A stretch of 64,000 bases of DNA from NCBI RefSeq assembly GCF_026342405.1, contig NZ_JAPEMU010000001.1:496001-560000 (forward strand), given 5' to 3'. This document shows, piece after piece, positions 1 through 64,000 of this stretch (position 1 is the stretch's first letter; every line of letters starts with the position of its first letter). The DNA comes from Kitasatospora sp. NBC_00240. GTDB taxonomy: Bacteria > Actinomycetota > Actinomycetes > Streptomycetales > Streptomycetaceae. The notes under the pieces were generated by a model that worked only from the letters and a program-made list of their open reading frames with translations, did no database searches and was not told the origin of the DNA. The translations under genes were made by a program, and so were the position numbers.

Positions 1-589
1 GGCGGACGAGTCCGGTCACATGGTCGGTGATCATGTCGAGGATCTCCGCCGCGGCCGCCTGGTCACCGAGGACCAGGAAGTTCAGCGTCAGCCCGTCCGT
101 CATGGCGGCCAGGTGGCGGGCCAGCACCGGGACGGGGACGCGCAGCTCGAAACCCATGGCGCGGCGGAGCTGTTCCAGGAGTTCGGCGTAGGTGGCGGAG
201 TACCGCTCGTACTGCTGTCTCGCCAGCGGCTCGAATCCCGGCTGGCGCAGGGCGTACTGGGTGAGCTCGTAGGTGAGCATGTGCTCGCCGGGGTTGGCCG
301 CCACGTGGTCCCAGTACGCCTGGAAGCCGGCCCGGACGGTCTCCCGGAGGGTGTCCCTGGGCCGGATCGCCTCCCTGACCACCCCCACGTAGTGCTCGGT
401 GAGCGTGGCGATGACGGACTCCAGCAGCACCTGCTTGGAGTCGAAGCAGTAGTGGAAGACGCTCAGCGACACGCCCGCCTCGGCGGCGATCGACCGGGTC
501 GTGGTCCGGGCGACGCCGTCACGGGTCATCGCGCGGATCGCGGCCTCGGTCAGCTGTCTGCGTCGCTCGGCCGACGGCATCCGTGCCAT
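1..589 (-). CDS. TetR/AcrR-family transcriptional regulator, 3' end beyond the window
   Basis: A DNA-binding repressor of the TetR family. About 196 codons are visible and no stop is reached, so the C-terminus lies outside the window. The N-terminus starts MARMPSAERRRQLTEAAIRA and continues into a typical helix-turn-helix (GVARTTTRSIAAEAGVSLS, then VFHYCFDSKQVLLESV) within the first 60 residues. The rest is an all-helical ligand-binding domain with no recognisable ligand signature. The ATG is preceded by a GGAGGGAAGGG stretch at suitable spacing. The next gene upstream on the same strand, a secreted hydrolase, is separated from it by a strong hairpin, so this gene is probably transcribed alone. 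Its target is unknown. Confidence 0.88.
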   Translation of the reverse strand, partial: MARMPSAERRRQLTEAAIRAMTRDGVARTTTRSIAAEAGVSLSVFHYCFDSKQVLLESVIATLTEHYVGVVREAIRPRDTLRETVRAGFQAYWDHVAANPGEHMLTYELTQYALRQPGFEPLARQQYERYSATYAELLEQLRRAMGFELRVPVPVLARHLAAMTDGLTLNFLVLGDQAAAAEILDMITDHVTGLVR

Positions 590-659
590 GGGTGATCCCT
601 TCCCTCCGGTCGGTGCGGTGCCCGCACCGGCTCCCCCGGGTCGATGGGAGCAGCGGGAC

Positions 660-702
660 GGCCGGGGCGGACGGCCGGCGAACCGGTCCGCCCGCCCCGG
701 CC
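660..702 (-). terminator. Hairpin terminator after the secreted hydrolase
   Basis: The arm GGCCGGGGCGGAC pairs with the right arm at 686-702, which carries a four-base bulge. It lies about 20 bases past the hydrolase stop codon on the minus strand and has no clear T-tract, as is usual in this GC range. Confidence 0.6.
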
Positions 703-721
703 GGGGTCGAAGCCGGCACCG

Positions 722-2791
722 TCAGGTGCTGTAGATGCCCACCTCGCGCAGCGAGTACCCCCATTGGGTGCCGCGTTGCAGCCCGTGGACGCGCAGGAAG
801 CGGGCCGGCGTCCCGGCGAACCGGACGGTGTCCAGTCCGCCGTCACCCGCGTCGGTGGACCAGGCGGTCGTCCAGTTCACACCGTCGGCGGAGAGTTCGA
901 CCCGGTACGCCTTGCCGTACGCGCGCTCCCAGTCGAGGGTGACCCGGCGCACCAGCTGGGAGGAGCCGAGGTCGATCCGGAGCCACTGGTCGTCGCTCCA
1001 CTCGCTCGCCCAGCGGCTGCCCGGGTCGCCGTCCACGGCCTTGCCCGGCGCGAAGCTCACGAACGGGTTCCACCACTCCGCGGAGGACGCCGAGGCGGAG
1101 GCCCCCGCCGCGAGGTTGACGCCGGCCCGATGGTTCTCGGAGGCCCCCCAGGTGTGCAGGTAGGACTCGGCGCCGCGGAACAGGTCGTCCACCACGTCCT
1201 GGCCGCCGACCTGTCGGATGTCCTCGATCCAGTCCGGGACCAGGCCGTAGTGCGCGGCGCCGTCGGTGTTGAGGTCCCAGGTCCGCTGCCCGGCGGTCTG
1301 CCGGTCGATCAGCGAGCCGCCGTCGGTGCTGCGGAAGGGGTACTTCACCGGGTTCGGGGTGTCCGCGCCACGGGGCCCGGGCCAGCCGCCGACGCCGTTC
1401 ATGTCGGTGCCGTAGCCGTAGCCGACCTGGTACTTGTCGCGCAGCGCGTCCGTGCGCCGGGCCTCGGCGCTGAACGCCTCCGCCCCGCTCATGTACTGGG
1501 CGGCGAACCCGCCGAGCTTGTAGAGCCGCTCGGTCCACGCGCTGTCCATCCAGCTGTGCGAGGAGAGCACACCGGGGTACGACGCGGACTCCAGGATGTC
1601 GAAGGCCCGCCCGGCGGCCTTCACGCTCATGTGGTCGACCTCCAGCATCATCTTGCGCTGCATCATGCCGCGCACCGCGTACTCGCCGAGATCGGTGAGA
1701 CCGCGGGTGTTGCACTGCGCGCCCCCGCCGTACGCGGGCACCGCCACGCCCTTCGGGAGCTGTTGCTCCGCCGTGGGCGCCGCCGCCAGGCCGATGGGGT
1801 TGTCGTGCTGCGGGCCGGCGCACGTCTCCGTCTGCCAGAAGGTGCCCGTCGACAGGAACTGGCCCACGTTGATCGCGGTGCCGAGCGCCCCCTCGTCGAA
1901 CCGGACCCCGCACAGGGCGTTGTCGAACTTGTGGCAGAGGAACATGCTGCGCACGCCCAGCCCGTACAGCTCGTCCAGGCCGCGGTCGATGTCGGCCTTG
2001 CTGCACTGCGCGACGTCCAGGATCTGCTTGCAGCCGAACGGCTCGGAGGTCTCGACACCGAGCACCACCGCCAGCTTGCCCTGCTGGATCACCTCGCGGG
2101 CCTGCCCGGAGTCGGTGACGATCCTGAACCAGCCCTTGCCCGGCCCGCCGTACATCCGGTCGATGTAGGCCTGCATGTCGTAGGTCTTCTGCGCCTCCAG
2201 GCGGATCGCGGTCATCTCGTCGCAGCCGCGGTCCTTGAAGAAGTAGACCGAGCAGATCACACCGTTGGTGACGAGGTCGTTGACCAGCACCCGCTCCCCG
2301 CCGCGCCAGGCCCGCTCGACCCAGGCGTAGTAGTTCTGCTGGTGGGTCAGCGAGTCATGGGCGGGCCAGTCCTGGAAGGTCGGCCAGCCGACCGGGTCGT
2401 GCTTGCCGTCGCCGCCCTTGGTGATGAAGTCGAAGATCGCCAGCGTGCCGTCCGGGTAGTGCTCGGGACAGTCCTTGAGCGCGTCGGCGACGCCGAGTTC
2501 GGAGAACGGCTTGCCGCAGATCAGCCGGCCGCCGAAGCCCTCGTCGGCCATCAGGTGGTCGTGCGCGTCGACGAAGCCGCGCACGTGCCCCTGGGCGTCC
2601 GTCCCCTTGAAGGGCTCCCCGGTGACGTTGATCCCGGAGTCGGGCGCCGGCCGGGCGGAGGGGATCCACCAGCCGGATTCGGCCGAGGCGCGGGGCGCGG
2701 GGGCGAGCGCCATCGCCACCAGGGCGAGCAGTAAGGACAGCACCGCGATGAGCCTGCGCCTGCTGTGCGAGGGTCGGGCCATGGTCACCAC
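722..2791 (-). CDS. Secreted M19-like (amidohydrolase-fold) hydrolase with C-terminal discoidin domain
   Basis: A 689-residue exported protein. Residues 1-37 form a signal peptide (basic start, then LIAVLSLLLALVAMALA, Ala-X-Ala site). The body looks like a membrane-dipeptidase/amidohydrolase fold: a metal-binding His-X-His in VDAHDHLM (H77, H79), and later EVDHMS near residue 387 followed by a VLSSHSWMD segment. The last 130 residues are an F5/8 type C (discoidin, CBM32-like) domain ending in SLREVGIYST, which in this family binds carbohydrate. The substrate cannot be read from sequence; dipeptidase activity is only a fold-based guess. I chose the GTG at 2791 because GGGAG sits seven bases upstream, whereas the ATG nine bases further in is too far from it. 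It has its own promoter. Confidence 0.82.
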   Translation of the reverse strand: MVTMARPSHSRRRLIAVLSLLLALVAMALAPAPRASAESGWWIPSARPAPDSGINVTGEPFKGTDAQGHVRGFVDAHDHLMADEGFGGRLICGKPFSELGVADALKDCPEHYPDGTLAIFDFITKGGDGKHDPVGWPTFQDWPAHDSLTHQQNYYAWVERAWRGGERVLVNDLVTNGVICSVYFFKDRGCDEMTAIRLEAQKTYDMQAYIDRMYGGPGKGWFRIVTDSGQAREVIQQGKLAVVLGVETSEPFGCKQILDVAQCSKADIDRGLDELYGLGVRSMFLCHKFDNALCGVRFDEGALGTAINVGQFLSTGTFWQTETCAGPQHDNPIGLAAAPTAEQQLPKGVAVPAYGGGAQCNTRGLTDLGEYAVRGMMQRKMMLEVDHMSVKAAGRAFDILESASYPGVLSSHSWMDSAWTERLYKLGGFAAQYMSGAEAFSAEARRTDALRDKYQVGYGYGTDMNGVGGWPGPRGADTPNPVKYPFRSTDGGSLIDRQTAGQRTWDLNTDGAAHYGLVPDWIEDIRQVGGQDVVDDLFRGAESYLHTWGASENHRAGVNLAAGASASASSAEWWNPFVSFAPGKAVDGDPGSRWASEWSDDQWLRIDLGSSQLVRRVTLDWERAYGKAYRVELSADGVNWTTAWSTDAGDGGLDTVRFAGTPARFLRVHGLQRGTQWGYSLREVGIYST

Positions 2792-2893
2792 TCACGTCTC
2801 CCGTCGACGGACGACGCGGTCGAGGAGGCAGACCGCCCGGGCGGCAGCACCGCCGCCCGGCCGCCTGTCATGTCCCGCGTCCACGATGTGACG

Positions 2894-2922
2894 AGAATCC
2901 CGACTGTTGTAATCCGAGTCAA
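2894..2922 (-). promoter_or_regulatory. Sigma-70-type promoter of the secreted hydrolase
   Basis: On the minus strand TTGACT (2922-2917) and GATTCT (2899-2894) are separated by exactly 17 bases, a good match to principal-sigma-factor promoters. The start point would fall near 2887, leaving a leader of about 95 bases. Confidence 0.6.
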
Positions 2923-2963
2923 TAGTCCGGGACAAATGACCTGATGCCCCGTCGGAAACGCGG

Positions 2964-3012
2964 GACGGCCGGGGCGGGAGAGTGATCAGGGAACTCTCCC
3001 GCCCCGGCCGTC
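2964..3012 (-). terminator. Perfect 20-bp hairpin terminator after RNase HI
   Basis: The arms at 2964-2983 and 2993-3012 are perfectly complementary over 20 bases, around a nine-base loop GATCAGGGA. It lies 67 bases after the RNase HI stop and just before the promoter of the next minus-strand gene, so it separates the two units. Confidence 0.85.
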
Positions 3013-3048
3013 GGTCCGGCGGTGTCCGGCTGTCGGCTCGGGCTACGC

Positions 3049-3076
3049 GGCTACCGGCTACCGGCTACCGGCTACC
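3049..3076. repeat. Heptamer tandem repeat GGCTACC x4
   Basis: Four perfect tandem copies of GGCTACC abut the stop codon of the RNase HI gene. It is probably a slippage tract. Confidence 0.85.
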
Positions 3077-3079
3077 GGG

Positions 3080-3781
3080 TCAGGCTGTCGCCCCCGCGCA
3101 CTGCGGGTGCCCCCAGCTGCTGCCGACCTTGGTGATCTTGTCGCCCTTGGCGTACGGACGGGAGCACGGGCAGGTGCCGGCGAACCGCGCGGACAGCGTC
3201 CGCCCGCCACCGCCGGAGGAGGACGTGGAGGTCTTCCGTGCCGCACCGGACGCGGCCGCCGGGCGGCCGCTGCGCGACGCCGAGGCCGACACCGGGTCCG
3301 GCACGGGGAGGTCGGCGGCGGTGCCGGCGGCGGCCTCCTGGGTACGGGCCGCGTCACTGGCGGCCTTGTCGGCGATCGCGTTCAGCGGATCGCCGTCCAC
3401 CTGGTGGGCGGGAACGTACACGAAGGTGACCTCGCGGCCCTCCAGCAGCGCGTCGATGCGCTGGATCAGCTCGCGGTTGGCCACCGGCTTGCCCGCGGCG
3501 GTCTTCCAGCCGTTGCGCTTCCACCCCGCCAGCCACTTCGTCGCCGCGTCCCGGGTGTACGTGCTGTCCAGCCGGACCTCCAGCGGCACCGCGGGATCCG
3601 TCGCGGTCAGCAGCCGCTCCAGCGCGGTCAGCTCCCCGATGTTGTTGGTGCTGTGCCCCAGCGGGCCGGCCTCCCAACGGGCGGGGACCCCGGCGCTGTC
3701 GGCGACCACATAGGCCCATGCCGCTGGACCGGGATTCCCCTTGGCAGCTCCGTCACAGGCTGCGATGACTCGTTCGACCAT
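3080..3781 (-). CDS. Ribonuclease HI-family protein with C-terminal zinc-ribbon-like tail
   Basis: Cleaves the RNA strand of RNA:DNA hybrids. The 233-residue protein shows the RNase H catalytic set: D9 in CDGAAKGNPGPAAWAYVV, E50 in NNIGELTAL, D72 in LDSTYT, H126 in PAHQVDGD and D138 in NAIADKAA. After residue 150 comes an Ala/Ser/Gly-rich linker, then a short Cys-containing tail (GTCPCSRPYAKGD) that resembles the extra C-terminal element seen in actinobacterial RNase HI homologues. The reading frame is open 19 codons further upstream, but MVERVIAACDG is the family-like start. No convincing ribosome binding site precedes it, so a leaderless or weakly translated start is possible. Confidence 0.9.
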   Translation of the reverse strand: MVERVIAACDGAAKGNPGPAAWAYVVADSAGVPARWEAGPLGHSTNNIGELTALERLLTATDPAVPLEVRLDSTYTRDAATKWLAGWKRNGWKTAAGKPVANRELIQRIDALLEGREVTFVYVPAHQVDGDPLNAIADKAASDAARTQEAAAGTAADLPVPDPVSASASRSGRPAAASGAARKTSTSSSGGGGRTLSARFAGTCPCSRPYAKGDKITKVGSSWGHPQCAGATA

Positions 3782-3865
3782 GCATCGATCATGCCAGGCC
3801 CGGCGACGGCTCCCGCCCACCCGCGACCCGGCCGGCACCCTCGACGACCCCCGGGACGGTCCGCC

Positions 3866-3995
3866 GGCGCGCGGTCGGCACGGACCGGGTCAGGGGCGCG
3901 GCCAGGGGCGGGCGGGCCAGGCGCGGGCGGGCCAGGGGCGGGCGGGCCAGGCGCGCGGTCGGCACGGACCGGGTCAGGGGCGCGGCCAGGGGCGG
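3866..3995. repeat. 46-bp direct repeat (period 84) with GGGCGGGCCAGG minisatellite between
   Basis: A 46-base block beginning GGCGCGCGGTCGGCACGGAC occurs exactly twice, at 3866-3911 and 3950-3995. The sequence between them is made of GGGCGGGCCAGGCGC-like units. The second copy contains the last codons of the marR-type gene, so the duplication copied the 3' end of that gene into the intergenic space. Confidence 0.9.
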
Positions 3996-4429
3996 CCGCC
4001 CAGCCGCTCGATGCCCGCGTTGAAGCGCCGCAGGCAGGCGGCGAAGACGGCGATGTCCTCGTCCGTCCAGTCGGCCATCACCCGGTCCAGCGCCCGGATT
4101 GTCCCGGCTCGCTCCTCGTCGAGCATCCGGACGCCCTCCTCGGTGATCCGGAACTTGCGGGCCATCCCGCCCGCCGGGTCGGGGATGCGCTCCACCAGAC
4201 CGGCCCGCCGGGCGGCGGTGGTCTGGCGGTTGAGGGTGGAGACGTCGAGGTCGAAGGCCTCGCTCAGTTCGCCGATCGACATCGGCCCCTGCACCCGGAT
4301 GCGGCTCAGCAGGATGTAGGCGCTGCGCTCCAGCAGGCCGTCCCGGCGGCGGCCGCCGCCCTGCCCGGGCAGGCCGTGGCGACCGAGGAGCATTTGCTCG
4401 TACTCGACCTCATGGGTGGGTCTGTCCAT
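3974..4429 (-). CDS. MarR-family transcriptional regulator
   Basis: A winged-helix repressor of 151 residues, probably of the divergent MFS exporter. The HTH region reads MSIGELSEAFDLDVSTLNRQ followed by TTAARRAGLVERI and the wing GGMARKFRITEEG, which is the canonical MarR order. The frame stays open for 59 codons upstream, but MDRPTHEVEY is the natural start because the upstream part translates the ATGCAT-rich operator. The C-terminal GGRPWPRP lies inside a duplicated block, so the 3' end has been subject to recombination. MarR proteins next to exporters usually sense a substrate of the pump; the ligand is unknown here. Confidence 0.88.
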   Translation of the reverse strand: MDRPTHEVEYEQMLLGRHGLPGQGGGRRRDGLLERSAYILLSRIRVQGPMSIGELSEAFDLDVSTLNRQTTAARRAGLVERIPDPAGGMARKFRITEEGVRMLDEERAGTIRALDRVMADWTDEDIAVFAACLRRFNAGIERLGGRPWPRP

Positions 4430-4504
4430 CGTGCTGCCGCCTCCAAACGCCGGTGGCCGGCGTGCACCGCGCTGGTTCCGCCATGCCCGCTGCCTCCCTC
4501 CACC

Positions 4505-4555
4505 ATTATGCATCAGGCATGCCATATGCATGATGCATGTCGCATGTATGCTGCA
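4505..4555. promoter_or_regulatory. ATGCAT-rich operator between marR-type and MFS genes
   Basis: The divergent promoter region contains repeated self-complementary elements: ATGCAT at 4508-4513, GGCATGCC, then the palindrome TGCATGATGCA at 4527-4537, and GCATGTATGC. It is strikingly AT-rich compared with its surroundings. This density of palindromes between a MarR gene and its presumed target is what a MarR operator looks like. Confidence 0.6.
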
Positions 4556-4591
4556 CTCCTCTGCCCCCCGACCAACCATCAGGAGTGCCCC

Positions 4592-6061
4592 ATGGCCGCC
4601 CCTCAACGACCAGCATCATCAGGCGGTGTCGTCGCCACTCTGGCCTTCGCCGGCACCGTGGCCGCGATCATGCAGACCCTGGTCACCCCGCTCATCGCGG
4701 AACTTCCGCAGATCCTGGACACCAAGCCCTCGAACGCCGCCTGGGTGATCACCGTCACCCTGCTCGTCTCGGCGGTCTGCGTGCCGGTCTCCGGACGGCT
4801 CGGCGACATGCTGGGCAAGCGCCGGATGCTGCTGGTCTGCTCGGTGCCGCTGGTGGCCGGCTCGGTGGTGTGCGCGCTCGCCTCCTCCGTCGTCCCGATG
4901 ATCGTCGGACGCGGACTGCAGGGCGTCGGCATGGGCATGGTGCCGCTCGGCATCGCCCTGCTGCGGGACGTCGTTCCGCAGGAGAAGCTCAGCTCCTCGA
5001 TCGCACTGGTCAGCGCCTCGATGGGAATCGGCGGCGGCCTCGGCCTGCCGATCGCCGCGGCCGTCGCCCAGTACGCGAACTGGCGGGTGCTCTTCTGGGG
5101 CGCGGCCGTCCTGGCGATGGCGGTGTCCGCCCTGATCTGGTTCCTGGTCCCCGAGGTCCCGGCCACCGCCAAGGGCCAGCGTTTCGACCTGCCCGGCGCG
5201 ATCGGCCTCGGCGTCGGCCTGGTCAGCCTGCTGCTCGCGGTGTCCAAGGGCGCCGACTGGGGCTGGGCCTCCGCGACCACGATCGGCCTGTTCGCCACCG
5301 CCGTCGTCGTACTGCTCGGCTGGGGCGTGTGGGAGGTGCGCACCAAGGACCCGCTGGTCGACCTGCGCACCACGGCCCGCCCACGGGTGCTGTTCACCAA
5401 CCTGGCGTCCGTCTTCGTCGGCTTCGGCATGTACGCCAGCATGCTGATCGTTCCCCAGCTGCTGCAGTTCCCGGCGGCCACCGGGTACGGCCTGGGCCAG
5501 TCGATGCTCGCGGCGGGCCTGTGGATGGCGCCCGGCGGCATCATGATGATGATCGTCTCCCCCTTCGGCGGGAAGCTCACCAACGCCCGCGGCCCGAAGT
5601 TCACCCTGATCAGCGGCGTACTGGTGATCGCCGCCGGCTACGGACTGTCGCAGGCGCTGATGGGCTCGGCCTGGGGCCTGATGGTGGTCACCATGGTCAC
5701 CAGCAGCGGTGTGGGCCTCGCCTACGGCGCGATGCCCGCCCTGATCATGAGCTCGATCCCGCCCGCCGAGACCGCCGCCGCCAACGGCTTCAACACGCTG
5801 ATGCGCGCACTGGGCACCTCGGTCGGCGCCGCCGTCATCGGCACCGTCCTCTCCCAGATGACCACCACCATGGGCGGCCACACCTTCGCCTCCGAGAGCG
5901 GATTCCGCACCGGCCTGCTCGTCGGGCTCGGCGTGGCCCTGGTGGCCGCGGCGGTCGCGGCCGTCATCCCCGCGGTCCGGGCCGACGCGGCCCCGGGCGG
6001 GCCGAAGGACGCCCCCGGCGCCCCGGCCGGCGAGCGCGCCGCGGCCGCGGTCGAGGGCTGA
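4592..6061 (+). CDS. MFS exporter, DHA2 (14-helix) drug/proton antiporter type
   Basis: A cytoplasmic-membrane multidrug-type exporter of 489 residues. It has some 14 hydrophobic segments. The antiporter motif A is GRLGDMLGKRR near residue 70, and a GRGLQGVGMGMVPLGIALLR segment corresponds to motif B. The MFS order FDLPGAIGLGVGLVSLLLAV marks the second half. The open frame extends far upstream as a shadow of the marR-type gene; the ATG chosen has AGGAG eight bases before it and lies just past the divergent operator. The tail is Ala/Pro-rich. The gene is divergent from the MarR-type regulator that likely represses it; the substrate is unknown. Confidence 0.9.
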   Translation: MAAPQRPASSGGVVATLAFAGTVAAIMQTLVTPLIAELPQILDTKPSNAAWVITVTLLVSAVCVPVSGRLGDMLGKRRMLLVCSVPLVAGSVVCALASSVVPMIVGRGLQGVGMGMVPLGIALLRDVVPQEKLSSSIALVSASMGIGGGLGLPIAAAVAQYANWRVLFWGAAVLAMAVSALIWFLVPEVPATAKGQRFDLPGAIGLGVGLVSLLLAVSKGADWGWASATTIGLFATAVVVLLGWGVWEVRTKDPLVDLRTTARPRVLFTNLASVFVGFGMYASMLIVPQLLQFPAATGYGLGQSMLAAGLWMAPGGIMMMIVSPFGGKLTNARGPKFTLISGVLVIAAGYGLSQALMGSAWGLMVVTMVTSSGVGLAYGAMPALIMSSIPPAETAAANGFNTLMRALGTSVGAAVIGTVLSQMTTTMGGHTFASESGFRTGLLVGLGVALVAAAVAAVIPAVRADAAPGGPKDAPGAPAGERAAAAVEG

Positions 6062-6068
6062 CCGGTTC

Positions 6069-6097
6069 GGCCCCGCCGGCCCGGAGCCGGCGGGGCC
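6069..6097 (+). terminator. Hairpin terminator after the MFS gene
   Basis: GGCCCCGCCGGC pairs perfectly with GCCGGCGGGGCC over 12 bases around a five-base loop, eight bases past the stop codon. Confidence 0.8.
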
Positions 6098-6322
6098 GGC
6101 AGCGGCGGGGCCAGGGTAAACGGAACCGGAATCGGAGCCGACGGGCCCCGGGACAGCGACTGTGATGGCATGTCAGATCGGTTTCCGGTCAAGTTCATTG
6201 ATCATTCCAGCCGCGCCGACCATCCACGGAGCGTCCGGTCTAGGGTGCGATTCGTCCCGCTGTTTCGTACCCGCCGGCCGTCGGAACGTGCCGACGGGAC
6301 CTACCGATCGGACCGGTGTGCA

Positions 6323-6874
6323 ATGACCAGCGACCTCCGCCCCGGGTGGACCCGGGTGAAGACGAACCCCCTCCACCGAAGGCTCGCCCGCGCGGCCGGC
6401 GTGGTGGCCCTGCTCGCGGCCGCCCTCACCGGTACGGCCACCGCGACGGCCACCGCCGCGCCCGTGCCCGCGCGCGTGTCGGCAGCCCCGTCGGTACAGG
6501 TGGCGGCTGACCCGCCGGCACCCGCCGCGCTCTCGGCCGCCGTCGGCGGGTGGACCTGCCCGGGCGTGGCCGTCCCGGCGGGGTACGTCATCACCATGTT
6601 CGACATCTCCGGCTGCAACGGGTACGGCGCCTGGTTGCAGCAGCCCGTCCGGGACGGCATCTGGACCTGTTCGGGTTCACCGATCGTCTCCGGGTACGTC
6701 CTGACCAACTACGACCCCAGGGGCTGCAGCGGCGTCGGCGCCTGGTACCACCAGCTCGTCCGCAACGGCATCTGGACCTGCCCCTACTCGCCCGTCCCGG
6801 CCGGCTACCGGAGCACCAGCTACGACGCGCGCGGGTGCAGCGGCCTCGGGGCGTGGCTGACCGTACGGGCCTGA
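6323..6874 (+). CDS. Secreted protein made of three Trp-Thr-Cys / Gly-Cys repeats
   Basis: An exported protein of 183 residues that I do not recognise. A basic N-terminus and hydrophobic stretch (VVALLAAALTGTATATATA, residues 28-46) form a signal peptide, followed by an Ala/Pro linker to about residue 75. The rest is three tandem units of about 40 residues, each following WTC-x(4)-V-P/S-x-GY-x(3)-YD-x(3)-GC-x-G-x-GAW, then VRDGI or VRNGI before the next unit. Each unit has two cysteines, suggesting one disulfide per repeat or links between repeats. The third unit ends at AWLTVRA. Such small repeats often bind cell wall or glycans, but that is inference. The ATG has no clear ribosome binding site; no other in-frame start fits the signal peptide. 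Confidence 0.75.
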   Translation: MTSDLRPGWTRVKTNPLHRRLARAAGVVALLAAALTGTATATATAAPVPARVSAAPSVQVAADPPAPAALSAAVGGWTCPGVAVPAGYVITMFDISGCNGYGAWLQQPVRDGIWTCSGSPIVSGYVLTNYDPRGCSGVGAWYHQLVRNGIWTCPYSPVPAGYRSTSYDARGCSGLGAWLTVRA

Positions 6875-6910
6875 GCCGGGCGGCGCGGCCGCGTCGAGCC
6901 GGGGCGCCGC

Positions 6911-6961
6911 CCGTCCCCGAGGGGACTGCTACGCCGTGGCGTGGGCGCCCCTCGGGGACGG
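6911..6961. terminator. Bidirectional hairpin between convergent genes
   Basis: CCGTCCCCGAGGGG pairs with CCCCTCGGGGACGG, 14 perfect base pairs around a 23-base loop. It sits between the stop of the repeat protein on the plus strand and the stop of the lexA-type gene on the minus strand and can serve both. Confidence 0.8.
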
Positions 6962-6969
6962 ACGTGCGG

Positions 6970-7656
6970 TCAGAGACTGCGGAGCACGGCCACGACCTTG
7001 CCGAGAATGGTGGCGCCGTCGGCCGGGATCGGCTCGTACGCGGGGTTGTGCGGGGCGAGCCAGCTGCGGCCGTCACTGTTCCTGAGCCGCTTGACGGTGG
7101 CCTCGCCGTCGATCATGGCGGCGACGATGTCGCCGTTCTCGGCGACCGGCTGCCGGCGGACGGCCACGATGTCGCCGTCGCAGATGGCGGCCCCGATCAT
7201 CGAGTCGCCGTGCACGGTGAGCGCGAACAGGTCCCCTCCACCGACCAGCAGACGCGGCAGCGACAGCATGTCCTCGCTGGTCTGCTCGGCGGTGATCGGG
7301 GCCCCGGCGGCGATGCGGCCGACCAGCGGCACCTGCACGCCGGCGCCGGAGGTCCGGGCCGGAGCGGGCGCCGGGAGCTCGTCCTCCCACAGGCGGTAGG
7401 CGCGCGGGCGGTGCGGGTCCTGGTAGAGCACGCCCTTCTTCTCCAGGGTCCGGATCTGGTGGGCCACCGAGGAGGTGCTGGTCAGACCGACCGCAGCGCC
7501 GATCTCACGCATGCTCGGCGGGTACCCCTGGCGCGTGACCGCCGATCGGATCGCCAGCACGATCGCCCGCTGGCGGTCGGTGAGCCCGTCGTCCCCGACC
7601 CGCACTCCGCGCGGCCGGCCAGGCCCTGTGCCCGCCGGGTTGCCGTTGTCGGCCAT
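6970..7656 (-). CDS. lexA: LexA-family SOS repressor (probable paralogue)
   Basis: A self-cleaving repressor of DNA-damage genes. The 228-residue protein has a winged HTH ([16 protein letters not shown] through [19 protein letters not shown]) and a peptidase S24 domain. The Ala117-Gly118 scissile bond lies in GRIAAGAPI, the nucleophile S152 in VHGDSMIG and the general base K189 in GEATVKRL, so autocleavage is intact. Compared with the usual Streptomyces LexA as I remember it, the segments after the HTH and around the nucleophile are divergent, so this may be a second copy. The ATG has AGGAGGGG at ideal spacing; 18 in-frame codons upstream are discarded. It lies downstream of the cupin gene, but a damage-type promoter precedes it instead of a GAAC-N4-GTTC LexA box. 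Confidence 0.88.
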
Positions 7657-7687
7657 GGCCCCTCCTGATGATCTTCCCTGCTTTCGG

Positions 7688-7710
7688 ACTGTAACCCGCC
7701 GGACTGACAA
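7688..7710 (-). promoter_or_regulatory. PafBC/RecA-NDp-type damage promoter of the lexA paralogue
   Basis: On the minus strand TTGTCAGTC is followed by exactly eight bases and TACAGT. The LexA-independent mycobacterial/actinobacterial damage promoter recognised by PafBC is TTGTCRGTG-N8-TANNNT; this site matches eight of the nine upstream bases, the spacing and the TA...T of the -10. The start point would fall about 25 bases before the lexA ATG. Confidence 0.6.
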
Positions 7711-7720
7711 AGGGAATGCC

Positions 7721-8020
7721 TCAGCCCCGTTCGACGATCAGCAGAGTGCCGTGACTGCCGGCCCGGACGGCGTGCGGGGTGTCCGCCGGCAGCACGTACA
7801 GCTGGCCGGCCGGCACGGGGACAAGGCAGCCGGCGACCTCCAGTTCGAGCCGGCCGTCGAGGACCAGCAGGGCCTCGGCCGTCGGATGGCTCTCCGCCGG
7901 CAGCCCGGTCCCGTCCATCCGCAGCACCTTCACCTGCGTGTCGCCCACCTCGCCGAGCACCCGGGAGGACCAGGGGCCGGGGAGGGCGGCGGCGACCGCC
8001 GCCAGGTCGACGAGCGTCAC
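7721..8020 (-). CDS. Small cupin-domain protein
   Basis: A single-domain beta-barrel protein of 99 residues. Cupin motif 1 is degenerate ([18 protein letters not shown]) and motif 2 reads [18 protein letters not shown], whose His would be the remaining metal ligand. Small cupins of this kind bind a metal or small molecule and act as isomerases, oxygenases or sensors; no specific role can be read. The GTG start is preferred because GAGG precedes it by six bases, and the ATG just before it is out of frame and closes at once. It lies 64 bases upstream of lexA on the same strand, though lexA appears to have its own promoter in that gap. Confidence 0.75.
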
Positions 8021-8200
8021 GGCATACCTCGTTCCGGCGGCCCGGCGGGCGCACCGGACCACCTTGTTCGCGTCGGGATGGATGTCCCTGACGCTAGCCG
8101 CGGGCGACCTCGCGTTGGTCGACCGTTCGGCAAAATCTTCGGACGGGCGGGGACGACGGCCGGGGGGCCGACGGCGGCCAGGCGCGCTGCTGCTGCCGGC

Positions 8201-8246
8201 CGGGCTGCTGCGGTTCGGCCCGGCGGGCTGCTGCGGTTCGGCCCGG
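8201..8246. repeat. 23-bp perfect tandem duplication
   Basis: Two abutting copies of a 23-base unit beginning CGGGCTGCTGCGGTTCGGC lie between the cupin gene and the downstream end of the DUF4328-type gene. The 240-base gap otherwise holds no recognisable gene. Confidence 0.9.
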
Positions 8247-8263
8247 CGGAGCGGGAACCGGAC

Positions 8264-8863
8264 CTACTTCCGGGCCGCCTGACGGGCAGCGGCACCGACG
8301 CCCTGACGGTCCGTGATCCGCTGGATCACCAGGATCGCCAGCACCGCGGCGATGACGCCGACCACCTCGTCATAGACCGAGTATCCGGCGGGCCGCACCC
8401 CGAACCGGCCTACCGCCACACTGCCGACCGTCTTGGCCAGCCACGCCACCCACCACGCCTCGATCAGCCAGGTCCCGCCGGCGGGGTTGCCGGCGCGCCA
8501 GATGTCCAACGCGATCCGACGCGGGATCCACCACATCGCCAGCGGGACGAACCACGCACCGACGGCGAGTCCCGCCGAGTGGTGTTGCGTCCCGGGGGCG
8601 ATGCACTGGGCGTTGAGCCGGCAGCGGCGGAACCAGCAGAGGAACACCACGACGGTGACGACGAACAGCGGCCCCAGGACCGGCACGCTCCGGGCGAAGA
8701 GCTCGGACCCTGTGCCCCCGGCGACCGCGAGGGCCAGCTGAAGGGCGGTCAGCGCGGCGATGAGCAGCTGCGCGGCCACGGCGAGGCGCCTGGGGACGAC
8801 GACCGGCCCGCTGTAGGCCATGGCCTGCGGACGCAGCGCCTTGAGACTTGCTTCGGACTTCAC
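8264..8863 (-). CDS. DUF4328-type four-helix membrane protein
   Basis: A polytopic membrane protein of 199 residues and unknown function. Helices are visible at about 28-50 (VAAQLLIAALTALQLALAVAG), 60-80 (VLGPLFVVTVVVFLCWF), 98-115 (GLAVGAWFVPLAMWWIP) and 165-185. The signature FLCWFRRCRLNAQC followed by a WFVP-containing helix and W-W motifs is that of DUF4328 proteins, common in Streptomyces. The GTG start is supported by an upstream GCGGGGGC; an ATG 14 codons in is the alternative. It stands alone, with a terminator of the preceding endonuclease gene and a near-perfect palindrome in front of it. Confidence 0.78.
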   Translation of the reverse strand: MKSEASLKALRPQAMAYSGPVVVPRRLAVAAQLLIAALTALQLALAVAGGTGSELFARSVPVLGPLFVVTVVVFLCWFRRCRLNAQCIAPGTQHHSAGLAVGAWFVPLAMWWIPRRIALDIWRAGNPAGGTWLIEAWWVAWLAKTVGSVAVGRFGVRPAGYSVYDEVVGVIAAVLAILVIQRITDRQGVGAAARQAARK

Positions 8864-8916
8864 TGCGCCCCCGCCGACATGCCTGCGGTGCTGGTCACAC
8901 GCAGAGATCGCGTGCA

Positions 8917-8934
8917 GAATACGGCCGCATTCTC
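8917..8934. promoter_or_regulatory. Near-perfect 18-bp palindrome upstream of the DUF4328-type gene
   Basis: AGAATACGGCCGCATTCT is symmetrical at 16 of 18 positions and lies about 55 bases before the GTG start, in the promoter zone. It could be an operator for an unlinked dimeric regulator. Confidence 0.45.
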
Positions 8935-8998
8935 GGGAATGTCCACCAGCGGCCCCGGTCGCTCCGACCCCTCACGCCTCGGCCCGGAGTCGAACCGC

Positions 8999-9037
8999 GG
9001 GCCGGCCCCGATCCTGGCCAGGGATCGGGACCGGCCC
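8999..9037 (-). terminator. Hairpin terminator after endonuclease I
   Basis: GGGCCGGCCCCGATCC pairs with the segment at 9021-9037 around the six-base loop TGGCCA with one G-T type mismatch. It lies 150 bases beyond the endonuclease stop and before the next minus-strand unit. The 320-base gap between the two genes otherwise contains only the palindrome described separately. Confidence 0.6.
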
Positions 9038-9185
9038 GGCGCCCGCGCACCGCCCGGGGCGCGGCGACGTCGCACCGTCCGCCGGGGAGGTCACCGGCCC
9101 GGGAGGTCCGTCCGTAGCCCCCCGGTGACGCCGACCATTCATCCCCGCAAGGGACTTCGCGCCCCGCCGGCCTGCGGGCGAGCGG

Positions 9186-9989
9186 TCACCAGATCGCCTC
9201 GACCCACTCCGGGTGGTCGACGAACGGGTTGCGGTTGTGCTGGTAGGTGTCGTAGATGACCTGGTTGCGTCGCTCCTCGAAGGCGCTCGGCGGGTCCTGC
9301 TCGTTCCACTGCTTCAGGACGGAGAGCTTGCCGATGTACGGGTTGCTGCCGTTGTTGACACTCTCGTTGGGCTCCAGGTCGGCGAAGCCGTCACCGCCGT
9401 CGTAGCGGACGGCCATGTAGAGGATCATGCGGGCCACGTCGCCCTTGTCGGCGTCGCGCGGCTCGAACGAGTCGGAGTCCGTGTAGCTGCCGGGCGCTCC
9501 GCCGACCGCGCTGCCGCCCTTGTCGAAGTCCTTGTTGCCGCGGATGCTGTTGACCTGGACGTCCGCCGCACGCAGGTGGTGCAGGTCGGTGCCGGGGCCG
9601 GTCACCTCACCGAAGTTGCCGTGGGACTTGGCCCATACGTGCTCACGGTTCCAGTCGCCCAGGTCGCCGCCGTTGAGGGACTTCGCGCGCGAGGTGCCGC
9701 TGTACAGCAGGATCACGTTGTTGGTGTTGCTCGGGTCCTGGTCGGTGACCTTCAGGGCGTTCCAGACCGCGTCGTACGAGATCTTGCTCTGGCTGCTGAT
9801 GATCGTGTGCAGCGAGGTCTTCAGGCTCGTACCGGTCTTGCCTATCGCGTTCTTGTAGTACGTACTGTCGTACGCGGTGGTGGTGGCGCTCGCGGGGGTC
9901 GCGACTGCCGTCGGGAGGGCGAGGCCGACCAGGACGGCGGACACGGTCGCCGCCAGGATCTTCCATCTGCTTGTCTGTGCAACGGACAT
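9186..9989 (-). CDS. Secreted endonuclease I-family nuclease
   Basis: An exported DNA/RNA endonuclease of the Endonuclease_1 family (EndA/BsnA-like), 267 residues. Residues 1-36 are a signal peptide (ILAATVSAVLVGLALPTAVA, then Ala-Ser-Ala). The catalytic region is clear: DWNREHVWAKSHG with H117, GTDLHHLRAADVQVN with H137/H138, and SIRGNKDF with the conserved Arg and Asn that position the metal. Later segments DVARMILYMAVRY and PNPFVDHPE-like NRNPFVDHPEWVEAIW complete the family pattern at normal length. The ATG follows AAGGGG. A role in scavenging extracellular nucleic acid is the usual assumption. It is a single-gene unit. Confidence 0.92.
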   Translation of the reverse strand: MSVAQTSRWKILAATVSAVLVGLALPTAVATPASATTTAYDSTYYKNAIGKTGTSLKTSLHTIISSQSKISYDAVWNALKVTDQDPSNTNNVILLYSGTSRAKSLNGGDLGDWNREHVWAKSHGNFGEVTGPGTDLHHLRAADVQVNSIRGNKDFDKGGSAVGGAPGSYTDSDSFEPRDADKGDVARMILYMAVRYDGGDGFADLEPNESVNNGSNPYIGKLSVLKQWNEQDPPSAFEERRNQVIYDTYQHNRNPFVDHPEWVEAIW

Positions 9990-10134
9990 GGGGGTGCCCC
10001 TTCCCGGGGGACGAGCACGCGCCGGAACCCGGCCGGGTGCTCGACAGGGCCGTGATCTACGCGTGTTGACCAGTGGTTACCGGGAGCATGACATGCGTGC
10101 GGAGTCGGCCGTGTAACCGGGAGGAGGACTTTCC

Positions 10135-10260
10135 GTGACGTTCTCGCATACGGCACGCCCCCTCAACTCCACCGTCGGGGCGGCCCCTTGCGGGCGGATG
10201 GGCGTTCAGCGGTGGAGACGGGCGACGGCCCTGAGCCAGGGTCAGCCGCGCGACCGATGA
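10135..10260 (+). CDS. Possible 41-residue small protein with strong ribosome binding site
   Basis: A short reading frame starting GTG and reading VTFSHTARPLNSTVGAAPCG to a basic end with RWRRA. I recognise no family. The reason to list it is the ribosome binding site: GGGAGGAGGA lies seven bases before the GTG, better than many real genes here. A seven-codon frame (MRAESAV) ends 18 bases before it. No other gene occupies the 430 bases between the endonuclease and methyltransferase genes. Codon bias is weak, so it may be spurious. Confidence 0.25.
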   Translation: MTFSHTARPLNSTVGAAPCGRMGVQRWRRATALSQGQPRDR

Positions 10261-10416
10261 CGTGCGGTCCGTACGCCCGCCGGGCGGGCCGATACCGCCG
10301 GCGGCCCTGTGCGCCGCGTCCGAGGGACTTCCGTACCAGGGCGTGTCACCGGTCGTCCCGGGGAAGCGGTCCGCTGGTCGCTGCCCCCGGGCGCGGAGCC
10401 GGGACGGGAGTCGGGC

Positions 10417-11166
10417 TCAACGCAGCACAAGCAGGTCCAGCGACGACGTCAGGTCCGCCGCCGGGTCCTGAGCTCCCACGGCCGCGCGCAGCCGCTCCTT
10501 GCCGCGGGTGAACTCCTCCTCGGAGAGGCTGCGCATCAGCGTGTCGGCGTCCCGGAGAGCATCCGCACGCTCCAGGAGTTCGGCCAGGCTCGCGATGTCG
10601 GCCTGCGGGACGGGTTCCAGGGCGGCCGGTGCGAAGCCGGCCTGCGCGAAGGCGGCACAGGTCTCCTCGACGGACGGGTAGGTGTCGAGCACCCTGGCCG
10701 TCTCGGGGAACCAGCGCACGATGCGCAGACGCTCGTAGCGGCCCGCGAACGCGTTGCGGACGAGTACCGGTGCTCCCGGCCGCAGCACGCGGCGGATCTC
10801 GCGGGCGGCCGCCGGCAGGTCGGGGACGTGATGGGTCACCGTGGACAGCCAGGCCGCGTCGGCGCCCGCGTCCGGCAGGGGCAGGGACGCCGCGTGTCCC
10901 GCGCGGACCTGGATGTCCGGGCGGCCCGGGATCAGGGCCCGCATCGCCTCCGAGGGCTCGACCGCGACCACGCGCGCGCCGAACCAGTCGCAGAAGGCCG
11001 CGGCGAAGGCTCCGGTGCCCGCGCCGATGTCCACGACGGTCATGCCCGGGGACGGGTCCAGATGCCGTCGCACGGCGTCCTCCCAGGCCGCCAGCCCGTC
11101 GCGTGGGATCTCGCGAACGGCTCGGAAGGAAGTCGCTGTCGTGGCGTCATAGGTGATTCTGGCCAT
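10417..11166 (-). CDS. Class I SAM-dependent methyltransferase
   Basis: A cytoplasmic methyltransferase of 249 residues with the Methyltransf_11 fold. Motif I is VVDIGAGTGAFAAAF near residue 45, the acidic end of strand 2 is VVAVEPSEAM, and motif post-I to III read ASLPLPDAGADAAWLSTVTHH and IRRVLRPGAPVLVRN. The N-terminus MARITYDATTATSFRAVREI is typical of small-molecule methyltransferases of the UbiE/COQ5-like group; the substrate is unknown. The frame is open far upstream as a shadow of the polymerase-like gene, but the ATG here begins the conserved part. It lies 115 bases downstream of the Y-family gene on the same strand. Confidence 0.88.
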   Translation of the reverse strand: MARITYDATTATSFRAVREIPRDGLAAWEDAVRRHLDPSPGMTVVDIGAGTGAFAAAFCDWFGARVVAVEPSEAMRALIPGRPDIQVRAGHAASLPLPDAGADAAWLSTVTHHVPDLPAAAREIRRVLRPGAPVLVRNAFAGRYERLRIVRWFPETARVLDTYPSVEETCAAFAQAGFAPAALEPVPQADIASLAELLERADALRDADTLMRSLSEEEFTRGKERLRAAVGAQDPAADLTSSLDLLVLR

Positions 11167-11281
11167 GCCCGTCCCGTCCGTAGGCCGCCCCCGGTGGGGC
11201 GCCCGGGCGAGGACAGCCGCTGTCCGTGACCGACGGGAGCTCGCCGCTTCGGCCGGCCCTGCGCCTCCCCGGCCGGTGCGG

Positions 11282-12334
11282 TCAGGCCCGCCCCCGGCCG
11301 GGCGCGCGGCCGAAGTGGGGCGCCCGCCCCGGCCGGTGCGGGCCCGGGCCGGCCAGCGCGGCGGGCCGGACGGCGCCGGTGCCGAAGCGCAGGTCGGCCT
11401 TGTCGAGGACGGGCTCCAGACGGCGGCGGTCCTCGGTGGCGGCGTCGAAGGTGAGCTGGACGTAGCCCCGCTCGGCGGCGGCGAGGGCGCCGACGCGGGC
11501 GGTGAGCGCGCGGATCCGGGCCCGCTGCAGGCCCAATGAGGCGAACATCGCGTACAGGACCTCCGTGATCGCCGGGGTGTGCGCGGTGGGTTCCCGCAGG
11601 GTCCGTGAGCGGGAGGTGTGGGAGCGGTCGGCGTAGGTGACCTGCAGCTCGACGCCGCGGGCGATCTTGCCGCCGGCCCGCAGCCTGGCGCCCAGGTCGA
11701 CCGCGAGGGCGAGCAGCGCCCGGCGGGCCTCGTCGGGATCCAGGACGTCCTGCTCGAAGCGGCGGGTGGCCGCGATCCCGGCCGGTGGGCCGCCGGCGGC
11801 GACGGGGCGCGGGTCGCGCCCCTGTGCCCGGTCGTGCAGGAGCCGTCCGGTGCCGGCCCCGGCGATCCGCTGCACGGTGGCGAGCGGCAGATCGGCCAGG
11901 TCGCCGACACTGCGGACCCCGTAGCGCTGCAGGCCGCGGGCGAGCGCCGGGCCGACGCCGGGCAGCGCCTCGACCGGGCGCGAGCGCAGGAAGGCCCGGG
12001 CGGCGTGGGCGTCCTGCGGGTCGAGGATGCGGGTCTCCCCCGGCCGGCAGGTGTCGCAGGCCATCGCGGCGAGCTGGCGGGTCCCGCCGCCGCCGATCGC
12101 GGCCTGGACGCCGTACCGGGCGGCGAGCCGTGTCTGCAGCAGATCGGCCAGGCCTTCCGGGGTGCGCCGGAAGAACTTCAGCGCGCCGGTGACGTCCAGC
12201 AGCGCGCCGTCCGGCGGCAGGGCCTGCACGACGGGGGTGATGTCGGCGAGGACGGCGAACAGCTCCTGGTAGCGCTCGAAGGACGCCCCCGCGACGCGCA
12301 CCTGCAGGATCGCCCGGGGGGCGGCACCGGTCAT
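11282..12334 (-). CDS. Y-family DNA polymerase-like protein lacking the catalytic Glu (ImuB-like)
   Basis: A 350-residue protein with the C-terminal two thirds of a DinB/ImuB-type polymerase. The region SFERYQELFAVLADITPVVQ and PPDGALLDVTGALKFF corresponds to the palm segment that in DinB reads S-x-DE-A-x-LD; here D42 is followed by G43 in place of the catalytic Glu. The first metal-binding Asp strand is also absent (ILQVRVAGAS). A helix-hairpin-helix (LPGVGPALARGL, residues 124-135) and a little-finger domain follow normally. It should bind DNA or the sliding clamp but not polymerise, as reported for actinobacterial ImuB. The ATG follows GGGAG; 37 upstream in-frame codons are discarded. No dnaE2-type gene is adjacent. 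Confidence 0.78.
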   Translation of the reverse strand: MTGAAPRAILQVRVAGASFERYQELFAVLADITPVVQALPPDGALLDVTGALKFFRRTPEGLADLLQTRLAARYGVQAAIGGGGTRQLAAMACDTCRPGETRILDPQDAHAARAFLRSRPVEALPGVGPALARGLQRYGVRSVGDLADLPLATVQRIAGAGTGRLLHDRAQGRDPRPVAAGGPPAGIAATRRFEQDVLDPDEARRALLALAVDLGARLRAGGKIARGVELQVTYADRSHTSRSRTLREPTAHTPAITEVLYAMFASLGLQRARIRALTARVGALAAAERGYVQLTFDAATEDRRRLEPVLDKADLRFGTGAVRPAALAGPGPHRPGRAPHFGRAPGRGRA

Positions 12335-12465
12335 CCTGCGCTCCCGGGGGTGGCGGCAGGGCCCGGGGGGACCTGCGGACGTGTGAACAACGGTGGTCGC
12401 CTCCCAGCTCCACGACCCCCATGTCCTGATCTCCGGCGCCCCCACCTGTCACCCACCCTAGAGCC

Positions 12466-12547
12466 TGTTCGAACATTTGAGCTAATAGAAATCGATCGAA
12501 CATCCCAGCTTTCACCTGCAAGGACGCACCGCCTTGATTCGAACACT
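12466..12547 (-). promoter_or_regulatory. Three TCGAACA half-sites upstream of the Y-family gene
   Basis: The AT-rich upstream region holds the palindrome TGTTCGAACA (12466-12475) and further TCGAACA copies at about 12496 and 12539. A TAGGGT that could be a -10 lies just downstream on the minus strand. TCGAAC is the half-site of actinobacterial LexA boxes, but no full TCGAAC-N4-GTTCGA is present, so assignment to the SOS response is tentative. Confidence 0.35.
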
Positions 12548-12719
12548 GCCGGTGATCCTCGCGCCCGGGCCCCGAATTCCGAGCCCCGGCGGCACGGGCC
12601 ACGGTCCGACCCGGGCGGTGCGGCCCCGTCGCCTTTCGGAGGCCGGCCGAACCATCGGAGCGACCGGTCGGACCGGCGTGCTATTTTTTGGGAGCAATCG
12701 TTCAACTACGGGAGTGCCG

Positions 12720-13316
12720 ATGGGACGCAAGCAGCTCTGGGACCAGTCGGAGGTCCTCACCTCCGCCATGCGACTGTTCCGTCGCCGCGGTTACCTCGGG
12801 GCCTCCCTGCGGGACATCGAGGAGGCGACCGGGCTGCATCCGGGCAGCCTGTACCGGGTCTTCCGGAGCAAGGACGGCCTGTTCCGCGCGGCGCTGGACG
12901 CCTACAACGACCAGGTGGTGCAGGGCCGCGTCCAGGCCCATCTCCGGGAGCCGGCGGACCCGGTGGCAGGCATCCGGTCGTTCTTCACCTCGACCTTCGA
13001 GACCGGCCTCGACCCCGATCCGGGATGCCTGCTCACCAACACCGCCGTGGAGTCCTTCACCGTTCCGCAGGCCGCCGACGGGGTCCGCCGGGGCCTGGAG
13101 ACGATCGAGTCCGGCTTCACCGAAGCCCTGACACGCGCCCGCACCCTGGGCCTGCTCCCCGCGGATCTGGACGTCGAGGTTTCGGCGGCCCACCTGCTGG
13201 CGCTCTACCAGGGCCTGCTGGTGCTGGTCCGGGCCGGCACCCCCGCCAGCAAACTGCACATGATCACCGACGGCGCGATGGCGTCGATCGACTCCGAGAA
13301 AGAGGGACAGCGATGA
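12720..13316 (+). CDS. TetR/AcrR-family transcriptional regulator
   Basis: A repressor of 198 residues. The N-terminal HTH reads MRLFRRRGYLGASLRDIEEA and TGLHPGSLYRVFRSKDGLFR, and the C-terminal part (GIRSFFTSTFETGLDPDPGC) is like the TetR_C domain of AcuR/ComR-type regulators. The ATG follows GGAG by six bases. Its stop overlaps the start of the SnoaL-like gene as ATGA, so the two are translationally coupled and probably act in one response. About 50 bases upstream lies the 10-bp palindrome CGACCGGTCG next to a CTATTTTTTG stretch, a candidate for self-repression. Confidence 0.9.
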   Translation: MGRKQLWDQSEVLTSAMRLFRRRGYLGASLRDIEEATGLHPGSLYRVFRSKDGLFRAALDAYNDQVVQGRVQAHLREPADPVAGIRSFFTSTFETGLDPDPGCLLTNTAVESFTVPQAADGVRRGLETIESGFTEALTRARTLGLLPADLDVEVSAAHLLALYQGLLVLVRAGTPASKLHMITDGAMASIDSEKEGQR

Positions 13317-13660
13317 GCGACTCACAGCAGCTCTGGGAGAACTACGCGGCCTGCTGGTCGGCCGACCCCGGCGAGCGGCCTGCCGCGCTCGGCGCGGTCG
13401 CGGTCGAGGACGTCACCTACCGGGACCCGGGCACGGAGGTCGGCGGGCTGACCGAGCTGGCCGCCTACATGGCCGGCTTCGCCGGGGCCTTCCCCGGTCA
13501 CCGGTTCCGCATCGACGAGGTGCTCGAACACCACGACCGGTCGCTCGCCCGGTGGACCCAGCTCGGCGAGCAGGGCGAGCCCGCCATGGCGGGCGTGAGC
13601 ACCGCGCTCCACCGCGACGGCCGGCTCGCCGACATCACCGGGTTCTTCCTCCCCGCCTGA
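13313..13660 (+). CDS. SnoaL/NTF2-like small protein
   Basis: A 115-residue alpha+beta cone-fold protein of the SnoaL/NTF2-like superfamily. Landmarks are WENYAACWSAD at the first helix, DVTYRDPGTEVGG, and LHRDGRLADITGFFLP at the last strand. Members act as ester cyclases, dehydratases or ligand-binding proteins; the polar pocket residues do not tell which. It overlaps the upstream TetR gene by four bases (ATGA) and must be co-expressed with it. Nothing intact follows downstream; a TfoX remnant begins immediately after its stop codon. Confidence 0.82.
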   Translation: MSDSQQLWENYAACWSADPGERPAALGAVAVEDVTYRDPGTEVGGLTELAAYMAGFAGAFPGHRFRIDEVLEHHDRSLARWTQLGEQGEPAMAGVSTALHRDGRLADITGFFLPA

Positions 13661-13672
13661 GCGGATCCCGCA

Positions 13673-13950
13673 GCCTCGCCGAGCACCTGGCCGATCAGCC
13701 GGCGCCGCTCGGCGAGGTCACCGTCCACCGCTGTTTCGGCTGCCGGGAACTGCGCAACCACGGCGTCCGGTTCGCGATGGCGATGGACACCCTCCACCTC
13801 CGCGTCGACGGCGCGGCCCGCCCCTCCTCCGCGAAGGCCGGGTCCACACCGTTACCTGTCACGCCGCAGGCCGCGAGGTGGTGGTGCGTACGTACTGCAG
13901 CGTCCCGGCAGAGGTGATCCACGACCGGCCGGGCCGCGCGCGCCGGCCGC
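13673..13950 (+). pseudogene. Remnant of a TfoX N-terminal-domain gene
   Basis: Translation in the first frame gives SLAEHLADQPAPLGEVTVHR then FGCRELRNHGVRFAMAMDTL and VDGAARPSSAKAGSTP. This matches the TfoX/Sxy N-terminal domain order (LAPLG..T..RMFGG.G....G..FA......L.F.VD......AGS.PF). The frame then shifts near 13865 and resumes as REVVVRTYCSVPAEVIHD, the normal end of the domain. There is no start codon: the homology begins 13 bases after the SnoaL-like stop. The region from 13950 to the FBP gene stop at 14124 holds nothing I recognise. Confidence 0.6.
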
Positions 13951-14123
13951 ACGGCCCTGGCCCGACGGGCCGATCCCCCCTCACGGCCGAGCGGTTCGGG
14001 CGGATGCTCATGGCCGAAGATCGGCCCAGCCGACGCCGTCAAGGGCGCCCCGGCCTTGCGGTTCGCCGCCTCGGCACCAGCCCGGTGGGGCTCCGGCGGG
14101 TGCGGCATGCCCGGCCGGACGGT

Positions 14124-14615
14124 TCACGCGGTGACCTTGGCGATGAACGCGGCGAGGTTCGCGGACGTCCGCCGGATCTTCTCCTCCAAGGTGAGCGACT
14201 CCGGGATCCGCGCGCCGACGCCCACGTCACCCTTGCCCCGTACGTACAGCGGGCAGGCAAGGTCGCTGCACATGTAGGCGCCCACGGAGTTGCCGTGCTG
14301 CCCGGCCTTGCCGGCCCTCGCGGCAACCATCAGCGAGACACCGCCGGTGTGGGTGGTCAGGCACAGCGAGCACATGCTGCGCCGCAGCTGCCAGGAGGCG
14401 GCGCCGGGGCAGCGCAGGGCGAGCGCCACCGTGCGGCCGTCCAGCTCGGTGGCGAGATAGGCCCGACCGGGGGCCTGAGGGTCCCGCCAGCCCAGGAAGT
14501 CCAGGTCGTCCCAGGGCCGATCGGCCAGGTCCCGGGGGACGGACAGGCGCTTCGCCTCACCTTTGGTGCAGTTCACGAACGCGGTGCGGATCTCTTGCTC
14601 GGTCAGCGGCTTCAT
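14124..14615 (-). CDS. FBP-domain (treble-clef zinc finger) protein
   Basis: A 163-residue protein of the FBP_C family, related to the C-terminal domain of fibronectin-binding/elongation-factor-G-binding proteins. The four-cysteine finger is visible: MCSLCLTTH (C82, C85) and YMCSDLACPLYVR (C116, C121). FusB-type relatives bind EF-G and help release stalled ribosomes, sometimes giving fusidic acid tolerance; here that is inference. The start MKPLTEQEIR is family-like; the ATG has no ribosome binding site, so a leaderless message is possible. It is divergent from a TetR regulator across a perfect operator, an arrangement common in Streptomyces, so it is likely repressed by that neighbour. Confidence 0.85.
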   Translation of the reverse strand: MKPLTEQEIRTAFVNCTKGEAKRLSVPRDLADRPWDDLDFLGWRDPQAPGRAYLATELDGRTVALALRCPGAASWQLRRSMCSLCLTTHTGGVSLMVAARAGKAGQHGNSVGAYMCSDLACPLYVRGKGDVGVGARIPESLTLEEKIRRTSANLAAFIAKVTA

Positions 14616-14629
14616 GACCACTACGCTAA

Positions 14630-14652
14630 TTTGCCTATAGGCTTTAGGCAAA
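14630..14652. promoter_or_regulatory. TetR operator between FBP gene and tetR
   Basis: TTTGCCTA (14630-14637) and TAGGCAAA (14645-14652) form a perfect inverted repeat and the centre also contains the palindrome GCCTATAGGC. It overlaps the start region of the FBP gene and lies 48 bases before the TetR gene, so one repressor dimer could control both. Confidence 0.8.
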
Positions 14653-14700
14653 TGCATAATTGTTCTCGCCGAATGAGGTGAAGGCTATGGAAGGAAGGTC

Positions 14701-15270
14701 ATGGTTCGAGCAGGACTGACACCGGAGCGCCTGACCCGGGCCGGGGCGGAACTGGCGGACGAGGTCGGCTTCGACCAGGTGACCGTCTCGGCGCTCGCCC
14801 GGCGGTTCGACGTCAAGGTCGCGAGCCTGTACTCGCACCTCAAGAGCTCCCAGGAGCTCAAGACCCGGATCGCCCTGTTCGCGCTGGAGGAACTCGCCGA
14901 CCGGGTCACCGCCTCCCTGGCCGGGCGGGCCGGCAAGGACGCGCTGGCCGCCTTCGCGGACGCCTACCGCGACTACGCCCGGGAGCACCCCGGCCGCTAC
15001 GCCGCCGCCCGGCTCAGGCTCGACCCCGAGACGGCGGCCGCCAGTGCCGGCGTCCGGCACGCACAGATGACCCGGGCGATCCTGCGCGGCTACGACCTGG
15101 CGGAGCCGGACCAGACGCACGCCGTCCGGATGCTCGGCAGCGTCTTCCACGGCTACGTCAGCCTGGAGAGCGCCGGGGGCTTCAGCCACACCGCCGTCGA
15201 CCCCCAGGAGTCCTGGGAGTGGATCCTGGATTCCCTCGACGCCCTGCTGCGGAACCGGGCAGCGCACTGA
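14701..15270 (+). CDS. TetR regulator with TetR_C_33/WHG-type domain
   Basis: A 189-residue repressor, probably of itself and the divergent FBP gene. The HTH reads ELADEVGFDQVTVSALARRF then DVKVASLYSHLKSSQELKTR. The C-terminal part with YRDYAREHPGRYAAAR and FHGYVSLESAGGF is the WHG/TetR_C_33 type. GGAAGG precedes the ATG. The gene ends in a hairpin shared with the convergent glycosidase gene. The ligand is unknown. Confidence 0.9.
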   Translation: MVRAGLTPERLTRAGAELADEVGFDQVTVSALARRFDVKVASLYSHLKSSQELKTRIALFALEELADRVTASLAGRAGKDALAAFADAYRDYAREHPGRYAAARLRLDPETAAASAGVRHAQMTRAILRGYDLAEPDQTHAVRMLGSVFHGYVSLESAGGFSHTAVDPQESWEWILDSLDALLRNRAAH

Positions 15271-15296
15271 CCGGCGGCGACGCCGACCAGCTGGAA

Positions 15297-15326
15297 CGCC
15301 CCCGCCCCGGCAAGGGGACGGGGGCG
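15297..15326. terminator. Shared hairpin between tetR and the GH3 gene
   Basis: CGCCCCCGCCCC pairs with AGGGGACGGGGGCG, with a one-base bulge, between two converging genes. Confidence 0.7.
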
Positions 15327-15348
15327 CCTGCCCGGTGGGCCGGGCCGG

Positions 15349-18300
15349 TCAGTTCCAGCCGGTCAGACCGGCTCCGTACGGGTAGAGCGGATTGCCGTAG
15401 GTCGTCGGCACCGGCTGACCGGCATCGATCCTGGCCCGGATGTCCGCCCGCTCCGCGGCGGTGGCCCCCAGGTCGTACGGCAGGTCCCAGCTCTCGTTGG
15501 CGTCGGCCAGTACATCGGTGCCGCCCGGCTTGAGCACCTGGTCCAGGCTCCGTGGCAGCTGCCACGGCAGTTTGCCCGACGGCGTGAAGTCGCCGAACAG
15601 CAGGCCCGCGGTGGCCGGACCGACCTCCTCACCGCCCCGGTAGGTCACCACGACGGCGTCGGCCAGGTTGTTCCACTCGCTGATCACGATCGGCCGCGGC
15701 AGGGTCAGCACCACGACCACCGGGATGCCCTGCTGCTTGAACTTCTGGATGAGCGCCAGCTGGTCGGCCGGCAGGTAGGGCTGCTCCTTCGTCCACGCGG
15801 TGGCGTGGGTGTAGGTGGGCTCACCCACCGCCACCACGGCCAGCTTCGGCGCCGGGCCGGTGTCCTGGTACACGTTGACCCCGGCCTTGGCCGCCCGCGC
15901 CTTCACCGCGTCCAACAGCGTCTGCGAACCGTAGTTCTCGTGGAAGTAGCTGGTCCAGATGCAGCAGGCCGAGCCGTCGGTGGCCCGCGGGCCGGCGACC
16001 ACGATGTTGTCCCCGGCGTTCAGCCGGACCGGCAGCACCCCGTTGTTCTTCAGCAGCGTGTCGGACTCCCGCGCCGCCTTGTTGGCGAGCTCCACATAAC
16101 TGGGCTGGTGGAACCGGTAGGGGCCGTTCACCGGGTCGCCGTACGGGTGCTCGAAGACACCCAGCTGGAACTTGAGCCGCAGGATCCGGGTCACCGCGTC
16201 GTTGATCCGGGCGAGCGGCACCTGCGACTCGAAGGTCGCCATGCTGTAGCCGGGCGCGCCCGGGTCGGCGCCGCCCATCACGTCCGACCCGGCGTTGGCC
16301 GCGTTCACCCACGCCGAGGAGGGCAGCCAGTCGGTGGTGATCAGGCCGGTGTAGCCGAGGTTCTGCCGCAGGTACGCCAGGATCTTGGCACTGTCGCCCG
16401 CGCCCGGGCCACCCGGGTCCAGGTACGAACTGCCCGCGTAGCCTGGCATGATGTTCACCGCGCCGGCCTGCATCGCCGCCCGGAACGGGATCATGTGGTA
16501 CTTGATGGTGACCCCGTCGTAGGTGATCCCGGCCTCGCCGCCGGCGCCTTCGCCGGGCCAGTGCTTGACCGTCGCCAGCACCGAGCCGGGGTTGAGCTCC
16601 GGGCCGCCCTGGAGGCCGGCCACCAGCGCCCGCAGCTGCGCCGCCGCGACCTCGGCGTTCTCACCGCCGCCCTCCTGGATCCGGGGGTACAGCACCTTGG
16701 TGCCGACCTCCGCGAGCGGCGACAGCGTGCCGCGCGCCCCGACCTCCAGCTCCTCCAGCCGCTGCATGTTGCCCAGTTGGTAGTCCAGCGCGTAGTCCTT
16801 GCCGGCCGCCAGGGTGCTCTGCAGCGGATAGGTCGTCTGGTACCCGGCCGTGGTGTCGCCCGCCGAGACCGGCGGGATGCCGAGACGGGTGGCCGCCGTG
16901 GAGAGCAGCACGTTGTGCAGGTCCCCCGGTTGCGCCGGGCCGAAGTGCCAGCCGGACATGGGGTACGACTGGACGTTGTAGAACATCTGGAAGGCCTTCT
17001 CCTCCAGCGTCATCCGGCCCAGGAGGTCGGCGACCCTGGTCTCGACAGGCTGCCGCCAGTCCTCGTACGGCTCGATCGTCCCGTTCTTGTCGAGGTCGCG
17101 GGCGCCGTTGACGACACCGATGCCGTCATCGGTGCTCTCGATGTCGGGCACGTAGAGGCTGAAGGTCCGGATGTTCGAGGTGGTGCGGGCCCCGGAGGCG
17201 CTCACCGCGACCACGTACCACCGGTAGGTCCAGCGGTCGGAGATGTCCCAACTCGGCGTATAGGTCGTGCCGGTGGGCTCGGCGACCTTGGTGTAGAGGT
17301 CGATCAGATCGACGTTCTGGGTGAAGTCGTAGTCGGTGCGGCTGAGGTTCAGCCACACTTCGTAGCGCGCGGTGCCCGGCACCGCGGCCCAGGAGAAGGC
17401 CGGCCGCCGGGTGCTGGTGACCATGGCCCGGTCCGCCGGAGCGGCCAGTGCGAACTGGCCCGTGGTGGCCGGCGCCCTGGTGGGCCCGGAGAGCAGCGGC
17501 GGCGTGGCGGCCGAGGAGTCGACCGTGCCGTAGACCTGGAACTCCCACAGCGAGTAGCCGTAGCCGGTGGCCCGCGCCGTACCGTAGAACCGCACGTAGC
17601 GGCCCTTGCCGCTGATCGCCAGCCGCTCGGTGCCGCCGGTGCCCGCGGCGGTGGTGTGGATCGGCGTCCACGCGGCGCCGTCGTCGGACACCTCGATGCG
17701 GTAGCCCGTGGCGTAGGCGGCTTCCCAGGTGAGTACGACACCGGTGACGGTGGCGGCGCCGCCGAGGTCCACCCGCAGCCACTGGGTGTCGCCGGGCTGA
17801 CTGGACCAGCGGGTGGTGCTGCGGCCGTCGAGCGCCGCCGCCGGGGCGTTGCCGCCCTCGTACGACGAGGCGGTGACCTGCTGGTAGGCGGAGATCACCG
17901 AACCGGAGAAGTCGCCGCCACCGCCACCGCCGGAGCCGGTGAAGACCTGGAACTCCCAGAGCGAGTAGCCCCAGGCGCTGCCGCGGGCGGTGCCGTACAG
18001 GCGGATGTAGCGGCCGCTGCCGGACACGGCGAGGTCCTGGACGCCGCCGGCACCGCTCGTGGTGGTGTGGATCGGCGTCCAGGCGGTCGCGTTGTCGGAC
18101 ACCTCGATCCGGAAGCCGCTCGCGAAGGCGGCCTCCCAGTTCAGCGCCACCCGGCAGACCGAGGTCGTGGCACCGAGGTCGACCTGCAGCCACTGGGGGT
18201 CGGCGGCGGCGCTGGACCAGCGGGTACCGGCATTGCCGTCGACCGCCGCCGAAGCCGGGGTCCCGGCGTTCTCCACGGACGAGGCCGTCGCCGGCCTGCC

Positions 18301-18864
18301 CTGCGCGGCGTTCACGGTGCCGCAGCCCGAGCCGGTCCCGCTCGTGCCGTAGACCTGGAACTCCCAGAGCGAGTAGCCCCAGCCGCTGCCGCGGGCGGTG
18401 CCGTAGAGGCGGATGTAGCGGCCGCTCCCGGACACGGCGAGGTCCTGGACGCCGCCGGTGCCGGTGGCCGTGGTGTAGATCGGGGTCCAGGCGGTCGCGT
18501 TGGCCGAGACCTCGATCCGGAAGCCGCTGGCGAAGGCGGCCTCCCAGTTCAGCACCACCCGGTCGACGGTGGCGGAGGCGCCGAGGTCGATCTGCAGCCA
18601 CTGGGGGTCGGCGGCGGCGCTGGACCAGCGGGTACCGGCATTGCCGTCGACCGCCGCCGAAGCCGGGGTCCCGGCGTTCTCCACGGACGAGGCCGTCGCC
18701 GGCCTGCCCTGGGACAGCAGGCCCGAGGCGGCGCTCGCGGTGCCGGCCGTTACACCGACCGCTCCGCCGGCCGCCAGGGCGAGCGCGACCAGGACGGCCA
18801 CCAGCGGGCGTCGTCGTCGCGACGCCCGGACCCGGGGCCGTAAGAGCAGGGGCAGGAATCGCAT
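15349..18864 (-). CDS. Secreted GH3 beta-glucosidase/glucanase with three discoidin domains
   Basis: A large exported glycoside hydrolase, 1171 residues. A long signal peptide (VAVLVALALAAGGAVGVTAG) is followed by three F5/8 type C (CBM32) domains at about 45-170, 190-305 and 320-440, joined by Gly/Ser linkers. A fibronectin-III-like Ig region follows (about 460-570), then a GH3 catalytic module with EDWRQPVETRVADLLGRMTL at its start, the KHWPGEG motif near 768 and the nucleophile Asp near 845 in GLITTDW. A GH3 C-terminal domain ends the protein. GH3 enzymes release glucose or other sugars from beta-glucans. The second ATG is the start, since GGGAG lies six bases before it and directly abuts the first. 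The promoter carries a CebR-like box, suggesting cello-oligosaccharide induction. Confidence 0.9.
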   Translation of the reverse strand: MRFLPLLLRPRVRASRRRRPLVAVLVALALAAGGAVGVTAGTASAASGLLSQGRPATASSVENAGTPASAAVDGNAGTRWSSAAADPQWLQIDLGASATVDRVVLNWEAAFASGFRIEVSANATAWTPIYTTATGTGGVQDLAVSGSGRYIRLYGTARGSGWGYSLWEFQVYGTSGTGSGCGTVNAAQGRPATASSVENAGTPASAAVDGNAGTRWSSAAADPQWLQVDLGATTSVCRVALNWEAAFASGFRIEVSDNATAWTPIHTTTSGAGGVQDLAVSGSGRYIRLYGTARGSAWGYSLWEFQVFTGSGGGGGGDFSGSVISAYQQVTASSYEGGNAPAAALDGRSTTRWSSQPGDTQWLRVDLGGAATVTGVVLTWEAAYATGYRIEVSDDGAAWTPIHTTAAGTGGTERLAISGKGRYVRFYGTARATGYGYSLWEFQVYGTVDSSAATPPLLSGPTRAPATTGQFALAAPADRAMVTSTRRPAFSWAAVPGTARYEVWLNLSRTDYDFTQNVDLIDLYTKVAEPTGTTYTPSWDISDRWTYRWYVVAVSASGARTTSNIRTFSLYVPDIESTDDGIGVVNGARDLDKNGTIEPYEDWRQPVETRVADLLGRMTLEEKAFQMFYNVQSYPMSGWHFGPAQPGDLHNVLLSTAATRLGIPPVSAGDTTAGYQTTYPLQSTLAAGKDYALDYQLGNMQRLEELEVGARGTLSPLAEVGTKVLYPRIQEGGGENAEVAAAQLRALVAGLQGGPELNPGSVLATVKHWPGEGAGGEAGITYDGVTIKYHMIPFRAAMQAGAVNIMPGYAGSSYLDPGGPGAGDSAKILAYLRQNLGYTGLITTDWLPSSAWVNAANAGSDVMGGADPGAPGYSMATFESQVPLARINDAVTRILRLKFQLGVFEHPYGDPVNGPYRFHQPSYVELANKAARESDTLLKNNGVLPVRLNAGDNIVVAGPRATDGSACCIWTSYFHENYGSQTLLDAVKARAAKAGVNVYQDTGPAPKLAVVAVGEPTYTHATAWTKEQPYLPADQLALIQKFKQQGIPVVVVLTLPRPIVISEWNNLADAVVVTYRGGEEVGPATAGLLFGDFTPSGKLPWQLPRSLDQVLKPGGTDVLADANESWDLPYDLGATAAERADIRARIDAGQPVPTTYGNPLYPYGAGLTGWN
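18184..18711. repeat. Exact 120-bp direct repeat inside the GH3 gene
   Basis: Bases 18184-18303 and 18592-18711 are identical over 120 positions, with an offset of 408. They encode the first 40 residues of discoidin domains 2 and 1 (GRPATASSVENAGTPASAAV onward). The rest of the two domains is similar but carries many differences, so a block of identity stands out. Confidence 0.92.
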
Positions 18865-19014
18865 GTGCATCTCCCTGGGGGTGGGATGCCGCGGCCCGGC
18901 CCGGGCCGTCGCGCGGTACGGCGGCTGCCGAGCGGGGTACGGCGGCTGCCTGGCGGGTACGGCAGCTGTCCGACGGGGGCGGAACGCACTGGGACAGGTC
19001 GCGGATCGCGCCTG

Positions 19015-19060
19015 GGGGAGCGCTCTCCGGGAGTCTCGAGGTACGACTGACCACTGTCAA
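19015..19060 (-). promoter_or_regulatory. Promoter with CebR/LacI-type operator at the start point of the GH3 gene
   Basis: On the minus strand TTGACA (19060-19055), 17 bases and GAGACT (19037-19032) form a promoter. Immediately downstream at 19028-19015 lies GGAGAGCGCTCCCC. The Streptomyces CebR operator is TGGGAGCGCTCCCA; the core GAGCGCTC is intact and the outer bases largely agree. A repressor here would block initiation. The leader of about 160 bases contains three imperfect 20-base copies of GGGTACGGCGGCTGCC at 18910-18970. Confidence 0.65.
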
Positions 19061-19771
19061 CCCCTGTGCGGCAACGGGCAGATGCAGCACGGGACGCACC
19101 ACGGAGGCGGCGTGGACGGCTCGCGCACCGTGACGGCGGGGGGACGGCCTGCCGACCGGACGGCCGACCGGGCGACTGGTCGACGGCCCCGCCGGTCCGG
19201 CCGGTGACGTCCTAGCGACGACGGTCGACGCGCCCCGCGGTGCGAGGAGCCCTGGTCCGGGCCGTGAGCCGTGGGCTTTGAGCCTTGAGCAGGTACCCGG
19301 GGTCACGTCACGCACCCGCCGCCGCTCGACGCGGGTGGCGGCCGACCCCGCGGCACCGCCCGCGTGGCCGGCGTCGGCGGGCCGGCCCGCGCCCCTCCCC
19401 CGGCTCCGGCGAGGGCCGCGCCAACCGCACCCATGGTCGACCCGACCGGCACCGGAGCGCCGGCCGGGACGGCCGAACCGCCGCCGCGCCGGGCGGTGCA
19501 CCCGTCGCGGGTGCCGGGCGGCCCCGGAACGGCGGGAGGCGCCGCTGGCATGCCGGGACGGTAGCAGCGCCGGCGGCGTGCCGGGACGGCAGGAGAGCCG
19601 GCCGCACACCGCGGCGGAGCGGGCGGTGACGACAGTCGCGGGGCGGCGGCGGCCGGGACGGCTCCGCCTGCTCCCGGCGCCACAGGGTCACGGCGGCCCG
19701 CGACCGGCGGGTGCGTCCGTTCCGGCCACCGGCCTCGGGGCGGGGCCTGCGCGCTGCCCCGGCACGCGGCT
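19061..19771. other. Geneless GC-rich stretch
   Basis: I see no supportable gene on either strand. The long open frames here lack codon-position bias and ribosome binding sites, and low-complexity GGCGGC/GCCGGG runs dominate. It separates the GH3 promoter from the 3' end of a zinc-ribbon protein gene. Confidence 0.5.
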
Positions 19772-20293
19772 CTACAACGTGGGGATCGCCAGCAGGAGCC
19801 CGCCGTCCAGTCGTTCCTGCATGTGCCGTCCGTGCGCGGCGCAGACGATGACCGTTCCGCCCTGGGCGTCCATCGCCAGGAAGGTCGCCGCCTCGCCGCA
19901 GGGGCCCTGAGCGCGGTCGTAGCCCCATCCGGTACCGCACTCCTGGCACCAGGAGCGGCCGTCCTCCGTGCGCAGCGTCGGCCCGCAGTGCGGGCAGATC
20001 CCCCACCACGCGGTGCACGACCCGGGCTGCTGGGCGGCGCGCACCCGCGCCAGCTTCTCGGCGGCGCCCCCGATCCGCCGGGCCACCTGCGTGAGAGCGT
20101 CGTCCACCGACCCCGGCAGCGCTCCCCGCACCCCGCGGGGCAGGTCGGGCTGCTGTCTCAGCCGCTCCCGCATCGCTGCGACATCCCCCGCCAGCGCGTC
20201 CGCGCGCGCCTGAAGATCCCGCAGCTCCGCCGGCGTCGGCTCACCACCCCCGCCGACCGGATCAGCATCCGCGAACAAGTCCTCCACCCCCAC
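19772..20293 (-). CDS. Zinc-ribbon protein of unknown function
   Basis: A cytoplasmic protein of about 173 residues that I cannot name. It opens with an acidic segment (VEDLFADADPVGGGGEPTPA), then a helical stretch rich in Arg and Glu (ELRDLQARADALAGDVAAMR) likely to form a coiled coil. A four-cysteine ribbon follows: ICPHCGPTL and SWCQECGTGWGYD, with the GPCGEAATFL and IVCAAHGRHM segments adding possible ligands. The start is uncertain: two GTG codons two residues apart (20293 and 20287) both follow a GGGGTGGGG run, and the frame is open to 20362. No operon partner is evident. Confidence 0.65.
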   Translation of the reverse strand: MGVEDLFADADPVGGGGEPTPAELRDLQARADALAGDVAAMRERLRQQPDLPRGVRGALPGSVDDALTQVARRIGGAAEKLARVRAAQQPGSCTAWWGICPHCGPTLRTEDGRSWCQECGTGWGYDRAQGPCGEAATFLAMDAQGGTVIVCAAHGRHMQERLDGGLLLAIPTL

Positions 20294-20513
20294 CCCGACA
20301 AGACCGCCACGCACGGACCCGCCGGCCCACGATGGTCCGGCGCCCCGTCGGCGGCCACCCACAGAAGCATCGTGATCAAACCATGACAGACCCGTCCGGA
20401 CAAGAGACGTAGGTCACGCGTCCCAGCCGGCCGATCACCACCGGCGGCGAGCGCCGCCGAGGCCTCGGCCGCCCTCGGCGGTCCGGCCCGAACGCCGACA
20501 TCGGCCAGGGCAC

Positions 20514-20574
20514 GAGATGGCCGGCGGGGGGCCTCGGCCAGGGCAGGGCCGAGGCCCCTCGCCGGCCATGTCTC
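20514..20574. other. Long hairpin, 25 of 26 pairs
   Basis: The left arm 20514-20539 and the right arm 20547-20574 (ending CCGGCCATGTCTC) pair with one mismatch and a two-base bulge around a seven-base loop. It looks like a terminator, yet no intact gene is transcribed into it from either side. Confidence 0.7.
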
Positions 20575-20930
20575 GGCGGACGCCGTTCCGGCCGCGCGGC
20601 CGGTCCTCCCACCCGACTCCGGCGAGGCGCTCGTCGTGCACGCCGGCCGCGGTCTCGGAGGCCGGCTCGATGCCGACCGCCCCCGGGCGGCGCGGCGGCC
20701 GGCTCGCCCGCCCGCCGTCCGGATCGGCCGGACCTCGACCGTGCACCCACAACCGCGACGCCAGGGCTTGGAGCATGCTCGAAGTCGAACGGACACGTCT
20801 CCGGACCGGCGCCTCGGCACCGGCCCGCCGCGGCGGACCGCCCCGCCCCCACGCCGGAGGCGCAGCCGGGCGGACGGGCGCCCCTACCGATCACCGGACG
20901 TGACACTCCGTCCAGCAGCCGACCCCAACC

Positions 20931-20980
20931 CGACTCCCGGATCCGACTCCCGGATCCGACTCCCGGTCCGGCTCCCGGTC
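20931..20980. repeat. 12-13-bp tandem repeat CGACTCCCGGATC
   Basis: Two perfect 13-base units are followed by two 12-base variants (CGACTCCCGGTC, CGGCTCCCGGTC). The tract is intergenic, 145 bases before the next start codon. Confidence 0.85.
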
Positions 20981-21124
20981 CGACGAGCGACACCGGCTCC
21001 CGGCGGGCCCGCGCAGCGGACGGGGCTCCACGAAGCAGCTCCAGGCTTGCCCTGCGGCCGTGTTCGTGCCAGCGTCCTGTGCGGCCGGCCCGCCGCACAT
21101 CCCGGGGGGAGGGACCTGGCGGGT

Positions 21125-21712
21125 ATGGGTGCTGAATTCGTCGCTCTGGTCGGTGTCGTGGTCGGCGCCGGTGCCTCATACCTGACCACCGCGCTGTCGG
21201 AGCGGGCTCGCTGGCGCCGACAGCTCGAAGTGCGCTGGGACGAGAGGCGATTGGTCGCCTACTCCGACTACGTCGGCGCCGTCAAGGACATCGTCGCCGT
21301 CGCGAACAGACTGGCCGCCCACCGTGGTCTGACGCCTCATGCCACTCCGCTGGAACCCACCGAACGCAACCTGGCCGACCTGGACGACGCGGAAGTGCGA
21401 CGCATCGCACTGGTCGAGACGGTACGGCTGCTCACCGACACGGACACGATGACAGCTGTCACCGAGTTGAACCGGTGCGTGTGGCACCTCAGTTCGATGA
21501 GCAGCGGCCGGTCCCCGGCCGACCCGGCGCAGTGGCAGGCCGGCTTCGCCGCCTACCGGTCGGCGCGCGACGAGTTCCACCGCTGCGCCAGGGCGACCCT
21601 CGGCATAGCGGGGGTGGCGATCTCCCACGACCAGAGCTGGCCGCCCCGGTGGGCGATCCGCAACGACGGCCCGCCGACCGGTCCGGACGAGCCGCCCGCG
21701 GCGGCAGGCTGA
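21125..21712 (+). CDS. Membrane-anchored protein of unknown function
   Basis: A 195-residue protein with one N-terminal membrane helix (FVALVGVVVGAGASYLTTAL) followed by a long helical soluble domain starting ERARWRRQLEVRWDERRL. It is rich in Arg, Glu and Asp and has no catalytic motif I recognise. The pattern of a single helix plus a WDERRLVAYSDYV-type segment is common among uncharacterised Streptomyces proteins. The ATG is preceded by GGGAGGG at a rather long distance and GGCGGGT close by. Codon bias is strong and the protein-like composition is clear. A lactonase remnant follows on the other strand. Confidence 0.7.
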   Translation: MGAEFVALVGVVVGAGASYLTTALSERARWRRQLEVRWDERRLVAYSDYVGAVKDIVAVANRLAAHRGLTPHATPLEPTERNLADLDDAEVRRIALVETVRLLTDTDTMTAVTELNRCVWHLSSMSSGRSPADPAQWQAGFAAYRSARDEFHRCARATLGIAGVAISHDQSWPPRWAIRNDGPPTGPDEPPAAAG

Positions 21713-21933
21713 CGGCGCCGCGCGCGTGGCGCCGCGAGGGTGGGCCGCCGGCACCGTCGGGCGAGGGCGGCCCACCGGGCACCACCGACGGCAAGGTCAC
21801 GGACGGCCCGGCGACCGGCCGCCGCTCCCGCCGGGAGTCCGCGAGGTCCAGCCGTCCGCGGTGGACACCGACCGAGGTCCGGTCGGTGTCCACCGGGCGG
21901 CGGCCGTCAGGTCGGAAAGCGACGGCCGTCCGA

Positions 21934-22383
21934 TCAGAAGACGACGATTCCCTCGCCGCCGACGGCGCCGGGGACGATGTGGGAGCCGAGGGCGGTCAGC
22001 GAGCCGTCCTGGTTGACCCTGAACTCGTCGAGGATGCCGTTGATGCCGGTCTGGACGTAGAGGTACCGGCCGTCCTCGGAGGCGGCGGAATCGACGGTGC
22101 CCGGGTCGTGGTGGTGTTGCCGAGCGCGGTGAGGGCGCCGTTCCGGCCGACCCGGAAGCCGCTGACGGAGGCGCTGCCGGTGTTGGACGCGTAGAGGAAG
22201 TCGCCGGCGGCGGTGATCCAGCAGGTCGCGATCTGGCTGGTCGGGGCGGCGGCGCTCTGCATCACCGTGCCGTCGTCGTGGACGTGGACGGTGGCGACGG
22301 CGTTGGGGCCAGCCTGGGTGAGGAAGAGACCGCGGTCGCCGCGGGTGACGAAGCTGAACGGGACCGCGCCGCCGGGTGACGCC
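21934..22383 (-). pseudogene. C-terminal remnant of a lactonase-type beta-propeller gene, frameshifted
   Basis: The minus strand encodes GAVPFSFVTRGDRGLFLTQA, then ITAAGDFLYASNTGSASVSG and FRVGRNGALTALGNTT. At about 22115 the frame shifts and resumes as GTVDSAASEDGRYLYVQTGI and DEFRVNQDGSLTALG, ending GEGIVVF with a stop. These are the last blades of a lactonase/6-phosphogluconolactonase-like propeller (F..G..G.L...G). The 5' two thirds are missing, and upstream lies the end of an XRE-type regulator gene. Confidence 0.75.
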
Positions 22384-22455
22384 CGGCGCTGAGATGCGGC
22401 CGGGGAGGAGCAGAAGCGTCCTGACGTGTCGGCGGAAGGACCGGAAGGGGCCGGG

Positions 22456-23337
22456 TCAGGTGCTGGACGGCGAGGTTGTTGGTGCGGAGGCGTTCCAGCT
22501 TGCAAGGAGGTCGAGGGTTTCGGCGTCTCGGCTGCCGGGTGGGACGGCGCACAGGATGAGGTAGAGACCGTCGTCGGCGGTCAGTTGAGTGGTCTCGTAG
22601 GTGAAGGTGAGGTCGCCGACGAGGGGGTGGTGGATACGCTTGGCGCCGGCGCGGTGGTGGCGTACGTCGTGGCGGGCCCAGCGACCGCGGAAGGCGTCGC
22701 CGCCGCGGGTGGAGAGTTCGCCGATCAGGTCGGAGAGCGCCTTGTCGTAGGGGTTGCGGCCGACTTCGGCGCGCAGCGTGGCGACGTTCTGCTCGGCGAC
22801 GGTCTCCCAGTCGGGGTAGAACGCTGCGGCGGCCGGGTCGAGGAAGGTGAAGCGGGCGGCATTCGCCGGGCGGGCGGGGCTGTCGAAGATGGGGGCGAAC
22901 AGGGCGCGGGCGAGGGGGTTGCCGGCGAGAAGGTCGAGCCGGGCGTTGCGGAGGTAGGCGGGGACGTCGCTGATCGTCTCGACGAGGTTGCGCAGGCCGG
23001 GGCGGACGGGTTGGCGGGCGGGCCGGGCCGCTCCTGCCGGGCCGGTGGCGTTGGCGGCGCGGACGAGGTCGAAGAGGTGCGCGCGCTCGGCGTCGTCCAG
23101 CAGGAGGGCGCGGGCGATGGCGTCGAGGACGGCGTCGGTGGCGCCGCGGGCGTCGCCTCGCTCCAGGCGGGTGTAGTAGGGGACGCTGACGCCGGCGAGT
23201 TGGGCGACTTCCTCGCGGCGCAGGCCGGGGACGCGGCGGGTGCCGGAGAGCGGGGAGAGGGTGCGGCCGGCCTGCTCGGGGGTGACCCGGGCGCGGCGGG
23301 TGGTGAGGAAGTCGCGGATCTCGGTGCGGCGGTCCAT
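22456..23337 (-). CDS. XRE-family regulator with MmyB-like ligand-binding domain
   Basis: A 293-residue regulator. The N-terminal HTH ([20 protein letters not shown] then [20 protein letters not shown]) is followed by the MmyB-type PAS-like domain. Its landmarks are [39 protein letters not shown], and [17 protein letters not shown]. MmyB-like proteins control antibiotic or efflux genes and appear to bind fatty acids. It is divergent from an MFS exporter and an aldo/keto reductase, and probably governs both. Length and motifs are intact; the last residues [10 protein letters not shown] are low-complexity. Confidence 0.9.
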
Positions 23338-23478
23338 GTCTTCGACACTACGGCGGTCCGCCTCGCGGGAGCACGGGCGTGGGGGTCCTTGTCAGGGTCT
23401 GCTTGAGTGCCCCGCCGGGGTGCGGGACGCGGTTGTCTGGAGGGCATGACCGCTCGTCCCTCGCCTGGAGGCTCCTCG

Positions 23479-24927
23479 ATGCCCGCCACTGTCCCCGTCG
23501 CCGACCGCCCGGCCCCGTCCGGCACCGGCCCCGGTTCAGCCGCGGTGCCGGTGGCGGGTTCGGGGTTCGCGCTGGGGGCGGCGCTGCTGGGGTTCTTCGT
23601 GATCACGCTGGACGCGCTGATCGTCAGCGTCGCGCTGCCCGCGATCGGCTCCGATCTGGGTGGCGGGATCAGCGGGCTGCAGTGGGTGGTGGACGGCTAC
23701 ACCCTGATGCTGGCGGCGCTGCTGCTGTCGGCGGGGTCGGTCTCGGACCGGATCGGCGCGAAGCGCGCGTTCGGTCTTGGGCTGGGGCTGTTCCTGGTGG
23801 CGTCGGCGGCTTGCGCCCTCGCCCCGGGGCTGGGGGTGCTGGTGGGTGCGCGGCTGGTGCAGGGAGCGGGGGCAGCGGTGATGATGCCGGCGACGCTGGC
23901 GCTGATCCGCGAGGCGTTCCCGGACGCGGACCGGCGCACTCGGGCGCTGGGGCTGTGGGCGGTGGGCGGGTCGGTGGGCTCGGCTGCGGGCCCTTTGGTG
24001 GGTGGGGCGCTGGCAGGGTGGGACTGGCGGTGGATCTTCTTCATCAACCTGCCCGTTGGCGCGCTGGCGCTGGGGCTGCTGGGCCGCGCACCCTCCTCGC
24101 CGCGGCGGGCGGTGCCGTTCGACGTGGTCGGCCAGGTCGCCGCGGTGGCGGCGCTGGGCGCGCTCACCTACGCGTTGATCGAGGGCGGCCAGGCCGGCTT
24201 CGCCAGCGTTCGGATCGTGGCGGCGCTGGTGCTCGCGGTGGCGTCGGCAGGGGTGTTCCTGGTCCGCCAGGCGCGGGGGCGGGCACCGATGATGCCGCTG
24301 GATCTGTTCCGCTCCCGCCCGGTGGTGGCCGCGTTGGTGGCCGGGTTCGCTCTGAACGTCGGCTTCTACGGGGTGACGTTCCTGTTCAGCCTGTACTTCC
24401 AGACCTTCCGCGGCATGTCGGCGGCGCTCACGGGCCTGCTGTTCCTGCCGATGACGCTGCAGAGCGTGGGCGTGTCCTTCGTCTCCGCGGCGGCGACCCG
24501 CCGGTTCGGTGCCAGGGCGACGATGGTGGCCGGGCAGGTGGTGATGGGTGCCGGGCTGCTGGTGCTGTGCCTGCTGCCGGCCACGGTGCCGGTGGGGGTG
24601 GTCGCGGTGTTGCTGATGCCGGTGTCGTTCGGCGGCACGCTGGCGGTCCCGGCGATGACCGGCCTGATGCTGGTCTCCGTCCCGGCCGAGCGGGCCGGGC
24701 TGGCCTCCGGCGTGCTGAACACCTTTCGCCAGGTGGGCGGGGCCGTGGCCGTCGCTGTCTACGGCGCCCTCGTCACCGGGGCCTCCTTCACCCGCGGCAT
24801 GCGTACCGGCCTGATCGCCGCCGCCGTCCTGCTCGCCGCCACCGCGGCCCTGGCCGCCCTGCGCGCCCGCACCCCCCGGTACCTGAAACCCTGCCCCGCC
24901 CGGCGGCGGAGCGGATGCCGCCGGTGA
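23479..24927 (+). CDS. MFS exporter, DHA2 (EmrB/QacA-like)
   Basis: A 482-residue proton-driven exporter with about 14 helices. The first helix contains the D-rich family motif [17 protein letters not shown]. Motif A is [13 protein letters not shown], motif [21 protein letters not shown], and motif [17 protein letters not shown]. The [12 protein letters not shown] hallmark is also present. An upstream ATG at 23446 has a purine tract too close to use; the ATG chosen has GGAGG at seven bases. It is divergent from the MmyB-type regulator and 125 bases ahead of an aldo/keto reductase on the same strand. Substrate unknown. Confidence 0.9.
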
Positions 24928-25052
24928 CCAGCCCAAGGAGATTGGACCTGCACAGAGCCCCGAACACCCCCTTCACCTCGACCGGGCCCCGTCCCGGCAC
25001 CGGCGGCCCAGCCGCCACCCGACCCGCACCCGAACAGCGAAAGAAGAACACC

Positions 25053-25904
25053 GTGCAGACCGTCACCCTGAACAACGGCGTCCAGATGCCGATCCTCGGC
25101 TTCGGCGTCTACCAGATCCCCGCGGACCGGACCGAGCGTGCCGTCGCCCAGGCCCTGGAGGCCGGCTACCGCCTGCTGGACACCGCCGCCGCCTACGGCA
25201 ACGAGGAAGCCGTCGGCCACGCCATCAAGAACAGCGGCATCCGGCGCGAGGAGCTGTTCGTCACCACCAAGCTGTGGGTGCAGAACGCCCCCGCCCAGGA
25301 CAACACCCGCCGTGCCCTGGAAACCTCCCTCGCCACGCTGGGCCTGGACCACGTCGACCTGTACCTGATGCACCAGCCCTACGGCGATGTCTACGGCCAG
25401 TGGCGCGCCATGGAGAGGGCCCAACGCGAGGGCCTGACCCGAGCCATCGGCGTCGCCAACTTCTACCCCGACCGGCTGCTGGACCTGATCCTCAACAACG
25501 AGACCGCCCCGCAGGTCGACCAGATCGAGACCCACCCCTTCTTCCAGCGTGACCCCGACCACGCCCTGATGCGCGAGCACCGTGTGCGACACCAGGCGTG
25601 GGGCGGCTTCGCCGAAGGCAAGAACGACCTGTTCACCCACCCCGTCCTCAGCAAGATCGGCGAGGCGCACGGCAAGTCGGTCGCGCAGGTCGTACTGCGC
25701 TGGCTCATCCAGCGCGACATCGTTACCATCCCCAAGTCCGTCAACCCCGACCGGATGGCGCAGAACATCGACGTCTTCGACTTCGCCCTCACCGACGATC
25801 AGATGGCTGCCATCGCCGCCCTCGACACCGGCAAGACCCTGTTCTTCGACCACCACGACCCCGAGATGGTCGCCTGGCTCAGCAAGCGCCGTATCGAGGG
25901 GTGA
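25053..25904 (+). CDS. Aldo/keto reductase (2,5-diketo-D-gluconate reductase-like)
   Basis: A cytoplasmic NADPH-dependent reductase of 283 residues. The catalytic tetrad is present: D43 and Y48 in [12 protein letters not shown]73 in TTKLWVQ and H107 in [10 protein letters not shown]. The cofactor-binding segment near the C-terminus reads [19 protein letters not shown]. The start GTG has AAAGAAG upstream; the frame runs open from the MFS gene, so other starts are possible. It follows the MFS gene without a terminator and probably shares its transcript, giving a detoxification pair (reduce, then export) under the MmyB-type regulator. The phosphatase remnant begins after it. Confidence 0.9.
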
Positions 25905-27006
25905 ACACACCGCCGCGGGCCCCGGCGCGGTGCACCGGCCGTGCCGGCGAGTGGGCGTGCCGCGTGCTCAGCCCACCTCGGCCCGGTCCGGGTCGCGCAG
26001 CGGGCCGCAGGCCGCCGGGTATTTCGGGGAGCAGGAAGCTGTACCGGCCGAGCATGTTGACGTGGTGCCGCACGAGGAGTTCGCCGCCGTCTGCAGCAGC
26101 CCGCCGACTCGCGCCGTGCGGACCGCCGAACTTGCGGGGCTGAGCGGAGCGGAGCCCGACACCGACCTGATCGAGTGGGACTACGGCCGCTACGAGGGGC
26201 TGACCGCCGAGCAGATCCAGGAGCTCAAGCCCGGCTGGGAGCTGTGGCGCGACGGCGTCGACGCCGGCGAGGACCTCGGGCACGTGACGGTGCGGGTCGA
26301 GGGTGGCGCCGAGCCGCACCAGGCCGAGGGGGTGGTTGGACGGGGCGATCGCGGCCACCCCCACCAGGCCGTTCCCGACGCGCTCGGGGGCGTGGTGGGC
26401 GGCGAACAGCGCGGCTTGGCCGCCCTGCGGGTGCCCGACGATCGCGTACGCGTCTCCGATCACACCCCGGAACAGGCGCCGGGCCGCCAGGACGATGTCC
26501 AGTACCCCGTTCGCCTCCGAGGCTCCGAGGAGGTAGGGGTGGAGGTGCTCCTCCGTACCCGTCCCCAGGGCCTCGTAGTCCGTCATCGCCACCGCCCAGC
26601 CGCGGCGCAGGAAGCCGTTCAGCAAGCCGTGCGGCGAGGCGTTCATCGGCGAGGCCCCGGTGTCGCCCCGGTCCCTGGACGGCGCGACGAAGTTGGCGAT
26701 CCCCACCGTGCCGTGGGCCCAGGTGACGAGCGGGTAGCCGCTGCCGTCCGCGGGCAGGGGGTGCTCGTCGCGGTCCGGCAGCACGATGATCCCGGACGTC
26801 GCCACCGCCTCGCCGCGCACGTCCTGCGAGCGGTGGAGGACCAGCCAGTTCTCCCCCGCCTCCAGCGCGGCCGCGGGGTTGTCCAGGCGCCGCGCGTGGA
26901 TCGGATCGCCCGGGACGCCGTCGGGCAGCGGGGACGGCGGGATGTAGAACGCGTCCCCCTCGGGGCCGTTCTCCTCCGGGTCGATGACCGGCGTGGCGTC
27001 GCTCAC
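25879..27006 (-). pseudogene. Secretory-lipase-like alpha/beta hydrolase, 3' end replaced by foreign sequence
   Basis: The N-terminal 240 residues look like a LIP-family alpha/beta hydrolase: GYPLVTWAHGTVGIANFVAP, RRGWAVAMTDYEALGTG, and the nucleophile elbow AIVGHPQGGQAALFAA in which the usual Ser is replaced by Pro-Gln (GHPQG; the family has GHSQG). Homology runs through APSNHPLGLVRLGATL and stops near 26290. Beyond that the frame merely continues through the antisense of a phosphatase remnant to a stop at 25879. The GTG start follows GGAAGGAAG. No signal peptide is seen. The truncation removes the His of the triad, and the Ser is gone too, so it is very likely inactive. Confidence 0.7.
26077..26285 (+). 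pseudogene. Internal fragment of a histidine phosphatase gene
   Basis: The plus strand reads HEEFAAVCSSPPTRAVRTAE then LIEWDYGRYEGLTAEQIQEL and PGWELWRDGVDAGED. This is the middle of a phosphoglycerate-mutase-like histidine phosphatase (SS..RA..TAEL.G......L.E.DYG..EG). The N-terminal RHGET motif and everything after WRDG are missing. The right edge abuts the truncated lipase-like gene on the other strand. Confidence 0.75.
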
Positions 27007-27144
27007 GAGCTTCCTTCCGTCGGGCCGGCTGCACGTCTCCGGCGCCCTCGGCCCGCATCGGCCCGGTGCCGGCGGCCCCGGGCGCCCGGCAGCGTTGCGG
27101 GAGCCACCCACGGTCAGCAGCACCCACCCGCCCCACGCCGTCCA

Positions 27145-27162
27145 CTCACTCGAACGAGTGAG
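27145..27162. promoter_or_regulatory. Perfect operator-like inverted repeat CTCACTCG-AA-CGAGTGAG
   Basis: Two eight-base arms around AA lie in the divergent gap between the lipase-like remnant and the flavin-binding protein gene. The form is that of a TetR operator, but no TetR gene is adjacent. The remainder of this 310-base gap shows nothing else. Confidence 0.6.
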
Positions 27163-27317
27163 GCGGCGGTGAAGTGACCAGGCCCCCGGGACGCCGTTCC
27201 CCGGGAGGCACGACAGGAGAACCGGCGTGGCCCCCGACTTGCAAGACTGGGGCGCGCGACCATGACGGAACAGGCGCGGTCACATCCACCGCTCCACCGG
27301 CACAGATGGGGACTACC

Positions 27318-27809
27318 GTGGACCACTCGAAGATCGTGCACCTGGTGAACACCGACCCGGTGATCCGAACCCTCCTGGAGGCGCCGATCCCGATGCGGCT
27401 CGGGTACGTCGGACTGGACGGGCACCCGCGCACCGTCCCGGTCGCCTACCTGTGGAACGGCCAGGCCTTCGTCTTCGCCACTCCGACGAGCGCCTACAAG
27501 GTCAGGGCGATCACGGCGCACCCCCAGGTGTCCTTCACCGTCGACACCACCGACTTCACGCCACTGATCATGATGGTCCGCGGCACGGCCTCGGTCGAGA
27601 TCCGGCAGGGAGTCCCCCAGGAGCACATCGACGCCTCCCGCCGCAGCGTGGGAGAGGCCGGAATGGAGGAGTGGGAGCGCGTCAAGCGCGCGAACACCAC
27701 CGAGATGGCGCTGATCTCCATCGATCCGACCCATGTCACCGTCTGCGACTTCGCCACCCGCTTCCCTCCGCCGGCCGCCGTCAACTCCCGTACTCACGGC
27801 GCGGGGTAG
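27318..27809 (+). CDS. Pyridoxamine 5'-phosphate oxidase-fold (flavin/F420-binding) protein
   Basis: A 163-residue split-barrel protein that should bind FMN or F420. Landmarks are LGYVGLDGHPRTVPVAYLWN, FVFATPTSAYKVRAITAHPQ and the following VSFTVDT strand, then VRGTASVEI and MALISIDPTHVTVCDFATRF. These proteins are typically small oxidoreductases or flavin carriers; the substrate is unknown. The GTG start is chosen because GGGGA lies five bases before it; an ATG four codons upstream has no ribosome binding site. It ends before a 16-bp perfect hairpin shared with the convergent aldo/keto reductase gene. Confidence 0.85.
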   Translation: MDHSKIVHLVNTDPVIRTLLEAPIPMRLGYVGLDGHPRTVPVAYLWNGQAFVFATPTSAYKVRAITAHPQVSFTVDTTDFTPLIMMVRGTASVEIRQGVPQEHIDASRRSVGEAGMEEWERVKRANTTEMALISIDPTHVTVCDFATRFPPPAAVNSRTHGAG

Positions 27810-27857
27810 GGCGCTCCCGGCAGCCCCCTCAGTCGCGGTCCGGCCCGGCAGCCCCCA

Positions 27858-27902
27858 AGCCGGGTTCCGGCCCGGCCCGGGCGGTGGGGCCGGAACCCGG
27901 CT
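27858..27902. terminator. Perfect 16-bp hairpin between convergent genes
   Basis: AGCCGGGTTCCGGCCC pairs fully with GGGCCGGAACCCGGCT around a 13-base loop. Confidence 0.88.
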
Positions 27903-27915
27903 CCTCATCGGCCAT

Positions 27916-28893
27916 CTAGCGCAGCAGGGCCTCCACTTCGGCGAACTCGACTGCGGGCAGCGGGCCGTGGGCGAGGGTACCGAGGTTCTCCTCGACCTGG
28001 GCGACGGTCCGGCAGCCGGGGATGGGGATGACGGCGTCGGTGCGGGCCAGCAGCCAGGCCAGAGCGCCCTGCGCGAGGGTGCGGCCGTTGCCGGTCAGCA
28101 CCTCGCGGACGGCGTCGATGCGGGACAGCCACTCCGGATCGCCCGCGCCGTCCTGGCCGAAGTAGGGGATCCACCGGTGGCCCTGGGCGCGGACGTCGTC
28201 GGAGGCCACCCGGCGGCCGCCGTGGTACTTGCCGGAGAGCAGGCCCATGGCCAGCGGGCCGCGCGCGACGGAGGCCAGGCCCGACGCCTCCACCACCGCC
28301 ACCATCTCCGGCGCCGGGTTGAGCACCGAGCAGTCGTGCTGGATCGCCGCGCAACTCGGGGCCGCCTCGGCGAAACCGGCGGCGTTGGCGGCGTCGTCGG
28401 TGGACCAGGCGTAGGCGCGGATCTTGCCCGCCGTCACCAACTCCTCAAGGGTGTCGACCAGGTCGAGGGCGGTGGCCAACGGGGCGTCGGAGATGTGGAA
28501 CTGGTAGAGGTCGAGGTAGTCGGTGCCGAGGCGGCGCAGGCTGCCCTCGACAGCGGTGCGCAGGTAGGCCGGGGTGGCGTCCTGGCCGGTGGCCTCGCCG
28601 GTGGTCTCGTCGAAGGTGTTGCCCCACTTGGTGGCGATCACCACCTGGTCGCGACGGCCGGCGAAGGCCCGGCCGAGGACCTTCTCGCTGTGTCCCGCCC
28701 CGTAGTTGGAGGCGGTGTCGAAGAAGGTCGCGCCCAGGTCGAAGGCTCGGTGGAGGGCTGCGGTCGACTCGTCGTCGTCCACCGCGCCCCAGCCGAACTG
28801 CTCCGCGCCGGCGTGCAGCGGGCCGCCGATGGCCCAGCAGCCCACGCCTATCGCGCTGACCTCGATGCCGGTGCTGCCCAGAGTGCGGTTCAT
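27916..28893 (-). CDS. Aldo/keto reductase under MerR control
   Basis: A 325-residue NADPH-dependent reductase of the large AKR group. The tetrad is D59 and Y64 in FFDTASNYGAGHSEKV, K89 in VVIATKWGN and H133 in LYQFHISDAP. The C-terminal cofactor segment is AVIPIPGCRTVAQVEENLG. The first ATG overlaps the merR stop as ATGA, but GGGAGA sits seven bases before the second ATG (MNRTLGS), which I take as the start. The two genes form one operon read from a MerR-type promoter. The inducer is unknown; reductases under such MerR regulators are often detoxifying. Confidence 0.9.
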   Translation of the reverse strand: MNRTLGSTGIEVSAIGVGCWAIGGPLHAGAEQFGWGAVDDDESTAALHRAFDLGATFFDTASNYGAGHSEKVLGRAFAGRRDQVVIATKWGNTFDETTGEATGQDATPAYLRTAVEGSLRRLGTDYLDLYQFHISDAPLATALDLVDTLEELVTAGKIRAYAWSTDDAANAAGFAEAAPSCAAIQHDCSVLNPAPEMVAVVEASGLASVARGPLAMGLLSGKYHGGRRVASDDVRAQGHRWIPYFGQDGAGDPEWLSRIDAVREVLTGNGRTLAQGALAWLLARTDAVIPIPGCRTVAQVEENLGTLAHGPLPAVEFAEVEALLR

Positions 28894-28895
28894 GG

Positions 28896-29276
28896 TCATT
28901 CTCCCGGTCGGATGTGGATCTGCGCCTGGTACCAGGCGATCTTCTCTGCCAAGTGCTGCTGCTGGCGCCGAAGTTCGGCGATGGTCTGCTCCACGCGGGC
29001 GGCGTGCTCGGTGAGCAGCTCCAGCCGCTCGGCGAGCGTGGCGTCGCCCTCGCGGGCGGAGTCGGCGTACCGCTGCATCTCGGCGATGGGCATGCCGGTG
29101 TCCCGCAGGCAGCGCAGCACGCCCAGCCAGTCGAGGTGGTTCTCGTTGAACTGCCGCCTGCCGCCCACGGTTCGGTCGATCCGGTCGAGCAGGCCGATGC
29201 GCTCGTAGTAGCGCAGGGTGTCGATGCTGAAGCCGGACCGTTCCACGACCTCAGCGGGGGAGAGTGTGTCCGCCAT
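28896..29276 (-). CDS. MerR-family regulator, probably leaderless and self-regulating
   Basis: A 126-residue activator. The winged HTH is textbook MerR: VVERSGFSIDTLRYYERIGL, LDRIDRTVGGRRQFNENHLD and LGVLRCLRDTGMPIAEMQRY. A C-terminal dimerisation coiled coil follows (AARVEQTIAELRRQQQHLAE). No cysteines typical of metal sensors are present, so it likely senses an organic compound, as in aldehyde- or drug-responsive MerR proteins. There is no ribosome binding site. The -10 of its promoter ends seven bases before the ATG, so transcription should begin at or next to the start codon. The stop overlaps the next gene. Confidence 0.92.
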   Translation of the reverse strand: MADTLSPAEVVERSGFSIDTLRYYERIGLLDRIDRTVGGRRQFNENHLDWLGVLRCLRDTGMPIAEMQRYADSAREGDATLAERLELLTEHAARVEQTIAELRRQQQHLAEKIAWYQAQIHIRPGE

Positions 29277-29282
29277 GCGACC

Positions 29283-29313
29283 ACCGTCGCAGCTGGAGTG
29301 CGCTCCAGGTCAA
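29283..29313 (-). promoter_or_regulatory. MerR-type promoter with 19-bp spacer and CTGGAG-N4-CTCCAG operator
   Basis: On the minus strand TTGACC (29313-29308), exactly 19 bases and GACGGT (29288-29283). The overlong spacer contains the perfect inverted repeat CTGGAGCGCACTCCAG. This is the classic architecture that MerR proteins untwist on activation. Confidence 0.88.
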
Positions 29314-29471
29314 GCCCGGATCGGGAAGCGGCGCCCGGTCGGATCGCGGTGGCCGGTCTGGCCGCGGTGCCCTGCCTGGCAGCGGTGCCCCGCCTGGTCG
29401 CGGCGGCCGTTCGCACGCGGATGTGGACGAGGCGGCGGGTGCACCGGATCGCCGTTCCGGCGCACCCGCTC

Positions 29472-29669
29472 TCACAGCCGCCGGGGCCCGGCGCCGTCCT
29501 CGGCGAGCGCATCGCCGGGGTTCAGCAACGCGCATGCCTTCATCGAGAGACATCCGCAGCCGTAGAACCGCAGCGCGGAGACCGCTGCCCCGGTCCGCGC
29601 GCTCATCTCGCCGATGCTCAGCCAGTCGTCCGGGGTGGCCCGGGCGCCGCCAGGGTGATAGCTCGTCAT
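29472..29669 (-). CDS. 65-residue SoxR with an internal deletion (mini-SoxR)
   Basis: The protein joins the start of the SoxR winged helix (LSIGEMSARTGAAVSALRFY, residues 17-36) directly to the C-terminal iron-sulfur tail (GCGCLSMKACALLNPGD, residues 37-53) and ends GAGPRRL. In SoxR these parts are separated by about 85 residues carrying the wing and the dimerisation helix; here they are fused in frame. The cluster motif C-X2-C-X-C-X5-C keeps three of its four cysteines (C38, C40, C46); the first is lost at the junction. The ribosome binding site AAGGAGG, at seven bases, is excellent. It cannot bind DNA as SoxR does. It is divergent from a ferredoxin gene across an intact SoxR box. Confidence 0.8.
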   Translation of the reverse strand: MTSYHPGGARATPDDWLSIGEMSARTGAAVSALRFYGCGCLSMKACALLNPGDALAEDGAGPRRL

Positions 29670-29683
29670 GCGGGGCCTCCTTG

Positions 29684-29714
29684 TTGACCTCAAGCTTACT
29701 TGAGGCCCTACGGT
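29684..29714 (+). promoter_or_regulatory. SoxR box in a 19-bp-spacer promoter of the ferredoxin gene
   Basis: TTGACC (29684-29689), exactly 19 bases and TACGGT (29709-29714). The spacer holds the perfect inverted repeat CCTCAAG-CTTA-CTTGAGG (29688-29705), which matches the SoxR operator of actinobacteria. The site and promoter appear undamaged although the adjacent soxR is deleted internally. Confidence 0.85.
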
Positions 29715-29765
29715 CGGCTGCGTCGGAACGGCAAGCAGCAACGACCCGAACAGGACGGTAGCCCG

Positions 29766-30089
29766 ATGACTTTTGTGATCGCCCTGCCCTGCGTGGACGT
29801 CAAGGACAAGGCATGCATCGACGAGTGCCCCCTCGACTGCATCTACGAGGGAGAGCGCATGCTCTACATCAACCCGGACGAATGCATCGACTGCGGCGCC
29901 TGCGAACCGGCGTGCCCCGTCGAGGCGATCCTCTTCGAGGACGACACCCCGGAGGAATGGAAGCACTTCACCGCCGTGAACGCCGAGTTCTTCGCCGACC
30001 TCGGCTCCCCCGGCAGCAGCGCGAAGCTCGGCCCGATCGGCAAGGACCATCCGATCGTGGCAGCGCTGCCGCCCCAGGGCGCCGGATGA
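29766..30089 (+). CDS. Seven-iron (3Fe-4S/4Fe-4S) ferredoxin
   Basis: A 107-residue soluble electron carrier of the FdxA type. Eight cysteines are arranged as C9, C17, C21, C25 and the tight ECIDCGACEPACPVEAI cluster (C40, C43, C46, C50). The C-terminal extension (EEWKHFTAVNAEFFADLGSP) is the helical part found in actinobacterial ferredoxins of this size. The ATG lies about 45 bases after the predicted start point of the SoxR-type promoter, so redox-active compounds should induce it. It probably supplies electrons to a cytochrome P450 or other oxidoreductase elsewhere in the genome. Confidence 0.93.
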   Translation: MTFVIALPCVDVKDKACIDECPLDCIYEGERMLYINPDECIDCGACEPACPVEAILFEDDTPEEWKHFTAVNAEFFADLGSPGSSAKLGPIGKDHPIVAALPPQGAG

Positions 30090-30156
30090 GCCAGGGGTCG
30101 CCACTGGCGGGTAGTCGTACCGAACAGGCCTGCTGAACAGCTTTCTTGATCGGACG

Positions 30157-30396
30157 TCAGTTCATCTGCCCAAACAGGTCGGCGACTTCCGCGAACGCCC
30201 TCTCCCCCGCCGCGGCGGCAGCGGGAGAGAGGGTGTCGAGGGTGAGGAATCCGTGGACCATGTCGGCCTCGCAACGGTGGCCGACCCGAACGTCCGCGGC
30301 GGCCAGCCGGGCGGCGTACGCGTCGCCCTCGTCCCGAAGCGGATCGTGCTCAGCGGTGATCACGACGGCGGGCGCAACCTCATCAGGAACCTTCAC
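30157..30396 (-). pseudogene. C-terminal remnant of an alpha/beta-hydrolase_3 gene
   Basis: The 79 codons encode only the last part of a hormone-sensitive-lipase-like hydrolase. The catalytic Asp region is AVVITAEHDPLRDEGDAYAA and the catalytic His is in EADMVHGFLTLD, followed by the usual final helix. The nucleophile Ser and the N-terminal 230 residues are absent. Its GTG lies two codons after the stop of the AraC-type gene with GGAG nearly touching it, so it could still be translated as a tail of that transcript. Confidence 0.75.
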
Positions 30397-30400
30397 ACTC

Positions 30401-31375
30401 CTACGGCGTCGGCGGTGCCGGGCGGCTCCGGAACTGGCGACGGTACGTCGAGGGGCTGACGCCCATCGCCTCCCGGAAGTGGTGGCGGAAGCCCGCGACG
30501 GTCAGGCCCACCCGGCCGGCCACCGCTTCGATCGGCGTGTCCGCGGACTCCAGCAGGACGGCACCGGCCCGGATCCTCTGCTGGGTGACCCAGCGCCCCG
30601 GCGGCAGACCGGCCACGTCGGCGAATCGGCGTTCGAACTGCCGCACCGACAGGTGCGCGACCTCGGCCAGTTCGTCGACGGCGAGACGCCGGTGCAGGTT
30701 CTCCGACGCGTACCGGATGACCTTGCCGATCGGGTCGTCCGACGGCGCCCTGTCCACCGGGTGCTCCGCGAACTGTGCCTGGCCGCCCTCGCGGTGGGCG
30801 GCCACGACCATCCGGCGGGCCACGCGAGCGGCGACATCGGCGCCGTGGTCGGTGCGGACGAGGTGCAGGCAGACGTCGATGCCGGCGGCGGTTCCGGCCG
30901 CGGTGACGACCGATCCGTGGTCGACGTAGAGCACCGACGCGTCGACCTTCACCGCCGGGTGGCGTTCCTGGAGCAGCCGGGCGTACCGCCAGTGCGTGGT
31001 CGCCTCCTTCCCGTCCAGCAGCCCCGCGGCGGCCAGGGCGAACGCGCCGCTGCAGATGGACACCACCCGCGCCCCTCGTCCGTGCGCATCCCGCAGCGCG
31101 TCCAGGACCTTCGGCGAGACGTCGCGGCGCACGTCCGCGACCCCGGGGACGATGACGGTGTCGGCGTACCGGAGCCGGTCCAGACCGTGGTGCACCACGA
31201 TGTCGAAGCCGCCCACGACGCGGTGCGGCCCGGGTGTCTCGGCGCACAGCTCGAACCCGTACCACCAGTCCACGTCCAGCTCCGGCCGGGGGACCGCGAA
31301 GACCTCCGCGACCGTGGAGAGCTCGAAGGGGGCCATCCCGTCGAAGGCCAGGCAGGCGATCCGGTGGCGACGCAT
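30401..31375 (-). CDS. GlxA-type AraC regulator with amidase-like N-domain
   Basis: A 324-residue transcription factor. Residues 5-190 form a DJ-1/PfpI-like domain with the Cys elbow VVSICSGAFALAAAGLLDG and ATTHWRYARLLQERHP. Residues 215-320 are two AraC HTH motifs (LAVDELAEVAHLSVRQFERR and IEAVAGRVGLTVAGFRHHFR). Such regulators (GlxA/FtrA) sense nitrogen compounds. It is divergent from a stand-alone PfpI-type protein gene, its probable target, across a short inverted repeat. The stop is immediately followed by a hydrolase remnant. Confidence 0.92.
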   Translation of the reverse strand: MRRHRIACLAFDGMAPFELSTVAEVFAVPRPELDVDWWYGFELCAETPGPHRVVGGFDIVVHHGLDRLRYADTVIVPGVADVRRDVSPKVLDALRDAHGRGARVVSICSGAFALAAAGLLDGKEATTHWRYARLLQERHPAVKVDASVLYVDHGSVVTAAGTAAGIDVCLHLVRTDHGADVAARVARRMVVAAHREGGQAQFAEHPVDRAPSDDPIGKVIRYASENLHRRLAVDELAEVAHLSVRQFERRFADVAGLPPGRWVTQQRIRAGAVLLESADTPIEAVAGRVGLTVAGFRHHFREAMGVSPSTYRRQFRSRPAPPTP

Positions 31376-31394
31376 GACGGAATCCTAGCGGTGC

Positions 31395-31410
31395 GCGTCG
31401 TTTCCGACGC
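31395..31410. promoter_or_regulatory. Inverted repeat GCGTCG-TTTC-CGACGC between glxA-type and pfpI-type genes
   Basis: A perfect six-base-arm repeat in the 71-base divergent gap. It is a candidate operator for the AraC-type protein. Confidence 0.4.
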
Positions 31411-31446
31411 TCCCGGGCGGGGGCCGCGAGGCCCGACCCTGATGGC

Positions 31447-32094
31447 ATGCACCCTGACCGCACCGTTCCCCTCACCTTCGGCATGCTCGTCTTCGACGAG
31501 GTCGAGGTTCTCGACATGGGAGGCCCGTTCGAGGTCTTCAGCACCGCCGGCCGGCTGGCCCGTACCGCCGACGACCAGCCCCTGCTGCGCGTCCTCACGG
31601 TCGCGGCGACCCGCCGCCCGGTCCGCGCCCGCGGAGGACTCAGGATCGTGGCGGACCACACCCTGGACGAGGATCCGCCCTTCGACGTGCTGGTGGTCCC
31701 CGGCGGAGTCACCACGGCGGTCGAGGCGGACGCGGACGTCGTCGCCTGGCTGGCCCGGCGCCGGCGGACCGCCGCCCTGACCTTCAGCATCTGCACCGGC
31801 GCCTTCCTACTCGCCGCCACCGGAGCTCTGGACGGCCGCCCGGCCACGACGCACTGGGAGGACCAGGAGGAGCTGGCCCGGCGCCATTCCGAGGTCCGGG
31901 TGCGCACCGACGTCCGCTGGGTCGACGACGGCGACATCGTCACCTCCGCCGGGATCAGCGCAGGCATGGACGCCGCGCTGCACATCGTCGGCCGGCTCTT
32001 CGGCGAAGAACTCGCCCGCCGCACCGCCCGCCAGATGGAGTACACCTGGGCAGGTGACGTCCCCGCGGAGGCCGGCCTGACCTGGCAGAGGTGA
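31447..32094 (+). CDS. DJ-1/PfpI-family protein (isonitrile hydratase-like)
   Basis: A 215-residue cytoplasmic protein of the class I glutamine-amidotransferase-like superfamily. The nucleophile elbow is FSICTGAFLLAATGALDG with C116, and the preceding acidic residue lies in FDEVEVLDMGGPFEVF. The ATTHWEDQEELARRH and SAGISAGMDAALHIVGRL segments match isonitrile hydratase (InhA) and related proteins. Those hydrate isonitriles to formamides; the activity here is inferred. It is divergent from the GlxA-type regulator that shares its fold. The start has no clear ribosome binding site. Confidence 0.85.
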   Translation: MHPDRTVPLTFGMLVFDEVEVLDMGGPFEVFSTAGRLARTADDQPLLRVLTVAATRRPVRARGGLRIVADHTLDEDPPFDVLVVPGGVTTAVEADADVVAWLARRRRTAALTFSICTGAFLLAATGALDGRPATTHWEDQEELARRHSEVRVRTDVRWVDDGDIVTSAGISAGMDAALHIVGRLFGEELARRTARQMEYTWAGDVPAEAGLTWQR

Positions 32095-32172
32095 CCTACG
32101 CGCAGGGGTCGTGCGGCGCTTCCCCGGGGCGGCGGGGCGGGCCGGCGGGGTCGGCGCCCCGGTCGTCCGAGC

Positions 32173-33015
32173 TCAGGTTCCCCGGCGGAAATCGTCCGCG
32201 TGCTCCTCCACCCACGAACGGAACGTCCGCGCCGGCCGGCCAAGCAGCCGTTCCACCGTGTCGGTGACCCGTTCCGGCGAGTCGACGAACGACGCCCACG
32301 CCTTCAGCCTGGCTTCCACGAACGGTGCGTTCCTCCAGGCCGCCGTCAGCTGTTCGCGCGCCGCGTCCGGCGGTAGGTCCTCCCAGCGAACCTCTCGGCC
32401 GAGGACCTCGCCGATGATCCTCACCTGCTCGGCATGGGTGATCGACTCGGGCCCCGTGATCAGGTACTTGGCTCCGTCGTGCCCGTCCGAGGTGAGTACG
32501 TGCGCGGCGACGTCGGCGATGTCCCGCTCGTGGATCAGCGACCTGGACGCCTCCCCGTAGGGCCAGCGCACCAGCCCCCGCCGGACCTGGTCGGCCCACC
32601 CGAGCGTGTTGGTGGCGAAGTCGATGGCCCGCACGAACGTCCAGCTCACCCCGGACGCCCTGATCTGCCGCTCGATCTCCTGATGGTAGGACGTCGCCTG
32701 CTCGCCTTCCGCGAGATCGGCCACGTCGGTCGACAGGTACACCACGCGGGCCGCGAGCGCGGAGATCGTCTCCACCACGCGTGCTTCCACCGGGATGCCC
32801 GGCCACATCAGGTACACGCTGTCCACGCCGCGCACTGCGGGCTCCAGCGTCCGCGGCGACGCGAGGTCGCCCCGCACGACCTCCACCCCGTCCGGCAGCG
32901 ACACCTGCTCCGGACGGCGCACCAACGCCCGTACGTGGTGTCCCCCTGCGGTCAACGCGGAGACGATGTGCTTGCCCACCTTGCCGGTCGCGCCGGTCAC
33001 CAGAATCTTGGCCAC
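32173..33015 (-). CDS. NmrA-like NAD(P)-binding protein (quinone reductase/epimerase-like)
   Basis: A 280-residue atypical short-chain dehydrogenase. The Rossmann motif is ILVTGATGKVGKHIVSAL at the N-terminus, followed by VRALVRRPEQ for NADP preference and VEVVRGDLASPRTLEPAVRG. The Tyr-Lys pair of true reductases is absent, as in NmrA/HSCARG-type sensors and in QorB-like quinone reductases. The C-terminal half (LIHERDIADVAAHVLTSDGH) is standard. It stands alone; the 340 bases between it and the glycosyltransferase remnant upstream contain nothing I recognise. Confidence 0.88.
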   Translation of the reverse strand: MAKILVTGATGKVGKHIVSALTAGGHHVRALVRRPEQVSLPDGVEVVRGDLASPRTLEPAVRGVDSVYLMWPGIPVEARVVETISALAARVVYLSTDVADLAEGEQATSYHQEIERQIRASGVSWTFVRAIDFATNTLGWADQVRRGLVRWPYGEASRSLIHERDIADVAAHVLTSDGHDGAKYLITGPESITHAEQVRIIGEVLGREVRWEDLPPDAAREQLTAAWRNAPFVEARLKAWASFVDSPERVTDTVERLLGRPARTFRSWVEEHADDFRRGT

Positions 33016-33357
33016 GGGCAGGCCAACCCGAGTCGGGTACGAAATATGCCGCCGGGCCTGGGGCTGCCGCGCCCCAACAGGGGGTCAGGTCGCCCGGGCC
33101 GCAGGGCGGTCAGGATCATCGCGCCTTTCCGGGCAGCGGCCGACGACGCCGGTGCGGCGAGCAGGCCGAGGCAGCGGCGGTGACATTGGTTCTTTCGTGA
33201 AGCTCGGCTCGACGGTCCGGTCTTCGTCGTCCTTCACGCCGTCCCCGCCGGGATCGCTCCGCCCGGCTGGGGCCCCGCCCGCCCCCGCCTCGGACCCGCC
33301 CGCCAGCCCGCCTGCCACCGCTCGCGCCGCACCGCCTTCCGAACCCCGCTCCCCCTG

Positions 33358-34072
33358 TCACCCCAACGTGGCGACGTGGGCGAGCACAGCGCCGGCGCCG
33401 TCCTCGGAGACGATCCGGCGGGCGAGTTCGGCCGCGCGGCGGCGGGGGGCCGGGTCGGTCACGCAGGCCGTGATCGCGACGGCGAGGTTCTCGGCGTCGA
33501 GGTCCTGGAACGGCACCGGTCGGGGGGCGACCTGGAGCCGGTGGAGCCGGTCCGCCCAGAAGGGCTGGTCGGCCATGACGGGGACCGGCACGGCGGGCAC
33601 GCCGGCGCGCAGCGCGGCTCCGGTCGTTCCCGCGCCGGCGTGGTGGACGACGGCGGCCGTGCGAGGGAAGAGCCAGTCGTGCGGGACGTCGCCGATCGCC
33701 AGGAGGTCGTCACCGCCGCCGCTCAGCTCGGCCCACCCCGCCTGCACCACCGCGCGCACGCCCGCCCGCTTCGCCGCAGCGGCCACCAGCTCGCTGAGGC
33801 GTTCCCCCTCGCCCGGTGCCATGCTGCCGAACCCGATGAACACCGGCGGCGGGCCGGCCCGGAGGAAGTCGGCCAGCTCGGCCAGGGGGCTCCAGCCGTC
33901 CGGCCGAGGAGGCCACCAGTAGCCCGTCACCTCGACCCGGGACGGCCAGTCCGCAGGTCGCGGCGCCACCGTCGGGCTGAAGCCGGCGAAGACCGGCCGG
34001 GCGTCGTCCCCCTGCTGCGCCGGTCCGCCCGCGGTCAGCCCGAGGCGGTCGCCGGACCGGCCTGAGGGTGGG
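33358..34072 (-). pseudogene. C-terminal half of a GT1-type glycosyltransferase
   Basis: The minus strand encodes RPVFAGFSPTVAPRPADWPS, then PPVFIGFGSMAPGEGERLSE, VPHDWLFPRTAAVVHHAGAG and VPAVPVPVMADQPFWADRLH. These are the sugar-nucleotide-binding half of a UDP/TDP-type glycosyltransferase (MGT family) including the HHGG-like HHAGAGTT motif. The acceptor-binding N-terminal 200 residues are missing; the homology stops exactly where the downstream end of the dihydrofolate reductase-like gene begins. Internal ATG codons could yield a 203-residue product, but this would not be functional. Confidence 0.8.
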
Positions 34073-34717
34073 TCACTTCCGCCAGAACAGGTGGTGCGTC
34101 ACACCGCTCGGGCTGGGCACGACCTCCAGGTGGAAGCGGTCGAGCAGCTCGTCGGGGGACTGCCAGAGGTGCAGTCCGGACCCGAGCTTCACCGGCGAGA
34201 CCGCCACGTGCATGGTGTCGACGAGGTCCGCGTCGAGGAACTCCCGGACGGTGGTCACTCCGCCGCCGAGCCGGACGTCCTTGCCCTCCGCGGCCTCGCG
34301 CGCCCGTTCGAGAACCGTGGCAGGGTCCCCGTCGACGAAGTGGAAGGTGGTGTCGGAGAGGGTGAAGGAGGGACGCCAGTGGTGGGTCATCACGAACACC
34401 GGGGTGCGGAACGGCGGCTCGTCGCCCCACCAGCCGCGCCACTCGTGGTCCTGCCAGGGCCCGCGCTGGAACCCGAACTTGTTGCGGCCCATGATCTCGG
34501 CACCGATGTTGCGGGCGAAGTCGCGGGTGAAGTAGTCGTCGAGACCCCGGCTCCCCCCGGGCTCCGTGCGATTGGGCCAGCTCGCCGTCGCGCCGGCCCA
34601 GGCGAAGAGCTTCTCGGGATGGTCGTAGCCGAACGGCCGCTCGAAGCTCTGGTCCTCACCGGCAGCGATGCCGTCACTCGAGACGATGAAGTTCTGGACC
34701 CTCAACAGTTGAGCCAC
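34073..34717 (-). CDS. Dihydrofolate reductase-like (RibD C-terminal) protein
   Basis: A 214-residue NADPH-dependent reductase-fold protein. It begins VAQLLRVQNFIVSSDGIAAG, the typical first strand, and includes IGAEIMGRNKFG, FVMTHHWRPSFTL, GKDVRLGGGVTTVREFLDAD and the final strand VTHHLFWRK. These small RibD_C proteins are common in actinobacteria and their substrates are mostly unknown. The GTG start has GGAGG five bases upstream; the open frame upstream is a shadow of the exporter gene. The 326 bases to that gene contain no recognisable feature. Confidence 0.9.
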   Translation of the reverse strand: MAQLLRVQNFIVSSDGIAAGEDQSFERPFGYDHPEKLFAWAGATASWPNRTEPGGSRGLDDYFTRDFARNIGAEIMGRNKFGFQRGPWQDHEWRGWWGDEPPFRTPVFVMTHHWRPSFTLSDTTFHFVDGDPATVLERAREAAEGKDVRLGGGVTTVREFLDADLVDTMHVAVSPVKLGSGLHLWQSPDELLDRFHLEVVPSPSGVTHHLFWRK

Positions 34718-35043
34718 GTGTTCCTCCGGTGTGCTCGGACAACGTTGGTGAGAAGGCCGCAGGAACTCGTCGCTGCGCCCCTGACCGGTCAGCCGACCGG
34801 GCTGACGGTGTCCTGACCCATGATGCTGCGGGGGTCTGACAATCCGCCGCCGCGAGCGGAGGCCTGCCCTTCCGACGGGCTCCGCCACGAACTCGATCAC
34901 CGACGAGACTGCCACATCCGACGCCCTGCCCCGGGCAGCGACGTCGTTCCTCGTGCATGTTCCCCGACGCGGAGCCGGCCGGCGCCGGGGCGGCACCGCC
35001 GCCCGCCGGCAGGCTCGGGGCGGCGGTGGCCGGTCGCCCCCGG

Positions 35044-36327
35044 TCACCGTGGCCCCGGCAGGGCCCGGCCCAGACGGGCGAGCGGGGACAGCGCCATCAC
35101 CAGCGGGGACAGCAGCATGCCCGCGGCCGTCACCAGGAGGCTGGTGCGCAGCCCCCACCCCTGCGCGAGAAGCGCGCCGAGCAGGGAGCCGAGCGGGGCC
35201 GTCCCCATGCCGACGAAGGTGATCGTCGCGGCCGCGCGGCCCTGCATCCCGTCCGGGGTCGCGGCCTGCCGCACCGCCATGACCGCGACGTTCACCACCT
35301 GTCCGGCGGCCCCGAACACGAAGTTGACCGCCAGGAGCAGGGCGACCGTGGCGACGGAGGAGCTGTGCAGCGCGGGCACGCACAGGAACACGCCGTCGCC
35401 GAGGGCCGCCGCGGACACCAGCACGGTGCCGTGGCCGAACCGGCCCGGCAGCCGGGCGGCCAGCACCGAGCCCAGGAGCGCGCCCGGTCCGGTCGCCGCC
35501 AGCGCCAGGCCGACGGCGGTGCCCGACAGGTGCAGTTCCCGCGGCAGGAAGAGCAGATAGACGGTCATCATGGCCGCGAAGGAGAACTGGAAGGCGGCCG
35601 AGGCGAGGCACACCGTCCGCAGCGGGATGTCGCCGGCGACGAACCGGAGGCACTGGTGGATCCGCCGCCGGACCCGAGGGGGACGCCCGGAGTGTCCCGG
35701 GACCGCTTCGGTCCGGCGGATCCGGCGGACCGACAGGACCGACAGCGCGAAGAACGACGCGCCGCAGGCGGCGGCGACCGGCGCCGACAGCAGTGTCACC
35801 AGCGCGCCGCCGAGGGCGGGACCGCCGACCTGGGCCGCGGAACGGCTGCCTTCCAGCGCGCTGTTGCCCTGCAGCAGCTGATCGCGGGTCACCAGCCGCA
35901 CGAGCGAGGCCTGGTAGGCCACGTCGAAGAACACGGACAGGGCCCCGGCGGCGAAGGCGGCCAGGAGCAGCGCGGGCAGGCCGAGCCGGCCGAGGAGACC
36001 GGCTGCCGCCGCGGCGCCCAGGACCAGGGCCCGGCCGGCGTCCGCCAGCACCATGACCGTGCGGGTCCGCCACCTGTCCACCCAGGCGCCGGCGAGGAGC
36101 GCGAGCAACAGGACCGGCGCCTGCCCGACCGCGCGGAGAACACCCAACTCGCCGGCGCCGGCGCCGAGCGTCAGGACGGCGAAGAGCGGAAGAACGATCA
36201 GCGTGCTGTGTTCGCCGAGCTGGGAGGCCGTCTGGCCCGCCCAGAGCCGGCGGAAGTCGCGGTCCCGCCACAGGTTCGGCGGGACGGTTCGACCGGGTTC
36301 GGACACGCGGGAGGAGACAAACGGCAC
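35044..36327 (-). CDS. MFS exporter, DHA3 (EntS/MefA-like) type
   Basis: A 427-residue, 12-helix exporter. The N-terminus NLWRDRDFRRLWAGQTASQL and the motif WVDRWRTRTVMVLADAGRAL identify the MFS_3/EntS group, which exports siderophores or macrolides. FFDVAYQASLVRLVTRDQLL is the DHA3-specific cytoplasmic stretch. The GTG start follows GAGGGAG at four to five bases. It has no adjacent siderophore or resistance gene, so the substrate is open. Confidence 0.88.
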   Translation of the reverse strand: MPFVSSRVSEPGRTVPPNLWRDRDFRRLWAGQTASQLGEHSTLIVLPLFAVLTLGAGAGELGVLRAVGQAPVLLLALLAGAWVDRWRTRTVMVLADAGRALVLGAAAAAGLLGRLGLPALLLAAFAAGALSVFFDVAYQASLVRLVTRDQLLQGNSALEGSRSAAQVGGPALGGALVTLLSAPVAAACGASFFALSVLSVRRIRRTEAVPGHSGRPPRVRRRIHQCLRFVAGDIPLRTVCLASAAFQFSFAAMMTVYLLFLPRELHLSGTAVGLALAATGPGALLGSVLAARLPGRFGHGTVLVSAAALGDGVFLCVPALHSSSVATVALLLAVNFVFGAAGQVVNVAVMAVRQAATPDGMQGRAAATITFVGMGTAPLGSLLGALLAQGWGLRTSLLVTAAGMLLSPLVMALSPLARLGRALPGPR

Positions 36328-36754
36328 GGGGCTCCCTCGGACTGCCGACGACGAGGCCCGTCAGCCGGCGCACACCAGGGGCGCCTGCGTCGCGGGCAGG
36401 GGAAGGCTCGCTCTGCCGGACCGTCAAGGGCGGCACGCGATGACAGGCCGGTCACGGCCTACGACGTCAACGCGCGCTCGGACTACCGGGCATCTCTCAG
36501 CTCCTCGTGGGCCACTCGCCGCACCCGAACAGTAGCCCTTGACCGCTCGGTACGAAAGGCGGTTTCCGTGCACGGAGGACCGGCCCGGCCGAGCACCCCG
36601 CCGGACGGTGCCCCGCCACCGGGCCCCGGACGCACCCTCACCGCGGTCGTACCTGACGGACACCCGGCGCAACCGCTCCACCCAGCGGCGGCCGCCTTGC
36701 GGCCGGACTCCGGGCGGCTTCACCGAAGGGCTGCCCGGCCCGGCGACCTCCCGC

Positions 36755-37090
36755 ACCCGCGGGAGCTGGATCTGGGCGCGAGCGCGACCCAGCTCCGTGC
36801 GCAGGCGGTCCCTGGAGGCGGTCATCTCCTCCAGCCGGCGGGCCAGCCGTTCGGTGAGCGCGCCCGCCAACAGCGCCTCCTCCCGGCGGGCTTCCCGCTC
36901 GACGCGGGCGCGTTCAACGGCCGCCCGGGCCTGCCCCTGGGCCTGCCCGAGGCGCACGGACAGGGCGGCGCCGTCCCCCGCCAACCGCTCCAGTTCCTCG
37001 CGCAGCGCGACAGGCTCGTTCCCTGCGCCGTCCACGCGATCCGGTGAGCCGCCTCCAACTGCGCCCTCAGGTCGGCCTGGAGAGCCGTCA
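36755..37090 (-). pseudogene. Decayed coiled-coil protein gene
   Basis: One minus frame reads LQADLRAQLEAAHRIAWTAQ. A shift near 37040 then leads to ALREELERLAGDGAALSVRL, VERARVEREARREEALLAGA and RLARRLEEMTASRDRLRTEL. Together they form a continuous heptad-rich coiled coil with good codon bias, broken by a frameshift and lacking a start. After residue 95 the frame degenerates. I cannot name the family. The bases between 36328 and 36755 hold nothing recognisable. Confidence 0.4.
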
Positions 37091-37112
37091 GCCCGTGCCC
37101 TTCCCGCCGCTG

Positions 37113-37327
37113 GGCCTCAGGCCATCCGCCAACTCCGCCGCGACGACGCCCGGGGCCGCCTCAGCGACCGCACCGGCCCCGGCAACCCCACCCGCCCGGC
37201 TCCCGGCAACACCCCGGGCGGCGGCGAACCGGCGCCCACCCTCACCGCTGCCGCCGCTCGCGGGGCCGCCGCCGGCGCCACCAACGCCCTTTTCGGCTGG
37301 CTCCTCCACCGGTGGAGCGACAACTGA
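37113..37327 (+). pseudogene. Possible 3' remnant of an unknown plus-strand gene
   Basis: This frame has about 95% G or C at third codon positions, much better than its neighbours. It ends with the protein-like ARGAAAGATNALFGWLLHRW and a stop. The bias disappears upstream of 37110 and there is no start codon. It therefore looks like a 70-codon C-terminal fragment of a lost gene. The 200 bases from here to the sigma factor gene contain its promoter region only. Confidence 0.3.
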
Positions 37328-37533
37328 ACCCGCCGACCGGGCGCACCGAAGGTGTGACCCACGTCATAGCCCGGAGGTGCATAGCGGAGCGAGGTCCAGC
37401 GCCTTAACAGGGGTACAGGAACGCGTCCGTGATCGTGGGGCGGCGCACGTCGTCCGCGACACGTGCGCCGCACCGCTCCCCACGGGACGGCAGCAGGGGT
37501 CGGCGTGCTCGGCGGGGAAGCAAGGGGTCGAGG

Positions 37534-38043
37534 GTGACGGGGCAGGCGCGGGTCGACGCGTTCGACCGCTTCGTGGCGGCTCGCTGGCCGGCGCTGCTCC
37601 ACCTGGCGCGGCTGCTCACCGGCGGGGACCGGCACCGGGCGGAGGACCTGCTGCAGGAGGCGCTCGTCAAGCTCTGGTTCGCCTGGCCGAGGGTGGCCGA
37701 GCAGGCGCCCGAGGCGTACGTACGGAAGGTCCTGGCCCGTGCGGCGGCCCGCTCGGCGCGGCGGCGCTGGTGGGGCGAGCAGCCCATCGGCCGGCTGCCC
37801 GACCCGCCCGGAGCGGCGGACGAGGCCGCGGCCGTGGACGAGCGGACCAGGTTGGAGGCCGTGCTGGCGTTGCTGCCGGCGCGGCAGCGGGCCGCGGTGG
37901 TGCTGCGCTACTACCAGGACCTGCCCGAGGGCCAGGTCGCGGAGGTGCTCGGGTGCCCGGTGGGTACCGCCCGGTCGCTGACGGCCCGTGGCGTCGCGCG
38001 GCTGCGGCAGTTGCTGGCGGAGGCGGTCAGCCCGGTCGAGTGA
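37534..38043 (+). CDS. SigE-family ECF RNA polymerase sigma factor
   Basis: A 169-residue extracytoplasmic-function sigma factor. Region 2 is FVAARWPALLHLARLLTGGD and HRAEDLLQEALVKLWFAW; region 4 is LALLPARQRAAVVLRYYQDL followed by PEGQVAEVLGCPVGTARSLT. The form with F-x-x-x-R-W near the start is the SigE-family (SACE/Streptomyces 14-like) subgroup. The GTG start follows AAGGGG. The next gene downstream encodes a one-helix membrane protein, the usual place for its partner. Confidence 0.9.
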   Translation: MTGQARVDAFDRFVAARWPALLHLARLLTGGDRHRAEDLLQEALVKLWFAWPRVAEQAPEAYVRKVLARAAARSARRRWWGEQPIGRLPDPPGAADEAAAVDERTRLEAVLALLPARQRAAVVLRYYQDLPEGQVAEVLGCPVGTARSLTARGVARLRQLLAEAVSPVE

Positions 38044-38117
38044 GGAACCTGTCCGGCCGGGAGGGCCGCGGGTGCGGGCCGCGGGTGCGGGCCGCACGAG
38101 GTGGACCGCGCGAGGCG

Positions 38118-38157
38118 ACTCGTGCGGGATGAGTCGTGCGGGATGAGTCGTATGAGG
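38118..38157. repeat. 14-bp tandem repeat AGTCGTGCGGGATG
   Basis: Two full units and part of a third lie between the sigma factor gene and its partner. Just before them GCCGCGGGTGCGG is also duplicated (about 38068-38094). Confidence 0.85.
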
Positions 38158-38165
38158 AGGGTCGG

Positions 38166-38585
38166 GTGACCAGGGGAGCCATGGATCGCTTCGAGCAGGA
38201 GCTGGTACGGATGATGCGCGAGGGACAGGAGGGGACGCCGTACGAGGACCGCCACCGCGACCGCCTGCACGCCGGCGTGCGGGCCCGGAAGCGGGTCCGG
38301 ACGGCGTGGAAGGCCGCCGGATCGGTACTGACCGCCGCCGGGCTCTGCGTCGCGCTGCTGGTCGTCGCGAGTTCCTTCTCCCGGGGCGGGCCGGCCGGCC
38401 CCCGGCCCCTTCCCCTGGTCTCCGCCGGGTCGGTGACCATGACGTCGCCGGGCCGCCCGGCCTCCACCGCCGAAGGGGCGCCGGCACCGTACCGCCTGTC
38501 GACGCCGAGGCCGGCGACGGGGCCGGACCGGATCTCGGCCACCCGGCCGGCGCCCCGGCCGGGCGCGGGCGGCCCCGTCGGGTGA
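38166..38585 (+). CDS. Single-pass membrane protein, probable anti-sigma-like partner
   Basis: A 139-residue protein with a basic cytoplasmic N-terminal part of about 50 residues (MDRFEQELVRMMREGQEGTP), one membrane helix (AGSVLTAAGLCVALLVVASS) and a Pro/Thr-rich outer tail. This is the layout of small partners of SigE-type sigma factors. No ZAS zinc motif is present, so the fit is by position and topology only. The GTG is preceded by GAGGAGG. It is followed 67 bases later by a mannosyltransferase gene, possibly in the same transcript. Confidence 0.72.
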   Translation: MTRGAMDRFEQELVRMMREGQEGTPYEDRHRDRLHAGVRARKRVRTAWKAAGSVLTAAGLCVALLVVASSFSRGGPAGPRPLPLVSAGSVTMTSPGRPASTAEGAPAPYRLSTPRPATGPDRISATRPAPRPGAGGPVG

Positions 38586-38652
38586 GGACCGCCCCGACGG
38601 CGGGCGACCCGCCCCCGCTCGTCCCACCCTCCCCGAGGAGAAGGCCCACCAC

Positions 38653-40404
38653 GTGATCCCCGAGAACGCGACCGCCCCGGCCGACCCACAGCGGCAGCCG
38701 GCCGACCGCCGGCCGACCCCGTGGGAGCGGCAGCTGCACCGCGCCGGGTACGCCGCCCGACCACAGCTCTCCGTGCACGACCACCTGGTGACGCCGTTCC
38801 CCGAGCCCGGGTCGCGGATGCGGCGCCCGCCCCGGCCGGCCCCGGCGGCGCTGCGCCGCCTGGCGCGCTGGTCCGGCTGGGGCGGGCCGCTGCTGGTGAC
38901 CCTCCTCGCCGGACTGGCCCGCTTCTGGCGGCTGGACAGCCCGCGGGCGGTCGTGTTCGACGAGACGTACTACGCCAAGGACGCCTGGTCCCTGCTGCGG
39001 CTCGGCTACGAGGGCAGCTGGCCGGACCGCCTGGTCGCCGACCCGCAGATCCTGGGCCGCCCCCAGGTGATCCCGCTCTCCGACGCCGGGGCCTTCGTCG
39101 CGCACCCACCGGCGGGCAAGTGGGTGATCGCCCTCGGCGAGTGGATGTTCGGCCTCGGCCCGTTCGGCTGGCGCTTCATGACGGCGGCCCTGGGCACGCT
39201 CTCGGTGCTGATGCTGTGCCGCATCGGCCGCCGCCTGTTCCGCTCCACCCTGCTGGGCTGCCTGGCCGGGGCACTGATGGCGGTGGACGGCCTGCACTAC
39301 GTGATGAGCCGCACCGCGCTGCTCGACCTCGTCGTGATGGTCTTCGCCCTGGCGGCGTTCGGCTGCCTGCTGATCGACCGGGACCGTACCCGGGACCGGC
39401 TCGCCGCCGCCCTGCCGGTCGACGGGGACGGGCGCGGGGACGGGCGCGGGGACGGGGGCGGCCGGGCACACCTGGACGGGCACACCGCCGCCCGCGCCGG
39501 GACGGGCCCGCGCCCCTGGCGGCTCGCGGCCGGCCTCTTCCTCGGCCTGTCGGCCTCGGTCAAGTGGAACGGCCTGTACTTCCTCGCCTTCTTCCTCGTC
39601 CTCACCCTGCTGTGGGACGCCGGCGCCCGCCGCACCGCGGGAGCGCACCACCCCTACCGCGCGGTGCTGCGCAAGGACCTCTGGTCGGCACTGTCCCTCG
39701 TCCTGGTCACCGCCCTGACCTACCTGGCGACCTGGACCGGCTGGCTCCGCTCCGACCACGGGTACGGGCGGCACTGGGCGGACGGCCGCGGCGGCACCTG
39801 GTCCTGGATCCCGGCCCCGCTCCGCAGCCTGTGGCACTACGAGTACGACGTCTACCAGTTCAACGTGGGGCTGCACACGCCCCACCCGTACGAATCGAAC
39901 CCCTGGAGCTGGCTGGTCCTCGGGCGCCCCGTCCTGTTCCACCACACCCAGGCGGAGCCCGGCACGGCCGGCTGCCCCGCGGCGACCGCCTGCTCGCAGA
40001 CCATCCTCGCCCTGGGAACACCGCTCCTGTGGTGGTCGGCCTGCTGCGCGCTGGTGTACCTCCTCTTCCGGTGGGCGCTGCGACGCGACTGGCGCGCCGG
40101 CGCCGTCCTGTGCGGGGTGGGGGCCGGCTACCTGCCCTGGTTCCTGTACCAGGACCGCACGATCTTCTCCTTCTACGCGGTCGCCTTCGTGCCCTACCTG
40201 AGCCTGGCCGTGACGATGATGCTGGGAGCCCTGCCGGGGCCGCCGGGGGCGAGCGACCGGCGCCGTGTGCGGGGCGTGCTGGTGGCCGGGGTGCTCGTCC
40301 TGCTGATCGGCTGGAACTTCGTCCACTTCGTCCCGCTCTACACGGGGCAGAGCATCCCGTACGCCGACTGGCGCGCCAGGTTGTGGCTCGACAGCTGGTT
40401 CTGA
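38653..40404 (+). CDS. Protein O-mannosyltransferase (Pmt family)
   Basis: A 583-residue polytopic enzyme that transfers mannose from polyprenyl-phosphate mannose to secreted proteins. The first outer loop carries the acidic catalytic pair in VVFDETYYAKDAWSLLRLGY. Further family marks are GAFVAHPPAGKWVIALGEW, MSRTALLDLVVMVFALAAFG and FNVGLHTPHPYESNPWSWLV. Near residue 260 a cytoplasmic loop has an expanded GDGRGDGRGDGG tract. The GTG follows AGGAGAAGG. Placement behind an ECF sigma factor suggests envelope-stress regulation; the principal Pmt may lie elsewhere. Confidence 0.92.
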   Translation: MIPENATAPADPQRQPADRRPTPWERQLHRAGYAARPQLSVHDHLVTPFPEPGSRMRRPPRPAPAALRRLARWSGWGGPLLVTLLAGLARFWRLDSPRAVVFDETYYAKDAWSLLRLGYEGSWPDRLVADPQILGRPQVIPLSDAGAFVAHPPAGKWVIALGEWMFGLGPFGWRFMTAALGTLSVLMLCRIGRRLFRSTLLGCLAGALMAVDGLHYVMSRTALLDLVVMVFALAAFGCLLIDRDRTRDRLAAALPVDGDGRGDGRGDGGGRAHLDGHTAARAGTGPRPWRLAAGLFLGLSASVKWNGLYFLAFFLVLTLLWDAGARRTAGAHHPYRAVLRKDLWSALSLVLVTALTYLATWTGWLRSDHGYGRHWADGRGGTWSWIPAPLRSLWHYEYDVYQFNVGLHTPHPYESNPWSWLVLGRPVLFHHTQAEPGTAGCPAATACSQTILALGTPLLWWSACCALVYLLFRWALRRDWRAGAVLCGVGAGYLPWFLYQDRTIFSFYAVAFVPYLSLAVTMMLGALPGPPGASDRRRVRGVLVAGVLVLLIGWNFVHFVPLYTGQSIPYADWRARLWLDSWF

Positions 40405-40601
40405 GCCGAGCGTGCGGCGAGCCGTGATCGACGTGACAGCACGCCGGCTCACCGGCAGACGGACGAGCTCACCGCGCGCCTGTACGACGACCGGTCGGTC
40501 CGGGAGTCCTCACCGAGACCGAACCGGGCCATGTCGTCCGAGCAGGTACCGGACCGCGACCGGTCCTGACCGGCGTACCGGAGCAGGGCCCGGACGGGCG
40601 C

Positions 40602-40839
40602 TCAGCCGCCAGGCCGGCCGTCCTCCACCGCGGCGACCACGAACCACTGGGCCGGCAGGGCCATCCGGGTACCGTCCGGGTGGCGCTCGCTCATCGCGAG
40701 GTCGGTCCCGCCCTGGTCGAGGATCTCCAACCCGGCGCCGCGCAGCAGCTCGGGCGTCCCAGAACGGCTCGCCCGGCTCGCCCGTGTTCTCCGCCCAGAA
40801 GCCCTCCCACGCGCGTACGTAGCGCTCCGAAGTACTCAT
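40602..40839 (-). pseudogene. SAM methyltransferase with most of its middle deleted
   Basis: The reading frame begins MSTSERYVRAWEGFWAE and EPGEPFWDA, the usual N-terminus of a class I methyltransferase. In another frame it continues at once as PELLRGAGLEILDQGGTDLA and MALPAQWFVVAAVEDG, the usual C-terminus, with a stop. The junction lies near 40757 and about 150 residues, including the whole SAM-binding site, are gone. The 200 bases between the mannosyltransferase stop and this remnant hold nothing recognisable. Confidence 0.7.
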
Positions 40840-40993
40840 GCCAGGGTCTCCCGTGTGTCGTGGCGGCGCGTACCAGCCTCCGTACCGACGCGCGGGCCGG
40901 CGGAAACCGCAAGGCCGGATCCTTCACACCACGTTCGACCCCGCGCCGGAGAACCATCCGAACGGTGGCCCGGCCGGGCCGGCGGCGGGTGCT

Positions 40994-41149
40994 TCAGGCG
41001 GCGTCGCCCCGCCCGGGATCCGACGGCACCGCGGCGGGCGCGTCGCGCAGCGCCGCCCGGGAGGTGACGCCCAGATCGGGGAACACCCGGTAGCAGCCGG
41101 AGCCGACGGTGCGCGGCGACAGGTGCGTCCGTTCCCCGATCTCATTGTT
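40994..41149 (-). pseudogene. C-terminal HTH remnant of a LuxR-family regulator
   Basis: The 51 codons read NNEIGERTHLSPRTVGSGCY then RVFPDLGVTSRAALRDA and a stop. This is the second half of a LuxR HTH (N.EIGE.L.LSPRTV.SHLY.VF.KLGVTSRA.LRDAL) with the recognition-helix Ser-His replaced by Ser-Gly. The sensor part and the first helix are missing. Confidence 0.75.
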
Positions 41150-41198
41150 GGCACGGTGAAACTCGCGGGGCAGGTCGCTCCCTTGACAGACTGTCGTC

Positions 41199-41633
41199 AT
41201 GGCAGCTGACGATCTTGAGGCGATACGGTGTGAACTCTCGGCGGTTCGCGCGGAGCGCGACGCACTGCGGCGGGACCTTGGTGATCTGAGGACACGACTC
41301 TGCATCAGACTCGGCATCCTCCGGAAGGAGGCGGGCCCGCAGGGGACCACGATCGTCAGCGTGGCCACCGACCCTGAGATCGTCGAGGAGGTCCAACGCC
41401 TCCAGGACGAGCTTGCCACCGACCGGGAGGCCGACCGACGATGGTCGGCCATCGACGCCCTGATCCTGGAGAACCGCAGGATCCATGCGATCCAGAGCAT
41501 CCGTTCCGAGTTCGGAACGAGCCTTCGCCTGGCAGTGGATCTGCTCGACGAGCGGTACATCCGCCTGCGGCGGCGGCAGCCCGACGGCTTCAGTGAAATC
41601 CCTGACACCTACCGGACCAGCTTCGATTCCTGA
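41199..41633 (+). CDS. Small coiled-coil protein of unknown function, lower GC
   Basis: A 144-residue soluble protein without recognised relatives. It opens with a coiled coil (LEAIRCELSAVRAERDALRR then DLGDLRTRL), has a middle segment GTTIVSVATDPEIVEEVQRL, and ends in helices with LRLAVDLLDERYIRLRRRQP. Codon use is less GC-biased than any neighbour (several ATA, GAT, CTT, TCT codons), suggesting recent arrival. There is no ribosome binding site, but the palindrome GACAGACTGTC lies three bases before the ATG. The surrounding region is full of gene fragments. Confidence 0.55.
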   Translation: MAADDLEAIRCELSAVRAERDALRRDLGDLRTRLCIRLGILRKEAGPQGTTIVSVATDPEIVEEVQRLQDELATDREADRRWSAIDALILENRRIHAIQSIRSEFGTSLRLAVDLLDERYIRLRRRQPDGFSEIPDTYRTSFDS

Positions 41634-42016
41634 CAGCCGACGGCCGTCACGCATCGGCTGACGAGTCGCCTCATGGCCATCGAGCGCGATACCGCGATCG
41701 CCTGCGTCACCTTTGGATGCCTTTCGGCTTCGGAGGGGTACCCGGTGGTCCAGGGGTCAATCGGCGGGCGGCGGGCGGCGGGCGGCGGGCGGCGGGCGGC
41801 GAGCGGCGAGCGGCGAGCGGCGAGCGGCACCAATGGTACGGCGCCGGAGTCCCCGGGGTGGAGCCGCCCGAGGGGCAGGCGCCCGGCGCGCGGCCGCGGG
41901 CCACCGGAGCGCCGAGAACTCCTGACGAACTGCGACGGCGCCGTCGAAGCCTGTCCGCCGTTCCTTCCGGACCGACGGACAGGCTCGATCGCGACGGCTC
42001 GGGCCGTGCGGGCCTC
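41634..42016. other. Geneless stretch containing a minisatellite
   Basis: No supportable gene. Open frames here only translate the heptamer repeat into Gly-Arg-Ala or Ala-Ala-Arg runs. Confidence 0.5.
41763..41828. repeat. Heptamer minisatellite GGCGGGC x5 + GGCGAGC x4
   Basis: Nine tandem 7-base units fall into two homogeneous blocks: five GGCGGGC followed by four GGCGAGC. The block structure implies that a single mutant unit was amplified in place. Confidence 0.95.
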
Positions 42017-44524
42017 CTACCGGCTCCACCGCTGACGCGGGTCGCTGCGTTCGCAGTGCGAGATGGTCAGCTGGGTCCCGGCAGGGATCGCGTAGTCGGC
42101 GTCGCCGGGCTTCGTGCTGGTCGGCACGTGCAGGCAGCGGCCGGAGACCGGGTTGTACAGGGTGCCGACCTGGGCGATCCATTCCTGGTTCGAGCCGCCG
42201 TGGCAGTCCCACAGCACCACCTTGGAGCCGTCGGCGGCTCCTCCACGGTAGACGTCCAGGCACTTGCCGTTGACGCGGACCGTGCCGTCGGTGCCGACGG
42301 TCCATCGCTGGGCGGCGCTGCCGTCGCAGCCCCAGGTGCGGACCACGGTCCCTTCGGGGCCGGTGGGTCCGTTGCCGTCCAGGCAGCCCACCACCTCGTT
42401 GCCCCAGTTCGTGTTCCTGACGGGTCCGGTGGTGGCGGCGGCGGGCGGGCCGACCGGGGTGACCGACAGGTTGTCGAACTGGTCGTTGCGGTAGCCGTCG
42501 CCGCCCAGGCCGACCATCCCGGTGGTGAGGGCGGTGTCGGTGGCCGAGCCGACGGTGACGTTGTCCACGGCGGCGGTGAGGGTCGGACCGTCGGCGGTCA
42601 GTGCCAGGTGGTGCCAGGTGCCGGTGCCGAGGGCGGGGACCTGGCCGCTCTTCAGGACGGTGGTGTTGCCGTCTTCGGCCGTGCCGTCGTCCTCCCTGCT
42701 GGAGCGGACGATGGACCAGGCGCCGGTGTCGGACACCTCCAGGTAGTAGGCGTCGAACAGGGACGGGTGCCAGCCCTGGACACCGGTGCGGGCCATCAGC
42801 TGCACGGCTCCGGGCTGCTGGAGCAGGGCGTCGGCGGCGACGGTGTAGTTGGTCCAGCCGAGGTCGCCGCCCATGGTGTAGGGGTGGTCGACATCGTGGC
42901 GGTCGTCCCAGGGGATGGGCGGGGCCGGTGCCCGCTGGGTGAGGCAGCGCCCGGTGCGGCCGCCGGCGCAGGCGGTGGCCTCGAAGGCACCCTGCTGCTG
43001 CGCGAGGTAGCGGGGCTGCTGGTCGATCGGGGTGCTGTCGAAGTCGTCGGCGTACGGCAGCGGGACGGCGCCCGGCTTCGGGCCGGTGGCGGTGCCCTTG
43101 CCCTGGCCCGTGGTGGTGGTCAGCGAGTAGATGTGGCCGGGCTGGACCGTCAGGGCGTAGGAACCGTTCACGGGGGTGATGTCGGTCTGGCGGGAGAGGC
43201 TGGTGGCGGAGTTCGAGTCGTTGACGTCGGTGGCCCACACATGGACGGGACCGGAGGACAGGCCGTTCGAGACGTCGATCCTGACCGTCCGGGCGGTGGT
43301 GGCCGTGGTCGTCTCGATGATCGTGGAGTAGTCGGCGTCGTTCGGCGACTTGAGCGTCACGTAGGTGCCGTTGCTCTCGGCGCCGCCCAGGTAGCCGGAG
43401 CCCTTGTCCAGGAACTTCCAGCCGGGCGAGACGAACTGGGTGATCTGCGCGGTCGCCCAGGCGCTCTTGCCGACGGTGTAGGTTCCCGACGCCGGCTGGT
43501 TGGCCAGCACCAGGCCGACCGTGTTGTACGGCTGGTTGGGGTAGACGGCCGCCACCGCCGGCCAGTTCAGGTGAGCGGTGAGCCTGCCGTCGACGTACCC
43601 GCGGGTGAAGGTGCGGATCAGCGGGGCCGCACCGGAGAAGAGGTCCTGCGATCCGTTCTCGCCCGCCCACATGGCCTTGCCCGTCGCCCGGGCCGTCGCG
43701 TCGGTGGGGCAGTTGAGGGCCGTGCCGCCGTTGCCGCCCTCGCAGGGGTAGTGGGCGCTGATGACCGAGACGGCCTTCGCGAACCCGGGATCGCCGGCGA
43801 CGTCGGTGGCGACCTTCCAGGCGCCCGCCCCCCAGTCGTCCGACACCACGGTCTGCACCTTGTCGTAGCCGGCCGTGTCCAGGGCGGTGCGCAGCTGCTT
43901 GAACCAGCCTACGTTGTAGGCGTTCTCGTTCCAGCCGCCGATGTAGTCGACGGCCAGTCCGTGCTGCCTGGCGCAGCCGAGCCAGCTCGTCAGGTAGTCG
44001 ATCATGTCGGTGGTCCAGAAGTTGCCGCCGCCGACCCAGCCGGGCGCTCCCCAGCTGAGGGCGGCGAGCTTGACGGCGGGATTGCGGGCCTTGGCCTGCT
44101 CCATCAGCCACCACTCGTACCCGGTGTTGCAGTTGACGGTGGTGGGGGTGCGCATGTGGCTGGACTCGGAGCCGTCGGTGGAGTTGGTGTCGCCGCCGGC
44201 CTCGACCTTGAGGATCTGCAGGTTCGCACCGTAGCCGGGCTTGAACAGGTAGTCCAGGATCTGCTGTTGCTGGGCGGCGGGGTAGTCGGTCAGCAGGCGG
44301 GTGTTGCCGCCACCGCCGCTGAGGGCGCCGATGCCGTCGAAGGTCCGCCCGGGGCTGTGGCCGTCGGCGGCGACGATGGTGGGCGCGGGCGCGCTGTCCA
44401 CGGCGGCGGCCGGTTGGGGGGAGAGCGCGGCAAGGGGGCCGATGGCCAGCGCGAAGGCGGCGGCCAGCGCGCCGGCCGTTCTGCGGGGGACTTGCGCGAA
44501 GGGCTGCCTGCCGGCGTGGGGCAT
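42017..44524 (-). CDS. Secreted GH59 galactosylceramidase-type enzyme with ricin-B lectin domain
   Basis: An exported 835-residue glycosidase. After a signal peptide (AAAFALAIGPLAALSPQPAAA) the GH59 barrel begins GRTFDGIGALSGGGGNTRLL. The acid/base is E200 in IGGWNENAYN and the nucleophile E289 in MWAGENGSQD, both as in galactocerebrosidase. A beta-sandwich and a laminin-G-like domain follow (about 470-690). The last 130 residues form a ricin-B lectin domain with two Q-W motifs (AAQRWTV, NQEWIAQV) and a final RQRW. GH59 enzymes remove galactose from galactosylceramide or beta-galactans; the bacterial substrate is not certain. It has its own promoter and a 220-base leader. Confidence 0.92.
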   Translation of the reverse strand: MPHAGRQPFAQVPRRTAGALAAAFALAIGPLAALSPQPAAAVDSAPAPTIVAADGHSPGRTFDGIGALSGGGGNTRLLTDYPAAQQQQILDYLFKPGYGANLQILKVEAGGDTNSTDGSESSHMRTPTTVNCNTGYEWWLMEQAKARNPAVKLAALSWGAPGWVGGGNFWTTDMIDYLTSWLGCARQHGLAVDYIGGWNENAYNVGWFKQLRTALDTAGYDKVQTVVSDDWGAGAWKVATDVAGDPGFAKAVSVISAHYPCEGGNGGTALNCPTDATARATGKAMWAGENGSQDLFSGAAPLIRTFTRGYVDGRLTAHLNWPAVAAVYPNQPYNTVGLVLANQPASGTYTVGKSAWATAQITQFVSPGWKFLDKGSGYLGGAESNGTYVTLKSPNDADYSTIIETTTATTARTVRIDVSNGLSSGPVHVWATDVNDSNSATSLSRQTDITPVNGSYALTVQPGHIYSLTTTTGQGKGTATGPKPGAVPLPYADDFDSTPIDQQPRYLAQQQGAFEATACAGGRTGRCLTQRAPAPPIPWDDRHDVDHPYTMGGDLGWTNYTVAADALLQQPGAVQLMARTGVQGWHPSLFDAYYLEVSDTGAWSIVRSSREDDGTAEDGNTTVLKSGQVPALGTGTWHHLALTADGPTLTAAVDNVTVGSATDTALTTGMVGLGGDGYRNDQFDNLSVTPVGPPAAATTGPVRNTNWGNEVVGCLDGNGPTGPEGTVVRTWGCDGSAAQRWTVGTDGTVRVNGKCLDVYRGGAADGSKVVLWDCHGGSNQEWIAQVGTLYNPVSGRCLHVPTSTKPGDADYAIPAGTQLTISHCERSDPRQRWSR

Positions 44525-44750
44525 GTGAGGTCCTTGGGGGGGTGGGTTCGCGGGTGGATTCGCGGGTGGGCTGCTCTCTCGCCGGCCTTGCGGTGGGCCG
44601 TTGCCTGAGGGTGCGGCGGCGACAGGCGGCGGGTCGTGATCCGAGCGCGAGGGGTGGGCGCGGTGGGTGGTCTCTCGCCGAGGGGCTCCACACCGGCGGA
44701 GAATGAACCAGTCGGCCCAGAATCCAACAAATGTGAAACCCTTGGGTCAC

Positions 44751-44779
44751 ATAGAACAGCGGTCCTGTCGAACAGTCAA
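44751..44779 (-). promoter_or_regulatory. Promoter of the GH59 gene with overlapping inverted repeat
   Basis: On the minus strand TTGACT (44779-44774), 17 bases and TTCTAT (44756-44751). At 44731-44752 ATGTGA and TCACAT form an inverted repeat with ten bases between, overlapping the -10 and start point, a candidate repressor site. The leader from here to the ATG has no other feature except a duplicated TTCGCGGGTGG. Confidence 0.5.
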
Positions 44780-44991
44780 CATGTCGATCCCAGGTATTCG
44801 CCGTGTTACCGGACCGACACGTTCAGCGGGTAGGGCGGGTCGCCAACTCCGCTCCACGCCTTGTACCAGCGCATGTGTGCGGGACCAGTGCGAGGAGTCG
44901 CGCACGCCCGGGCCGGCGCACCGGGGCGCGGGCCCGCCCCTCACGTCCGGGACTGTCGCCGGAGCGACGGAAAACATCAGAAGTAAACAGA

Positions 44992-45024
44992 TTTCCTGTG
45001 CGACGCCCCGTACCGCACAGGAAA
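44992..45024 (-). terminator. Hairpin terminator with T-rich tail after the membrane protein gene
   Basis: TTTCCTGTGCG pairs perfectly with CGCACAGGAAA around an 11-base loop, followed on the minus strand by TCTGTTTACTTCTG. It is a better intrinsic terminator than most here. Confidence 0.85.
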
Positions 45025-45060
45025 CCCCGGAGCACCGTCGCCCACCCGCGGCCCCGCCCC

Positions 45061-46662
45061 TCAGCGGTACTCGCGCAGTCGTGGCCGGACACCCAGCACG
45101 GTGAGGGCGAGCACCGCCGTCAGCGCCAGGCCGCCGGCCGCGGCGGCTCCCGCCCCGAGTGCGTCGTCGGCATCGGTGACCGCCCGGTCGAGGGCCCGCT
45201 GGTTGACGGCCAGGACGTCGCCCAGGGCCGTGCTGAGGAGTTCGAAGTCGGCATTGGACTGACCGGGCGAGGCGCCGGTGTTGAAGGTGACCGCGTCCTT
45301 CAATCGTCCCTGGTTCCGCAGGTCGCGGATCTTCCGGTCGTCCAACTGGTACTGCTGGAACGCCGTCAGGACCCGTTCGGCCGCCTCCTGCTCGCCGGCG
45401 AAGGTGATGTTGCGCAGCTCGGTGCCGAGGAAGCCGTCGAACCGGACGACCGTGTGGTCGGCCCGGTGGGCGTCGGCCGCCGCGGCCAGCCGGGCGTTGT
45501 AGGTGCTCAGGGTGGCGCCGTCCACGCGGGCGACGGCCTGGGTCTTGTCGAGGAAGGCCTGCTCGTAGGCGGCGGCGTGGGCCGGGTCGGTGAGGTAGCG
45601 GCTCTCGTCGGCGTTGAGGTCGTACGCCACGGCGCGGGCGCGGCTGATGGCGATCACCGAGTCGTAGGCGTTGCTCTTGGCGAGGACCAGGTGGTGGCCG
45701 GCGCCGGTGGTCAGGATCAGCGCGGACGTCAGGCCCAGGGCGGTGACCAGGGTGGCGGCCGCCAGCGGCGGGTTGACCAGGCGGCGGAAGCGCACGGTGA
45801 GGGTGCGTTGGAGCGCGGCCAGGGCGGCCAGGGCCGGCAGACCTGTGGCGAGCAGCCACCACCAGCCGGCGGCGAGGTCGCGGCGCTGGGCGGCATAGGT
45901 CCGGTCCACGGTGGCGGCGTTGCCGGCGGTGACCTCGTCGGCGGCCGGCAGGATCTTCTGCCGGAGCAGGTCGCTGGCCTGCCGGTAGGTCTCCAGGGCC
46001 TCCGGCGCGGGCTTGCCCGCCGGGGCGTGCGCCTGGTCCTCCAGCAGTTGGGATCGGGCCACCAGCGCTTCGTACCGGCCGAGTTCGCTCATCACGCTCT
46101 GGACGGCGCGCTGCCCGGCGGGGTCGGCGGCGGAGGCCTCGGGCGCGCGTTGGAGGTCGGTTCCGGCCTGGTTGCGGCGCTGCTCGTAGGTGTCCAGGGT
46201 CTGCTTGCGCAGAGCGGCGAAGTCGGTGTCGGCGCCGATCAGCAGGAGGTTGGCGGCCTGGGCGTCCATGTCGCTGAGCGCGAAGTAGAGGTCGGCAGCG
46301 CGGACGGCCTGCGGGGCCGACCGGTGGCCGATGGTGTCGATGCCGCCCCGGGCGCCGGCCAGCACCAAGGCGGTCGCGGCGGCGAAGGAGAGCAGCGCGA
46401 CGAGGCAGAGTGCGGTGAGGCCGCGGACGAGGCGGGGTGTGTTCCACCGGTTGCCGGTGAGTACCCGCCGGCGGCCGAGCCGTCCCGGGGTCGGGCGCGG
46501 GGCCGAGGTGTTCGCGCCCGGCCCCGGAGCTTCCTGTCCCCCTGCGGTGGCGGTGCGGGGAGCGCGCGGCGCGGGTACCCGGCCGGTCGTACCCGAGCCC
46601 TCCGTCCCTGGCGGGCTCGTCTTCCCCGGTACGACCGTTCTGCCCGATGCACCCGATGGCAT
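45061..46662 (-). CDS. Four-helix membrane protein with two extracytoplasmic helical domains, unknown sensor-like
   Basis: A 533-residue membrane protein I cannot assign. A Pro/Gly-rich N-terminal tail is followed by helices at about 80-102 (ALCLVALLSFAAATALVLAG), 245-263, 279-299 (LAAATLVTALGLTSALILTT) and near the C-terminus (GLALTAVLALTVLG). Between helices 1-2 and 3-4 lie two long helical domains that look alike (ADLYFALSDMDAQAANLLLI and AYDLNADESRYLTDPAHAAA), each resembling a four-helix-bundle input domain of chemoreceptors. No output domain exists. The ATG chosen follows GGGGAGGGGA; 30 upstream codons are discarded. It lies downstream of kdpE, and two direct-repeat motifs shared with the potassium genes stand in its promoter region, so it likely belongs to the same regulon. 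Confidence 0.75.
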   Translation of the reverse strand: MPSGASGRTVVPGKTSPPGTEGSGTTGRVPAPRAPRTATAGGQEAPGPGANTSAPRPTPGRLGRRRVLTGNRWNTPRLVRGLTALCLVALLSFAAATALVLAGARGGIDTIGHRSAPQAVRAADLYFALSDMDAQAANLLLIGADTDFAALRKQTLDTYEQRRNQAGTDLQRAPEASAADPAGQRAVQSVMSELGRYEALVARSQLLEDQAHAPAGKPAPEALETYRQASDLLRQKILPAADEVTAGNAATVDRTYAAQRRDLAAGWWWLLATGLPALAALAALQRTLTVRFRRLVNPPLAAATLVTALGLTSALILTTGAGHHLVLAKSNAYDSVIAISRARAVAYDLNADESRYLTDPAHAAAYEQAFLDKTQAVARVDGATLSTYNARLAAAADAHRADHTVVRFDGFLGTELRNITFAGEQEAAERVLTAFQQYQLDDRKIRDLRNQGRLKDAVTFNTGASPGQSNADFELLSTALGDVLAVNQRALDRAVTDADDALGAGAAAAGGLALTAVLALTVLGVRPRLREYR

Positions 46663-46811
46663 GGCCGCGCGTCCCCTCCCCTTTTCACCTGGCCGCCGGA
46701 TCGGTCGCCCATGGCGGTTTCCACCGGCGTGGTCACGACCCGCGTCCCCCACGGAGCGGGCCGTTCCCTCGTCTGCGACGCTATGCCGCCGGAGATCGTC
46801 TGCCGGCTTTC

Positions 46812-46860
46812 CTGACGCTTTCCTGGCGCCGCGGGGACCGGTCTTGACGCTTCCTTTGCG
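46812..46860 (+). promoter_or_regulatory. Two 11-bp-period direct-repeat sites (K-island motif)
   Basis: CTGACGCTTTCCTGGCG (46812-46828) and TTGACGCTTCCTTTGCG (46844-46860) each contain two YTGACG-like hexamers 11 bases apart. They lie 150-200 bases before the membrane protein gene and just after kdpE. The same motif precedes other potassium genes in this window. Confidence 0.65.
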
Positions 46861-46869
46861 CCCGGGCGT

Positions 46870-47544
46870 TCATGGTTGGTACCGGTAGCCGATCCCGGGC
46901 TCGGTGATCAGGTGCCGGGGGCGGGCCGGGTCGGGTTCGAGTTTGCGCCGCAGGCCGGCCAGGTAGACCCGCAGGTAGTTGCCGCTCTCCTCCTGCTCGG
47001 GGCCCCAGATCTCGCGCAGGATCTGCCGGCCGGGCACCAGCCGGCCGGGGCTGGCCACCAGGATCGCGAGGATCCTCCACTCGGTCGGGGTGAGGCGTAC
47101 AGGCCCGTCGGGGCCGGTCACGGTGGCTGCCGCGACGTCGATCTCGTACCCGCCGATCACGGCCCGGGTGGGCGCCGGCTCTCCCGGGGGGCGGCGCAGC
47201 ACCGCCCGGAGGCGGGCCATCAGTTCCTCCATGACGAAGGGTTTGGTCAGGTAGTCGTCGGCGCCGGCGTCGAGGGCCTTGATCTTCTCGGCGGGGTTGT
47301 CGCGCCCGGAGACGACGATGATCGGCACGGCGCTCCAGGCGCGCAGGCCGCGGATGATGTCCATGCCGTCGAGGTCGGGCAGGCCGAGGTCGAGCAGGAC
47401 CGCACCGGGCAGGTCGTGACCCGCGAGGTCGAGCGCCTGGGCACCGGTGGCGGCTGTGAGGACGGAGTAGTGCCGGGCATGGAGGTTGATCTTCAGGGCC
47501 CGCAGGAGCTGGGGTTCGTCGTCGACGACGAGGATGTAGTTCAC
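46870..47544 (-). CDS. kdpE: KdpE, OmpR-type response regulator of potassium uptake
   Basis: A 224-residue DNA-binding response regulator, partner of KdpD. The receiver domain shows the acidic pair in VVDDEPQLL, the phosphoacceptor D52 in VLLDLGLPDLDG, and the switch Lys in YLTKPFVMEELMARLRAVLR. The C-terminal winged helix reads VRLTPTEWRILAILVASPGR and YLRVYLAGLRRKLEPDP. It binds direct repeats as a head-to-tail dimer in relatives. Its GTG overlaps the kdpD stop by four bases, so the two are translationally coupled. Confidence 0.95.
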   Translation of the reverse strand: MNYILVVDDEPQLLRALKINLHARHYSVLTAATGAQALDLAGHDLPGAVLLDLGLPDLDGMDIIRGLRAWSAVPIIVVSGRDNPAEKIKALDAGADDYLTKPFVMEELMARLRAVLRRPPGEPAPTRAVIGGYEIDVAAATVTGPDGPVRLTPTEWRILAILVASPGRLVPGRQILREIWGPEQEESGNYLRVYLAGLRRKLEPDPARPRHLITEPGIGYRYQP

Positions 47545-50120
47545 ACCGTCACCTCGTCATGGTCCCCGGGTGCGGGCCCGGGCCCGGCGGCGGGCAGGGT
47601 GAGCAGCATGGTGGTACCTCCGCCAGGGGTGTCCTCGACGTCGAGGGTGCCGCCCATGGCTTCGGCGAGGCCACGGGAGAGGGCGAGGCCGAGGCCGACG
47701 CCGGTGGTGTTGTCTGTGTCGCCGAGGCGTTGGAAGGGCAGGAAGACCCGGTCCCGGTCCTCGGGTGCGATGCCCGGGCCGCGGTCGACCACCCGGATCT
47801 CCACCCGGCCCGCGTGGTGGCTCGCGGCGACCAGGACGGGCGCGCCCGGGGCGTTGTGGCGCAGGGCGTTGGTGATGACGTTGGCCAGGACGCGTTCCAG
47901 CAGCGGCGGGTCGGCGAGGACGGGTGGGGCGGTGTCGAGGTCGAGCGGCTGGACGGGCGCGTCGGGGTCGGAGAGCGAGTCCATGGCGCGGGGCAGCACC
48001 TCGTCCAGGTGGGTGGGTGTCAGGTGCAGGGTGAGGGCGCCGGCCTGGAGGCGGCTCATGTCGAGCAGGTTGTCGACCAGTCGGGTGAGTTTGACCAGGG
48101 CTTCGTCGGCGAGGTCGAGGAGTTCGGTCTGGTCCTCCGGGGAGAACTCGACGTCGGGGCTGCGCAGTGAGCCGATGGAGGCGAGGGCGGCGGCGAGCGG
48201 GGTGCGCAGGTCGTGGCTGACGGCGGCGAGCAGGGCGGTGCGCATCCGGTCGGCGGCCTTGATGGGTTCGACCTCGGCGGCGGCGGTGGCGAGCCGGTCG
48301 CGTTCCAGCGCGGCGGCGACGTGCGCGGCGAACGCGGTCAGCACCCGTTGGTCGGCCGCGGGCAGCCGGTGTCCGGCCAGGATGAGCAACGCGTCTGCTC
48401 CGACCGGGACTTCGGTGATCTCGCGGTCGGACCCCGGGTCGCCGGCCGCGTCTCCCCCGGACTCCGTCCGGGGGGACCCCCATCGCGCCAGCACGTCGCC
48501 GCCGGTGCGGTCCAGGAGGGCGACGGCGTCCATGCCGAAGGCGGTGCCGGACTTCTCCAGCAGGGCGGGCAGGGCGTCGGCGCCGCGCAGCACGCTGCCG
48601 GCGAGGGTGGAGAGGGTCTCGGCCTCGGCGGTCGCGCGGGCGGCGCGGCTGGTGAGCCTGGAGGCGTGGTCGACGACGGTGGAGACGGTCAGGGCGACGG
48701 CGGCGAAGACGGCCAGCGCGATGACGTTGTTGGTCTCGGCGATGGTGAAGGTGTGGACGGGCGGGATGAAGTAGTAGTTGAGCAGCAGCGAGGCGACCAG
48801 GGAGGCCATCAGCGCGGAGGTGGCGCCGCCGAGCAACGCGACCGCGACCACGCCAAGTTGGAAGATCAGCGCGACGGTCGTGAGGTTCAGGCCGTGCACC
48901 TGCGAGAGGACGGCTGTCAGTAGGGCGGGCAGCACCAGGCCGGCGGTGTAGCCGGCGACGGTGCGCCGCTTGGAGTGGCGGCGCCCCAGCGACGGCAGGC
49001 GTCCTCGTCCGGTGAACTCGTGGGTGACCATGTGGACGTCGATGTCCTCGGAGCCGTCCACGGTGGTCTCGCCGATGCCGGGGCCGGTGAGGAAGCGGCT
49101 GATCCGGCCGCGCCGGCTGGTGCCGAGCACCAGTTGGGTGGCGTCGTGCGCGCGGGCGAAGGTGAGCAGGGAGTCCGGGATGTCGTCGCCCACCACCACG
49201 TGGTAGCTGCCGCCCAGCGATTCGACGAGCTGCCGCTGTTCGGCGAGGTTGCCGGGGGAGGCGCCGGCCAGGCCGTCGCTGCGGGTGATGTGCACGGCGA
49301 GCAGGTCTCCGCCGGCGGTGCGGTCGGCGATGCGGGCGGCGCGGCGGATCAGCGTCTCGCCCTCGGGGCCGCCGGTGAGGGCGACCACGACGCGTTCGCG
49401 CGTCTCCCAGACCCGGTCGATGTTGTGGCTGGCGCGGTAGTCGCGCAGACCCTCGTCGACGCGTCCGGCGACCCAGAGCAGGGCGAGTTCGCGCAGGGCG
49501 GTGAGGTTCCCGACCCGGAAGTAGTTGGAGAGCGCGGCGTCCACCTTCTCCGCCTTGTAGACGTTGCCGTGGGCCATCCGGCGGCGCAGCGCCTGCGGGG
49601 CCATGTCGACGAGTTCGATCTGGTCCGCGCGACGGACCACCTCGTCGGGGACGGTCTCGCGCTGCGGGATCCCGGTGATCTTCTGCACGACGTCGTTGAG
49701 GGATTCGAGGTGCTGGATGTTGACGGTGGTGACGACGTCGATGCCGGCGGCCAGCAGCTCCTCGACGTCCTGCCAGCGCTTGGCGTTGCGCCCACCGGGG
49801 ATGTTGGTGTGGGCGAGTTCGTCCACGAGTGCCACCGAGGGCCTGCGGGCGAGGATCGCGTCGGTGTCCATCTCGGTGAACTCGGCGTCCCGGTAGGTGC
49901 GGGTCAGCCGCGGGACGACGTCCAGGCCCTGGAGCATGTTCTCGGTGTGCCGGCGGCCGTGGCACTCGATGTAGCCGACCACCACGTCGGCCCCGCGTTC
50001 CTGTCTGCGGCGGGCCTCGTCCAGCATCCGGTACGTCTTGCCGACTCCGGGCGCCGAACCGAGGTAGACCCTCAGCCGGCCTCGCCGGGGGAGGGCACCG
50101 GGGGTGAGGTCGCGAGGCAT
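47541..50120 (-). CDS. kdpD: KdpD, potassium-sensing histidine kinase
   Basis: An 859-residue membrane sensor kinase. Residues 15-225 are the KdpD N-domain with Walker A GSAPGVGKT (21-29), which in relatives binds c-di-AMP or ATP. A Usp domain follows (about 240-365; VVVALTGGPEGETLIRRAAR). Four helices lie at about 400-490 (the DUF4118 unit with LLLNYYFIPPVHTFTIAET), then a GAF-like region. The kinase core has the phospho-His in AAVSHDLRTPLAAALASIGS near 635 and the ATP domain with NVITNALRHNAPG and DRGPGIAPEDRDRVF. It phosphorylates KdpE under potassium limitation. It sits after kdpC but behind a strong terminator, so kdpDE has a separate promoter. Confidence 0.95.
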   Translation of the reverse strand: MPRDLTPGALPRRGRLRVYLGSAPGVGKTYRMLDEARRRQERGADVVVGYIECHGRRHTENMLQGLDVVPRLTRTYRDAEFTEMDTDAILARRPSVALVDELAHTNIPGGRNAKRWQDVEELLAAGIDVVTTVNIQHLESLNDVVQKITGIPQRETVPDEVVRRADQIELVDMAPQALRRRMAHGNVYKAEKVDAALSNYFRVGNLTALRELALLWVAGRVDEGLRDYRASHNIDRVWETRERVVVALTGGPEGETLIRRAARIADRTAGGDLLAVHITRSDGLAGASPGNLAEQRQLVESLGGSYHVVVGDDIPDSLLTFARAHDATQLVLGTSRRGRISRFLTGPGIGETTVDGSEDIDVHMVTHEFTGRGRLPSLGRRHSKRRTVAGYTAGLVLPALLTAVLSQVHGLNLTTVALIFQLGVVAVALLGGATSALMASLVASLLLNYYFIPPVHTFTIAETNNVIALAVFAAVALTVSTVVDHASRLTSRAARATAEAETLSTLAGSVLRGADALPALLEKSGTAFGMDAVALLDRTGGDVLARWGSPRTESGGDAAGDPGSDREITEVPVGADALLILAGHRLPAADQRVLTAFAAHVAAALERDRLATAAAEVEPIKAADRMRTALLAAVSHDLRTPLAAALASIGSLRSPDVEFSPEDQTELLDLADEALVKLTRLVDNLLDMSRLQAGALTLHLTPTHLDEVLPRAMDSLSDPDAPVQPLDLDTAPPVLADPPLLERVLANVITNALRHNAPGAPVLVAASHHAGRVEIRVVDRGPGIAPEDRDRVFLPFQRLGDTDNTTGVGLGLALSRGLAEAMGGTLDVEDTPGGGTTMLLTLPAAGPGPAPGDHDEVTV

Positions 50121-50189
50121 GGGCGCTGCTCTTTCCTACGAGGGCGGCGTTGGGACGATGTGTACTGGCAGCACCGTGGCGGTGCAGAC

Positions 50190-50208
50190 TGTTCCGCTGA
50201 GCGGAACA
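50190..50208. promoter_or_regulatory. Palindrome TGTTCCGCT-G-AGCGGAACA upstream of kdpD
   Basis: Perfect nine-base arms around a single G, 70 bases before the kdpD ATG and after the kdp operon terminator. It is well placed as an operator for kdpDE; the regulator is not known. Confidence 0.6.
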
Positions 50209-50221
50209 CACATGCGGGCGC

Positions 50222-50260
50222 CCGGTCTGGGCATGGAGTGCTCCCCCATGCCCAGACCGG
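50222..50260 (-). terminator. Terminator of the kdpFABC operon
   Basis: CCGGTCTGGGCATGG pairs perfectly with CCATGCCCAGACCGG over 15 bases around a nine-base loop. It lies 30 bases after the kdpC stop and before kdpD. Confidence 0.88.
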
Positions 50261-50288
50261 CCTACCTAATCGACCATCAGATGTGACA

Positions 50289-50918
50289 TCAGTTCTGCTC
50301 GCTGATGGCCCTGTTGAGGAGGACGACGTTGACGCCGTCCTGGCCGAGGAAGCCGAGCGAGCGGCCCTCGGTGTACTTCTCGACCAGCCCGTTCAGCTTG
50401 TCCGCGGGCAGGTTGCGGGCCTTGGCGACCCGGGCGACCTGCTCCTTGGCGTAGGCGACGGAGATGTGCGGGTCGAGACTCGATCCGGAGGCGGTGAGCG
50501 CGTCCACCGGGACGGTGGCCGGATCCACGCCGTCGAAGGTGGCGACGGCGGCCCGGCGGTCCTCGACGGCCTTCAGCAGGTCCTCGCTGTTGGGGCCGAG
50601 GTTGGAGGCGCCGGAGCTCTTCGGGTCGTAGGCGTAGGCGGCGGGCCGGGGCTGGAACCACTTGGGGTCCGGAACCGGCGCCTCCTTCGGGTCGTCGGGG
50701 TTCTGCTTGGGCAGGTTGTAGTTCTGGCCGAGCAGGCTGGAGCCGATCTCCTTGCCCTGGGAGCTGACGATCGAGCCGTTGGCCTTGTCGCTGAAGGCGA
50801 CCTGGCTGATGCCGGTGACCAGCAGCGGGTAGGCGAGACCGAGGATGACGGTCATCACCAGCAGCATCCGCAGGGCGGTGAAGTGGGTGCGGACGGAGGT
50901 GGGCAGTGGCTTGGGCAT
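50289..50918 (-). CDS. kdpC: KdpC, accessory subunit of the potassium-transporting ATPase
   Basis: A 209-residue single-span membrane subunit that stabilises KdpAB. The membrane helix is LRMLLVMTVILGLAYPLLVT, followed by the conserved GSSLLGQNYNLPKQ and KWFQPRPAAY (FxxRPS-like) and, near the C-terminus, SGSSLDPHISVAYAKEQVAR. Length is normal. GGAGGAAAC precedes the ATG. It is the last gene of kdpFABC, 19 bases after kdpB. Confidence 0.95.
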   Translation of the reverse strand: MPKPLPTSVRTHFTALRMLLVMTVILGLAYPLLVTGISQVAFSDKANGSIVSSQGKEIGSSLLGQNYNLPKQNPDDPKEAPVPDPKWFQPRPAAYAYDPKSSGASNLGPNSEDLLKAVEDRRAAVATFDGVDPATVPVDALTASGSSLDPHISVAYAKEQVARVAKARNLPADKLNGLVEKYTEGRSLGFLGQDGVNVVLLNRAISEQN

Positions 50919-50937
50919 GATTGCTGTTTCCTCCGTT

Positions 50938-53048
<2,111 letters not shown>

Positions 53049-53049
<1 letters not shown>

Positions 53050-54710
53050 CAGTGCAGACCTTCCGCGATCGGCCCGAGAGCCAGGGCCGGGAAGTAGGTG
53101 AGGCCGACGACGATCAGGACGACGCCCGACAGCAGGCCCACGAACAGCGGCTTGTGGGTGGGCAGGGTGCCCGGAGTGGCGGGAACCGGCTGCTGCTGGG
53201 CGAGCGAACCCGCCAGCGCGAGCACGAACACCATCGGCAGGAACCGGCCGAACACCATCGCCAGACCCAGCGCGGTGTCGTACCAGTCGGTGTTGACGGT
53301 GATGCCGGCGAACGCCGAACCGTTGTTGTTGGCGGCCGAGGTGAAGGCGTACAGCACCTCGGAGAAGCCGTGCGGACCGGAGTTCAGCATCCCGGCCCGC
53401 TCGCCGGGCAGCGCCATCGCGACGCCCGCGCCGATCAGCACGATGCTCGGGGTGGTGAGGATGTAGAGGGAGGCGAACTTCATCTCCCGGCCGCCGAGCT
53501 TCTTGCCGAGGTACTCGGGGGTGCGGCCGACCATCAGACCGGCCACGAAGACCGCGACGATCGCCAGGATCAGCATCCCGTACAGGCCGGAGCCGGTACC
53601 GCCGGGCGCGATCTCGCCGAGCATCATGTTGAAGATCGTCAGGCCACCGCCGAACGGCGTGAACGAGTCGTGGAAGGAGTTCACCGCGCCGGTGGAGGTC
53701 AACGTCGTCGACGCCGCGAAGAGGCCGGAGGCCGCGATGCCGAATCGCTGCTCCTTGCCCTCCATCGCCGCGCCCGCCGCGTTCAGGGCCGTGCCGCCGT
53801 GCTGCGCCTCGGCGAAGGTGATCAGCGCCGCGGAGGCGACCCAGAACAGGCCCATCACGGCGACGATCGCATAACCCTGGCGGTTGTCGCCGACCATCCG
53901 GCCGAAGGCCCGGGGCAGTGCGAACGGGATCACCAGCAGCAGGAAGATCTCCAGCACGTTGGTGAAGCCGGTCGGGTTCTCGAACGGGTGCGCGGAGTTG
54001 GCGTTGTAGAAGCCGCCGCCGTTGGTGCCCAGCTCCTTGATGACCTCCTGCGAGGCCACCGGGCCGCCCGGGATCGACTGCGGGTCGCCGGCGAGCGTCG
54101 CCACCTCGTGGAAGCCGTGGAAGTTCTGCACCACGCCGTTCGCCACCAGGACGAGGGCGAAGACGATGGCGAGCGGCAGCAGCAGGCGCAGCACGATCCG
54201 GGTCAGGTCGACCCAGAAGTTGCCGACCCGGTCGGTGCGGTTGCGGGTGAAGCCCCGGATCAGAGCCGCCACGACGGCGATGCCGACGGCGGCGGAGACG
54301 AAGTTCTGCACCGCCAGGCCGGCCATCTGCACCAGGTGGCCCATCGCGGACTCGCCGCTGTAGGACTGCCAGTTGGTGTTGGTGACGAAGGAGATCGCGG
54401 TGTTCCAGGCCTGGTGGCCGGGCATCTGCGGGACGCCCAGGTTCAGCAGCAGGAAGGTCTGGAGGCGGATCAAGCCGTAGAGGAAGAGGATCGAGACGGC
54501 CGAGAAGGCCAGGACCGAGCGGAGGTAGACCGGCCAGCGCTGGTCGGCGTCACCGTCGACGCCTATGAGGCGGTAGATGCCGCGCTCGGCCTTGAGGTGC
54601 TTGGCGGTGGTGAGGAGTCCGGCGATGTAGTCGCCGAGAGGGCGGTAGCACAGGGCCAGCGCGCCGACGAGGGCGAGAGCTTGCAGCCAGCCCGCGAGTG
54701 TGGAGCTCAT
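53049..54710 (-). CDS. kdpA: KdpA, potassium channel-like subunit
   Basis: A 553-residue membrane subunit that forms the potassium-selective pore. Ten or so helices are visible. Selectivity-loop segments are recognisable at [60 protein letters not shown] and the [10 protein letters not shown] loop. The SLG-like N-terminus begins [10 protein letters not shown]. It starts three bases after kdpF and ends overlapping kdpB, within one operon. Confidence 0.95.
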
Positions 54711-54712
54711 AA

Positions 54713-54802
54713 TCAGAACTTCTCCGGGTGGATCAGCGCCAGAACGAGGTAGCCGACGAGCGCGGCGGCGACGAGGAGACCTGCGATGTTCTCGGCGCTC
54801 AC
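54713..54802 (-). CDS. kdpF: KdpF, micro-subunit of the potassium pump
   Basis: A 29-residue single-helix protein: a short MSAEN start, the helix [20 protein letters not shown] and a PEKF end. These match KdpF, which lies in the membrane against KdpA. The GTG start follows GGAG and overlaps the stop of the preceding micro-protein by four bases. Confidence 0.92.
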
Positions 54803-54882
54803 AGCTTCTCCACCCCTCGCGCGATCAGGGCGATGACGGCGAACACGGCGACCGTGACACCGACGAAGATGAGATCGGACAT
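54799..54882 (-). CDS. 27-residue membrane micro-protein leading the kdp operon
   Basis: A single-helix protein, [20 protein letters not shown] then ARGVEKL. It resembles KdpF in size and topology but not in sequence. Its stop overlaps the kdpF start by four bases (GTGA), so translation is coupled. I know of no assigned function; as first gene of the kdp operon it is a good candidate for an additional pump subunit or assembly factor. The ATG is preceded by GGTGGAG. Confidence 0.75.
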
Positions 54883-54968
54883 GGGCTCCACCCAAGGGTT
54901 CAGGGGCCTGGCCGTATCGGTCCGAAGGCCGGCAACGGCGCCGGCGGCAGACCGGCAAGAGCAGCAAA

Positions 54969-55010
54969 TCAGCCGGTCAGGCCGCCGAGGGCCGTCCTGA
55001 CGAGCTCCAT
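54969..55010 (-). CDS. Possible 13-residue leader peptide of the kdp operon
   Basis: ATG follows GGGGGTG and encodes MELVRTALGGLTG with a stop, 19 bases after the direct-repeat site and 86 bases before the micro-protein. It could be a translated leader or simply chance; there is no obvious attenuator hairpin. Confidence 0.3.
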   Translation of the reverse strand: MELVRTALGGLTG

Positions 55011-55028
55011 ACGGGCACCCCCGCGACA

Positions 55029-55045
55029 TTGACGCGTCCTTGATG
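55029..55045 (+). promoter_or_regulatory. K-island direct-repeat site of the kdp operon
   Basis: TTGACGCGTCCTTGATG: two hexamers 11 bases apart. On the minus strand a CAATGT that could be the -10 of kdp overlaps its inner edge, so the repeat occupies the -35 zone, as expected for an activator of the OmpR type. Confidence 0.7.
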
Positions 55046-55086
55046 CCGGCGTCACACACCGGAGACCTGAGGTGCCCGGAAAGCGT

Positions 55087-55122
55087 CGGGCCCCGGGCAG
55101 CGGAGGAGCTGCCCGGGGCCCG
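55087..55122 (-). terminator. Perfect 15-bp hairpin terminator after the first KimA-type gene
   Basis: CGGGCCCCGGGCAGC pairs with GCTGCCCGGGGCCCG around the six-base loop GGAGGA, 13 bases past the stop codon. Confidence 0.9.
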
Positions 55123-55135
55123 TGCACAAGGAGCG

Positions 55136-57169
55136 TCAGACCTTCTCGGACTCCGGGACGGCCTTCGTCCGCACCGGCTCGCCACGGCGCACCGCGCCCG
55201 GGGCCCGGCGGGCCGGACGGTCGGCCCTGGGGGCCGAGGAGAGCTGCCAGGGCACGCTGATGACCATGACCCCGGGGGTGAACAGCAAGCGGCTCTTCAG
55301 CCAGAGCGCCGACTGGTTGTGCAGCAGGTTCTCCCACCAGTGGCCGACCACGTACTCCGGGATGAACACGGCGACGGCGTCACGGGGGTTGCCCTGTCGG
55401 ACGCCGCGAACATACCCGACGACCGGCTTGGTGATCTCGCGGAACGGCGAGTCCAGCACCTTCAGCGGCACGCGAATTCCGAACTCGTCCCACTGAGCCC
55501 TCAGCTCGTCGGTGGAGTCCTTCTCGACCGCGACCGTGACGGCCTCCAGGGTGTCCGGGCGGAACGCCTCGGCGTAGCCGATCGCCCGCAGGGTGGGCTT
55601 GTGCAGCTTGGAGACCAGCACGATGCCGTGCACCCGGGACGGCCGGGCCGACTCGGCCTGCGGGTCCTCGACGGCCAGTTCCTCGGCGACGGTGTCGTAG
55701 TGCCGGCGGATGCCGCGCATCATCAGCCAGAGCACGACCGCGGCGACCACCGCCAGCCAGGCGCCCTGGGTGAACTTGGTCAGCAGCACGATCACCAGCA
55801 CCAGGGCGGTGGTCACCGCGCCCAGGCCGTTGATGATCCGCGAGCGCTGCGCGGCGCCCCGCACCTGGGCGTCGGTCTCGGTGGCCAGCGCCCGGTTCCA
55901 GTGCCGGACCATGCCGATCTGGGACAGCGTGAAGGAGGTGAAGACGCCGAGGATGTAGAGGTGGATCAGGCTGGTGACGTCCGCCTGGTAGAGCCAGAGC
56001 AGGCCGCCGGCCACCACCGCGAGGGCGATGATGCCGTTGGAGAAGGCCAGCCGGTCGCCGCGGGTGTGCAGTTGCCGGGGCAGGTAGCGGTGCTCGGCGA
56101 GGATCGAGGACAGCAGCGGGAACCCGTTGAAGGCGGTGTTGGCGGCCAGGATCAGCACCAGCGCGGTGGCTGCCTGGATCAGGTAGAAGAGGATGCTGTC
56201 GCTGCCGCCGAAGACGGAGGCCGCCAGCTGCGCGATCACGGTCTGCTGGGTGTACGTCGAGCAGTCGCCGGCGAGGCCGGTGAGCTGGCAGGCGTCGTCG
56301 ACGTAGTGCACCTTCGCGACCAGGGCGAGCGCGGTGACCCCGACGAACATCACCACCGCGGTGATGCCCATGACGGCCATCGTGCTGGCGGCGTTGCGCG
56401 ACTTGGGCGCCCGGAAGGCGGGCACGCCGTTGGATATCGCCTCCACGCCGGTCAGCGCCGTACAGCCGGAGGCGAAGGCCCGCAGGCCGAGCAGCAGCAG
56501 GCCGAGACCGGCCAGGGCGTCCTTGCCGTGCTCCGGTTCGACCCCGAAAGCCGCGCTCTCGGCGACCGGCGCATCCCCGAACACCACCCGGACCAGACCG
56601 GTGGCGATCATCAGCAGCATGGCCCCGATGAACAGGTACGTCGGCGCGGCGAACGCGTTGCCCGACTCCCGGACACCCCGCAGGTTCATCGCGGCCAGGA
56701 CAGCCACGAACCCCACGGCAAGCAGGACCCGGTAGTCGGCCAGACCGTTGAAGGCCGAGATGATGTTGTCGACGCCGGACGCCACCGACACCGCGACGGT
56801 CATCACGTAGTCGACCAGCAACGAGGCCGCCACCACCAGGCCCGAGTTCGCACCCAGGTTCTTGGAGACCACCTCGTAGGAGCCGCCCCCGCTCGGGTAG
56901 GCGTGCACCACCTGGCGGTAGGACATCACCACGACGGCCATCAGCGCGACGACGCCCGCCGCGACCCAGGGGGTCAGATAGAGGAAGGCGGTGCCGCCGA
57001 CGGTGAGCACCAGCAGGATCTCCTGGGTGGCGTAGGCCACCGAGGAGAGCGGGTCGGACGCGAAGATCGGCAGCGCCAGTCGCTTCGGGAGCAGGGTCTC
57101 GCCCAGTTCCTCGCTGCGCATGGCTCTACCGATCACGAGGCGCTTCAGCGCCTGGGGCAGATTGAACAC
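55136..57169 (-). CDS. KimA-type potassium importer (APC superfamily), copy 1
   Basis: A 677-residue membrane protein very like the Bacillus KimA high-affinity potassium/proton symporter. The first helices read LALPIFASDPLSSVAYATQE and YRQVVHAYPSGGGSYEVVSK; further matches are ASLLVDYVMTVAVSVASGVD, FASGCTALTGVEAISNGVPA and TLSQIGMVRHWNRAL. The cytoplasmic C-domain (from about 500) contains the SRVHGIVLVSKLHKPTLRAI strand typical of KimA and ends in a charged tail. In Bacillus c-di-AMP inhibits the protein. The start is the GTG giving VFNLPQALKR; its ribosome binding site is weak. A direct-repeat site lies 150 bases upstream. Confidence 0.9.
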   Translation of the reverse strand: MFNLPQALKRLVIGRAMRSEELGETLLPKRLALPIFASDPLSSVAYATQEILLVLTVGGTAFLYLTPWVAAGVVALMAVVVMSYRQVVHAYPSGGGSYEVVSKNLGANSGLVVAASLLVDYVMTVAVSVASGVDNIISAFNGLADYRVLLAVGFVAVLAAMNLRGVRESGNAFAAPTYLFIGAMLLMIATGLVRVVFGDAPVAESAAFGVEPEHGKDALAGLGLLLLGLRAFASGCTALTGVEAISNGVPAFRAPKSRNAASTMAVMGITAVVMFVGVTALALVAKVHYVDDACQLTGLAGDCSTYTQQTVIAQLAASVFGGSDSILFYLIQAATALVLILAANTAFNGFPLLSSILAEHRYLPRQLHTRGDRLAFSNGIIALAVVAGGLLWLYQADVTSLIHLYILGVFTSFTLSQIGMVRHWNRALATETDAQVRGAAQRSRIINGLGAVTTALVLVIVLLTKFTQGAWLAVVAAVVLWLMMRGIRRHYDTVAEELAVEDPQAESARPSRVHGIVLVSKLHKPTLRAIGYAEAFRPDTLEAVTVAVEKDSTDELRAQWDEFGIRVPLKVLDSPFREITKPVVGYVRGVRQGNPRDAVAVFIPEYVVGHWWENLLHNQSALWLKSRLLFTPGVMVISVPWQLSSAPRADRPARRAPGAVRRGEPVRTKAVPESEKV

Positions 57170-57320
57170 ATGGGCGAGCGTAGGCGGCTCCGGCGTTAGG
57201 ACAATGGGACCGAAATCGGCGCACCGAGCCGCCGACGACCTCGACGACCTGACTGTTTCCGCAGGTCAGATAGGTCAACCATCGCCGAAGTGCGAGCCTC
57301 CCGGGAGCGTTGAAGGGTGC

Positions 57321-57337
57321 CGTTAAGGGATCGTCAA
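57321..57337 (-). promoter_or_regulatory. K-island direct-repeat site upstream of KimA copy 1
   Basis: On the minus strand TTGACGATCCCTTAACG, two hexamers 11 bases apart. It lies in the 227-base gap between the two KimA-type genes. Its orientation is reversed relative to the other sites. The gap also holds three AGGTCA/GACCT elements near 57250. Confidence 0.55.
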
Positions 57338-57396
57338 GATATGACGATGGAATCGGACATACCGCCCAAATCGGCTGATCCGCCAGGTCTGCCTGC

Positions 57397-59262
57397 CTAC
57401 ATCCGCATCCGCAGTCGGCACACCACCGCGTCCGTGTGGCGGCGCAGTGCGCGGTCGATGACGGCGCCGCGCTGGTTCTGCAGGGCGCGCTGCCAGAGCC
57501 GGGCAGGCTCGACCTCGGGGATCAGGACGGTGATCCGGTCGTAGACGTGCTCGGCGGCGAGTTCGTTGACGAACGCCGCCAGCGGCGGGCCGAGTCGCCG
57601 GTGCCCGTCGGGCACCTCGATCAGCGGGACTCCGGGCCGCCACAGTTCCCAGTCGCGACGCAGGGTCTCGGCCGCCTGCTGGTCCTCGGCGTCGGGGGCG
57701 GTGTGGACGACGGTGACCGCGAGGACTTCGTCGCCGAGCGAGACGGCGGCGCTCAGGGCGTCCCGGGTGAGCCGGGTGATCACGGTGACCGGGACGACGA
57801 CCAGCGAGCGCTGGCGGGTGACCGGTCCGGGCACCCGACCGAGTTCCAGCCGGTCGCCGATCCTGGCGTACGCACGGTGGACGGCCTCGAACAGCAGGAC
57901 GAGCAGGGGGAGCGCCAGGCAGACACCCCAGGCGCCCTCGGTGAACTTGGTACCGGTGACGACCAGGGCCGCCACGCCGGTGAGCAGTGCGCCGAAGCCG
58001 TTGAGCAGTGCCTTGCCCTGCCAGCCGCGGCCACGCTCCCCGTTCCAGTGCCTGACCATGCCCACCTGGCAGATCGTGAAGCCGACGAAGACACCGATCG
58101 CGAAGAGCGGGACCAGGCTGTTCACGTCGCCGCCGGAGCCGACCAGCAGGGCGGCCGAGGCCAGCGAGAGGAAGAGCACGCCGTGGCGGTGCACCTGGTG
58201 GTCGGCGCGCAGCGCGAAGACGTGCGGCAGGTGGTTGTCGCGGGCCAGCAGGCGCAGCAGGACGGGCAGGCCGCCGAAGGAGGTGTTGGCCGCCAGCCCG
58301 AGCAGGATCACGGTGGCGAACTGCACCAGGTAGAAGCCGAAGCCGTGGCCGAGCGAGGCGTCCGCCAGTTGCGCGAGGACGGTGACCCCCTCCACCGGCT
58401 GGAGGTGGAAGCGGCCGATCAGGACGGCCAGGCCGATCAGCATCACGCCGAGCAGGCCGCCGAGCGCGACCTCGGTGTGCTGCGCGCGCTTCACGCGAGG
58501 CGTCCGGAAGGACGGGACGGCGTTCGCGACGGCCTCCACGCCGGTGAGCGCCGAGCAGCCGGCGGCGAACGCCTTGAGCAGCAGCAGCGCGCCGACCGCG
58601 GTGGCGTTGCCTGCCAGCGCCGAGGCGTGACCGGCGGCGGCCTCGGTGGAGGCGGGCGCGTCCCGGAACAGGCCGATGACGATGATCGCCAGGATCGAGA
58701 GGACGAAGACGGCCGTCGGTGCCATGAACCAGCGCGCGGACTCCGCGATCCCCCGCAGGTTGACGGCGGTGACCACGGCGAGAACCGCCAGGCAGAGCCA
58801 GACCCGCTGCTCGTAGAGGCCGGGAAACGCCGAGGTCAGGGCGGCGACCCCGGCCGTGACGGACACCGCCACGTTCAGGATGTAGTCGATCACCAGGGAG
58901 GCGGCGGCCGTCAGCGCCGTCCGTCTGCCGAGGTGGGCCTTGGCGACGGCGTAGGACCCGCCGCCGTCCGGGAAGGCCGCGATCACCTGCCGGTAGGAGG
59001 CGACCAGGACGGCCAGCAGCACGGCGATCGAGACGGTGACCGGCAGGGTGAACCCCAGTCCGTACGAGCCGGCCGCCGCCAGTACCAGGACGATCGACTC
59101 GGGTCCGTACGCCACCGACGCCATCGCGTCCAACGAGAGGGCCGCCAGGCCGCCGAGCGCGGTCAGCCGGTCGCGCTGCCGCTCCGGCGGTATGCCGGTA
59201 TCGGGGGGATCCGCCTCGCCGGCGGGGTGGGTGGACCGCTGCGCGTCGGTGGCACCGAACAT
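57397..59262 (-). CDS. KimA-type potassium importer (APC superfamily), copy 2
   Basis: A 621-residue potassium importer of the same family as its neighbour but clearly different in sequence. Marks are LSLDAMASVAYGPESIVLVL, YRQVIAAFPDGGGSYAVAKA, SLVIDYILNVAVSVTAGVAA, FAAGCSALTGVEAVANAVPS and ICQVGMVRHWNG. The C-domain includes RSLVVVPVTVITRLTRDALS and ITVLIPEVEPARLWQRALQN, as in Bacillus KimA. The ATG chosen has GGAGG at seven bases; 73 in-frame codons upstream are rejected. Two such importers side by side may differ in affinity. A direct-repeat site lies about 100 bases upstream. Confidence 0.9.
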   Translation of the reverse strand: MFGATDAQRSTHPAGEADPPDTGIPPERQRDRLTALGGLAALSLDAMASVAYGPESIVLVLAAAGSYGLGFTLPVTVSIAVLLAVLVASYRQVIAAFPDGGGSYAVAKAHLGRRTALTAAASLVIDYILNVAVSVTAGVAALTSAFPGLYEQRVWLCLAVLAVVTAVNLRGIAESARWFMAPTAVFVLSILAIIVIGLFRDAPASTEAAAGHASALAGNATAVGALLLLKAFAAGCSALTGVEAVANAVPSFRTPRVKRAQHTEVALGGLLGVMLIGLAVLIGRFHLQPVEGVTVLAQLADASLGHGFGFYLVQFATVILLGLAANTSFGGLPVLLRLLARDNHLPHVFALRADHQVHRHGVLFLSLASAALLVGSGGDVNSLVPLFAIGVFVGFTICQVGMVRHWNGERGRGWQGKALLNGFGALLTGVAALVVTGTKFTEGAWGVCLALPLLVLLFEAVHRAYARIGDRLELGRVPGPVTRQRSLVVVPVTVITRLTRDALSAAVSLGDEVLAVTVVHTAPDAEDQQAAETLRRDWELWRPGVPLIEVPDGHRRLGPPLAAFVNELAAEHVYDRITVLIPEVEPARLWQRALQNQRGAVIDRALRRHTDAVVCRLRMRM

Positions 59263-59363
59263 CGAATGACCTCCGTGGATGGAATGCGCTGCCTGGATGT
59301 TGTCCCCTGTTCGGGGTGGCTTCCGGCAGCCCATACGGAACCCTGACGTCCGCGCCCGGAGCC

Positions 59364-59380
59364 CTGACGCAGCCTTGATG
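59364..59380 (+). promoter_or_regulatory. K-island direct-repeat site of KimA copy 2
   Basis: CTGACGCAGCCTTGATG, two hexamers 11 bases apart; another CTGACG lies 21 bases further left at 59343. Confidence 0.65.
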
Positions 59381-59460
59381 TCCGAAGGAATGCCGCTGCC
59401 CCGGGGCGCCGTCGGCCTTACGGCCGTAAACGGACAGCACCTCGGGGCGGCGGTTGTGGA

Positions 59461-59492
59461 CACCCGGCGCCGGTGGCACACGGCGCCGGGTG
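59461..59492 (-). terminator. Perfect 12-bp hairpin after the bL37-like gene
   Basis: CACCCGGCGCCG pairs with CGGCGCCGGGTG around an eight-base loop, 10 bases past the stop codon. Confidence 0.88.
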
Positions 59493-59502
59493 GATCAGGG
59501 GC

Positions 59503-59577
59503 CTACCGGCAGGCCCTGCGGCCGTGGTTGGCCTTCTTCTTGCGGCGGGTCCGCTTCCTGCGTGCGCGCTTGGACAT
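59503..59577 (-). CDS. bL37-like ribosomal micro-protein (24 residues)
   Basis: A very basic peptide, MSKRARRKRTRRKKKANHGR then RACR. It fits the pattern of the actinobacterial 50S protein bL37 (M-x-K-R-x-R-K-K-R-x-R-K-x-x-K-A-N-H-G-K-R-P), which binds 23S rRNA in mycobacterial ribosomes. Here GKRP is replaced by GRRACR, so it is divergent and may be a second copy. The ATG follows GGAG, it lies 19 bases after an SDR gene on the same strand, and a perfect terminator follows. Context suggests condition-dependent expression. Confidence 0.8.
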   Translation of the reverse strand: MSKRARRKRTRRKKKANHGRRACR

Positions 59578-59596
59578 GGTGCTCCGTTCCCTGCCC

Positions 59597-60427
59597 TCAG
59601 GCCTGGGTGACCAGCTGGTCGGCGAGCCTGGTGAGGCGGCGCAGTGAGCGCTCCTCGTGGACGACCTGGGCGCTCCGGGCGATGTCGCCGCCGTCGTAGT
59701 ACTCGCCGTGGGTGAGGCGGAAGTCCGGCAGGCAGAGCTTCACGACGGCCGCCGCTCCGTCCGCCGGCGGCGCGCCGACCCGCCCGTACAGCGGGAGCAG
59801 GGCGGTGTCGCAGAGACCGGGATTGACGCTGACGGCGGTGATGCCCGAGTCCTCGGGGGCCATGTCGCGGGTGGCCATGGTGAGCGCGAGCTGGGACTGG
59901 GCGTACGCGGCGACCCGGGAGTACCTCCTGGCCCGGTTGGGGTCGCTCCAGTTCATCGACGCGGTGCGGTGCAGCGAGGAGGAGACGTTGACGATCCGGG
60001 CGTCCCCGGCCGCCGCGAGAGGTTCCCGGAGCAGCCTGGCCAGCAGGTGGGCAGCGAGGAAGTTCACCTGGAGCGAGACCTCGTTGCCGTCCTCCGACAG
60101 CGTGCACCGCTCCGGTGCCATGATCGCCGCGTTGTTGACCAGCAGATCGAGAGCTGGGAAGGCCGCGGCGACCGTGCCGGCCAGTACGGCGACCTCGACG
60201 AGACGCGTGAAGTCGGCCGCGACCAGGTGGAGCCGGTCCCGGGACGCTCCTGCGGCGACCAGCCGCTCGACGGCGTCCTCACCCTCATGAGCGGTGCGGG
60301 CGTGCACGATGACGGTGACACCGTGCCCGGCGAGCAGGCGGGCGGTCTCCCAGCCGATCCCTGAAGAGGCACCGGTGACCAGGGCCGAGCGGGCGGACGA
60401 CACGTGGGAGGAAAGGACTGCGGACAT
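59597..60427 (-). CDS. Short-chain dehydrogenase/reductase
   Basis: A 276-residue NAD(P)-dependent oxidoreductase. The nucleotide-binding motif is ALVTGASSGIGWETARLLAG, the structural motif LLVNNAAIMAP, the active-site Ser is in IVNVSSSLHR, but the expected Tyr-x-x-x-Lys region reads YAQSQLALT, with Gln in place of Lys, so catalysis may be altered, as in some retinol-dehydrogenase-like members. PGLCDTALLP follows. The ATG giving MSAVLSSHVS is preceded by GGATGGG. It is followed by the bL37-like gene and a terminator, forming a two-gene unit. Confidence 0.85.
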   Translation of the reverse strand: MSAVLSSHVSSARSALVTGASSGIGWETARLLAGHGVTVIVHARTAHEGEDAVERLVAAGASRDRLHLVAADFTRLVEVAVLAGTVAAAFPALDLLVNNAAIMAPERCTLSEDGNEVSLQVNFLAAHLLARLLREPLAAAGDARIVNVSSSLHRTASMNWSDPNRARRYSRVAAYAQSQLALTMATRDMAPEDSGITAVSVNPGLCDTALLPLYGRVGAPPADGAAAVVKLCLPDFRLTHGEYYDGGDIARSAQVVHEERSLRRLTRLADQLVTQA

Positions 60428-60804
60428 GACCCATCCAAGGGTTTGCGAGGCACCCCGGGAGGACCGGCGTGCTGACATGCGCGCCGGGGCCGGGAGGTGC
60501 GGGAGGTGTACTGCTAACGATGCGCCGGCCGGTGGGGCGATCGGAGCCCGGGCCGGAGATGGCGCGGGCGGCCGTTGCGGCCCGCCCGCGGTGCGACCGG
60601 GACAGCCTCGGGGAGGACGCTCTACCGGACGGCGGGTATCACCGCGACCGTCCCCCGGCCTGCGGCCGCGAGGTGCCCCCTGCCGAGCACCCGCGGATGA
60701 GGCGGGCGGTCGTGGTGGCGGGTCGAGCGGTTCATGACGTTCATTGAAGTACGCCGGCGCTGCCCGAGCAAGGCCCGTTCACCTGCCCTGATGAATCCTT
60801 GACG
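60428..60804. other. Long upstream region of the SDR-bL37 unit
   Basis: I see no firm gene in these 377 bases. A 40-codon minus-strand frame at 60622-60744 (starting MNVMNRSTRHH) lacks a ribosome binding site. The left end contains the SDR start region and the right end the direct-repeat site. Confidence 0.45.
60788..60804 (+). promoter_or_regulatory. K-island direct-repeat site upstream of the SDR-bL37 unit
   Basis: CTGATGAATCCTTGACG, two hexamers 11 bases apart, directly after the stop of the small membrane protein gene and about 360 bases before the SDR start. Confidence 0.55.
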
Positions 60805-61239
60805 TCATGTCAGTCCCGGATTGCGGGCACGGTCCGGTGCAGGGAGTACCTGTACCCGGACAGTCCGTCGGGGCAGCGCGGCGGGGAGCGACAGCAGGAG
60901 CGCGGCAGCGGTGAAGAGCCCGAGGCGGGTGAATTCGACGCCCGCGCCGCCCCACTCCAGGGTGGCGTAGCGGTGCACCACGAAGCCGTTGAAGAACAGC
61001 CAGCCGGCCCCCGCGATGAGGGGCGCCGCCGTCGGACGGGAGAGGGCGCCGAGGAGGACGCAGAGGACTGTGAAGCCGCTCAGCGCGAACCAGGTGGCGT
61101 GCAACTCACCGACCACCGCCAGGGTGGGTGCGAGGACGGCGAAGCCGCCCAGCGCGACCGCGCCCGACATGCTGACCGGAAGACGTTGCACCAGCGGCCG
61201 GAAGCTGCGTCGGCCGGGGCGAGCACGGTAGAGCCTCAT
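60805..61239 (-). CDS. Small four-helix membrane protein resembling the KdpD membrane unit
   Basis: A 144-residue protein with four helices (about 25-43, 48-66, 70-92, 104-122) between basic ends. The stretch IAGAGWLFFNGFVVHRYATL, then a short polar loop and TRLGLFTAAALLLSLPAAL, parallels the KdpD membrane unit of this window (SLLLNYYFIPPVHTFTIAET, then an Ala/Val-rich helix) in length, order and the L-x-F-N-x-F/Y-F-V-x-x-x-x-T pattern. It lacks a kinase. AAGGGGGTGG precedes the ATG. It is 17 bases downstream of the universal stress protein gene, in the same unit. Confidence 0.75.
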   Translation of the reverse strand: MRLYRARPGRRSFRPLVQRLPVSMSGAVALGGFAVLAPTLAVVGELHATWFALSGFTVLCVLLGALSRPTAAPLIAGAGWLFFNGFVVHRYATLEWGGAGVEFTRLGLFTAAALLLSLPAALPRRTVRVQVLPAPDRARNPGLT

Positions 61240-61256
61240 GGGCGTCCACCCCCTTC

Positions 61257-61805
61257 TCAGCGGCTCGGGGCCGGAGTGGTCGGCAGGTGCCAGACGGTGC
61301 GCCGATGGATGGCCGCCAGTTCACGGTGGAGCGGAGGCCTCGGCACGGCGAGCACCGGGCAGGCCGCGTGTTTGACGCAGTGCGCCGTCACGGAAGGCCG
61401 AAGCCCGCGGCGCAGCAGGCTGCCGCCGCCGGCTCCGACCACCAGCAGGTCGGCCGCGCGGTCCGCGGTGTGCACCAAGGCGGGGCCGCTGTCCCCGCGG
61501 ATGACCTGGGCGGAGAGACGCACGTCCGCGGGCGCTCCGCCGAACGCCTCGCCGAGGGCCTCCTTCAGACGCACCGCCGCGGCCTCCTCCCAGGTCGCCA
61601 GCAGGGGCGGGCAGGGCGCCAGCCGGTAGCCGTGCTCACCGCCCGGCGGGATCCAGGCGAGCACCGCCATTACCTCGGAGCCGGTGCGGCGACTCTCGGC
61701 GACAGCCCGGTGCAGCGCTGCCAGGCTGCCGAGCGATCCACTCACACCGACCACGATCCGCCCGGGCCGCTGCTCGCCGCGGCCGACCCCGTCCAGGTCC
61801 GTCAT
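61257..61805 (-). CDS. Universal stress protein (UspA family)
   Basis: A 182-residue single-domain Usp. The first strand is GRIVVGVSGSLGSLAALHRA and the ATP-binding loop ADLLVVGAGGGSLLRRGLRP followed by SVTAHCVKHAACPVLAVP fits G-x2-G-x9-G-(S/T) loosely. KdpD contains the same fold as an input domain. It lies between the second kdpB and the small four-helix membrane protein, with a direct-repeat site 65 bases upstream and GAGG at a good distance from the ATG. Confidence 0.88.
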   Translation of the reverse strand: MTDLDGVGRGEQRPGRIVVGVSGSLGSLAALHRAVAESRRTGSEVMAVLAWIPPGGEHGYRLAPCPPLLATWEEAAAVRLKEALGEAFGGAPADVRLSAQVIRGDSGPALVHTADRAADLLVVGAGGGSLLRRGLRPSVTAHCVKHAACPVLAVPRPPLHRELAAIHRRTVWHLPTTPAPSR

Positions 61806-61869
61806 TTCCGTTCCTCAGTTCACTCGACTGCCTCCAGCCAAGCCCACCGGCATGGGGGGAGACCGTTCC

Positions 61870-61886
61870 CTGACGCTTTCCTGACG
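61870..61886 (+). promoter_or_regulatory. K-island direct-repeat site of the usp unit
   Basis: CTGACGCTTTCCTGACG, two identical CTGACG hexamers 11 bases apart, with a further TGACG 12 bases on. It lies between the kdpB2 terminator and usp. Confidence 0.7.
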
Positions 61887-61908
61887 ACCGCGGTGACGAT
61901 CCGAACGC

Positions 61909-61933
61909 GTCTCTGACGGGAGACGTCAGAGAC
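61909..61933 (-). terminator. Hairpin spanning the stop codon of the second kdpB
   Basis: GTCTCTGACG pairs perfectly with CGTCAGAGAC around the loop GGAGA. The kdpB2 stop codon is inside the arm. It marks the end of the second kdp transcript, so no kdpC follows in that operon. Confidence 0.75.
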
Positions 61934-64000
61934 CGGGGACGAACTGCACCAGCAGGTCGATCAGCTTGATGCCGACGAACGGCAGGACCAGTCCCCCGAG
62001 GCCGTAGACCCGCAGGTTTCGGCCGAGCAGGTCGGAGGCCGATGCCGGCCGGTAGCGGACACCGCGCAGGGCGAGCGGGATCAGCGCGACGATGATCAGT
62101 GCGTTGAAGATGATCGCCGAAGTGATCGCCGAAGCAGGACTGTGCAGATCCATGACGTTCAGGTGTCGCAGGCCCGGGTAGGCGCCGGCGAACATCGCAG
62201 GGATGATCGCGAAGTACTTGGCGACGTCGTTGGCGATCGAGAACGTCGTCAACGCGCCCCGGGTGATGAGCAGTTGCTTGCCGATCTCGACGATGTCGAT
62301 CAGCTTGGTGGGGTTGGAGTCCAGGTCCACCATGTTCCCGGCCTCCTTGGCGGCCGAGGTGCCGGTGTTCATCGCCACGCCGACATCGGCCTGGGCGAGG
62401 GCCGGCGCGTCGTTCGTGCCGTCACCGGTCATCGCGACCAGCTTCCCGCCCTCCTGCTCCTGCCTGATCAGCGCCAGCTTGTCCTCCGGGGTGGCCTCGG
62501 CGAGGAAGTGGTCGACCCCTGCCTCCGCCGCGATCGCCCGGGCCGTCAGCGGGTTGTCGCCCGTGACCATGACGGTCCTGATGCCCATCCGGCGCAGCTC
62601 GGCGAACCGCTCGCCGATGCCGTCCTTGACGACGTCCTTGAGCTGGATCACGCCCAGCGGGCGGGCACCGTGCCGGTCGTGGACGGCGACCATCAACGGG
62701 GTGCCGCCACCCGCCGCGATCACGTCGACGATCTCGAACGCCTGCGGCGGGACCTGTCCGCCGCGCTCGTGCACCCAGGCCGCGACCGCCGCGGCGGCGC
62801 CCTTACGGACCAGGACGGGTGGCGCGTCGGTCCAGTTCAGGTCGACGCCGCTCATCCTGGTCTGCGCGCTGAACGGGACGAACTCCATCCGGCCCAGCTC
62901 GCCCGCGGCGCGGGCCCGCAGGCCGTACCTCTCCTTGGCGAGCACGATGATCGAGCGGCCCTCGGGGGTCTCGTCAGCGAGGCTGGACAGCTGGGCGGCC
63001 TCGGCGAGCTGGCTGTCCGACACCCCGGCGAGCCGGACGAAGCGGACCGCCTGCCGGTTGCCCAAGGTGATCGTTCCGGTCTTGTCGAGGAGGAGCACGT
63101 CCACGTCACCGGCCGCCTCCACCGCCCGGCCGGACATCGCCAGCACGTTGCGCTGGACGAGGCGGTCCATCCCGGCGATACCGATCGCCGAGAGCAGCGC
63201 GCCGATCGTGGTCGGGATCAACGCCACCAGCAGGGCGACCAGGACGGTGGTGCTCTGCTCGGCGCCGGCGAAGACGGCCATCGGCTGGAGCGTGACGACG
63301 CTGAGGATGAAGACGACCGTGAGGGAGGCGAGCAGCAGGTTGAGGGCGATCTCGTTCGGGGTCTTCTTACGCTCGGCGCCCTCGACCAGGGCGATCATAC
63401 GGTCGATGAAGGTCAGCCCGGGCTTGGACGTGATCCGGACGACGATCCGGTCCGAGAGCACCTTGGTACCGCCGGTGACGGCACTGCGGTCACCGCCGGC
63501 CTCGCGGATGACGGGGGCCGACTCGCCGGTGATCGCGGACTCGTCGACGGCCGCGACGCCTTCCACCACGTCGCCGTCACCCGGGACGGTCTCCCCCGCC
63601 TCGACGACCACGAAGTCGTACAGCAGCAGCTCCTCCGCAGGCACCCGCTCCTCGGGGCAGCGCTCCAGACCGACGCGCCATCGGAGGAGCCGCCGCGCCA
63701 CCGTGCCCGTCCTGGCCCTTCGCAGGGACGCGGCCTGGGCCTTGCCGCGGCCCTCGGCCACGGCCTCCGCGAGGTTGGCGAAGACGACGGTCAGCCAGAG
63801 CCACAGGCTGATCAGCCAGGCGAAGACGCTCGGCGACACCAGGGCGGAGAGCGTGGTGAGGGCCGAGCCGACCTCGACGACGAACATCACCGGGTTCTTC
63901 ACCATCACCCGCGGATGAAGCTTGTGCAGCGCCTCCGGCAGGGAGGTGAGCAGCTGTTTCGGGTCGAAGAGACCGCTGGCGGCACGGTGGCGGCGGACCG
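61926..64000 (-). CDS. kdpB: KdpB copy 2, 5' end beyond the window
   Basis: A second P-type ATPase subunit of the potassium pump, about 690 codons visible; the frame continues past the right edge (…[20 protein letters not shown]). All key motifs are intact: [53 protein letters not shown] and the last helix [16 protein letters not shown]. It is highly similar to copy 1 in the catalytic parts and more different in the nucleotide-binding domain (for example [20 protein letters not shown]). kdpA is expected just outside the window. Downstream are a hairpin, usp and a small membrane protein, and no kdpC. Confidence 0.95.

Follow-up and report, generated by a model that had tools for sequence, protein, structure and literature searches.

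A probable deletion remnant of soxR beside an intact SoxR box and ferredoxin gene in Kitasatospora sp. NBC_00240

Gene content and promoter of the locus

The window, i.e. the whole stretch of 64,000 nucleotides analysed here, contains a 65-codon soxR remnant (mini-soxR) that is divergent from an intact ferredoxin gene, fdxA. The features of the locus are the following, G015 being a relative of the same genus and C1:142 kb the position of a second soxR-fdxA unit in the genome.

29472-29669, minus strand: mini-soxR, 65-codon soxR remnant, recognised by profile search and by alignments with the paralogue and G015
29475-29561, minus strand: retained C-terminal part, 29 codons (GCGCLSMKAC...RRL), with three of the four cluster cysteines
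29561-29562, minus strand: deletion junction with a 2-bp microhomology (CG), where codons 37-125 have been lost from the 154-aa parent
29562-29669, minus strand: retained N-terminal part, 36 codons (leader and HTH helices 1 and 2, to FY)
29684-29714, plus strand: fdxA promoter (TTGACC, 19-nt spacer, TACGGT); the C1:142 kb copy and G015 have the same sequence
29688-29705, no strand assigned: perfect SoxR box, CCTCAAGCTTACTTGAGG
29766-30089, plus strand: fdxA, intact 107-aa actinobacterial 7Fe-type ferredoxin (NF045480, 180.6 bits against a cut-off of 125)
30157-30396, minus strand: truncated alpha/beta-hydrolase gene, lacking by deletion about 0.8 kb that G015 has, the family being judged from sequence without profile search
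30401-31375, minus strand: araC-type regulator gene, intact in the window as in G015 but disrupted in the C1:142 kb copy

The SoxR box sits inside the 19-nt spacer of the divergent fdxA promoter, exactly where the original prediction had placed a perfect operator, and its position, a dyad at the centre of a long spacer (19-20 bp) that separates -35 from -10, marks this as a putative SoxR-controlled promoter. Only two perfect SoxR boxes occur in the 10.4-Mb genome, one in the window and one in the C1:142 kb unit, and the box-in-spacer promoter, searched for as a strict pattern, is kept in 18 other genomes of the genus. The sigma-70 scan covers spacers of 16-18 nt, and the fdxA promoter with its 19 nt lies outside this reach. 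Gene conversion from the 142-kb copy was considered as the source of the identical promoter and rejected, since G015 has the same sequence. For the coding region of fdxA, Ks against the G015 orthologue is approximately 0.16, compared with approximately 0.05 for the flanking araC and merR genes, and the window fdxA has runs of sites in common with the 142-kb copy; this pattern may reflect patchy gene conversion of one fdxA copy by the other.

The translation of mini-soxR (65 aa) reads MTSYHPGGARATPDDWLSIGEMSARTGAAVSALRFY up to the deletion junction and GCGCLSMKACALLNPGDALAEDGAGPRRL beyond it. Residues 1-36 correspond to the start of SoxR (to ...SALRFY) and the last 29 to its tail (GCGCLSMKAC...GPRRL), the latter being identical to the intact SoxR of the paralogue in the same genome. 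The NCBIfam SoxR model TIGR01950 matches in two stretches (E 1.1e-12, 48 bits, below the curated cut-off of 116.9 bits), and half of the Pfam MerR model is matched. This resemblance is no chance likeness, and descent from soxR is established by the intact syntenic orthologue in G015, to which 194 of the 198 retained nucleotides, stop codon included, are identical. The start codon and the reading frame are intact, with AAGGAGG 6 nt before the ATG. Thus, the strong ribosome binding site ascribed to the 65-codon gene in the original prediction is present, as are the first part of the winged helix (HTH helices 1 and 2) and three of the four cluster cysteines, the first cysteine of CX2CXCX5C (the equivalent of E. 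coli Cys119) being deleted. Because mini-SoxR scores below the cut-off, departs from the four-cysteine motif and has an incomplete domain content, it is not filed here as a SoxR protein.

The 267-bp deletion and the parts it removed

Compared with both the paralogue of its own genome and G015, mini-soxR lacks exactly 267 bp (89 codons), in frame. BLAST of the window against the 142-kb copy returned two pieces offset by 267 bp and overlapping by 2 bp, from which it follows that exactly 89 codons were lost and that the microhomology at the junction is 2 bp; beyond these two bases ('CG'), the breakpoints have no repeat in common. The in-frame internal deletion of soxR that had been predicted is therefore confirmed against the syntenic intact orthologue in G015, as is the loss of middle residues itself, with the predicted number of about 85 replaced by the 89 codons of the alignments with the paralogue and G015.

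The deleted codons 37-125 correspond to residues 32-120 of E. coli SoxR in an alignment with PDB 2ZHG. While the HTH start and the GCGCLS..C tail of mini-SoxR are those of SoxR (TIGR01950; 2ZHG), the wing and the remainder of the DNA-binding domain are gone, as are helices 3-5, including the dimerisation helix alpha5, and the Cys119 equivalent; neither a complete winged HTH nor a dimerisation helix is left. The intact genes of relatives in the genus encode complete SoxR proteins with CX2CXCX5C. The structure model of the intact paralogue (mean pLDDT 79) shows a confident wing strand (53-55) and confident helices at 58-71, 75-84 and 93-121 (the last of 29 residues), all of which fall inside the deleted part, and the fold predicted for mini-SoxR is of low confidence (mean pLDDT 54), without a wing and without the 29-residue helix. 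SoxR acts as a homodimer via helix alpha5 and requires four cysteines (PMC8063818, PMC4146615), the requirement of CX2CXCX5C for the cluster having been demonstrated in E. coli, P. aeruginosa and S. coelicolor (PMC4146615). Considering this published need for four cysteines and the loss of the wing, alpha5 and Cys119, mini-SoxR is unlikely to be a stable DNA-binding or cluster-binding product.

The other soxR genes of the genome and of its relatives

The genome contains an intact soxR elsewhere, as the original prediction had thought worth looking for. It belongs to the second soxR-fdxA unit (C1:142403-143287), in which soxR (C1:142403-142867) is full-length with 154 aa. Window and 142-kb unit are 94.6% identical from the N-terminal part of soxR to fdxA, 97.8% identical in the soxR tail and 100% identical in the core promoter, and the operator in the soxR-fdxA intergenic region at 142 kb is the same as the box of the window. 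Beyond codon 9, the 142-kb soxR differs from the G015 soxR by 20 synonymous and 0 non-synonymous changes, which argues that the 142-kb SoxR is under purifying selection and kept as a working protein.

A third, clearly different SoxR is encoded at C1:7.17 Mb beside a transketolase gene; in S. avermitilis, too, a SoxR site has been reported at a transketolase gene (PMC4146615). As a full member of TIGR01950 (188.6 bits), and given that SoxR proteins bind similar operators (PMC4146615), this third protein rather than the 142-kb paralogue might control the window fdxA. We regard this as unlikely, as the third soxR has its own promoter, divergent from the transketolase gene and with a different palindrome, ACTTGAAGCGGGCTTCAAGT (L029 4160-4200; G000:C1:7.172 Mb), whereas the 142-kb paralogue is a near-identical protein with an identical operator.

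In G015, a full 154-aa soxR stands at the same place, with the gene order pyrOx-akr-merR-soxR-fdxA-araC-dj1 and synteny on both sides. The retained part of mini-soxR differs from it in four codons (two synonymous, two not), too few to separate relaxed selection from constraint. Val22Met was weighed as evidence of relaxed selection but rejected, as Met is common at this position in Microbacteriaceae-type SoxR. At least 21 other genomes of the genus have both soxR halves separated by the 267-bp stretch, the spacing being read from match coordinates (G006, G010-G013, G017, G020, G024, G028-G030, G035, G037, G040, G042, G043, G062, G063, G066 and G067, as well as G058 for a more distant SoxR). Following the suggestion in the original prediction that relatives might carry the same short form, a protein search of the genus relatives found none, and the exact junction pattern matched only the window among 70 genomes of the genus and had no match in species-level contigs of approximately 85,000 species, a collection that may omit the window's own species. 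As is expected of a deletion pseudogene, relatives thus have an intact gene at this position and the short form is not conserved, and the deletion is most likely recent and confined to its own lineage, judging from these comparisons. Loss of soxR does happen in the genus, as in G008 (L195 1046-1486) a stop codon interrupts a soxR of this type; there, the distance from half to half is 3 bp shorter, and the fetched 3 kb contain no fdxA.

The window stretch is losing DNA, since another deletion, about 0.8 kb long, has truncated the adjoining hydrolase gene just beyond fdxA, of which only the end is left and which G015 still has. The araC neighbour of the 142-kb unit is likewise no longer intact, indicating that DNA is being lost in both copies. 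This araC is frameshifted and cut (L028 7461-8102; G000:C1:143460-144101), and the two units are mirror images of each other, the window having araC intact and soxR broken and the 142-kb unit araC broken and soxR intact. On the other side of mini-soxR, the aldo-keto reductase and merR pair (window 27852-29338) has a 97.6% identical inverted copy at C1:9,224,181-9,225,665, which stops before mini-soxR.

Control of fdxA and the soxR-fdxA unit in Actinomycetota

Taken together, the short ORF is very probably a recent, lineage-specific deletion pseudogene of the soxR divergent from fdxA, control of fdxA having passed to the 142-kb SoxR. An ordinary soxR would once have stood divergent from fdxA in the window, and a 267-bp deletion at the 2-bp microhomology would have cut out the wing with the remaining DNA-binding domain, and also the dimerisation helix and the first of the cluster cysteines, while the operator and fdxA were retained, the in-frame outcome being presumably a one-in-three accident. 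In the putative order of events, the second copy came first and the deletion later, after the window soxR had become dispensable. The intact paralogous SoxR (C1:142403-142867) would then have taken over the window fdxA and the leftover soxR promoter in trans, and the small protein would be inactive. Small in-frame deletions in duplicated genes are a familiar source of bacterial pseudogenes, and mini-soxR, a clean 2-bp-microhomology deletion in one of two paralogous units, is alike and shows no notable difference. It adds one instance to a well-known kind, in which a deletion leaves a remnant in one unit of a paralogous pair.

What the comparisons show directly is the deletion itself, an orthologue in synteny and a paralogue that are both intact, operators that match exactly, and no short form in the other genomes searched. 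It is simplest to suppose that both fdxA genes are under the control of the second SoxR. The original prediction had offered control of the ferredoxin by another SoxR as one of two outcomes, and the intact paralogue with its identical operator favours this outcome, the control itself being what we infer. Trans action of the second SoxR on fdxA is most likely what made the soxR deletion tolerable. In streptomycetes, the boxes on which SoxR normally acts lie apart from its own gene, as is also the case in the S. coelicolor regulon, whose six known targets include no ferredoxin, unlike the window with its fdxA (PMC4146615).

The other predicted outcome, a small protein acting in trans through heterodimers or cluster scavenging, would require that mini-SoxR is made and either binds iron or a cluster through its three cysteines or interferes with full-length SoxR. 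The open frame, the good ribosome binding site and the C-terminal 29 residues identical to intact SoxR speak for such a role; however, without dimerisation helix, wing and Cys119, with all four cysteines of CX2CXCX5C needed for the cluster (PMC4146615, PMC8063818), with a predicted fold of low confidence and with the short form in no other genome searched, a functional mini-SoxR finds no support here and is very unlikely. Equally improbable is that the deletion is an assembly artefact and that the strain has a full soxR at this place. Two genome copies at 95% identity can confuse short-read assembly, yet the junction sequence occurs in neither the 142-kb copy nor any relative, the breakpoints share no repeat beyond 2 bp and the window's contig measures 9.38 Mb; in addition, what is left of the gene is more similar to the syntenic G015 orthologue than to the paralogue, and mini-soxR is therefore no chimera of the latter. 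Least probable of all is that a 65-residue protein expressed from the SoxR-box promoter modulates the full-length paralogue or holds iron, as a microprotein that arose when a MerR-family sensor lost its interior.

If the remnant is a deletion pseudogene, as we consider very probable, it has little importance beyond annotation, where the 65-codon ORF should not be called SoxR and the window fdxA could be listed as a putative target of the C1:142 kb SoxR.

The window has the same gene pair, spacing and SoxR box as the divergent soxR-fdxA unit of Actinomycetota and differs from it in the internal deletion of soxR. In the species-level contig collection, fdxA is divergent within 400 bp in 62 of the 80 best SoxR loci (L115-L194), mostly with a box, and these 62 loci range from Kitasatospora to Microbacterium, Clavibacter and Agromyces. 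Our literature search found nothing on point for soxR-fdxA pairs or for truncated SoxR. Since the divergent pair with its SoxR box is so widespread, the 7Fe ferredoxin is a probable SoxR target in Actinomycetota, and a ferredoxin under such control might serve as an electron donor that re-reduces, i.e. resets, SoxR.
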